Below are positions 1-32,750 of a DNA stretch of 32,750 bases, in pieces (the stretch's first letter is position 1; each line of letters starts with the position of its first letter). The notes under the pieces were generated by a model. That model made no database searches. It was given only the letters and a program-made list of their open reading frames with translations, and was not told the DNA's origin. Source of the stretch: a virus. The DNA is taken from the IMG/VR virus record IMGVR_UViG_3300021139_000071, positions 1 through 32,750 of that record, one strand, 5' to 3'. Made by a program: the position numbers and the translations under genes.

Positions 1-622
1 TTTTTAATATTATAGGTTTATAATTTCCATTTAATTCCTCCATTCTATCAGCTATTATAGCAGCTGCACTTTTAGTCCTAGCTAAATATATCCTCTCAGG
101 ATGATAAGCTAATTTGGATTTTGTTTTGGGAGTTAATCCTATCCTCTTTATATTTGAAATATATCTAGAATCTGTCACATGATACAATATTTCTGGTACT
201 TCAGTTGTAACTTCTTCTCCATATTTTGGCTGTATTCTTAAATATACTTCTTCCGGTTGGTGATTGTTTATAAAGTCCCTAAATACAGAAGGATTATATC
301 TATTTTCAACAGTTGCTCTTGTTCCGTAATTGGATATATAATAACCTAAATTATTTATATTTTTTATTAAATTAGATAAATTTTGATTTACTATATTTCC
401 TGTAGTATAATTAGAGGTTTTTTCATCTGGGTATTCTAATACACAACTTATTATTAAATAACCGTCAGTAGAAACATAAATATAATCTATGATATCAGGG
501 TTATTCTTTTTTAATAGTTCTTTAGCTTTTTCAGGTTCAACTGTCTTAATTAAACCTTCATACAGTTCTCCTGTAAAGGGATCTCTAGCTGTTCCTTTTA
601 TCAAATCTATTAATTTAATCAT
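1..622 (-). CDS. Partial protein with ADP-ribosyltransferase/KptA-like C-terminal segment
   Basis: The gene starts at an ATG whose complement is at 620-622 and stays open to the left edge, giving 207 residues without a stop. Residues 1-140 form a region I do not recognise. From about residue 144 the segment EILYHVTDSRYISNIKRIGL is followed by YHPERIYLA (173-181). This layout, a 'YH-T' strand, an 'I..IGL.P' helix end and then a 'hYL' strand, is typical of the small ADP-ribosyltransferase fold, including KptA/Tpt1 RNA 2'-phosphotransferases and phage proteins resembling them. A TATAAATA octamer (minus strand) lies 3-10 nt before the ATG. The gene is last in a run of small genes that includes bS21. 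The catalytic set cannot be completed because the C-terminus lies outside the window, so transferase activity is inference. Confidence 0.6.
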   Translation of the reverse strand, partial: MIKLIDLIKGTARDPFTGELYEGLIKTVEPEKAKELLKKNNPDIIDYIYVSTDGYLIISCVLEYPDEKTSNYTTGNIVNQNLSNLIKNINNLGYYISNYGTRATVENRYNPSVFRDFINNHQPEEVYLRIQPKYGEEVTTEVPEILYHVTDSRYISNIKRIGLTPKTKSKLAYHPERIYLARTKSAAAIIADRMEELNGNYKPIILK

Positions 623-627
623 AGTAT

Positions 628-858
628 TTATAAATCGTTTACTATTTTTGAATGTTCTGCAGTTCCTGGGAATGCTATGAAATTAGGTTTTTGAGATACC
701 CTAGTTAAAGTATTTATAGTCTGTTCTTTATTTTTAGTATTTATGTGAACAGGTTCCCAAATAAATTCATCTTTTATATTAGGTTTACTTACAAGATAAT
801 ATAAACTGCCCTCACCTACTTCTTTTATTGCTTCATAATACTCTTCTGGAGAAGTCAT
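628..858 (-). CDS. Hypothetical protein, 76 aa
   Basis: This is a small, mildly acidic protein with no family I recognise. It starts at ATG (858) and opens with MTSPEEYYEAIKEVGEGSLY, a probable amphipathic helix, followed by a mixed alpha/beta-like stretch. There is no cysteine cluster, signal peptide or membrane segment. It ends 5 nt before the start of the partial ADP-ribosyltransferase-like gene and begins 1 nt after the end of the bS21 gene, so it is tightly packed in the same operon. The packing and protein-like composition support it as real. Its function is unknown. Confidence 0.6.
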   Translation of the reverse strand: MTSPEEYYEAIKEVGEGSLYYLVSKPNIKDEFIWEPVHINTKNKEQTINTLTRVSQKPNFIAFPGTAEHSKIVNDL

Positions 859-859
859 A

Positions 860-1057
860 TCATTTATTGTTGTTTTTGGTTATTATAGCTTGTTTATATT
901 TAGCTTTTTCTATCTCCATTCTTCTAGCAACTGAAGGTTTAACATATTCTTGTCTTTCCCTCAATTCTTTAACTATTCCTATTTTTAAATGCTTTGCTTT
1001 ATAAGCTTTTAGAGCCGCGTCTAGTGATTTATACTTACTTACATCTATTTTTATCAT
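860..1057 (-). CDS. rpsU: Phage-encoded 30S ribosomal protein bS21
   Basis: This 65-residue protein covers essentially the full length of bS21. The family landmarks are in order: a short N-terminal beta segment, SLDAALKAYKAKHLKIGIVK (11-30) matching the 'hd.ALr.yKrk..K.Gi...lR.R' helix, then LRERQEYVKPSVARR and a second basic helix (MEIEKAKYKQAI). The stretch 'YVKPSVxRRxExxKA.Y.Q' resembles Bacteroidota bS21 more than the proteobacterial form, which usually reads 'YEKPT..RKR'. bS21 sits on the 30S platform near the 3' end of 16S rRNA and affects mRNA selection. Phage copies are known to occur in environmental phages and are thought to replace the host protein on ribosomes. The sequence upstream of the ATG (AAAAGTAAATAAATAAT) has no Shine-Dalgarno motif. 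Identification is confident; the in vivo role is inference. Confidence 0.93.
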   Translation of the reverse strand: MIKIDVSKYKSLDAALKAYKAKHLKIGIVKELRERQEYVKPSVARRMEIEKAKYKQAIITKNNNK

Positions 1058-1062
1058 ATTAT

Positions 1063-1287
1063 TTATTTACTTTTCCAAGGGTTTCTTTTAAAAATATAAC
1101 TTACAAAATCCACATAGGGGATTAAATCAGAATCTCCATCAATTATTTGACCGTAAGAGTATCCTCTATACAAGAATACCTTAATACCAAATAATTTAGC
1201 TATTGACTTAACTATTTTTACTTTAGTATTTTCAAATTTATATTTTAACGAATTAAACGGGTCTTCTTTTTTTTTATCTTTTTCCAT
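1063..1287 (-). CDS. Hypothetical protein, 74 aa, overlapping the upstream gene
   Basis: This is a small basic protein of unknown family that begins MEKDKKKEDPF and ends NPWKSK. The middle part is hydrophobic/aromatic (FGIKVFLYRGYSYGQIIDG, about residues 33-51). Its ATG at 1287 lies inside the end of the 153-residue gene upstream, with a 43-nt overlap in the -1 frame. A nine-base A run (mRNA sense) falls in the overlap and contains an in-phase A AAA AAG slippery heptamer, so this frame could also be reached by a -1 shift to give a 214-residue fusion. Its own ATG has an A-rich leader (TTATTAAA) like other starts here, so independent initiation is equally possible. It ends 5 nt before the bS21 gene. 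Confidence 0.55.
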   Translation of the reverse strand: MEKDKKKEDPFNSLKYKFENTKVKIVKSIAKLFGIKVFLYRGYSYGQIIDGDSDLIPYVDFVSYIFKRNPWKSK

Positions 1288-1706
1288 TTTAATAATATTT
1301 TATTCCTAATAGGATAATACCACTCATATTTAATAAAATTAAATAATTTAAAATGATTATCTACATCCTTTTTAAATTCAAAAATATAATCTTGTAATTC
1401 CCTCATTTCTCTCCAAGTTGGAGGAGTTCTAGGAACTACTTGTTCTTTAAAGAGTAGTTTGATAGCCTCAATACTTTCTCTAAAAGGCAGATCTTTAGAA
1501 TATAAATCTTCTACTTCTTCTAATATTTTTTTAATTCCTTTAACTTCTATATCCCCGTAAGTCAAATAGTAGGAGGGGATATCACATATTTCAAAAGTTT
1601 GCTTATACTTTAAATCTTTTGAAGGATATTTAAATTCCATTTCTGAATCAATGGTAGAACTCCAAAAGGTGTACCATCTACTATTTGACCATCTTGAATA
1701 ACTCAT
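1245..1706 (-). CDS. Hypothetical protein, 153 aa, with Trp/Ser/Arg-rich N-terminus
   Basis: The protein opens with MSYSRWSNSRWYTFWSS, a short duplicated SRWSNSRW motif, and then has an alpha-helical charged body (KGIKKILEEVEDLYSKDLPF, EMRELQDYIFEFKKDVDNHF) and a strongly basic C-terminus (LLKWKKIKKKKTRLIR). No catalytic motif, signal peptide or membrane helix is seen. Its ATG overlaps the upstream stop in an ATGA arrangement (1706-1703), indicating translational coupling. Its last 43 nt overlap the next gene and include the A9 run described separately. The function is unknown. The coding call is well supported by length, the tight tiling of neighbours and composition. Confidence 0.65.
   Translation of the reverse strand: MSYSRWSNSRWYTFWSSTIDSEMEFKYPSKDLKYKQTFEICDIPSYYLTYGDIEVKGIKKILEEVEDLYSKDLPFRESIEAIKLLFKEQVVPRTPPTWREMRELQDYIFEFKKDVDNHFKLFNFIKYEWYYPIRNKILLKWKKIKKKKTRLIR
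1266..1272 (-). other. Candidate -1 slippery heptamer A AAA AAG
   Basis: On the mRNA strand the nine-A run at 1275-1267 is followed by G. In the upstream gene the codons read ATA AAA AAA AAG AAG, so A AAA AAG is exactly in the X XXY YYZ phase. The downstream 74-residue frame is the -1 frame. No clear downstream stem-loop or pseudoknot is visible and the downstream gene has its own ATG, so this is only a candidate. Confidence 0.3.
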
Positions 1707-1948
1707 CTTTGTTTTTCTTTTAGCTTAGAATGTTTTTCTGCTTTTTTACTCAAAGTTTTTTCTTTCTTTTCTTCTTCAATTTTTTTAGATTGAGCAGTTT
1801 CTATTGTTGTTCCTTTTTTGTACTCAGCCTTAGAAATATACATCCAGGATCCCAATCTTACTCTTTCTTCTGCGTCAAGGTCACTTAGCCTAGCCATGTC
1901 ACCAATGTGAACCGTTTTAGATTCTTTAATTGCTTTAATAGATTTCAT
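1703..1948 (-). CDS. Hypothetical protein, 81 aa, Lys-rich C-terminus
   Basis: The N-terminal half (KTVHIGDMARLSDLDAEERV followed by RLGSWMYISKAEYKK) looks like a small folded domain. The C-terminal half (from about residue 45) is a highly charged Lys/Glu helix rich in KK and EKK. No known family is recognised. Its stop overlaps the ATG of the 153-residue gene (ATGA), and it lies 20 nt downstream of the DUF5522-like gene, so it belongs to the same operon. The function is unknown; the lysine-rich tail is compatible with nucleic-acid or ribosome association, but that is inference only. Confidence 0.6.
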   Translation of the reverse strand: MKSIKAIKESKTVHIGDMARLSDLDAEERVRLGSWMYISKAEYKKGTTIETAQSKKIEEEKKEKTLSKKAEKHSKLKEKQR

Positions 1949-1968
1949 ATTAAATAAAGATACTAACT

Positions 1969-2157
1969 TTATTTTGAAATATCAAATTTACTTTGAAGTT
2001 TTTTAGTATTTTTTACGTGTCTTGGGTTATAAGGACAGTTTAAACACTGACATCCACAACAATATCCCCTTTCAATATGGAAAATGGGGAGAAATATTAC
2101 TCTCCCCTCTTCTAATTTATAATGAATGCCTTCAATAAAATCTCTTTTATTCTCCAT
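1969..2157 (-). CDS. DUF5522-like small cysteine-rich protein
   Basis: This 62-residue protein carries the signature FHIERGYCCGCQCLNCPY (about residues 26-43). DUF5522 proteins, common in Bacteroidota, have a segment of the form 'YH..RGYCCG..CRHCPY' after a '.G..VFT' strand. Here 'GRVIFLPIFHIERGYCCG' matches that order. Four cysteines are clustered (CCGCQC..C), a probable metal site, although the usual 'CRHCPY' reads 'CLNCPY'. The role of the family is not established. The gene lies between the Ntn-hydrolase gene and the small-gene run. A weak GGTGAG sequence sits 3 nt before its ATG, unlike most genes here. The likely origin is capture from a Bacteroidota host. Confidence 0.75.
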   Translation of the reverse strand: MENKRDFIEGIHYKLEEGRVIFLPIFHIERGYCCGCQCLNCPYNPRHVKNTKKLQSKFDISK

Positions 2158-2176
2158 AATCTCACCATATCCCTTC

Positions 2177-3034
2177 TTATCTTAATCTCTTATTTTCTTT
2201 ACCGTAGAATACTTTTATTTTAGGTTCATATCCTTTAGGAAGTTTATTTTTATAACCTTCAAATTCAGAATTTTCATCATCTAATCTAACATAAACTTCT
2301 TTTTTACCTAAGTTCATCATTATTTGACCTGTAGTAACCATACCAGAAGGATTATCTCTTCTATAAGGATTTAAAAAAGGATCTTTAGTATATTGCTTAG
2401 CTAAAGTAGGTAACACTTCAGAAGGTTTTGTTACTTTTTTTAGCTCTTTTTTAGCTATTTTCATCCTAGAAATAGAAGATTCTCTAGGTTTACCTTCAGT
2501 ATACCCCTCTTCTTTGTATACTATACCATGATTAGTCCTTACAGCTACTGCTCCTTTTTTAACCTTTCTAATTACTGGTAGATTTCTAGAAGTATGCTCT
2601 ATAATAAAAGCTTGTTTAGCATTTGCTACTATAGTCTCTCCTTTTATACCTTTGTTTTTAGGGTTTTTTCCAGGATAGGTTATAGCATCCCTTATTGCAT
2701 CTGATAATTTCTTACTCTTTAAAGATGCTCTTATTATAAAACCGTCTTTAGATAGAAATAATCCTTTAGCTTTACCATCTTCATCCTTTTTTCCTTCAGC
2801 TTCATCAGCTTTTACCATAAGGCAAGCATTTACTATTCCTATACCGTACTCATTCATACCTTCTGACCAGTCAGTTATAGTATCATGCCAATAAACTACC
2901 TCTACACCGTCTATCAATTCATGTATAATCTCCACTTTAGGATCATATTTACGATCTCTATTTTTAGCAATGATCATTTGACCATCAATTTCTAATGATG
3001 CTATTACACATTCTTGTAGTAAAGTATTTTTCAT
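2177..3034 (-). CDS. Ntn-hydrolase of the choloylglycine hydrolase/acyltransferase (AAT-like) type
   Basis: This 285-residue protein has the layout of linear-amide C-N hydrolases (penicillin V acylase, bile-salt hydrolase and acid-ceramidase-like relatives). A candidate nucleophile Cys9 lies in ECVIASLEIDGQMIIAKNRD, where the family has 'C(T/S)...G....RN.D'. NEYGIGIVNACLM corresponds to the 'NE.Gl..s' strand, and VRTNHGIV to the conserved 'RTNH' segment, followed by SSISRM as in the 'S..R' helix. In this superfamily the cysteine becomes the N-terminal nucleophile after removal of preceding residues; here eight residues would have to be removed, compared with only Met in bile-salt hydrolases. 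The substrate is unknown and could be an N-acyl amino compound, lipid or peptidoglycan-derived amide. A copy of the 12-mer motif lies 4 nt upstream of the ATG. Confidence 0.8.
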   Translation of the reverse strand: MKNTLLQECVIASLEIDGQMIIAKNRDRKYDPKVEIIHELIDGVEVVYWHDTITDWSEGMNEYGIGIVNACLMVKADEAEGKKDEDGKAKGLFLSKDGFIIRASLKSKKLSDAIRDAITYPGKNPKNKGIKGETIVANAKQAFIIEHTSRNLPVIRKVKKGAVAVRTNHGIVYKEEGYTEGKPRESSISRMKIAKKELKKVTKPSEVLPTLAKQYTKDPFLNPYRRDNPSGMVTTGQIMMNLGKKEVYVRLDDENSEFEGYKNKLPKGYEPKIKVFYGKENKRLR

Positions 3035-3038
3035 ATAG

Positions 3039-3050
3039 TAATAAATAGTT
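3039..3050 (-). promoter_or_regulatory. Conserved 12-mer AACTATTTATTA (copy 1)
   Basis: This is an exact copy, on the coding strand, of the 12-mer also found at 24336, 29397 and 29999. It lies in the 21-nt gap after the ribonucleotide reductase gene, only 4 nt before the ATG of the Ntn-hydrolase gene. As a promoter it would give an almost leaderless mRNA; the three other exact copies lie 19 nt from their starts. Confidence 0.45.
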
Positions 3051-3055
3051 GATTA

Positions 3056-4912
3056 TTAAACAATAACACAATTATTGCCTGCACAAGCAAGTTCTGCAGT
3101 GTGTGCCGTATTATCATCCATTTCTACTATTCTAGATAAATCAACATCATTTAAAACCTTCATCATAGACTCATATTGATTTTTTGTACAATCTTCAAAA
3201 GGAGCTTGTTTATATGTGCCTGAATCGTAAGGTAATACTGATAATCCATTATATGATTTTCTATTTTCCCACATCCATTTTCCTACTTCCTCCCATTCTT
3301 CTTCCTTAATAGAGACTGTTGCTGATATATTATTAGTGTTTTGACCTGATTTATGTCCAGGTTTTACCCAATTCTTATAAAAGTGTTTAACTCTTTCTAG
3401 TAATTCTATAGGAGATTCATATCTTAAAATAGAATTTTCAGGAGATTTTTGAGGAATAGATATTACAGCCGTATCATGGGGTCTAAAATACTCATCTTCT
3501 ACTAATTCTGGATGATATATTGATAAATAAGTGTATATGGCCTCATTTTTACTTACTCTTATCCTTCTTATATAATAATCATTATGCCAAGCGTGTATTC
3601 CGGAAGAAGTGCCTAAAACTAAAGAGGAGGTTCCAGAAGGTTTTATTGTTGTAGCTCTAGCGGCAGGATTTATTCCTATTAATCTAGCTATTTTTTCATT
3701 CTCTTCTTTTACTATTTGAGAAGCTTCATTTAAATCTAATTTACCTGCTACTCCCGATCCTATACCGGTCATACCTACCCCTATTAGAGCATCTTTTTCT
3801 GTGGTTTTTTGCCATATAGGTCTTAAATAATGGAAATTAGTATAACTAGCTTGTAAAGTACCTATTAAAGCTGCAGATTTTACTCTTTTATTTAAATCTT
3901 CTTGAGATTTTACATTAGACACATTCACTTCACATAGATTACAAAATTGGAAAGGTCTTAAACTAATCTCACAGCATGGGTTTGTCCCCCAATCTTTATC
4001 ATTTGATAAATATAATCCAGGCTCTCCTGCTCCACTAGCTTTTATTTTATCCCAAAGTTCAAAAAAGAAATCTTCTGTTACTCTATTTCTTAATAAAACT
4101 GCAGAATTATTAGATCTTCCTCTTTGAGGATTTAATTCCCACCAAGCTCCCGATTTAGAAGATATCATCTGATCATCATCAGCACTAAATAAACAGATTA
4201 GAGCTGCTCTACGGATGCCTCCTGCCAGTACTGCATCTGCTATATGGCATATAATATCATATACTTCTATAGGAGATAATTTTTCACCATCTTCTTTTAA
4301 ATTTAAAACTCCATCTATCTTTAACAAGCATTCTTTTAAGGGTTGAGGTCCGGGTGCCTTCCCTCCAGAGGTTAATAATCTCATACCTTTTTGTCTTATA
4401 TCTGAAAAATCAAAACTTATAGTAGGTCCTCCCGTAAAGTAAGATTTAATTAGCATTTTAATTGCATCAGACCATCCTTCTATACTATCTCCTATTAAAT
4501 ATCTTTTATGTTTTTTTAAATTAGATTTACGTATTTCAGGTAATTTATCTACATGATGCTTTTGTACTGAAAAACCAACTCCAGTACCACTAAGTAAAAG
4601 AAACATAGTTTCATTAAAAGCCCTTATATCATCTATGGGCAGGTAAGAACAATTATATATTCTTGTGGGATTTATTTCTATAGGTCTTCCTGCAAATTGC
4701 ATAGACCTCATAGAAGGTAATATCTCTCTATCATATACCAGCTTATAAGCTTCTCTAATTTCATATTCTAAATCAGGAAACTTTTTTAGGTGCATTTCCA
4801 TATTTCTAGTTACTAATTCTTCCCAAGTTTCCCTTCTTTCTAATTCAGGAAGATACTTAGCATATTTCATGTAAACTGTTACATCACTTAAAATTTTTTG
4901 AGAGATATCCAT
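3056..4912 (-). CDS. nrdJ: Adenosylcobalamin-dependent ribonucleoside-triphosphate reductase (class II, monomeric)
   Basis: This enzyme reduces ribonucleotides to deoxyribonucleotides for phage DNA synthesis using a B12-derived radical. The cysteine set of the Lactobacillus leichmannii-type enzyme is complete. Cys88 is in RIYNCSYLP. NPCCEISL (311-318) supplies the radical Cys313 and acid Glu315. Cys324 follows at +11, the same spacing as C408/C419 in the reference enzyme. The C-terminal pair is Cys610-x4-Cys615 (CAGNNC). LLLSGTGVGFSVQ (105-117) is the family glycine loop. At 618 residues it is about 120 shorter than the classic 739-residue enzyme. It depends on host or environmental cobalamin. 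It follows a weak terminator-like hairpin that separates it from the gene upstream. Confidence 0.93.
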   Translation of the reverse strand: MDISQKILSDVTVYMKYAKYLPELERRETWEELVTRNMEMHLKKFPDLEYEIREAYKLVYDREILPSMRSMQFAGRPIEINPTRIYNCSYLPIDDIRAFNETMFLLLSGTGVGFSVQKHHVDKLPEIRKSNLKKHKRYLIGDSIEGWSDAIKMLIKSYFTGGPTISFDFSDIRQKGMRLLTSGGKAPGPQPLKECLLKIDGVLNLKEDGEKLSPIEVYDIICHIADAVLAGGIRRAALICLFSADDDQMISSKSGAWWELNPQRGRSNNSAVLLRNRVTEDFFFELWDKIKASGAGEPGLYLSNDKDWGTNPCCEISLRPFQFCNLCEVNVSNVKSQEDLNKRVKSAALIGTLQASYTNFHYLRPIWQKTTEKDALIGVGMTGIGSGVAGKLDLNEASQIVKEENEKIARLIGINPAARATTIKPSGTSSLVLGTSSGIHAWHNDYYIRRIRVSKNEAIYTYLSIYHPELVEDEYFRPHDTAVISIPQKSPENSILRYESPIELLERVKHFYKNWVKPGHKSGQNTNNISATVSIKEEEWEEVGKWMWENRKSYNGLSVLPYDSGTYKQAPFEDCTKNQYESMMKVLNDVDLSRIVEMDDNTAHTAELACAGNNCVIV

Positions 4913-4935
4913 GTTATTTTTTAATTTTTAAAAAT

Positions 4936-4957
4936 AGAATTCCAATCTAAGGAATTT
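4936..4957 (-). terminator. Weak terminator-like hairpin upstream of nrdJ
   Basis: On the minus strand AATTCC (4956-4951) pairs with GGAATT (4943-4938) across a 7-nt loop, and CTATTTTTAAA follows. The stem is short with only two G-C pairs, so it is a weak candidate. It lies downstream of the 75-residue gene and before nrdJ, in a 90-nt gap that is otherwise A/T-rich. Confidence 0.35.
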
Positions 4958-5001
4958 CTTACTTAGTTAACGTATAAATAAATTTATTTTATTAGATTAT
5001 T

Positions 5002-5229
5002 TTAGAGTTCTCCTCCCTGATTAACAATATTTTGTAATTGTTGTTGATAGGTTATTTGTCCAGGTTTAGGTCTGAGATTATAATTAGTATCCGAAAGATA
5101 GTCACTAACTAAATCATTAGTAACTGAAGTATTCTTTTCTGATACAATGGTATTTATACCATTATTTATTTGAGAAGCTTTTGGAGCGTAAATATCTCCG
5201 TTTTTTTGAAATAAACCTAAGAGACTCAT
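5002..5229 (-). CDS. Hypothetical protein, 75 aa
   Basis: This small polar protein starts MSLLGLFQKNGDIYAPKASQ and has a Gln/Asn-rich C-terminal part (ITYQQQLQNIVNQGGEL). There are no cysteines, membrane segment or recognised motif. It lies 32 nt downstream of the helicase gene, with a TATTTATTA-like sequence in that gap, and is followed by a weak hairpin, so it may be a separate short transcript or the end of the replication operon. The Gln-rich, Thr/Ser-rich composition resembles phage structural proteins, but no function can be assigned. Confidence 0.5.
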   Translation of the reverse strand: MSLLGLFQKNGDIYAPKASQINNGINTIVSEKNTSVTNDLVSDYLSDTNYNLRPKPGQITYQQQLQNIVNQGGEL

Positions 5230-5261
5230 ATTTTAATTTGTTTTTGTTATAATAAATACTA

Positions 5262-6650
5262 TCACATATTCATTTTGAATAATGATTTTTGTAAAAAACT
5301 CATATCTTCAGAAGTAATTGCATTATTAGTAGATTTATTAGGTTTTGAGTAACTACTATCATTGTCTAAAGACCATTCTAAATCAGAAATTTGTATATTT
5401 CCGTTTTTAGTATTTATGCTAGCAACGTAAGTTTTACCGTCAGGTCCAAATCTATTTTTCATAACTGTAATCCTGCCTTCATCATTAGCTTTATCCTCAT
5501 CTTTACGTGAAATACCTAATCCAAAATCTGCAATAGCTATTTTTTCATAAGATCCAGCAATTTTATCTGCTTGAGTTTTATTATCTTGAGCTGCAGACCT
5601 ATTTAATTGAGATGCTGACCAAATTGGAATACCTAATTCTTGTGCCATGCCTCTAGCTGCTGCGTAGATATCATCCAATTCTTCTTTTCTCTCATGGTAA
5701 TTTCTATCGTTTCTTAACAAATCCAAGTAATCTATTACAATTACATCAGGTGTCTTATTACCTAAGGTTATAGATCTTTGTATGTGAGCATGTATACTTG
5801 CTATTGAAGCTTTTTTCATAGGATATTCTTTAATTATAAGCTTACCTTTTAATTTACTCACTGCTTCATCTACCTCTTCTCTCCTATCTGCTAAATCTCT
5901 AACATCTATACCGGTAAATAGGGAATCAAATCTTTTTCCTACGTAATATTCAGGTAATTCTAATGTATAATAATAAGCAGTAAAACCCTCTCTCGCTGCT
6001 GCTGCAGCTATATTCACTAAAAACCAACTTTTACCTGATCCAGGTCCTCCAAATACTAATCCCAACTCCCCCTTACCTAAACCTCCTAATAATAAATCAT
6101 TTATAACTTCCCAAGGAGTAGGTATTTCTTTTCTTTCTGCTTGTTGATATCTTACCTCTGTATCTTTATCATATTCATGGCCTATATCTCTTCCTTCTCC
6201 TATTCTTCCTAGACTTTTAGACATAGACTCTATAGTTTTCAAGTCTCCTAACTCTAAATATTGAATAGAATTATGAATAAATTTTTTATAGTGTTGGAAC
6301 TTACAAAAATCTAAAAATTCCTTTTCTAGAAAATCTCTATCTTCTACTTGAAGTTCATCTTTTAAGATTTTCTTAACTTCTAAAAGTTGAAAAGCTATTG
6401 CTTCAGAAAGAGCGTCATTTTCTACTTTCTTTAACTCTATTTTTAGAACTTCTAAAGTAGGAGGTATTTTATAAGTTTTATAGTAGTTTATAATTTTATC
6501 TACAATCCATTTATCAGCAGGATTATCAAAAAAATCAGATTCTATTATGTCATAAATTGTAAGAAGAAACTCCCTATTATTCATTAAAGAAGTTATAATT
6601 TTTATTTGAAATCCCTTTCCGTAGGATTCTAATCTATCTAAAACTGTCAT
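5262..6650 (-). CDS. 41: Replicative DNA helicase, DnaB/T4 gp41-like
   Basis: This is a hexameric 5'-3' helicase that unwinds DNA at the phage fork. At 462 residues it is close to T4 gp41 (475). The N-terminal domain (1-160) is helical. The RecA-like domain begins at about 178 with PTPWEVINDLLLGGLGKGEL. Walker A is GGPGSGKS (201-208), Walker B is VIVIDYLDLL (303-312), and the later WSASQLNRSA matches the DnaB H3 'sensor' segment. The C-terminal tail (SYSKPNKSTNNAITSEDM) is polar and may contact partners. The ATG overlaps the upstream nuclease stop (ATGA, 6650-6647), implying coupled translation. No separate primase gene is visible in the window. Confidence 0.92.
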   Translation of the reverse strand: MTVLDRLESYGKGFQIKIITSLMNNREFLLTIYDIIESDFFDNPADKWIVDKIINYYKTYKIPPTLEVLKIELKKVENDALSEAIAFQLLEVKKILKDELQVEDRDFLEKEFLDFCKFQHYKKFIHNSIQYLELGDLKTIESMSKSLGRIGEGRDIGHEYDKDTEVRYQQAERKEIPTPWEVINDLLLGGLGKGELGLVFGGPGSGKSWFLVNIAAAAAREGFTAYYYTLELPEYYVGKRFDSLFTGIDVRDLADRREEVDEAVSKLKGKLIIKEYPMKKASIASIHAHIQRSITLGNKTPDVIVIDYLDLLRNDRNYHERKEELDDIYAAARGMAQELGIPIWSASQLNRSAAQDNKTQADKIAGSYEKIAIADFGLGISRKDEDKANDEGRITVMKNRFGPDGKTYVASINTKNGNIQISDLEWSLDNDSSYSKPNKSTNNAITSEDMSFLQKSLFKMNM

Positions 6651-7660
6651 ATGTTGTTATTAGTATCGGGTTTATATAATTTTAATTTTACAAAAGTATC
6701 ACTTAACCAATTATTAGGATTTTGTATTGTTTTTTCTAGTTGATCCTTATTAAACATTTTTAAGAATGATACCATGTTGTAAGAGTTATTAGGGGAAGAT
6801 GCTACTTCATCTAAATAATCTTTGTCTTGTTGAGGAATGTTTAAATTCTTAAGATCCATCAATTTTTTATTTATTCTTAATTGATGTTCATAATTACAAA
6901 TATCCACATATTTTTTACCTTTTTCTTTTTTAGATTTTTCTAAAATATAATCTAAACTTATTTCTTCTTCACTTGCTAGTTCAGGAAATAATTTCAATAA
7001 GGTTTTAATTTTAATACCTGCTACGTTAGGTACATTATCCCCATCATCTCCAGTCACTATTTTACAAGTAAGAAAGTTTTGAGGATATACTCCGTATTGT
7101 TCTTTTAACAATTTAGGAGAATATAATAATTGCTTTGTTGGAGAATAAACACTTACCCTGTCAGATACTAATTGAAGATAATCTCTGTCAGTAGAAACTA
7201 TTGTAACTTTTTTATTAAATTTAGTGACAAGATATCCTATTACATCATCAGCCTCTATTTTATTTAAAATTACAATATCTACAGGTAAACATCTCAAATA
7301 TCCAATCAATCTTACTATTTGACTTATCATAGCATCAGACTCCTGTTCTTGATCTTCAAATGCTTCCCAATTAGTTACCCTTTCTAAATGCCTATTAGCT
7401 TTGTATTCTGGGTAAAGGTATCTTTTATTAGTAGATCCCCCTTCTCCATCAAACACTAGTATTACTCTAGTAGGACCTAGTTTTTTTATTAAGAATCCTA
7501 AAGATTTTAAGAACCCTGCTAATCCTCCTATATGCTCTCCATTAGTAGTTACATGATTTACTTTAGCAAAACTCCTTAAAAAGAAATTAAGAGCATCTAC
7601 TATTAAAACATGACTACTTTTAGTCAGACCTTCTGGTCTACTGCTTTTATATTGATCCAT
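6647..7660 (-). CDS. rnh: 5'-3' nuclease, T4 RNase H/FEN-like
   Basis: This 337-residue enzyme removes RNA primers and flaps from lagging strands. The PIN-like nuclease core begins HVLIVDALNFFLRSF (about 18-32), giving the first acidic metal ligand. RVILVFDGEGG is the second strand, EADDVIGYL the third acidic cluster, and VSTDRDYLQLV the fourth. VTGDDGDNVPNVAGIKIKT forms the last metal ligands and the start of the helix-three-turn-helix DNA-binding region. This order is characteristic of FEN and T4 RNase H nucleases (T4 protein 305 aa). It overlaps denV upstream by 14 nt and the helicase downstream by 4 nt, forming a compact replication operon. Confidence 0.92.
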   Translation of the reverse strand: MDQYKSSRPEGLTKSSHVLIVDALNFFLRSFAKVNHVTTNGEHIGGLAGFLKSLGFLIKKLGPTRVILVFDGEGGSTNKRYLYPEYKANRHLERVTNWEAFEDQEQESDAMISQIVRLIGYLRCLPVDIVILNKIEADDVIGYLVTKFNKKVTIVSTDRDYLQLVSDRVSVYSPTKQLLYSPKLLKEQYGVYPQNFLTCKIVTGDDGDNVPNVAGIKIKTLLKLFPELASEEEISLDYILEKSKKEKGKKYVDICNYEHQLRINKKLMDLKNLNIPQQDKDYLDEVASSPNNSYNMVSFLKMFNKDQLEKTIQNPNNWLSDTFVKLKLYKPDTNNNI

Positions 7661-8042
7661 GCAATTGTTTTTGTTTAGATATAGGGTTACTCAATCTCTC
7701 AGCGATTCTCTCTTCCACTATTTGAATATCTTCTGTAGTAGGAATATAATCATTCATTAGTTCTGTTGGAACATTATTCCAGGATTCTGAATAATCTTGC
7801 ACATTAAATCCCCTAAATTTACATTCTTTATAAAGATCATCATACCTATTTCTTAGATATTTTAATTTATCATAGAAAAAACTAACATGTCCTTTACCCA
7901 AAGTAAACTTGTCAGGAATATTCTTTAAATTACATCTTCCTTTAGACACCATATTAGGTATCCTTTTAATTTCCCTAGCTTCAGCCAATAGGTGTTTGTT
8001 GGTAAGACTTTTTACGTCTACCCCTACGTTTATTCGTGTCAT
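7647..8042 (-). CDS. denV: Pyrimidine-dimer DNA glycosylase/AP lyase (T4 endonuclease V)
   Basis: This 131-residue enzyme repairs UV-induced cyclobutane pyrimidine dimers (T4 DenV is 138 aa). The N-terminus MTRIN is identical to T4. After Met removal Thr2 supplies the alpha-amino nucleophile. The catalytic acid of the T4 'EYRELPRV' segment (Glu23) corresponds to Glu24 in EAREIKRI, after a one-residue insertion. LGKGHVSFFYDKLKYLRNR matches T4 'LGAGHVTFFYDKLEFLRKR', and CKFRGFNVQD and DYIPT also align. The T4 C-terminal WYKYYGKA segment, which contacts the dimer, is not evident: this protein ends SKQKQLHGSI. The gene follows a strong intergenic hairpin after uvsX. Its presence suggests exposure to sunlight. 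Confidence 0.95.
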   Translation of the reverse strand: MTRINVGVDVKSLTNKHLLAEAREIKRIPNMVSKGRCNLKNIPDKFTLGKGHVSFFYDKLKYLRNRYDDLYKECKFRGFNVQDYSESWNNVPTELMNDYIPTTEDIQIVEERIAERLSNPISKQKQLHGSI

Positions 8043-8065
8043 AACTTTATATTTTTAAGATAGGT

Positions 8066-8101
8066 AAAGATACAGCTATTTTTTCAAATAACTGTATCTT
8101 T
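8066..8101 (-). terminator. 16-bp hairpin with GAAA tetraloop between uvsX and denV
   Basis: On the transcribed (minus) strand AAAGATACAGTTATTT is followed by GAAA and then by AAATAGCTGTATCTTT. This forms a continuous 16-bp stem (one U-G wobble) with a GNRA-type loop. It lies 15 nt downstream of the uvsX stop and 24 nt before denV. The U-tract after the stem is short (stem UUU then ACC), so it may act as an attenuator or mRNA-stabilising or processing element as well as, or instead of, a terminator. Read on the plus strand it has a longer T-run but no gene to terminate. Confidence 0.7.
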
Positions 8102-8115
8102 TTTAAAGAAGATAT

Positions 8116-9189
8116 TTAATCATCAGATTCTGAAGAATTGAAGTAATCGTTAGAATCTTCTTCTTCTTCTACAATATCAAAGTCATCTGTTTGAAGAATC
8201 CTTAACCATTCATTTGAGTGTTGTTTTTTGTACTCATCTAAATGCTTTTTATCATCTATAACAAATCCGTGAGAAGTAGCTAATACTTTACCTACTGAAG
8301 TAGCTCCATTGATGTGGTTTTTATCTACGGAGATTTTAGTACGTTTAGCAAATTCTACATCTTTTCCTTTTTTAGTTGCTTTTATTTTTTGGGTACCTGA
8401 TGTGGAAACATTACCAAAAGTTATAACCAATGAAGCATCAGAATACATAGTATTTCCAGCTTTATTAGCCATCTTAGGTTGCCCCATTACATTTTCAGGT
8501 TTTCTTACCCATATCTTATTCACAGCTACCAAAGTATTAGTATATTTTTGACTTTGTTTTCTAGACAAGACAATCTTTTGATTAATAAAATTACCAAATT
8601 GTTGGGACATAGCACCTGCATTCCATTCATTGTTGTTTTTGTTAGATTCAACTGATAGTCTACAAGGTACTGATCCTACAGAGTCCCAAAGAAAAAGTAA
8701 ATCACAAGGTAGTCTTCCATTTTTCTGCTCATCTATTAAATCAGCAATAAAAGAAGCAACATCTTCTATAGTATTCAGTTTTTCTCTGTCTACATATATA
8801 AAATTACCTTTATAGTTCACTATTTCTCCATCCTCATTGGCTATTTCTTGTACTTTCAATCCCATCATAATAGCATGATCCCAACTCCATTTCATTTCAG
8901 TTATAATAAACACAGGTAATATACCCATACTTTGGGCAGCAATGGCTGCTTCTAGTAAAGCGGTTGTTTTTCCTGTGTCACTATGACCTCTCAAAAGAGT
9001 AATGTGACCCATTGGTATGCCAGGAATAGAAGTACATTCTCGGAATGCTTCAGACAAAGGAATCCACTTTTCATCCTTCATCTTAATAGGGGTGCTTGTA
9101 AGATTTTTTGATTCCATGAATTTATCCAAATCAAAACTATCTTGTACAGCACCCTCTATTGCTTTAGTTAAGCTTTTATTTTTTGACAT
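8116..9189 (-). CDS. uvsX: UvsX RecA-like recombinase
   Basis: This 357-residue strand-exchange protein acts in phage recombination-dependent replication and repair. Walker A is GHSDTGKT (68-75), in ITLLRGHSDTGKTTALLEAA. Walker B is LLFLWDS (164-170). NAGAMSQQFGNFINQKI and LVAVNKIWVRKP match the RecA/UvsX L1-L2 core region. The last 20 residues are strongly acidic (EEEEDSNDYFNSSESDD), as in many UvsX and RecA proteins, where the tail moderates DNA binding. It follows the gp32 gene by 4 nt, so the ssDNA-binding protein and the recombinase that displaces it are co-expressed. A strong hairpin lies just downstream. Confidence 0.93.
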   Translation of the reverse strand: MSKNKSLTKAIEGAVQDSFDLDKFMESKNLTSTPIKMKDEKWIPLSEAFRECTSIPGIPMGHITLLRGHSDTGKTTALLEAAIAAQSMGILPVFIITEMKWSWDHAIMMGLKVQEIANEDGEIVNYKGNFIYVDREKLNTIEDVASFIADLIDEQKNGRLPCDLLFLWDSVGSVPCRLSVESNKNNNEWNAGAMSQQFGNFINQKIVLSRKQSQKYTNTLVAVNKIWVRKPENVMGQPKMANKAGNTMYSDASLVITFGNVSTSGTQKIKATKKGKDVEFAKRTKISVDKNHINGATSVGKVLATSHGFVIDDKKHLDEYKKQHSNEWLRILQTDDFDIVEEEEDSNDYFNSSESDD

Positions 9190-9193
9190 CTAT

Positions 9194-10093
9194 TTAATCT
9201 TCCTCTTCAAATAACTCTTTTAATTTCTTAAGAGTAACCTCACTAGGGGCACTTATTGTTTCAACTTCTTCATTTTCAGATTCTGGAACAGTTTCCTTTT
9301 TAGGTTTTGAATTCTCGTTATACTTAGTAGTTTTAACGGAAATAACAGTAGTAGCGTTGAATAAAGTGTTTTTAGGATCCCTTATCCACTTTTGAAATAG
9401 AGATTCAATCTCATCATAAGTGTAAATTAGGAATGCACTGTAGATATCAGGTTGGTTCTTAGTCCACAAAGAAATCATCTTTTTGTCCTCTGATAGTTTA
9501 CTACTTGTACGTTTTGGCCTAACAGTGATTTCAGGATACTCTTTTTTTGCTTCTGCTGCTGAAACCACATCAACAGTCAAATCAAATCCACTTTCAATGC
9601 TAGTAAAATTACCGTAATCTTCATCCTCTAAAATTTTAATTAAAGATTCTAGGTTCTTTTTACCAAATCCCCAGTACCTAACACCCATATCCTCTTCCCC
9701 TCTAACAACTACAGGTATGTAATACCTAATAGCAGGTTCTAATTTTTTGGCTGCTTTGTACTTATCAACATTGTAAGTAAGAGTACCTGTTGGCTCTTTA
9801 CTAGCCTCTTCAATCATCATTTCTGAAAATTCAATAATAGGGTCAGGTTCCCCAAAGTTTTTAGGAGATAATATAGTCCTGTTGGCTATATTAAAATGAA
9901 TAAATAATTCAATGAAAGGGTTCTCCGAATCCTTTTCATTAGGTACTGCCCTAACAACGTGTTTGCCAGGTTTTGGTGACCATAGTATTTTTTCCTTTAC
10001 TTTTTTAAGGTCTTCATACCGTTCACTGTTCTTGTTGTTGCTCGCATCCTTAAAGATGGACAACTTGCTCTTAATAGAGTCTGCTGTAATCAT
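9194..10093 (-). CDS. 32: Single-stranded DNA-binding protein, T4 gp32-like
   Basis: This 299-residue protein (T4 gp32 is 301) coats ssDNA at the fork. The N-terminus (NNKNSERYEDLKKVKEKI) is basic, as in the cooperative 'B' region. The core begins LWSPKPGKHVVRAVPNEKDS and contains FIELFIHFNIANRTILSPKN and RYYIPVVVRGEEDMGVRYWG, all typical of gp32 OB-fold domains in T4-like phages. IYSAFLIYTYDEIESLFQKW lies near the core end. The C-terminus is acidic (KKLKELFEEED), the usual partner-binding tail. No His/Cys zinc-binding set of T4 gp32 is present, since the protein has no cysteine, so this version probably folds without zinc. It is first in a gp32-uvsX pair. Confidence 0.9.
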   Translation of the reverse strand: MITADSIKSKLSIFKDASNNKNSERYEDLKKVKEKILWSPKPGKHVVRAVPNEKDSENPFIELFIHFNIANRTILSPKNFGEPDPIIEFSEMMIEEASKEPTGTLTYNVDKYKAAKKLEPAIRYYIPVVVRGEEDMGVRYWGFGKKNLESLIKILEDEDYGNFTSIESGFDLTVDVVSAAEAKKEYPEITVRPKRTSSKLSEDKKMISLWTKNQPDIYSAFLIYTYDEIESLFQKWIRDPKNTLFNATTVISVKTTKYNENSKPKKETVPESENEEVETISAPSEVTLKKLKELFEEED

Positions 10094-10165
10094 AATTATA
10101 ACTTTTTGTTTTTAAAAATTTGTTATTTAATATAAAGATAGAAACAATATTTTAATTTACCAAAT

Positions 10166-10555
10166 CTAAATTAAAATTATTTTATAAATTTTTGTATTTA
10201 GCTTTTTTAGTTCATTACCTTGAGTTAGTAGGGTAGTATTTCTGTAGTTTTCCCAAGTGATTTTGAATGAATGATCTAATACTCCATTGTTTAGAGATTT
10301 AATAAGGAGATTTAAGCTGTTTATAGTGTAGAGGGTATTAGTTTCTTTTTTTCTGTGTACTAATATAGTGTTAGGTAATATTTTAGTAGAGCCTTCTGGT
10401 ACTTCTATGTTATAAGTGCAAAGATATTCTTGTGATTCTGGAGATTCTAAAACAAAAATTTTATTGTATAGTATAGTATACTCATAAGTTATAGTATTTA
10501 GAGTTTCTTCTAATTTTTCTTTTTCTGTAAAAGTAGAAAATAACTTATTTTTCAA
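10166..10555 (-). CDS. Hypothetical protein, 129 aa, TTG start
   Basis: This small protein begins (TTG) KNKLFSTFTEKEKLEETLNT and ends NELKKLNTKIYKIILI. The middle has beta-like strands (TYEYTILYNKIFVLES, NTILVHRKKETNTLYTINSL) and a segment ITWENYRNTTLLTQ. No family is recognised. No in-frame ATG lies near the start, so TTG at 10555 is chosen. A TATTTATA octamer lies 22 nt upstream and an AACTATTTATAA element 40 nt upstream, which suggests its own promoter. It sits between the family-A polymerase-like gene and gp32, so a replication-related role is possible but unsupported. Confidence 0.6.
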   Translation of the reverse strand: MKNKLFSTFTEKEKLEETLNTITYEYTILYNKIFVLESPESQEYLCTYNIEVPEGSTKILPNTILVHRKKETNTLYTINSLNLLIKSLNNGVLDHSFKITWENYRNTTLLTQGNELKKLNTKIYKIILI

Positions 10556-10595
10556 TTTATTTTATATATTAGTCCTGTATAAATATTTTATTCCC

Positions 10596-10607
10596 TTATA
10601 AATAGTT
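10596..10607 (-). promoter_or_regulatory. Conserved 12-mer variant AACTATTTATAA (copy 2)
   Basis: This differs by one base from the exact 12-mer found four times elsewhere. It lies in the gap between the polymerase-like gene and the 129-residue gene, 40 nt before the TTG start. A second TATTTATA octamer on the minus strand at 10585-10578 lies closer, 22 nt from the start. Confidence 0.45.
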
Positions 10608-10613
10608 GATTTT

Positions 10614-11918
10614 TTAAGAGAAATTATAATTTAATCCACTTTTTATTTTAACTACATAATTTCCCTCTTGTAATATGTCTTGTATTTTAAATAAGACTTC
10701 TTTTCCGTCTTTTTTAGAATAATCTATTAAAATAGAATCATAAACTATTAAAACAGGTTTAGATTCTTTATCTTTCAGAAGTTCTTTCAATTTAACTAGT
10801 TTATTTATGTTATTTACTGTTTCTAAACACTGTACATAATAATTAAACAACTTAGTAGGATTAAATTCATTATTATCTTTTAATTTTCTACCATTAGGTA
10901 GTTTGATGTATCCTCTTTCTTTAAAAGTTCCCCACAAATATTGTATAAACATATCTATTTTTTCAAAAAATTCTATTTTTTTATATTTTTTTTCAACTCC
11001 GTTATATAATTGTCTAAAAGTAATCTTTTTACACTCTGCATATTCTTGATCAGTTAATTTACTCTTATTAAAATATTGTTTACCCAGGTATTCATGTATT
11101 GATTCACTAAAAGGTAAATTTATATTCAACTTATTAGCTATTAATCTTAAATGATATGCATCAAAATCAAATTCTATGAATATATCATTCTTAGGTATGA
11201 AAGCAGATCTGCAATTATTATCTTTATTTAAAGCTAAAAAATTTATTCCGTTAAATGAATTAGTAGGCCTAGAAGTTATATTGTAAAGATTATAACTTGT
11301 GTATATAATATCTCCAGAAATTGACCTGCTATCAGTGTTAGTTTTAAAATGTTTTTCAAATAATTTGTTATCTATTCTAATTCCCTGTTCTTCTACCCAT
11401 TTATAAACCTCTGTATAAGCAATATAAGGACTTCTAAGACACTTTCTATCTATAAGCGGTACCAAAGTACCAAAAAGAGATTCTGATTGCTCATAATGCT
11501 TAGAAACAGGTATTAATAAATTACACTTATTTGAGTTTTTAAATTTATAAGTAAAATCTCTGTAAACAGGTGTTTGAAACGTAAAATCTTTTAATTTATT
11601 ATCAATATCTAATAAATGTTGATTTACATCATAAAGATTTTCTAAATCTAAAAAATAAGAAGTGTATTTTTGATCAGTAACATACACTGTAGAAGATAGT
11701 TTTAATCTTTTTTTAATTAATTCTATATCTAATGAAAATCCTTCTAAATGTTTAATACAGAAAATGTATCCTTTACTAAAATCATTATAGTATATGAGAG
11801 ATACTTCAGTTAATTTAGGATGGACTTCATCTGAAAAGGGGATTACTTTTATAAAGCATTCCTCTACTACAGGTAAACTATTTAATTGTTTTTCTGTTTC
11901 TATTATAAAATAAGCCAT
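10614..11918 (-). CDS. Divergent family-A DNA polymerase-like protein, no visible exonuclease domain
   Basis: The 434-residue protein retains the order of family-A polymerase motifs in its C-terminal half. There is a 'TSRPTNSFNGINFLALNK' segment (215-232), like the 'GR.S....N.QN' template region. Motif A is FIEFDFDAYHLRL with Asp251 aligned to the first catalytic Asp. Motif B is ECKKITFRQLYNG (295-307), compared with 'AK..NFG..YG'. Motif C is IVYDSILI with Asp394, where the usual 'VHDE' reads 'VYDS'. The N-terminal half has no exonuclease motif that I can identify. Both catalytic aspartates remain, but the motif A Glu, motif C His/Glu and part of motif B are changed. T4-like phages normally use a family-B polymerase (gp43), so this may be the replicative enzyme or a specialised relative. 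An AAGAGG stretch lies 3 nt before the ATG, unusual here. Confidence 0.75.
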   Translation of the reverse strand: MAYFIIETEKQLNSLPVVEECFIKVIPFSDEVHPKLTEVSLIYYNDFSKGYIFCIKHLEGFSLDIELIKKRLKLSSTVYVTDQKYTSYFLDLENLYDVNQHLLDIDNKLKDFTFQTPVYRDFTYKFKNSNKCNLLIPVSKHYEQSESLFGTLVPLIDRKCLRSPYIAYTEVYKWVEEQGIRIDNKLFEKHFKTNTDSRSISGDIIYTSYNLYNITSRPTNSFNGINFLALNKDNNCRSAFIPKNDIFIEFDFDAYHLRLIANKLNINLPFSESIHEYLGKQYFNKSKLTDQEYAECKKITFRQLYNGVEKKYKKIEFFEKIDMFIQYLWGTFKERGYIKLPNGRKLKDNNEFNPTKLFNYYVQCLETVNNINKLVKLKELLKDKESKPVLIVYDSILIDYSKKDGKEVLFKIQDILQEGNYVVKIKSGLNYNFS

Positions 11919-11967
11919 AACCTCTTTAATTTGTAAAGGTATGGTTTTTTATTTCTAAATCAAAATA

Positions 11968-12579
11968 TCAATTAGAAATTCTTGCAAATTTTGTATAGTT
12001 GTTGTTTATAAAAGCTAGTAATCCTACAAATCCTTTAGCTGTGGATTCTGTAACTCTTTTATTAGTGTCATATACTCCTCCTTTTACTTGATATTGGGAT
12101 ATTCTGGTATCGTGTAAAGGTCCTGTTAATTGCCAAAATAAACTTGTGGTTTCATAGCTTAGTATATTAGGAGCAACATTACCATTTTGTATGTTAGACC
12201 AATCATTAGGAGATATTTCTATTACATATTGAAGTCCTGTAACATTCTTAGCAAAATACCTGGTAAAATATCCCGTAGTATAATCTGATTCTGTAGGTTT
12301 AGGAAAATAAGATGTTAAAGATTGTAGAGGTAAATTAGCAGGAGGATTACTATTATTAGCTTTAATTGGATTGTATAAATTAGAAGCTATAGGAAATCCG
12401 TATACTACAGGAGTTAACTCTTGATTTGTTCCAGTTACAGGATTTTTACCTGTATAAGTAGAACCATCATATAATATATAATAAAATCCAGTATAATAAA
12501 ATCCATCAGGAGTAGTATATTCTCCTCCATTAGTATAAGATCCTGTTAGTATTCTAGAAGATGGATAATATTTTATCAT
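11968..12579 (-). CDS. Virion/baseplate-associated structural protein (unassigned)
   Basis: The start chosen is ATG at 12579 (MIKYYPSSRILTGSYTNGG), which follows the hub gene stop by 10 nt and has an AATAAATAAA leader like other starts. An upstream ATG at 12621 would add 14 residues but overlap the hub gene by 32 nt. The 203-residue protein is rich in Tyr, Thr, Gly and Asn (FYYTGFYYILYDGSTYTG, followed by an NPVTG turn), typical of beta-rich virion proteins. It ends with an alpha-like segment before NYTKFARISN. There is no enzyme motif. Position after the SleB-tipped hub and before the replication genes marks it as the last gene of the tail/baseplate block. Its exact role in the particle is unknown. 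Confidence 0.7.
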   Translation of the reverse strand: MIKYYPSSRILTGSYTNGGEYTTPDGFYYTGFYYILYDGSTYTGKNPVTGTNQELTPVVYGFPIASNLYNPIKANNSNPPANLPLQSLTSYFPKPTESDYTTGYFTRYFAKNVTGLQYVIEISPNDWSNIQNGNVAPNILSYETTSLFWQLTGPLHDTRISQYQVKGGVYDTNKRVTESTAKGFVGLLAFINNNYTKFARISN

Positions 12580-12589
12580 TTTATTTATT

Positions 12590-15500
12590 TTAGGTTTTAT
12601 AACTCCCTGAGGTAACTCCAAATATGCTTTGTCCTTTTATAACCCATCCTTTTCCTTCTCCTCCGTGTACATTATTATTAGTTTTAAAATTTTGTATGTA
12701 TACCTCACCATCCTGTTTTGTTCTTTTACCTGGGACTACATATGCTTCTGCTTTATTAGATCCAAAAGATTTAAAATTCTTAGGTACAGAATTTAGATAT
12801 TTTGATATAGCATTATATATTTGTCCAGCTACGGAACATGAAACTACTCTAAAACCTTTGTCTCCGGGTTTAACAGATGAAAATTGACTTCTAGCTGTTA
12901 TTTGAGAAATAACATCTTTACCGTAGTTTTCATAATTAGTTCTAACTCTATTTAAAATTACACCAGCTACATAGGCCTTTTCTACAGAACTAATTTCTCC
13001 AGCCTCTCCGTTTATTACTGCTATAAGATGGTTAAATTCATCTAAACTTAAATCTCTACCTAAATAATCTTTAATTGCTTTTTTAGCATCTGTAGGATCT
13101 TGAGAAGTGCAATTTTCAGATTTAAAAGAAGTATCTCCACTAACTCCGTAAGTATCATAAGGAGTATTTTCAACAGGAATATAATTAGATATCTTTCCGT
13201 ATTCTACTTTTTGTTTCAATCTAATCATTTGACCTATTATTTCAGTAGTCCACTGTTCATTTTCTATGGTATGATGAAGTCCAACTACTATAAATCCTAC
13301 TTTAGTAAACCCGTTTGTACCTCTTAAAGATAGAGGTAGCCTATTTTCAGGTATTGTAAAAGCTTGGCCCATTACTATTCCTGCTATACCATCTATAATT
13401 ATAGATAAATTAGCAGGTATGAAGAGAGCTCCTGTTGTTACAGTCCCTACAGATTTAATTTTAGAAATAAACTCTCTATATGAATTTTTAGCACTTTCAA
13501 TACCAGAACTATCTAAATCTCCTCCCAAATATACTCTTCTAACTATATTATTAAATAATTCTAATGCAGTATTATCATTATTATCAGAAGTTTTATCACT
13601 GTTAGATGCACTGTTTTTACTAGCTTCTGTTATAAAAGGTTTATATCTATCATTAAAATTTTTATTTAACCAAGTCAAAGATGATGCATCAGTAGAATTA
13701 ACAGAAGCATTAGTATCTGATCTAGCAGATATAGCAATCATACTAGATAATTTAGTAGACATATTGGTTTCAAATGTCATAGATCTTACTATACTTTGTT
13801 GTCCAAATACAGGTAATTCTGAATAAGCTTTTCTTAATTCTTGTATACTTGATCCGTTAGGATTTATTGCGGAATTAACTTCTAATTTTAAATTAGGTAC
13901 AAATTGATCATCTAATATTTGAATAGTATTACTATCGTCTCTGTAAGCAACTCTAAAAGAATTTAAACCTCCAGTAGCGGCAGCTACGTCATCCATAATA
14001 GCTTGTAAAAACTGCTGTAAATATAGAGTATTTTCTTTATCTGAGTAAGTAAAACTTTCAGCTCTATCTATTAAATGTTGTATATTTAATAGAATACTCA
14101 TTGTTTTACCTTGATTACTATTTTCCTTTTTAAATGTAGGAAAATGCTGTCTTAGTGGATTTTCCTTGTTATCAGGATTCCATATAGGTCCTGTAATATT
14201 AGGTGCTACAGGATTATCTATTGAAGGTTTTGATCCCGTAGTGCTATTATTATTAGGGAATAAACTATAGTAGTCTGAAGTAGCTGCTTCAAACGGTATA
14301 AAACAAACCGTAGGATCTACAGATAAATGTTGAGGACATGTTAAACACAGATTAGTCTCTGTATTAAAATCTATATAAAAATAGGGGAATACTCCATCAT
14401 TAGTATTGCTAGAAAAACCTTCATAAATCAAACACATGTTGTTTATAAAAGCTAATAAATAACCTAGCGGAATATAAGCAGGGTATTCTTCTTGTGTATC
14501 TATGTTATAAGGAATTATATAAGAATAGAATAGGTCTTTAATGTTTATAGAAGGAACTGAATCATATAAAGAAGGATCAACCATTAAATTACTATTAAAT
14601 CCTTTTAAAGCATAAGCAGTCAAATCAAATCCACTAGGAGCTGTTTTTGGGGTATATAAATTAGCGTTTCCTTTCTTATCTAAGTATAAAAGATTTTTTA
14701 ATATTCCAGATTGATACATTACATAAGTATCAGGGGATATATCTAATTGCCCTGGGCTATTATTAGTTTTTCCTGCGTTTTTAGCTTGTGTTATTACTTT
14801 AATGTAATTTAACATAAACAGTAAAGAAGAACTAAATGCTTTTTTAGCTTCTTCCTGTTGTTTGGTAGAAGTATTTTTAGTGGAATTGGGATCCCCAAAT
14901 GGAACATTCGCAGCTTTTAGAGTTCGTATTATAGGAGTATTCGGGGTTTCCCCATTTAAAGCTCCTATTAATCTAATGTTATTAAATTCAATTTTTATAC
15001 TATTTAATATAAAAGGTTGATCTGTTAAATTAGTAAGTTTTTGGTTTACTTTACTATAATCTACTTTATATTTTACCTTTGTAGATTGAAAAGAATCTTT
15101 ACTTCCTATTATAGTATATAATTCATTTTTATTATTTACAAAAGAACCTAAATCTGATATTGTAAATTCAGGATAAGTTATTGAGTTTATAGCATTCGTA
15201 GTTTGATTAGTTGATATATTTTCTGAAAAAAATTCTGCAAAAGCAGTTACAATATCTTCTCTAGAAGGCTGTAAATAATCTTTTGGGGTTTGCCAACTAA
15301 AAGAAGTATTTAATATGTAAGTATCTACCTTATTAATAGTTATAGATACTTGAATATTTGCAGAAGTTATTGAAGAATTTTTACTATAAACTGAAATAGC
15401 AGCTGCAAATAGGGGAGAAATATTATCTACTATAGTTTGAAAAGTACTTGGAGAAAGTTGTAAGATACTTGAAGGGTTTGTAATTTTGTAATTATTGGAA

Positions 15501-16954
15501 TTATTGGAATTTTTTAGAAGTTGATTATCCAGTAATGCTGCAAATGTATTTTCTTTTAATAAATTTTCATAATCAAAATTATTTATACTATGATAGTAAT
15601 TTAAATTTAAATTTATATTTTTTAACTCTTCTGTTATTCCCCCATTATTAGGAGCATAATTAAGATAAGCATTTACAAATTTATTTATCTCATCTGGTAG
15701 TAAAGTCATTTTACTAGCCCCATTAGAAGAACTTCTATTTTTTGCTATTAAATTAAAACTATTTTCATCAGGAACATTTAAAAAATATCCTACATACTTA
15801 TTTATCTCTTCTAAGTTATCAACATTACCATTTGCTTCATAATAATAATCTACTATTGAATCTCTTCCTAAATAATCACTAGAAGGTCTATAAGTTGTAA
15901 TATGAGTTACAAAATCAGGTTCATCTAAATGATTGGTTGTTGCACTTGCAGGATTTAAAGGAATATAAATATTTTGCCATAGCTCATGAGGATTTTTAGG
16001 AACTTGTAAAGAAGATATTGGTTTGGTAGTTTCTACAGGCTTTTCCTTAGCTTTTGCTTCTGCTTCTGCTTCCGCATTATCTAATATTTCTAAAGAATCT
16101 TTATATTTTTGAGCTAAAGTATCAGGAAATTTGTAAGTTTGATTAATTCTTACTGTATCCATTATAGATCCTTTTCCTATCAATTTAAGATTGCAGTCAT
16201 ATCCTCCTTCTTGATTAAATGCCCAAGCAAAGTTACATACTATGCCAAACATTCCATCATAATTAGCAGAAGAATTTTTTATATTTTTACTTAATTGTTG
16301 TTGAATTACTGCAGTATTTAATTTAGATTTTAAACCAAAAGGATCATCTAACCCAAAAGTATTTTTAACAGGAACTAAATGATTTAAATGATCATAAGAC
16401 AAAGTATTATTGTAATATTGAGTATGACCCCACTCTAATAACATAGAATATCCCAATCTGAAGTATAGAGCTTCTATTACATTCAGTTGATTCATATTCC
16501 ATACTTTAAAATATATTGTAGCATATCTTAAAGACCCTAATTTTCCTGCTGTTTCTATCTTTACTGATGTTAAACCTGGCATTGGTCTGTAACCCAGTTC
16601 ATCTATTCCTCCTAAACCGTATGAACCATCAGGTCCTAATCCATATCTTAAATCAATACCATTATTAGAGGAATATTTTGAAGTACCTGCTTCTAAAATC
16701 CAATTTTTAGATAAATCTTGAGGAAGAGAATAAGTAGTATTAGTATTATCTAAATTTAAACTTTTATAAAAAGATTGAGTATCTACTGCCACATCTACAG
16801 AGGATATTAGTCTTACCCAAGCTGATTTATTAGCTAAATATAAAACTTCTTCATTTGACCTTTCTGAAGTAGATGATTTTTGTTGTCTTATTCCTAATTG
16901 GGTTATAACATAATCATCAAAAGGTGCTCCAATAACATTAGATAATCTATCCAT
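12590..16954 (-). CDS. Giant baseplate hub protein with C-terminal SleB-type cell-wall hydrolase domain
   Basis: The start chosen is ATG at 16954 (MDRLSNVIGAPFDDYVITQL), which overlaps the gp53-like stop by 8 nt. An upstream ATG at 16984 would add 10 residues. The product is about 1454 residues. The N-terminal part contains RPMPGLTSVKIETAGKLGSL and an aromatic YFRLGYSMLLEWGHTQYY segment typical of phage baseplate hub-type proteins. An Ala/Glu-rich linker (AEAEAEAKAKEK) lies near residue 300. The last ~158 residues form a SleB/hydrolase_2-like domain: NHLIAVINGEAGE, with a likely catalytic Glu near 1317, then AYVAGVILNRV, QFSSVKPG and GWVIKGQSIFG. It probably combines the T4 gp5/gp27 roles, penetrating and cutting peptidoglycan. 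The hub assignment rests on position; the SleB domain is clear. Confidence 0.85.
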   Translation of the reverse strand: MDRLSNVIGAPFDDYVITQLGIRQQKSSTSERSNEEVLYLANKSAWVRLISSVDVAVDTQSFYKSLNLDNTNTTYSLPQDLSKNWILEAGTSKYSSNNGIDLRYGLGPDGSYGLGGIDELGYRPMPGLTSVKIETAGKLGSLRYATIYFKVWNMNQLNVIEALYFRLGYSMLLEWGHTQYYNNTLSYDHLNHLVPVKNTFGLDDPFGLKSKLNTAVIQQQLSKNIKNSSANYDGMFGIVCNFAWAFNQEGGYDCNLKLIGKGSIMDTVRINQTYKFPDTLAQKYKDSLEILDNAEAEAEAKAKEKPVETTKPISSLQVPKNPHELWQNIYIPLNPASATTNHLDEPDFVTHITTYRPSSDYLGRDSIVDYYYEANGNVDNLEEINKYVGYFLNVPDENSFNLIAKNRSSSNGASKMTLLPDEINKFVNAYLNYAPNNGGITEELKNINLNLNYYHSINNFDYENLLKENTFAALLDNQLLKNSNNSNNYKITNPSSILQLSPSTFQTIVDNISPLFAAAISVYSKNSSITSANIQVSITINKVDTYILNTSFSWQTPKDYLQPSREDIVTAFAEFFSENISTNQTTNAINSITYPEFTISDLGSFVNNKNELYTIIGSKDSFQSTKVKYKVDYSKVNQKLTNLTDQPFILNSIKIEFNNIRLIGALNGETPNTPIIRTLKAANVPFGDPNSTKNTSTKQQEEAKKAFSSSLLFMLNYIKVITQAKNAGKTNNSPGQLDISPDTYVMYQSGILKNLLYLDKKGNANLYTPKTAPSGFDLTAYALKGFNSNLMVDPSLYDSVPSINIKDLFYSYIIPYNIDTQEEYPAYIPLGYLLAFINNMCLIYEGFSSNTNDGVFPYFYIDFNTETNLCLTCPQHLSVDPTVCFIPFEAATSDYYSLFPNNNSTTGSKPSIDNPVAPNITGPIWNPDNKENPLRQHFPTFKKENSNQGKTMSILLNIQHLIDRAESFTYSDKENTLYLQQFLQAIMDDVAAATGGLNSFRVAYRDDSNTIQILDDQFVPNLKLEVNSAINPNGSSIQELRKAYSELPVFGQQSIVRSMTFETNMSTKLSSMIAISARSDTNASVNSTDASSLTWLNKNFNDRYKPFITEASKNSASNSDKTSDNNDNTALELFNNIVRRVYLGGDLDSSGIESAKNSYREFISKIKSVGTVTTGALFIPANLSIIIDGIAGIVMGQAFTIPENRLPLSLRGTNGFTKVGFIVVGLHHTIENEQWTTEIIGQMIRLKQKVEYGKISNYIPVENTPYDTYGVSGDTSFKSENCTSQDPTDAKKAIKDYLGRDLSLDEFNHLIAVINGEAGEISSVEKAYVAGVILNRVRTNYENYGKDVISQITARSQFSSVKPGDKGFRVVSCSVAGQIYNAISKYLNSVPKNFKSFGSNKAEAYVVPGKRTKQDGEVYIQNFKTNNNVHGGEGKGWVIKGQSIFGVTSGSYKT

Positions 16955-17252
16955 TATATTGTAAATTATAAGATTGTATAACACTTTTTAAATCGTAAGG
17001 TATTCTTAATTGAACACCTACAGGCGGATATAAAGAATCTCCCGATAATGCGTTAGCTGTTGCTATTACCCACCAATAACTAGTATCTTGATAAAAATCA
17101 TAAGCCATCAAATCTAATCTATCTCCTGTTGTAGTTATTACATAATAATCTTGATTAGTTGCAGGTATTTCAGGATATATATTAGTTTGATATATTAAAC
17201 TTCCTGTTGTACTTACTTGAGTTGTTGGTATATTTTGATATCTTGATGGCAT
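16947..17252 (-). CDS. Baseplate wedge protein, gp53-like/LysM-like
   Basis: This 101-residue protein contains YVITTTGDRLDLMAYDFYQD (about 37-56), then TSYWWVIATANAL and PPVGVQLRIPYD. This order, 'GDRLDLLA..fYgd...WWvIA.AN' followed by 'G..LRIP', is the hallmark of short phage baseplate/LysM-like proteins such as the T4 gp53 family, which joins wedge to hub. The N-terminal 35 residues are Thr/Gln-rich and probably flexible. It overlaps the hub gene start by 8 nt and follows the 639-residue baseplate gene by 13 nt. I am confident of baseplate membership, less so of exact equivalence to gp53. Confidence 0.8.
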   Translation of the reverse strand: MPSRYQNIPTTQVSTTGSLIYQTNIYPEIPATNQDYYVITTTGDRLDLMAYDFYQDTSYWWVIATANALSGDSLYPPVGVQLRIPYDLKSVIQSYNLQYNG

Positions 17253-17265
17253 TTTTATATATTAT

Positions 17266-19185
17266 TTAATGAGGAGGTATATAGGCGGGTGCTGTTAGTT
17301 GTACTTGAGTAATAGCATTATTTAATTCAAATAATTCTTGCTGTTTTTGTAAAATATAGTTATCAAGGTTTATATTTCCATAACTTATTCCAAAATCATT
17401 AGTTTGATTACCAGCTATTATTTTAAAATTTTGATTTTTAATAGTAATTCTACTAGGTAACTGATCCATAATAGGTTTGAAACTACACTGAACGGTAACA
17501 ACATGAGGTAGTTGTGCAACATCACTATCTTTACCATTGGGATCTAAAGCTATTTCCCAAGGAGTATTATTATCTATAGTAACATTAACATTTTCCAAAA
17601 ATCCAGGAACCCTACTTAGATAATCTCCTATAGTCAATCTAACAACAGAACCTCTCATTATACCTTGACTTCCATAATCAGGATATACTTGAGATATTAA
17701 TGTATTCAATTTAGTATACAAAGGAGCCATTTCTGATCTACTTTGAACAGCTATTTTAAAAGAGAATCCTATTGTTCTATCAAATCCTTTATAAGTTCTA
17801 AAGGTTTCTCCCCTTCCTAGGTAAGTAAAAGTGTTGTAATCAGCTTGGTTATTATCTGTTATGCTACCCTCTAAAAAAGCTCTAAAAATAAGAGCTATAG
17901 AAGCTCCAGGAACATCATTATCTAAACATTCAAATCCAAATTTAATTAAATCATTAACTTCGTTTCCTCCATTAGTCCAAGGATTTTTTGTATTTCCACT
18001 ATCATCAGGATAGTAATAATATGGAGAATAAGCATTTAGTTTATCTATTGTTTCAGAGAATATCTTAGAATAATCTGATAAATCCTTTACTTTTCCGGGA
18101 TTACCTGTATTAATTCTATATTCCATATTATTGCCTAAATAATTTGTTGAATCATAAGGCACTCCTCCAGGTTGTCCTGCTTTTTGTAATTGGAATCTAA
18201 AATCTTGTATTCTAGGATTAGAATTTGGAACTACTTCTGTAGTACTTTGATTAGCTAATTGAGCATACGTCATTCCTATAGTGGAGTATACTAATTCAGT
18301 AGTATTTATAGCATTGTTATTGCCGTTAAAACTATCTAAAGGTTGTGTATCAGTATATCTCTTTACTATTGTTGATCCTATTCCGTATAATGATCCTGGA
18401 CCTCCTTGATAATTAAATATCTCTTGATTATTATTAGATATGCCTAATTTAGTAATAGTATAAGGATCTATACCATTGTTATTTAAAGAATTTTCTATAT
18501 TAGGATAGTAATTAGTAGTATTACCTACTACTTTTAGAGTATATAAAATAGATAATCTATTATTACTTGGAGTATTATTACTATAATTTCCTACTATATA
18601 TTCATAAGTGTTTTGTAATGATTCATAAATATTGGGGGATACTCCGCTATAATTAAAATGAACTCCCGTTCCCTGTGCTTGTATTTGAGCTAAAGTATTT
18701 TGAGTACTATATGTTTGAGTTACTGGTAATATAGAATTACCAAAAACTCCTTGGGAAAAGTTTATAGTAGTAGGAACTTGGGTAAGAGGATTACTTAATT
18801 GCAATCCTTTTTGTTTATCTATAAAAGCTTTTCCTCTAGGTTTATCATTTAAAAAAGCTTGTATCCTTTGTGAATCTATTAATCCTGCAGGAGTAGTGGT
18901 TAGTCCGTTACCTGTATTGTTTATTTGCCCCCCTCTAATCGGATAATCTAAACCACTCCTATTTAAAACATAAAAATTTTCTGTATCAGTAGGTATTCCG
19001 CTACTTTCTATAGGAAACTGTATATAAGGTTGATTACTACTACCTCCCCCGGGTCTATCTGCTCCAAACTTCAAAGAAGTTAAATCACTAGTAAGGTTAA
19101 TCAAAGTTTTAAATTGATTAGCTATACCTACACTTGGCGTTTGAGGTTTTGAATAAGGAGATATAGGAGGTTTTATAGAAGTCAT
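17266..19185 (-). CDS. Baseplate or tail-tube-initiator structural protein, 639 aa
   Basis: The N-terminal two thirds are Asn/Gly/Ser/Tyr-rich and beta-like (NRSGLDYPIRGGQINNTGNG, for example). The C-terminal part, about 450-600, looks like a compact domain: TFRTYKGFDRTIGFSFKIAV, then SEMAPLYTKLNTLISQVYPD, VVRLTIGDYL, VPGFLENVNVTIDNNTPWEI and VVTVQCSFKPI. Segments of this type ('L...iGd.....pg.l..v....d...pwe') occur in phage baseplate and tail-completion proteins that bridge hub and tube. It lies directly after the tape measure and before the gp53-like protein, where T4 has gp48/gp54-type proteins. No enzymatic motif is seen. The exact equivalence is unproven. Short 3-nt and 13-nt gaps join it to its neighbours. 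Confidence 0.75.
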   Translation of the reverse strand: MTSIKPPISPYSKPQTPSVGIANQFKTLINLTSDLTSLKFGADRPGGGSSNQPYIQFPIESSGIPTDTENFYVLNRSGLDYPIRGGQINNTGNGLTTTPAGLIDSQRIQAFLNDKPRGKAFIDKQKGLQLSNPLTQVPTTINFSQGVFGNSILPVTQTYSTQNTLAQIQAQGTGVHFNYSGVSPNIYESLQNTYEYIVGNYSNNTPSNNRLSILYTLKVVGNTTNYYPNIENSLNNNGIDPYTITKLGISNNNQEIFNYQGGPGSLYGIGSTIVKRYTDTQPLDSFNGNNNAINTTELVYSTIGMTYAQLANQSTTEVVPNSNPRIQDFRFQLQKAGQPGGVPYDSTNYLGNNMEYRINTGNPGKVKDLSDYSKIFSETIDKLNAYSPYYYYPDDSGNTKNPWTNGGNEVNDLIKFGFECLDNDVPGASIALIFRAFLEGSITDNNQADYNTFTYLGRGETFRTYKGFDRTIGFSFKIAVQSRSEMAPLYTKLNTLISQVYPDYGSQGIMRGSVVRLTIGDYLSRVPGFLENVNVTIDNNTPWEIALDPNGKDSDVAQLPHVVTVQCSFKPIMDQLPSRITIKNQNFKIIAGNQTNDFGISYGNINLDNYILQKQQELFELNNAITQVQLTAPAYIPPH

Positions 19186-19188
19186 TTT

Positions 19189-21558
19189 TTATGGATTTTT
19201 AGAAGTTGTAATTGTAGGACTTATTGCAGGAGGAACTCCACTAGTAGGCGAAGTTATGTATGTTTGTTGTACATGTTGAGCTATAGCTCTACCTCCTCCT
19301 ACTTGTACAACAGTAGTATGATTATATTCTGCAAATTTACCCATTACTCTTTCATTATTTTGATTATTAGCTTTTGAGTTTTTATCTTCATTGGATTCTA
19401 CGGTAGATCCTAAAGAAGGTCCTCCAAAGTTTTTACCTATTGTTTCAAAAGCCCCCGCTAAGTTTCCTGTACCAGATCTTACAGAGTTAGCATATCCCAA
19501 CCATTTATCTGTATCAGTAAAAGGAATATGCCCTATACCTTCTAATAAACTAGCTACTATACTGCCTACCATGCGAACAGCTCCAGCAATCATGTCAACC
19601 ACTCCTTTTATAACTCCTTTTATTTTTTCAGGATCAGTTAAAAAATCTAATATATGAGATTTAGTTATAAAATCTACAAAAATAGTTTTTAACTTTTCTA
19701 TTATTCCTGATAATTGTTCTGCTGTTGATGTTTGAGTAATATAATTATAAGAATCTTCCCCTAACATTTTATTAATTTCTGCTTCAGTTTTTCCTTGAGC
19801 TCTTAAAGTAGCTAATTTTTTTTCTGCATCCTTTAATCCATCAGCCCCTAGCTTTCTAAATACTTCTTGTTGTTTTAGAGTATCAGCCAAAGAATCTCTA
19901 GTCATACCTACTGATTCTGCTAAAGCATTTTGAGAAATTACATTTAATTTTAAGAAGTCTTGAGAACTTCCTACCTGATTAGTTATTTCTTTTGCTAAAT
20001 CAGCTAAATTACCGTTTAATGCAGCTTCCCTAGCTTTTTCTAAGTTTAAATTTTTACCAGTTAATACTTGTGCTTCAAATTCTTTAGAGATACTGCTTTG
20101 AAAGTCTAAAAAACTATCAGAAAGACCATTTAGTTGTTGTAAACTAAATCCTAAAGCTTTGGTTTGTTGTAATGCTTTAGCTATTTTATCAGGATATTCT
20201 GCAAATCTTAATCCTAAGACTCCTGAAAGTTTACCTGCTTCAGATAATATTCCTTGTAAATTAAAACTTATGCCTGTTAATTTTTTAAAAGAATCAACTT
20301 GTTTTGAAACCTGTTTAGTAGTCCCTTCCACAGTTTTTCCTGTTATAAGACTAGATTCATTCAAAGATTTTATAGTATCATCTTCTAAACCTGCTATATC
20401 TTTTAATTTAACACTAGTTTCTAATGCTTCATTTGATAATATGTTATTAACTCCTAATTGTTTACCTAAACTCATTTGAAGTTCAAGCATTCTAGTTGAA
20501 TTTATAACTGAATTACCAGAACTAATAGCAACTTGATCAAATCTTTCTCTTAATGCCTCTGCAGATTCTTTAGACATATTTAAAGACCTAGCTACATTAG
20601 TATTAGCTTGATCAACTCCTAATGCAAAATCAAGTACTGTTTTAAATAGTCCTATTAATCCTCCTACTAATCCTCCTATAAAAGGAAGAGCACTTGCTAC
20701 ATCTTGTAATCCTCCTAATATACTAGTAGCTCCTTTTCCTGATATCTTCCCTCCTCCTATTCCTGCACTATCCCCTCCTACCAAGTTAGCTACTTCTCCT
20801 GCTACAGACCCTACCATTTTAAAAGCACCTAATACTCCTTTTTCTAGAGTATTCGCTATTCCAACAGCTCCCTTTATTACAACTCCTTGCGGTCCTAATG
20901 CTTTTAATTTATCTATTTCAGATCCTATCCCTGATATAAATCTTCCAGTACCAGTTCCTGATTTTAAATTCTGAATAAGATTGCTTCCTATAGAGGATTT
21001 ACCATAGGCTCCTTGTATTTCTTTTTTTTCATTTTGTTGTGAAGCTAATCTCCTTTTGGATTCATCTAATTTAACTCCTGCAGCTATAGCCCCTCCAGAA
21101 TTTTTTAGAAGATTATTTAATTTTTTTTCAGTAGCTAATTTTTGATCATCTAAAGACTTATCACTAAATTTATTTCTTTTCTTTTTTTCTTCTATAGTTT
21201 GAGAAGAAAAAAATCCTGCTTTTTGTCTTTTATAATCATCAGAAACTTCTTTTCCTATGTTTTTTTGATAACCTAAATTAGTTAAAAGCTGTTTGGATTG
21301 TTGTTTTTGTATATCTTTTAATTGTTGATTTAATTTAAGATATTCATTATAATCTTTTTTACCTTTTTCTCCGTAAGAGTTTAAATTCTTTTCTAATTTA
21401 GCAGTTTCTTTTTTTGTTTCGTTTATACTTATAGTTTTTCTATAAATGCTTTCCCAAGTAGCATCTTCTTTTTTTAAATTGGCTAATCTAGAAGCAAATG
21501 CAGCATTTTCTTGTTCTATATTTGTTTCTTTTATTTTAGTTGATATCTGTTTAGCCAT
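19189..21558 (-). CDS. Tail tape measure protein
   Basis: At 789 residues this is the length ruler of the tail tube. The first ~200 residues are highly charged coiled coil (KETAKLEKNLNSYGEKGKKD, QLKDIQKQQSKQLL). Glycine/alanine-rich hydrophobic segments follow at about 290-315 (SALPFIGGLVGGLIGLFKTV), as expected for a protein that can enter the host membrane. A long helical region comes next, and another hydrophobic stretch at about 655-680 (GVVDMIAGAVRMVGSIVASL). The C-terminus is Thr/Ser/Pro-rich. At ~1.5 angstroms per residue this implies a tail near 115-120 nm, longer than T4's; this is inference. It lies directly downstream of the frameshifted chaperone gene, the usual chaperone-tape-measure order. 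Confidence 0.9.
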   Translation of the reverse strand: MAKQISTKIKETNIEQENAAFASRLANLKKEDATWESIYRKTISINETKKETAKLEKNLNSYGEKGKKDYNEYLKLNQQLKDIQKQQSKQLLTNLGYQKNIGKEVSDDYKRQKAGFFSSQTIEEKKKRNKFSDKSLDDQKLATEKKLNNLLKNSGGAIAAGVKLDESKRRLASQQNEKKEIQGAYGKSSIGSNLIQNLKSGTGTGRFISGIGSEIDKLKALGPQGVVIKGAVGIANTLEKGVLGAFKMVGSVAGEVANLVGGDSAGIGGGKISGKGATSILGGLQDVASALPFIGGLVGGLIGLFKTVLDFALGVDQANTNVARSLNMSKESAEALRERFDQVAISSGNSVINSTRMLELQMSLGKQLGVNNILSNEALETSVKLKDIAGLEDDTIKSLNESSLITGKTVEGTTKQVSKQVDSFKKLTGISFNLQGILSEAGKLSGVLGLRFAEYPDKIAKALQQTKALGFSLQQLNGLSDSFLDFQSSISKEFEAQVLTGKNLNLEKAREAALNGNLADLAKEITNQVGSSQDFLKLNVISQNALAESVGMTRDSLADTLKQQEVFRKLGADGLKDAEKKLATLRAQGKTEAEINKMLGEDSYNYITQTSTAEQLSGIIEKLKTIFVDFITKSHILDFLTDPEKIKGVIKGVVDMIAGAVRMVGSIVASLLEGIGHIPFTDTDKWLGYANSVRSGTGNLAGAFETIGKNFGGPSLGSTVESNEDKNSKANNQNNERVMGKFAEYNHTTVVQVGGGRAIAQHVQQTYITSPTSGVPPAISPTITTSKNP

Positions 21559-21602
21559 TTTTTATGATAATAATCTTTATATTAAATAAATATGGATAAT
21601 AT

Positions 21603-21878
21603 CTATTTTTTAGATTTTACAGTGGAAGAATAAACGGCATTTGGACTATCAGGAATCTTAATATCTGGTTTTAACATCAAGGGTTTGTCTGCAGTCACAG
21701 TTCTATTATTGTCCCTTATCTCTTGCATCTTTTCTAAATGCTCTTGAATGAATTTTATGTTAAGTCTTCTCTCAGAAACGGGCATATCCATTACTTCTGA
21801 CCATGAGAAACCTCCTCCACCATGATAAGTTAGTTCAAAAACTTCTCTTTTATATACTGCTCTGTACTCAGTCCCTGG
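21603..21878 (-). CDS. Frameshift-dependent C-terminal extension of the tape-measure chaperone
   Basis: This frame is open from CCA at 21878 to a stop at 21603 (91 codons). It lies in the +1 (equivalently -2) frame relative to the 253-residue gene just upstream, overlapping its last four codons including the stop. The first in-frame ATG is not until 21791, yet the preceding 29 codons read as good protein: PGTEYRAVYKREVFELTYHG then GGGFSWSEVMDMPVSERRLN. That favours production as a fusion (about 341 residues in all) over initiation at 21791, which would cut into this segment. The arrangement parallels the G/GT tail-assembly chaperones of lambda, Mu and other phages, where a shift just before the tape-measure gene makes a minor extended form. 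An indel in the T9 run is the main alternative. Confidence 0.7.
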   Translation of the reverse strand, partial: PGTEYRAVYKREVFELTYHGGGGFSWSEVMDMPVSERRLNIKFIQEHLEKMQEIRDNNRTVTADKPLMLKPDIKIPDSPNAVYSSTVKSKK

Positions 21879-22629
21879 GAAAAAAAAAGTCTGCTGTTAA
21901 AGGCAATATTTCTTCTACTTCTTTACCTGAAGATAGGGTAAAATTGACTTTTAGGTCAATATCAGGAGTTAAGTCTGCTATGTGTACTCTTAGTTTACTA
22001 GAATCTTTGGCTAATAAGTAGTTATCTACAAAATCTCTTATTGATTTGGTATCATAATTACCGTTTACAGATAAAATTTGGTGTTTTAATCTAGTAGTGA
22101 GTTCCCCTGCTTGTAAATTAGTTGCTTTTTTGAACCCTTTTATCTCTTGTTCTATAGCTTTTTCATCTGCTACAGTAAGAAGTTTAAAAGTTATTTCATT
22201 TTTAGAGTTAGGAAGGGTAAATTTGAATTCATTTTTATTATTATACAGAGAAAAGTCTACTTCTTTGTTTTTTAAAGTCTGTAAATCTATTGTTACCTCT
22301 TCTTTTATATCATCTTCAATATCAGTGTATTGAAAAGAATATTGAGAACCGTATGCTAGGATGCGAGCAGCTATTAAAAGACTATTTCTGTCTCCTAAAA
22401 GCAAATCATTGTAATCAATTGGTGATTTTATTAGGGATTGTAGCATTTTCTCTATTGCTATCCCTTGTCTAAGTAAATTAACATTAGTAAGAATATCTTC
22501 TTCCCTAGCTGTCATATACTTCATTTCCACTTTTCCTGAAGATAGTGGGTTTTCTTTGTCATACACTTTGCCTTGTGAGGCTAATTCAATTGTTTCTGTA
22601 GGTAACGTAAACTTTTCTTGTTGTGCCAT
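21868..22629 (-). CDS. T4 baseplate-type (gp26/gp51-like) protein, probable tape-measure chaperone
   Basis: This 253-residue protein begins MAQQEKFTLPTETIELASQG, with GKVEMKYMTAREEDILTNVN (about 32-51) and DLLLGDRNSLLIAARILAYG (75-94). This 'LPS.G..Y....pl..G.vem..mta.EEdiLt' followed by 'LL.gDR..lli..RilaYG' layout is that of the T4 baseplate family containing gp26/gp51-type proteins, cytoplasmic assembly factors rather than stable virion parts. A second domain follows (KNEITFKLLTVADEKAIEQE). It ends ADFFFPRD at TGA 21870-21868, directly after the T9-CCC sequence, beyond which another frame continues. TATTTATTA, part of the proposed late-promoter motif, lies 29 nt upstream. Its placement immediately before the tape measure supports the chaperone reading. 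Confidence 0.85.
   Translation of the reverse strand: MAQQEKFTLPTETIELASQGKVYDKENPLSSGKVEMKYMTAREEDILTNVNLLRQGIAIEKMLQSLIKSPIDYNDLLLGDRNSLLIAARILAYGSQYSFQYTDIEDDIKEEVTIDLQTLKNKEVDFSLYNNKNEFKFTLPNSKNEITFKLLTVADEKAIEQEIKGFKKATNLQAGELTTRLKHQILSVNGNYDTKSIRDFVDNYLLAKDSSKLRVHIADLTPDIDLKVNFTLSSGKEVEEILPLTADFFFPRD
21877..21888 (-). other. Candidate frameshift site TTTTTTTTTCCC (T9-C3)
   Basis: On the mRNA strand the zero frame reads GAC TTT TTT TTT CCC AGG GAC TGA. The downstream open frame needs a net +1 or -2 shift. A +1 slip of the proline tRNA from CCC to the overlapping CCA, or a -2 slip of phenylalanine tRNAs on the T run, would each join the frames just before the TGA at 21870-21868. A single surplus T in the sequence would have the same effect. 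Confidence 0.6.
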
Positions 22630-22714
22630 AGTCTTAATTTATTTATAAATATATACATTAATAAATATATATAACGTAACTTTTTTAAAATTTTATTTTT
22701 ATTTAACAGTGCTA

Positions 22715-24316
22715 TTATGACATTGCTTCCTGACCTACAATATGAACACCTACGTTTGATCCTGTAGCACCTGTTGTTATAGCTACTGTTAAAGTATCTG
22801 GAATATTACCTCTAATTGAATTGTACAATGGGAAAAAGTCTGATAAATCAAATGTTTGAAGTCCTGATCCACCTGCAGGAGAAGTAAATGCATATACTAC
22901 TTCACCGCTTCCAGATGTTAATCCTGTTGCACTTACATCTCTAGTAGCAAAAGAGTAGTTAGAACCTAATAAGCTTAAAGCTTGAAAATTTGATCCTGTT
23001 AATTGCACTGGATTTAAAGGTACGCTAGATATTAATTCAACATAACATAATGTATCTGAAGATAATACTAAGGTTTGAGGTAATATTTGGCCTCTGTTAA
23101 TCAATCCTATAATAAAATTTGAACCTGCTGTAGGTGCTGGTGAGGGGGGTAATCCTGTTACTACATCAACAATATTAAGAGTATTATTTGTGTTGCTTAC
23201 AACACGAGCTACAGAACCTGTAGAAAATCCAAAATTACCACTACCACTAAAATTAGCACTTCCTGTAAAGAAATATACTCCTCTACCAGTCCATTGATTA
23301 GCTGTCCAAGGAGTACCTGATACTGTTATACTAGCAGTAGTTGCTGTTGAGATACTTCCAGTATACTCTAGAGTTCCCATAGGTCTATTTTGAATAGATA
23401 GTACAGGAAATCTTGTTGATCCTGCTGGTACGTTTCTACGTGGAGATTGAGGGTTCATACCATAAGAATAAGTAAATCCTCTTTGATCATCTCTACCTCC
23501 TTCTACTAATACTGATACACCATAATGTATAAAAGTAGTACCTGCAGATACGGAACCACTATTTCTGAGTTCATATCTTACCGGTAAGTTACCTGTTCTA
23601 GACCAAGGACCTTGAGCTATATTAGCTGTATTAAACGTATGTAATAGATATTGTTCACTATTCATAGTTACACCAAACCTAATAGTACCAGCACCATACC
23701 ATGCATATTCAATCCACAGCATTTGAACATTATTCCAATTTAAAGATTTAGCTAAATTAATATCCCCATTCCATTGATCTAATGAAACTTTAGTTGTTAT
23801 AGGCAAACTACCAGAAGTTGCAGAATCTGATCTTAAACAAACATACATTCCTGAAGGATTGTTTGATGAAGTAAAACTCTGTTCAAAAAAAGCTCCGTTA
23901 GAATCATCAAAGAAACCTACTCTAGTATAATTATTAGCTACAGGACCTCCAAAATTAGCATTCGCTGCCATATACATAGTCTTTCCAGGTTGATATCTAT
24001 GGTAAGGTCTAGATTGTCTAACACATAAATCATATGATCCTGTACCTACAGTCATAGCAACTCCACCTAAGCTAGGAATTTGTGTAATAGTAGCTGTACC
24101 ATTGCTACCTGTAGTATATGTTAAAGACTCCCATCTCAAAGGTTGAAGTCCGTATTCAAAATCGGCTTCATATACGTTTTGATGTATAGTTACTTTTTGT
24201 CTTCCAAAGTTATCACTTGTTTTTTCAGATGGTTGACTTTTAAATAACGCACCTCCGTCAGCTGCGAAAGTTCCATCTTGCCCGTAAAAGGGACTGTTTA
24301 CATATACTTGAGGCAT
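22715..24316 (-). CDS. Virion structural protein, probable particle-surface or fibre-associated, 533 aa
   Basis: This protein is rich in Gly, Ser, Thr and aromatics, with few long helices. It begins MPQVYVNSPFYGQDGTFAAD. Residues ~55-140 include QPLRWESLTY, RQSRPYHRYQPGKTMYMAAN and RVGFFDDSNGAFFEQ, a pattern I associate with lectin- or jelly-roll-like virion proteins of tailed phages, though I cannot name the family. The middle (about 290-420) has Thr/Ser-rich repeats with TGS turns (SISTATTASITVSGTPW). No enzyme motif is seen. It lies between tail tube and chaperone genes and is transcribed from a position 19 nt downstream of an exact 12-mer motif, which suggests strong, separate late expression and possibly high copy number. 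Confidence 0.75.
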   Translation of the reverse strand: MPQVYVNSPFYGQDGTFAADGGALFKSQPSEKTSDNFGRQKVTIHQNVYEADFEYGLQPLRWESLTYTTGSNGTATITQIPSLGGVAMTVGTGSYDLCVRQSRPYHRYQPGKTMYMAANANFGGPVANNYTRVGFFDDSNGAFFEQSFTSSNNPSGMYVCLRSDSATSGSLPITTKVSLDQWNGDINLAKSLNWNNVQMLWIEYAWYGAGTIRFGVTMNSEQYLLHTFNTANIAQGPWSRTGNLPVRYELRNSGSVSAGTTFIHYGVSVLVEGGRDDQRGFTYSYGMNPQSPRRNVPAGSTRFPVLSIQNRPMGTLEYTGSISTATTASITVSGTPWTANQWTGRGVYFFTGSANFSGSGNFGFSTGSVARVVSNTNNTLNIVDVVTGLPPSPAPTAGSNFIIGLINRGQILPQTLVLSSDTLCYVELISSVPLNPVQLTGSNFQALSLLGSNYSFATRDVSATGLTSGSGEVVYAFTSPAGGSGLQTFDLSDFFPLYNSIRGNIPDTLTVAITTGATGSNVGVHIVGQEAMS

Positions 24317-24335
24317 GTTTTATATATCTTATTTA

Positions 24336-24347
24336 TAATAAATAGTT
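24336..24347 (-). promoter_or_regulatory. Conserved 12-mer AACTATTTATTA (copy 3), probable late promoter
   Basis: This is an exact copy on the coding strand, ending 19 nt before the ATG of the 533-residue virion protein gene. That is the same spacing as the copies before the sheath gene and the small membrane-protein gene. It lies between a strong terminator and the start codon, which is where a promoter would be expected. Confidence 0.65.
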
Positions 24348-24374
24348 TTATAATCAAAAAACAATAAATAAAAA

Positions 24375-24422
24375 ATCCCCTTTTGTAAGAAAGAGGAAAT
24401 TTTACTTTTAACGTTGGGGGAT
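24375..24422 (-). terminator. Rho-independent terminator after the tail tube gene
   Basis: On the minus strand ATCCCC (24422-24417) pairs with GGGGAT (24380-24375), followed by TTTTTATTTATT. The enclosed ~36 nt can form an inner GTAA/TTAC stem. It lies 46 nt downstream of the tail-tube stop at 24469 and upstream of the next gene's 12-mer, so tail tube and the 533-residue gene are probably separate transcripts. Confidence 0.7.
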
Positions 24423-24468
24423 GTTTTATTTCTAATAAATGTCTAATACTTAAGAATAAAATATTATA

Positions 24469-24954
24469 TCAATAGTTTAGGATGCAGAAATCCATTCCTA
24501 TAGTCAAATCTAAACTAATGGCTTCATTTGCAGACCAGTCATATTCACCTGCTTTGAAAGTTTTTACAAAAGCTCCTTTTATAATCCATTCGCTTACTAC
24601 ATCTCCTACAGGGCCTAATATTGATAAGTTTAAATCTTTTTTGTAGAAGTCAGAATACCCATCTCTTCCAGTTACAGATTCATGTGAAAGTCTAACCCAT
24701 TCCATTACAGCCTGTTGACCTGAAGGAGAAATTGGACTATAAAGAGATAAATTCATATCTTTCCATTCTGCTTTACCTTTTATTTTACGGTAAACGTTGA
24801 TATGTTCTAATCTTATCTCACCCAAATCTACTTCAGGAGCAGAAGCTTTTTTAATCATGAAAGAAGGAATACCATCTATGTACATAATGAACCTATTTTG
24901 TACCATTGGTTCATAAGCTGTAAACATTATTTCGTTTGGATCTAATATTGGCAT
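24469..24954 (-). CDS. 19: Tail tube protein, gp19-like
   Basis: This 161-residue protein (T4 gp19 is 163) forms the inner tube of the contractile tail. It contains QNRFIMYIDGIPSFMIKKAS, then a beta-hairpin with INVYRKIKGKAEWKDMNLSL, where T4 has 'INVAGDRTFDDWTV'. VMEWVRLSHESVTGRDGYSD matches the loop and helix region, KKDLNLSILGPVGDVVSEWI follows, and the end is YDWSANEAISLDLTIGMDFC, as in the T4 'LDWDSNNEIQTFEVTLALDYW'. The order of strands and the terminal 'D.s....i...lt...D' agree with the tube family. A strong terminator follows it. The homing endonuclease lies in reverse orientation directly upstream. Confidence 0.9.
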   Translation of the reverse strand: MPILDPNEIMFTAYEPMVQNRFIMYIDGIPSFMIKKASAPEVDLGEIRLEHINVYRKIKGKAEWKDMNLSLYSPISPSGQQAVMEWVRLSHESVTGRDGYSDFYKKDLNLSILGPVGDVVSEWIIKGAFVKTFKAGEYDWSANEAISLDLTIGMDFCILNY

Positions 24955-25059
24955 AATTTTAGTTTTTAGTTTTTATATAAATAAATATTTGTAAATAATA
25001 AATTTTTTTTCTATTATTGTAAAATAATATAATTATTATTACAAACAAGCCTATAGCAT

Positions 25060-26514
25060 ATGAAAAAATTTAATTGTAAAACTTGTGGAAAAGAAAATAT
25101 TAATACTAGGAGTAGACCTAAAAAATATTGTTCTAGAGCTTGCGCAAATGCAGATCCAGAAGTTAAAGCAAAAATTGTTGAATCTCAAAAAAAAACCTAT
25201 GATAAAAAATACGGATGTCATCCTATGAAAACAGAAGCTACCAAAAATAAACAAAGGGAAGTTATGTTAGAAAAATATGGTTCAAAATTTGCTATGGGTG
25301 TTAAATCTATACAAAAAAAATCAGAAGAAACTAAAGTTAAATTATATGGAGATCCTTTTTATAATAATATAGAAAAAGGTAAGAAAACAAAGTTAAATAA
25401 ATATGGAAATGAAAATTATAATGGTCAGAGAAAAAAAACCATTAGAGCAATAGATAAAAAAATATTGGAATGGGAAGATATTATTATTCTCAACTATGAT
25501 CCTACTAAATCCATAAAAAATCAATTATTTAAAGTAAAATGTGTTAAATGTAATTCTGAATGGGAAGGATCTTTAAATAGTAATTATAAACCTAAATGTA
25601 AGTTTTGTTCTGATAAGATTAAATACATTAAAATTTCAAAAGGACATCAAGAAATTATTGATTACATTAGATTGATATCACCTGACATAGAAATAGATAT
25701 AAATGATAGAACCACATTGATTGGGGATGAGTTAGATATATCTTTACATAAAAAGAAAATATCAATAGAATTTAATGGAATATTTTACCATAATAGCTTT
25801 TTTAAAACTAAAGATTATCATTTAAAAAAAACTTCTAGATGTTTACATAGGGGAATAACTCTTATACACATATTTGACTATTTATGGTGGTCTAAAAAGG
25901 ATTTAATAAAATCTATGATAAGTGCTAAATTAGGAATATTCAATAAAAGACTGTATGCTAGAAAATGTGAAATAAGGTTAGTCAAATATGATAAAAAAAA
26001 AGTATTTTTAAATGAAAATCACTTACAAGGAACTGCTAACAGTTCAGTAAATATAGGATTATATTTTGAAAATGAATTGGTATCTATATTAACCTTAGGA
26101 ATTCCTAGATTTGATAAAAAAGCAGATTGGGAAATAATTAGATACGCTAGTAAACAAGGAGTACAGGTTATTGGAGGATTTAGTAAAATGTTACAATATT
26201 TTATAAGGAATTATACTCCAAAAGTTATAGTAACATATTGTGATAGGACTTGGAGTAGTGGTGAAACTTATTTAAAATCTGGTTTTACTTTTGACTCTTT
26301 TACTCCTCCTAATTATTTTTACTTTAAAAATTTAAATGTATATCCTAGACAAATGTTTCAAAAACATAAGTTGAATAATATTCTAGAAAATTTTGATCCT
26401 TCTAAAACAGAAATGGAGAATGTATTAAATAACGGGTACTTTATGTTTTGGGATTGTGGCAATCTTAAACTTTATTACAATACCTCTAATACAAAAAGAA
26501 AAATCCCCATTTAA
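25060..26514 (+). CDS. Free-standing homing endonuclease, EDxHD/Vsr-like, with zinc-ribbon and NUMOD-like repeats
   Basis: This is the only plus-strand gene in the window, 484 residues. An N-terminal zinc finger has Cys6, Cys9, Cys24 and Cys28. Residues 43-120 repeat a 'K..K......YG' unit (DKKYG, LEKYG, VKLYG, LNKYG), resembling NUMOD-type DNA-contacting repeats. A second zinc ribbon is CVKCNSEWEG...CKFC (161-183). The nuclease-like core has GDELDISL with Asp226, ISIEFNGIFYH with Glu237 and His244, then YHLKKTSRC and LIHIFDYLW with His270 and Asp273. This is the I-Bth0305I/Vsr-type fold. The C-terminal domain includes VQVIGGFSKMLQYF and VTYCDRTWSSGETYLKSGF, common in phage homing endonucleases. 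Its stop lies in a bidirectional terminator. It sits between two conserved tail genes, so it is probably a mobile intruder. All frames are intact despite A9 runs. Confidence 0.85.
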   Translation: MKKFNCKTCGKENINTRSRPKKYCSRACANADPEVKAKIVESQKKTYDKKYGCHPMKTEATKNKQREVMLEKYGSKFAMGVKSIQKKSEETKVKLYGDPFYNNIEKGKKTKLNKYGNENYNGQRKKTIRAIDKKILEWEDIIILNYDPTKSIKNQLFKVKCVKCNSEWEGSLNSNYKPKCKFCSDKIKYIKISKGHQEIIDYIRLISPDIEIDINDRTTLIGDELDISLHKKKISIEFNGIFYHNSFFKTKDYHLKKTSRCLHRGITLIHIFDYLWWSKKDLIKSMISAKLGIFNKRLYARKCEIRLVKYDKKKVFLNENHLQGTANSSVNIGLYFENELVSILTLGIPRFDKKADWEIIRYASKQGVQVIGGFSKMLQYFIRNYTPKVIVTYCDRTWSSGETYLKSGFTFDSFTPPNYFYFKNLNVYPRQMFQKHKLNNILENFDPSKTEMENVLNNGYFMFWDCGNLKLYYNTSNTKRKIPI

Positions 26515-26522
26515 TGTGGGGA
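26504..26522. terminator. Bidirectional terminator containing the endonuclease stop codon
   Basis: TCCCCAT (26504-26510) pairs with GTGGGGA (26516-26522) across a 5-nt loop. On the plus strand CTTTTTT follows; on the minus strand TTTTTCTTTTT follows. It therefore serves both the plus-strand endonuclease, whose TAA (26512-26514) lies in the loop, and the minus-strand SH3-like gene ending at 26538. The convergent layout prevents read-through into either gene. Confidence 0.85.
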
Positions 26523-26537
26523 CTTTTTTAAATTTTA

Positions 26538-27185
26538 TTATTTTACTATGTAAGTTTTTTTACCTTTTATTATCTTAGAAACTGTATTTAAATTTACCAT
26601 TCTCCAAGGAGAGCTGTTTGAATACTCTCCTTCTTTATTTTTCTTAGAAGTTCTCCTAGCAGCTTGTAAATCATATACAGGTATATAGCCATATTTAACA
26701 GGATCATATTTTAAATTTCCTCCTCTTAAACCAGCTCTAGTACCTTTAATACTATTTATTACTCTTACTTCTCCATTCTTTTTAATAAAGGTAATGGAAT
26801 AGATTGTTCCAGGAGGTAAGAAAGCTGTTCTGTATCTATTTTCTTTACCTTGCGGTTTCATTACTTCACCATTAGGTTTACCAGCTACAAAGCTTGTACT
26901 GTACATAATATCTCTTAATACATTTTTAGATATTATTATTGTTTCAGGTACATCTTCTCCTATTTTAGTTTCAGGTTTTTCTTTTTCCCCGGACTGTTTT
27001 TGAGTAGGTTCTTTTTCAATAGGCTCCTGTTCAGGTTTATTTTGATCCTCAGGCTCTTTTGTATTCCCTTGCGGAATATCTGTAGTAACTTCTTTATCTT
27101 TTTGAGTATCTATTTGATTGTTTGTAGGAAGATTTTCTATATTGTTTGTTTCTTCCTCTTCATCCTCAAATAATTCTTTTAAACT
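26538..27185 (-). CDS. C-terminal half of a linker-rich protein with SH3-barrel (WYL_2/DUF2693-like) end; frameshift-dependent
   Basis: The frame is open from AGT at 27185 to the stop at 26538 (215 residues). It is in the -1 frame of the 139-residue gene upstream. It starts SLKELFEDEEEETNN, continues as a Pro/Glu/Gln-rich linker, and ends in a folded domain: PPGTIYSITFIKKNGEVRVI, then KYGYIPVYDLQAA and WRMVNLNTVSKI. The order 'v.FtKk.G..R' then 'l.V.D......WR..n.dti' resembles small phage SH3-like barrels (WYL_2/DUF2693). The first in-frame ATG is at 26906, and the 93 codons before it read as a coherent acidic linker, so translation from 26906 alone would discard protein-like sequence. A -1 shift at the A9 run gives a 353-residue fusion. 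A one-base indel is the alternative. The function is unknown. Confidence 0.65.
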   Translation of the reverse strand, partial: SLKELFEDEEEETNNIENLPTNNQIDTQKDKEVTTDIPQGNTKEPEDQNKPEQEPIEKEPTQKQSGEKEKPETKIGEDVPETIIISKNVLRDIMYSTSFVAGKPNGEVMKPQGKENRYRTAFLPPGTIYSITFIKKNGEVRVINSIKGTRAGLRGGNLKYDPVKYGYIPVYDLQAARRTSKKNKEGEYSNSSPWRMVNLNTVSKIIKGKKTYIVK

Positions 27186-27598
27186 TTTTTTTTATTATAT
27201 ATTGCTTCTTTAACTCCTCCTTTTTGAGGAACAGGAGGTTTAGTTTTATTAGCTCCTTGACTCTGTTCTGCAGAAGGCCCTTTATACTTTTTTTCATTGG
27301 CCTTATTTATTTTATTTCCTTTGTCTAAAGTTTTTTTAGTATCTTTAGGACTTTTAACTTCGGGTTGAGTTACTTCAGGTTTATTAGGTGTTTTAGCTTT
27401 TTCACTTTTTTTTTCAGAAGTTTTTATCTTCGTCATTTTTTTAGTCTTACTTAAAGCTCCATCTGAAGTTTCTTTAATTATTTTTTTAGACTTTTTAGAT
27501 TCTAAAATTATTTGTTTAGTTAAAGCTTCAAATAACTTACCTGATAAATGTATCCTTATTCTAGTATTATCGTTCATCTTGTTTAATTTTTTAATCAT
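27179..27598 (-). CDS. Basic Lys/Pro-rich protein, N-terminal half of the split SH3-like protein
   Basis: Zero-frame product of 139 residues: MIKKLNKMNDNTRIRIHLSG, then a short helical region (KLFEALTKQIILESKKSKK), then a long disordered Lys/Thr/Pro linker (KTPNKPEVTQPEVKSPKDTK). It ends GGVKEAIYNKKKV at a TAA immediately after a nine-A run. A second in-frame ATG at 27577 is a possible start. The linker is like the one beyond the shift but basic rather than acidic, so the two halves would make one protein with a basic-acidic linker. It follows the sheath gene by 6 nt. The function is unknown; association with tail sheath assembly is only suggested by position. Confidence 0.65.
   Translation of the reverse strand: MIKKLNKMNDNTRIRIHLSGKLFEALTKQIILESKKSKKIIKETSDGALSKTKKMTKIKTSEKKSEKAKTPNKPEVTQPEVKSPKDTKKTLDKGNKINKANEKKYKGPSAEQSQGANKTKPPVPQKGGVKEAIYNKKKV
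27185..27193 (-). other. Candidate -1 frameshift site, nine-A run
   Basis: On the mRNA strand the zero frame reads AAT AAA AAA AAA GTT TAA. Slippage by -1 on A AAA AAA leads to AGT TTA AAA GAA, which stays open for 215 codons. The stop TAA follows only one codon after the run. A missing A in the sequence would look the same. An equal A9 run at 27414-27406 lies within the zero-frame gene and is read through normally. Confidence 0.5.
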
Positions 27599-27604
27599 AT
27601 TATA

Positions 27605-29377
27605 TTAACTACCGAAAACTACTCCTGTTGGCTGTACATTAAATGTTAGCTGTATAAACTCTGCTGTTTTTGTTGGTTGTAGATAGATTGTACCTACTAA
27701 CAAGTTTCTATCAATTACATCAGGAGTATTATTGGTATCATCCATCACTACTTGATAAGAATATAAACCTTGTCTCTGTTGTACAGAAGCTAAATAAGGA
27801 TTAACTTGTGAAGTAAATTTATTCCTAGTAACTGTAGTGTTTTGTTCAAATACTAAAGTTTCAGCTATTTGGCCTATATAAGATTTAAGAGCAATCAACA
27901 ATCTTCTTACATTTACTCTGTTAAGAGCAGATGCTTGAGAAGCTAAAGTCTTTTGACCGTAAACTACTACTCCTTGACCTGGGAATGTTGCTATAGGATT
28001 AACTTTTGCTGAATAAAGAGTATCTCTCATCGCTTGTGTTAATCTTCTTTCAGGTTGTAATACGGTAGGTAATCCACCTCTGTTCATACCTGCAGGTGCA
28101 AACCATTCAGCAGCTACAGTATCATTGTATTCATATACTCCCGGAATTACTGTAGAAGGAGGTACAAAATGTAATCTACCTGTATCAATAGAAAGTATTT
28201 GAACCCAAGGCCAATAAGTAGCTCCGTAAGAAGTATTATAAGAATTAGCTAGTGAACATACTGTTGACACTGCTTGACCGTATCCAACCAAATCCAATAC
28301 TGCAATATTATCTCCTCTGTTTTGAGAATTAATTAATATAGTACTAAATTCAGAAGGTGAGTTTTGAGCTGTTAATCCTGGAGCATATATTGAATTGTAA
28401 ATATAAGAGCTCTGATCATTCATTAAGTTTATGGCTAAATCATAATCAGTAGAAAGTACTCCTTGAATATTGTTTACACCGCTAGTAGCTGATACTGTTG
28501 GTATAGTTTCGTGTAAGTTCAATTGGAAGGTATTGTAGAAACCATATATGGGTCCTGTAGCACCGCCAAATGCACCATTTGATGATCCACTATTAAGTTG
28601 GGGTATAGATGCAGTATACGAAGGATTAGACACTAATCCCTGTTGGTTTAAATAGTTTGGAGTAGTATAGTTTACTGATTTTACTCTTACATAATTAGAA
28701 GAATTATTGTAGCTTCCTGTTAGTTGTAAATAGGCTTGACCAGTTTCATCTGTTACTACGTTACTAGCTTGATTACCTATTACGTATTCTATGTAATTAT
28801 TTTGATTTGGATCTAAAGATAAGTTAGTCCAAGATTCTAATACGTTTTTACTATTTTGATAATCGTCCCCCCTTCTAATATTTAAAGAGAAAGTACCTGA
28901 CCCTGTGTTTGCTGAAGTAATTTCCCACCTAACATTCAAAGCAGAACCTGATTGTAGTGCAGATGAACTAACATAAGAAGCAGAAAAATCATTATTCATC
29001 ACAGTACCTACAGATAGAGTTTCTAAAGTGAAGGCACCTACTGTATCCCCGGGAACATTTGTAGTAATTAAAGAAGAAGTTGCAGGAGTGTAAGAACCGC
29101 TAGCTACCCTAGTAATTAACAAAGATTGACCTCCTTGTTGAAAATAGTTATAGGCCGCTTGAGAAGTTAAATACTCTCTAGTTACTCCACCAGAAATAAA
29201 AGTATTTCCAAATAAAGCTACATATTGTGAATATGAAGTTACTACAGTAGGAATATTTGGTTTTCCTAATACGGTTGGACCTATCAAAGCTGCTCCAACA
29301 GTTATTGGATTCTTTGTTATCTGTGATTGGTTGCTTTCCTGTAGGAATACTCCAGGACTTAAAATTGTTTCTGCCAT
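27605..29377 (-). CDS. 18: Contractile tail sheath protein, gp18-like
   Basis: This 590-residue protein polymerises around the tail tube and contracts at infection. It begins with the typical sheath start SPGVFLQESNQSQITKNPIT and VGAALIGPTVLGKPNIPTVV, then SYSQYVALFG...YLTSQAAYNYFQQGG, conserved in T4-type sheaths. An inserted, variable beta-rich domain (about 100-290) follows. The C-terminal core is diagnostic: NRGGLPTVLQPERRLTQAMR, VNPIATFPGQGVVVYGQKTL, LNRVNVRRLLIALKSYIGQI and KTAEFIQLTFNVQPTGVVF. T4 gp18 is 659 aa, so this version is somewhat shorter, mainly in the inserted domain. An exact 12-mer motif lies 19 nt before the ATG, consistent with strong late expression. Confidence 0.95.
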   Translation of the reverse strand: MAETILSPGVFLQESNQSQITKNPITVGAALIGPTVLGKPNIPTVVTSYSQYVALFGNTFISGGVTREYLTSQAAYNYFQQGGQSLLITRVASGSYTPATSSLITTNVPGDTVGAFTLETLSVGTVMNNDFSASYVSSSALQSGSALNVRWEITSANTGSGTFSLNIRRGDDYQNSKNVLESWTNLSLDPNQNNYIEYVIGNQASNVVTDETGQAYLQLTGSYNNSSNYVRVKSVNYTTPNYLNQQGLVSNPSYTASIPQLNSGSSNGAFGGATGPIYGFYNTFQLNLHETIPTVSATSGVNNIQGVLSTDYDLAINLMNDQSSYIYNSIYAPGLTAQNSPSEFSTILINSQNRGDNIAVLDLVGYGQAVSTVCSLANSYNTSYGATYWPWVQILSIDTGRLHFVPPSTVIPGVYEYNDTVAAEWFAPAGMNRGGLPTVLQPERRLTQAMRDTLYSAKVNPIATFPGQGVVVYGQKTLASQASALNRVNVRRLLIALKSYIGQIAETLVFEQNTTVTRNKFTSQVNPYLASVQQRQGLYSYQVVMDDTNNTPDVIDRNLLVGTIYLQPTKTAEFIQLTFNVQPTGVVFGS

Positions 29378-29396
29378 TATGTTATTTAATTTCTAA

Positions 29397-29408
29397 TAAT
29401 AAATAGTT
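29397..29408 (-). promoter_or_regulatory. Conserved 12-mer AACTATTTATTA (copy 4), probable late promoter of the sheath gene
   Basis: This is an exact copy on the coding strand, ending 19 nt before the tail sheath ATG. The 68-nt gap holds no other clear element. Sheath is one of the most abundant virion proteins, which fits a strong late promoter here. Confidence 0.65.
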
Positions 29409-29445
29409 AGTATATTGTGTAAAACCTATTTATATATAATTAGAT

Positions 29446-29688
29446 TTACTGTAAAGAAGTAATTTCTCCTGTTTCTACATTGATAGAACCATCTCCGTAA
29501 GTTGCACCTAATTCTTTTAAATATTCTTTTTGTTTTAGATTTAAAGATTTAATATCTTGTTTGATTGTTTCTAAATCTAAATCTATTAAAGTTTTTTGAT
29601 AATTTAATTCTCCCAGATATGAAGCCAAATGAGTTGCTTCTGTTTTAAAACCTTGGAATTTCTGTAATTCTTCTTGACTTAATTTCAT
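29446..29688 (-). CDS. Small coiled-coil protein, 80 aa
   Basis: This short, mostly helical protein begins MKLSQEELQKFQGFKTEATH and continues LDLETIKQDIKSLNLKQKEY as a probable coiled coil. It ends ELGATYGDGSINVETGEITS, a '.YGdGsin.etGei' tail that I have seen in small phage proteins but cannot name. There are no cysteines or membrane segment. It lies between the small membrane protein and the sheath gene with a 6-nt upstream gap, so it is co-transcribed with the membrane protein. The function is unknown; a helper or chaperone role for the tail block is inference. Confidence 0.7.
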   Translation of the reverse strand: MKLSQEELQKFQGFKTEATHLASYLGELNYQKTLIDLDLETIKQDIKSLNLKQKEYLKELGATYGDGSINVETGEITSLQ

Positions 29689-29694
29689 AAATTT

Positions 29695-29979
29695 TTACTT
29701 TTTGTGGGTTATTTTATTTTTTACTTGAGTTGTTTGTTTTTTAGAAGGTTTAGTGGGTTGTTCAATATGTTTTATTTCTGAAACAAAAATATTTTCATCT
29801 TTTACTATAATTTCTTCTATTTTTTTAATTTCTGTTTTAGCTTTAGCTTCTATTACCTGTATTTCAGGAGTTTTTGTTTCTTCTAATGTATTAGATTCAT
29901 CTGAAGTACTTTTTTTATTTGCAATAAAAGATATCACTATGGATATTATTACTAAAATGGATATAATTAGGTAAATCAT
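29695..29979 (-). CDS. Small membrane-anchored protein, 94 aa
   Basis: The first 20 residues, MIYLIISILVIISIVISFIA, form one strong transmembrane helix. They are followed by NKK and a long, highly charged soluble tail with alternating Lys and Glu, ending in a basic KKQTTQVKNKITHKK segment. The topology (N-terminal anchor, soluble C-terminal tail) is compatible with an inner-membrane spanin-like or other lysis-associated protein, or a host-interacting membrane protein. No lipobox partner or holin is recognised in the window, so lysis is only a guess. An exact 12-mer motif lies 19 nt upstream of the ATG. Confidence 0.7.
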   Translation of the reverse strand: MIYLIISILVIISIVISFIANKKSTSDESNTLEETKTPEIQVIEAKAKTEIKKIEEIIVKDENIFVSEIKHIEQPTKPSKKQTTQVKNKITHKK

Positions 29980-29998
29980 GTTATGTTATATAATATAC

Positions 29999-30010
29999 TA
30001 ATAAATAGTT
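29999..30010 (-). promoter_or_regulatory. Conserved 12-mer AACTATTTATTA (copy 5), probable late promoter
   Basis: This is an exact copy on the coding strand, ending 19 nt before the ATG of the small membrane-protein gene, in the 72-nt gap after the tail-fibre gene. The spacing matches that of the sheath and 533-residue gene copies. Confidence 0.65.
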
Positions 30011-30051
30011 AAAAATGCAAGATAAAAGTATATATATTTTTTATTTTTTTA

Positions 30052-31002
30052 TTATGGTACTATAGTTATTGTACCACTTAAAGTTACTATACTATTATTA
30101 GAAGAAGGTGTTACTGTTACTGTTATAGCAGGAGTGCCTCCACCAGTTGTAGAAATACTACCGTTTGTAGCACTTATAGTATTAGAAGATAATGTTATAT
30201 TAGTTCCTCCACTATTATTTTGTATTCTAATTACTAAAGTAGGAGCAGTACCAACACTAATTCCATTAACATTTATATTTGTTGTCCCTACGTTTCCTGT
30301 TGTAGGAGATGTAAAGTGTGGTGATCCTACAGCACTAGTATCTGTTATTTGTACTGTATGAGAAGTACTACTATTATTTTGAACTGTAAAACTTCCAGTA
30401 TAATAATTATAATTAGAAGTAGTAGCATCAAAAGTAAAAGTAGTTCCGTTAAAAGAAGATGATATTATATTTGTTGTAGAAGAACCTGTAGAAGCAGATC
30501 CGGTAAATAAAAAAGTAATTGTAGAACCAGAAGAAGCATTATAAGTATAAATAAAATTATCATTTAATGTTCCTGATTTTATAAGTTTACCTGAGTTTCT
30601 TATATTTGCTGAATAAGTTGTGTAATAAGCTGAGTAGCTTACATAAGCAGAAGGTGCTATTCCTGACGCTGTTAAGTTGGTTGCTATTGCTGAAATATAT
30701 TGATTAATTGATCCTATACCTACTTGAATAAAAGCAGCGTAGTTATATCCTAATGGAGCCTTACAATTATTATAAGCAGTATTTGCACTTGCTACGTAAC
30801 TATGATTATATCCTTGCCATCTACTTTGACTAGTAGGTGTTATAAAATTAAGTGTACCATTAGATACAGAAAGACTACCAACATTTATATCAGTATAACC
30901 TAGTTCAGATGCTAGGTTAAGACTAAAAGGTGATTGAGTTGGTATATTCAACTCAGTTCTTATCATACTTTCTGATATAGGACCTGAAGATGGCAATGAC
31001 AT
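30052..31002 (-). CDS. Tail-fibre or fibre-associated structural protein, 316 aa
   Basis: This protein begins MSLPSSGPISESMIRTELNI, and SPFSLNLASELGYTDIN and SQSRWQGYNHSY follow. Starts of this form ('LPSSG.IS.s.I..El') are common in short tail-fibre and baseplate-attached proteins of environmental phages. From about residue 130 the protein becomes Ser/Thr/Gly/Asn-rich with repeated beta-like strands (STGSSTTNIISSSFNGTTFT, FTVQNNSSTSHTVQIT and similar), possibly an Ig-like or fibre shaft region ending ITVTVTPSSNNSIVTLSG. It lies 4 nt downstream of the S74 chaperone-containing fibre. It is a candidate receptor-binding or adhesion accessory. No enzyme motif is seen. Confidence 0.75.
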   Translation of the reverse strand: MSLPSSGPISESMIRTELNIPTQSPFSLNLASELGYTDINVGSLSVSNGTLNFITPTSQSRWQGYNHSYVASANTAYNNCKAPLGYNYAAFIQVGIGSINQYISAIATNLTASGIAPSAYVSYSAYYTTYSANIRNSGKLIKSGTLNDNFIYTYNASSGSTITFLFTGSASTGSSTTNIISSSFNGTTFTFDATTSNYNYYTGSFTVQNNSSTSHTVQITDTSAVGSPHFTSPTTGNVGTTNINVNGISVGTAPTLVIRIQNNSGGTNITLSSNTISATNGSISTTGGGTPAITVTVTPSSNNSIVTLSGTITIVP

Positions 31003-31006
31003 AACT

Positions 31007-32750
31007 TTATTTATTTAATAGTGATTTTAATTCATCAATTTGTTGTTGTTGATCTTTAATAGCTTCTATCAGTAATGAAACTATTTTATCATATTTAACA
31101 GCTTTATATCCGTTATCTCTTGTAGTAACAACTTCCGGTAATACTTTTTCTATTTCTTGTGCTATAACTCCTACATCATGTCCTTTATATGAATGATATT
31201 CTTCATTAGGAATCCAATCAAATTCAACACCTGATATTTGTTTTATTTTATCTATTGGATTTTTTATTGGAGTTACATTAGTTTTAAATCTATTATCTGA
31301 AGTATTATAAGCAATAACATCACTAATAGTTGATATAGTACCTATATTATTTATATAAAAAACAGTTGTACTTCCACTTACTATATCAAAATAATTTGAT
31401 GTTTGGGCTGTTAAAGCTTTTATACCAAAAGAAGCAGTATTTGCGTTATTATTAACTATTTCTACTAAGTGAGTTGGTATTGGGGTAGATGAGAAAGATG
31501 TTACGTTTGTGAATGTACTATAATTAGATAAAAATTGTAATCTACTAAATGGAGCATCAGTTCCATAAGTTCCTCCTAACATAGTAAGATAGTTAGTAGC
31601 AGAAGAACCAGAAAGAGTTTGAACTTGAAAATAAGAAGATGTTTGATTATCTGTCCATCCAGGATAATTAGCAGTTAATCTAAATTGAGATACACTTGGG
31701 CTACTACCTCCTGCTGCTCCTTGTAATATTAATCCAGTATTAGTATTACTTATACTTACATTAGGTCCATTTGGAGTATATATAGACAAAGATCCACTAA
31801 AGCTAGCATTAGTACCATTTAGTACTCCTGTAAAGTTACCGCTTCCACTTACGTCTAAATTATATTGTGGATTAGGTTGGTTTATACCAACATACCCTCC
31901 TGTTGAACCAGAGAATGGATTTCCTGTTGTAGTTCCATAAGAACCACTACCAAATATTAAACCACCTATATTAATACCATTATTATAATTTATAGGTAAA
32001 GTAATATTAGTACCAATTATAATATTATTATTGCCTATTGATCCTATAAGACTACCACTATTATATGCAACACGGTATCCTATTAAATTTGAATAGTTAC
32101 TTGTTATTTGATATGCATTTTGAAATCCTAAAAAATTAGAATATTGTGAACTTGTTGAATATTGTCCTGTGGATCCTCCTATAAAATTAGAATAAGAAGA
32201 TCCTATTGCTTGATTTCCTGCATTTGCTCCAATAAATACAGAAGTAGAGGCATTAGAAGCACTAAATCCTGAAGATATTCCTACAAATACTGAATTTGAA
32301 GTATTTGGAGCAAATCTACCAGCATAATATCCTATAAAATTAGAATAGTTAGAACTTGATGCTTGATATCCTGCAGCATATCCTATAAAATTAGACTGTT
32401 GTGAATTAGAAGCATTGTATCCAGCATTTTGTCCTATAAAATTAGAAGAATAAGAACTTGATGCTTGATATCCTGCAGCATATCCTATAAAATTAGAAAG
32501 ATAAGAGCCTGATGATTGAGATCCTGCAACATATCCTATATAATTAGATTGATAAGAACCTGTAGATATATACCCTGCTTGATATCCTATAAAATTAGAT
32601 AATTGGGATCCTATTACTAAATATCCCGCGCTTTGACCTATAAAATTAGACTGTTGTGAATTAGAAGCACTATATCCTGCTCCTTGACCTATAAAATTAG
32701 AAGAATAAGAACTTATAGCATATTCTCCAGCTTGAGCTCCTATAAAATTA
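31007..32750 (-). CDS. Tail fibre with 17-residue repeats and C-terminal peptidase-S74 (intramolecular chaperone) domain; N-terminus off the window
   Basis: The frame is open from the right edge to a stop at 31007, at least 581 codons. Nothing supports a start at the TTG (31789): translation continues upstream through NPFSGSTGGYVGINQPNPQY and NLDVSGSGNFTGVLNGTNAS. In order, the protein has a repeat array (YSNFIGY.AG-type units of 17 residues, window edge to about 32079), a linker, and the chaperone domain from about 31290. That domain contains NTSDNRFKTNVTPIKNPIDK, with the conserved Ser-Asp near the self-cleavage site, then VEFDWIP, GHDVGVIAQEIEKVLPEVV and KYDKIVSLLIEAIKDQQQQI. S74 domains trimerise fibres and then cut themselves off. 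The repeats resemble left-handed beta-roll adhesin heads. The product is probably a receptor-binding fibre. Confidence 0.9.
   Translation of the reverse strand, partial: NFIGAQAGEYAISSYSSNFIGQGAGYSASNSQQSNFIGQSAGYLVIGSQLSNFIGYQAGYISTGSYQSNYIGYVAGSQSSGSYLSNFIGYAAGYQASSSYSSNFIGQNAGYNASNSQQSNFIGYAAGYQASSSNYSNFIGYYAGRFAPNTSNSVFVGISSGFSASNASTSVFIGANAGNQAIGSSYSNFIGGSTGQYSTSSQYSNFLGFQNAYQITSNYSNLIGYRVAYNSGSLIGSIGNNNIIIGTNITLPINYNNGINIGGLIFGSGSYGTTTGNPFSGSTGGYVGINQPNPQYNLDVSGSGNFTGVLNGTNASFSGSLSIYTPNGPNVSISNTNTGLILQGAAGGSSPSVSQFRLTANYPGWTDNQTSSYFQVQTLSGSSATNYLTMLGGTYGTDAPFSRLQFLSNYSTFTNVTSFSSTPIPTHLVEIVNNNANTASFGIKALTAQTSNYFDIVSGSTTVFYINNIGTISTISDVIAYNTSDNRFKTNVTPIKNPIDKIKQISGVEFDWIPNEEYHSYKGHDVGVIAQEIEKVLPEVVTTRDNGYKAVKYDKIVSLLIEAIKDQQQQIDELKSLLNK
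32079..32750 (-). repeat. Coding tandem repeat, 51-bp period (17 residues), 14 units visible
   Basis: The plus-strand element cctataaaattag (or close variants) recurs at 32127, 32178, 32229, 32280, 32331, 32382, 32433, 32484, 32535, 32586, 32637, 32688 and 32739, exactly 51 bp apart. One further unit lies 48 bp to the left at 32079. On the coding strand each unit gives 'SNFIGY.AG..AS.S..Y'. Units at 32229 and 32280 are more diverged (VFIGANAG, VFVGISSG). The array continues past the right edge. It lies within the tail-fibre gene. Confidence 0.9.

Follow-up and report, generated by a model that had tools for sequence, protein, structure and literature searches.

The window, as the whole 32,750 nt stretch analysed here is called (positions 1 to 32,750 of IMG/VR virus record IMGVR_UViG_3300021139_000071), carries on its minus strand genes for a tail sheath (27605–29377; phrog_23 tail sheath, E 6.9e-66), a tail tube (24469–24954; phrog_4542 tail tube, E 2.2e-20) and a tape measure protein (19189–21558; 30 % identical, with E 1e-29, to the protein annotated as tape measure in Flavobacterium phage immuto). 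The putative tail assembly chaperone gene lies directly upstream of the last of these, between the tail tube and tape measure genes, as in G/GT pairs; one structural gene and a plus-strand endonuclease-like ORF are found between tube and chaperone. A 484-aa ORF matching DUF7487 (25060–26514, plus strand), on the opposite strand between the tail tube and structural genes, looks like a homing-endonuclease-type insertion. Elsewhere in the window, a class II ribonucleotide reductase with a match to the B12-dependent insertion domain (3056–4912, minus strand), an ORF weakly matching the acyl-CoA:6-aminopenicillanic acid acyltransferase family, which is unusual in a phage (2177–3034, minus strand), and a tandem repeat array of period 51 (102, 153) at the window end (32319–32650) were noted.

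The chaperone gene comprises two overlapping frames. The frame-0 ORF (22629–21868, minus strand; 253 codons) is predicted to encode a G-type (short, TAC-N) tail assembly chaperone and its 3′ end reads GAC TTT TTT TTT CCC AGG GAC TGA, in which the T9 run (21880–21888) forms three Phe codons, CCC occupies 21877–21879 and the TGA stop of the short form 21868–21870. A second frame, +1 relative to the first, is open across this point and continues as an extension of 91 codons plus a stop (21603–21878) which begins PGTEYRAVYKREVFELTYHGGGGFSWSEVMDMPVSERR and would encode a T-like domain; when one base is skipped at the site, a single open frame of 341 aa results. The first ATG of the extension (PGTEYRAVYKREVFELTYHGGGGFSWSEVM) comes after 29 codons, and ATG, GTG and TTG are all absent from those 29, so this N-terminal portion has no possible start of its own. 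On re-reading of the minus strand, the coordinates and the site description given in the earlier note (T9-CCC, an early stop and an open second frame) proved correct.

The G part matched PF12322 (T4_baseplate) with 38.2 bits (cut-off 24.5) and phrog_150 with an E value of 2.9e-12, and addition of the extension raised the phrog_150 match from 47.6 to 54.6 bits and carried it to position 280 of the 282 in the profile. T4 gp26 and gp51 both belong to the T4_baseplate family; the end of the phrog_150 profile is reached by gp51 and not by gp26, and likewise by the fused window protein. The C-terminal tail of gp51 (23 residues) resembles the FSWSEVMDMPVSERRLNIKFIQEHLEK of the window in spacing and motif, and comparison of the extension with this tail by hhalign gave a probability of 2.3 % and an E value of 0.021, values that, for tails this short, are no more than suggestive; nothing further was learned when the full profile of the fused protein was compared with an alignment of four gp51 members. 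In the structure model, confidence was high over the G part and low over the extension. The G-part model had matches in BFVD among the predicted structures for T4-like baseplate hub assembly proteins, and no solved structure resembling the model was returned by the structure search. Judged by sequence, the G part corresponds to T4 gp26 and the G and T parts together to gp51, and the product is predicted to be a T4-type tail assembly chaperone; the likeness between the G+T and gp51 tails is suggestive.

Relatives were collected from IMG/VR in two scans, the first of which yielded 80, and all loci were classified with profile models of the G and T parts. T9-CCC, the early stop and the open downstream frame all recur in L002, a separate IMG/VR contig encoding an identical protein, and in L003 (96 % identical), and T9 is also present in L004–L013 (75–79 % identity). 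Among the 161 loci having both parts, which share ancestry and whose counts are not independent, the second part was in the +1 frame in 160 (one-third expected at random), the exception being L063, where it is a separate gene in frame 0. No close relative among these loci carried the two parts as one continuous frame, the arrangement that the earlier note had set out as the contrary case. All 160 +1-frame loci have, 2–7 codons before the frame-0 stop, an in-frame [CT]TT with T or C as the next base; within the same interval, [CT]TT|Y occurred in 46 of 428 (11 %) other long ORFs of the same loci, and strict motifs in none of the 428. Conservation of the slip site and of the overlapping frame across divergent relatives, named beforehand as a test, was thus borne out, and 12 further loci, taken later from MAG contigs mostly of Flavobacteriales bins, all had the +1 arrangement.

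The proposed P-site slip codon is the last TTT of the T9 run (21880–21882), which would become UUC in the +1 frame. The corresponding codon among 119 nonredundant loci was TTT in 114 and CTT in five, and never TTC, and the frame-0 A-site codon was TGG in 89, CCC in 20, TTC in four, TAC in three, and CTA, TTT and CGT in one each, the commonest site being UUU_UGG and that of the window's clade UUU_CCC. Over the rest of these genes, TTC accounts for 256 of the 1081 Phe codons (24 %), and other conserved Phe positions do switch between TTT and TTC; multiplying the TTT fractions of the individual genes for 114 out of 114 TTT at the slip codon gave 10^-17.3, a value overstated given the shared ancestry of the loci. 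Past the frame-0 stop, differences within 14 related locus pairs fell mainly at third positions of the +1 frame, much as in the G part, so that this stretch evolves in the manner of a protein-coding sequence. Copy number was assessed in 11 further genomes or long contigs of the family, of which six are draft virus contigs (the window is itself a fragment): all 11 had a single G place, and 10 had a single T place. In Rhodothermus phage RM378, TTT TTT TGG is present and the +1 frame stays open for some 70 codons, a stretch to which the T profile model gives no match.

The comparative evidence (two-frame structure, conserved slip codon and G-part homology) supports the frameshift-extended T4-type tape-measure chaperone that the earlier note had proposed, and these features, like the deep conservation, the coding constraint, the single copy and the gene position, can be read directly in the DNA. 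The locus very probably encodes a T4-type tail assembly chaperone that is made in two forms from one gene via a +1 frameshift. Most ribosomes would terminate at TGA after making the short form of 253 residues, and a fraction is inferred to pause when the P site holds Phe-tRNA on the final UUU and the A site a slow CCC codon; the Phe-tRNA would then shift forward by one base, from UUU to UUC, and reading would go on in the +1 frame to give a long form of 341 residues whose C-terminal domain is T-like. By analogy with lambda gpG/gpGT, from which the efficiency of the shift, the ratio of short to long form and the chaperone function are taken, the tape measure protein encoded downstream would be coated by many short and few long molecules, with the T-like domain recruiting the tail tube subunit.

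The slip is most likely to occur on UUU and not on CCC, because UUU or CUU is common to the sites and the A-site codon is mostly UGG. Slippage on CCC as a general signal was ruled out on the same grounds, UUU/CUU being the invariant codon, and it is not the T9 run and CCC that are essential: what the sites share is a P-site UUU (or CUU) followed by a codon that starts with a pyrimidine, mostly UGG. The literature supports these tetranucleotides: in bacteria, +1 frameshifting is reported to be especially likely at UUU_Ynn, and the site of release factor 2 is CUU_U (PMC5009743). Re-pairing after a +1 shift (UUU to UUU or UUC, CUU to UUU) is possible, with one exception, at each of the 119 sites as placed. 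That exception is Listeria phage LIS04 (GAG TTT TTT AGT), in which UUU_AGU at the second Phe does not fit UUU_Y and a slip on the first UUU would be needed. With regard to stimulators, no signal of downstream RNA structure was obtained (mean z −0.92, compared with −1.20 in a control stretch), and no more than a mild upstream G-rich excess, at best a hint of a Shine–Dalgarno-like stimulator, was seen (median per-locus p 0.125), which was clearest in the CCC class (−3.47 versus −1.40 kcal/mol expected).

Variant sites, among them UUC_UUC_UUU_CCC, UUC_UUU_UGG and UUU_CUU_UGG, speak for a +1 P-site slip on UUU and against RNA polymerase slippage or a −2 shift as the general mechanism. If the polymerase slipped on the T run, a subpopulation of mRNA with one U fewer, or two more, would be translated normally into the long form; the T9 run of the window and of L002–L013 is long enough for this, most relatives have T7, and such slippage could add to frameshifting in the T9 clade, the window included. 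Homologous sites with T runs of only 3–4 bases nevertheless keep the same frame relation, namely UUU_CUU_UGG in L033, L037, L072, L082 and L173, UUC_UUC_UUU_CCC in L016 and L024, and the likewise short-run UUC_UUU_UGG in L259–L268 and L270–L273 and UUC_UUU_CGU in L087, and polymerase slippage was for this reason rejected as the general mechanism and is considered unlikely.

A −2 ribosomal shift, as proposed for Mu-type phages, would land in the same frame as a +1 shift and is permitted by the T9 sites, that of the window among them, and by the T7 sites. It would, however, place the Phe-tRNA on UCU or ACU, with a mismatch at the middle position, in L016, L024, L084, L087, L259–L268 and L270–L273; because re-pairing fails at these sites the −2 shift was rejected as a general mechanism, and it must be regarded as very unlikely. 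The UUU_CUU_UGG sites do not help to separate +1 from −2, since Leu-tRNA can pair with a first-position G:U either way. Of the net +1 or −2 shift suggested in the earlier note, it is the +1 alternative that is favoured.

The extension might also be a separate gene that is translated from an internal start or by re-initiation, with no fusion being made, and T-like ORFs with their own ATG past the G stop do exist in L063, L269, L274 and L086. These four loci (L063:2998–4113, L269:1501–2700, L274:1501–2511 and L086) are losses within the +1 clade, in which the second gene is started separately and the frame relation is gone; in L269 the slip codon has been lost as well. Against a separate gene in the window stand the first 29 codons of the extension, which are conserved and startless, and in 64 of 112 nonredundant loci there is no start codon between the slip site and the core motif. 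A separate gene would also have no reason to remain in +1 across 160 of the 161 loci, nor to retain the slip codon, and this explanation is highly improbable. That the gene is in truth intact and its T run was misread or misassembled is a negligible possibility. One base fewer in the run would indeed give a continuous ORF, but the same site is present in an identical independent contig and in more than 100 divergent genomes, cultured phages included, many relatives' sites have no homopolymer, and error was rejected on the finding that independent contigs and 160 relatives carry the two-frame arrangement.

Other solutions are found within the same protein family. In the cyanophage homologues L179–L258 (80 loci, 61 distinct), which comprise a baseplate protein and a short hub assembly catalyst ORF, the locus logic and the Phe-Phe ending of the G part resemble those of the +1 loci, whereas the second part is encoded in −1, a frame that is open throughout it in 80 of 80, and NNT TTT TTC, an invariant −1 heptamer U_UUU_UUC, occurs at the corresponding Phe-Phe, three codons before the stop, in all 80. 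The second part is usually annotated separately in cyanophages, as a baseplate hub assembly catalyst. Two Rhizobium phages look like the cyanophage type (GAT TTT TTC and GAT TTT TTG). The +1 clade, where the extension is in the +1/−2 frame, has no lambda-like −1 heptamer. The base before TTT TTT TGG in the UGG class (L029–L174) was C in 58, G in 27, A in four and T in none, against a third-position background of 37 % T; the absence of T before T6 would prevent a −1 heptamer and is a signature of direction. The rarity of A at this position is left unexplained by avoidance of the −1 heptamer.

In a maximum-likelihood tree, which has several long branches and whose details are less sure, the +1 clade was apart from a clade of the −1 phages and Straboviridae (100/99), and gp26 and gp51 grouped together (98/96), as expected from duplication. 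The related T4 proteins are encoded by separate genes, as had been stated previously, and this description can be corrected to the extent that gp26 corresponds to the short form and gp51 to the short form plus the extension; T4 therefore looks like a derived exception and not the baseline. The T4 two-gene state, with paralogous G genes of which one has an in-frame extension, was not seen among the 11 genomes or long contigs with their single G place. On balance we favour, with some reserve, a history in which T4-type tail chaperones switched between opposite frameshift directions at one homologous Phe-Phe site, with one deep clade shifting +1 (UUU_Y, C or G before the T run), another shifting −1 (U_UUU_UUC), and Straboviridae such as T4 having given up frameshifting for a duplication of the gene into gp26 and gp51.

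Nearly all long-tailed phages make a short and a long chaperone by frameshifting. Like lambda gpG/gpGT and similar −1 pairs, the present locus would supply a short chaperone and a minor frameshifted form from a position between the tail tube and tape measure genes; unlike them, it has a G part of the T4_baseplate family, and the −1 heptamer is replaced by a proposed +1 slip on a UUU/CUU P-site codon before a pyrimidine-starting codon. T4 gp26/gp51 share the G family, and the gp51 tail bears a suggestive resemblance to the T-like domain, but they are two separate genes with no frameshift, in place of one gene with a +1 site. The slip tetranucleotides CUU_U and UUU_C of the bacterial prfB and influenza A PA-X +1 sites are also represented here (CUU_UGG and UUU_CGU), although the genes are different ones and none of the A sites here holds a stop codon.

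Vladimirov, Gautam and Davidson (2022) are said to have proposed T4 gp26 and gp51 as the T4 tail assembly chaperones and, by the title of their paper, reportedly have T4-like chaperones arise by a mechanism other than frameshifting. That work is cited for one short gene plus one fused gene (PMC10885494) and as the source for poly-T −1 signals in T4-like phages (PMC12846349). According to a 2016 review, G–T frameshifting is widely conserved except in T4, and the tail chaperone of the archaeal myovirus HSTV-2 very likely uses a +1 shift (PMC5009743), the same direction as proposed here; HSTV-2 is a haloarchaeal virus. A +1 site in the T4-type chaperone family was not reported in the literature searched, a search that covered few subscription papers. 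As far as these accounts go, T4-like phages either lack such a frameshift or shift −1, and a +1 shift in this family looks new.

If the proposed +1 shift is true, the locus and its relatives would fill the T4 gap with a conserved +1 frameshift of bacterial phages that needs no stop codon at the shift site and shows no obvious downstream structure. The relatives would offer natural variation in slip site and direction, along with cases of loss, through which +1 slippage could be studied. Second halves now annotated as hypothetical or missed would become parts of chaperone genes in Flavobacterium phage immuto and Microcystis phage Mel-JY01, and apparently also in Rhodothermus phage RM378 and SP-15-like phages. 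The arrangement recurs in well over 100 related phages, and T4 would meet the same need differently.
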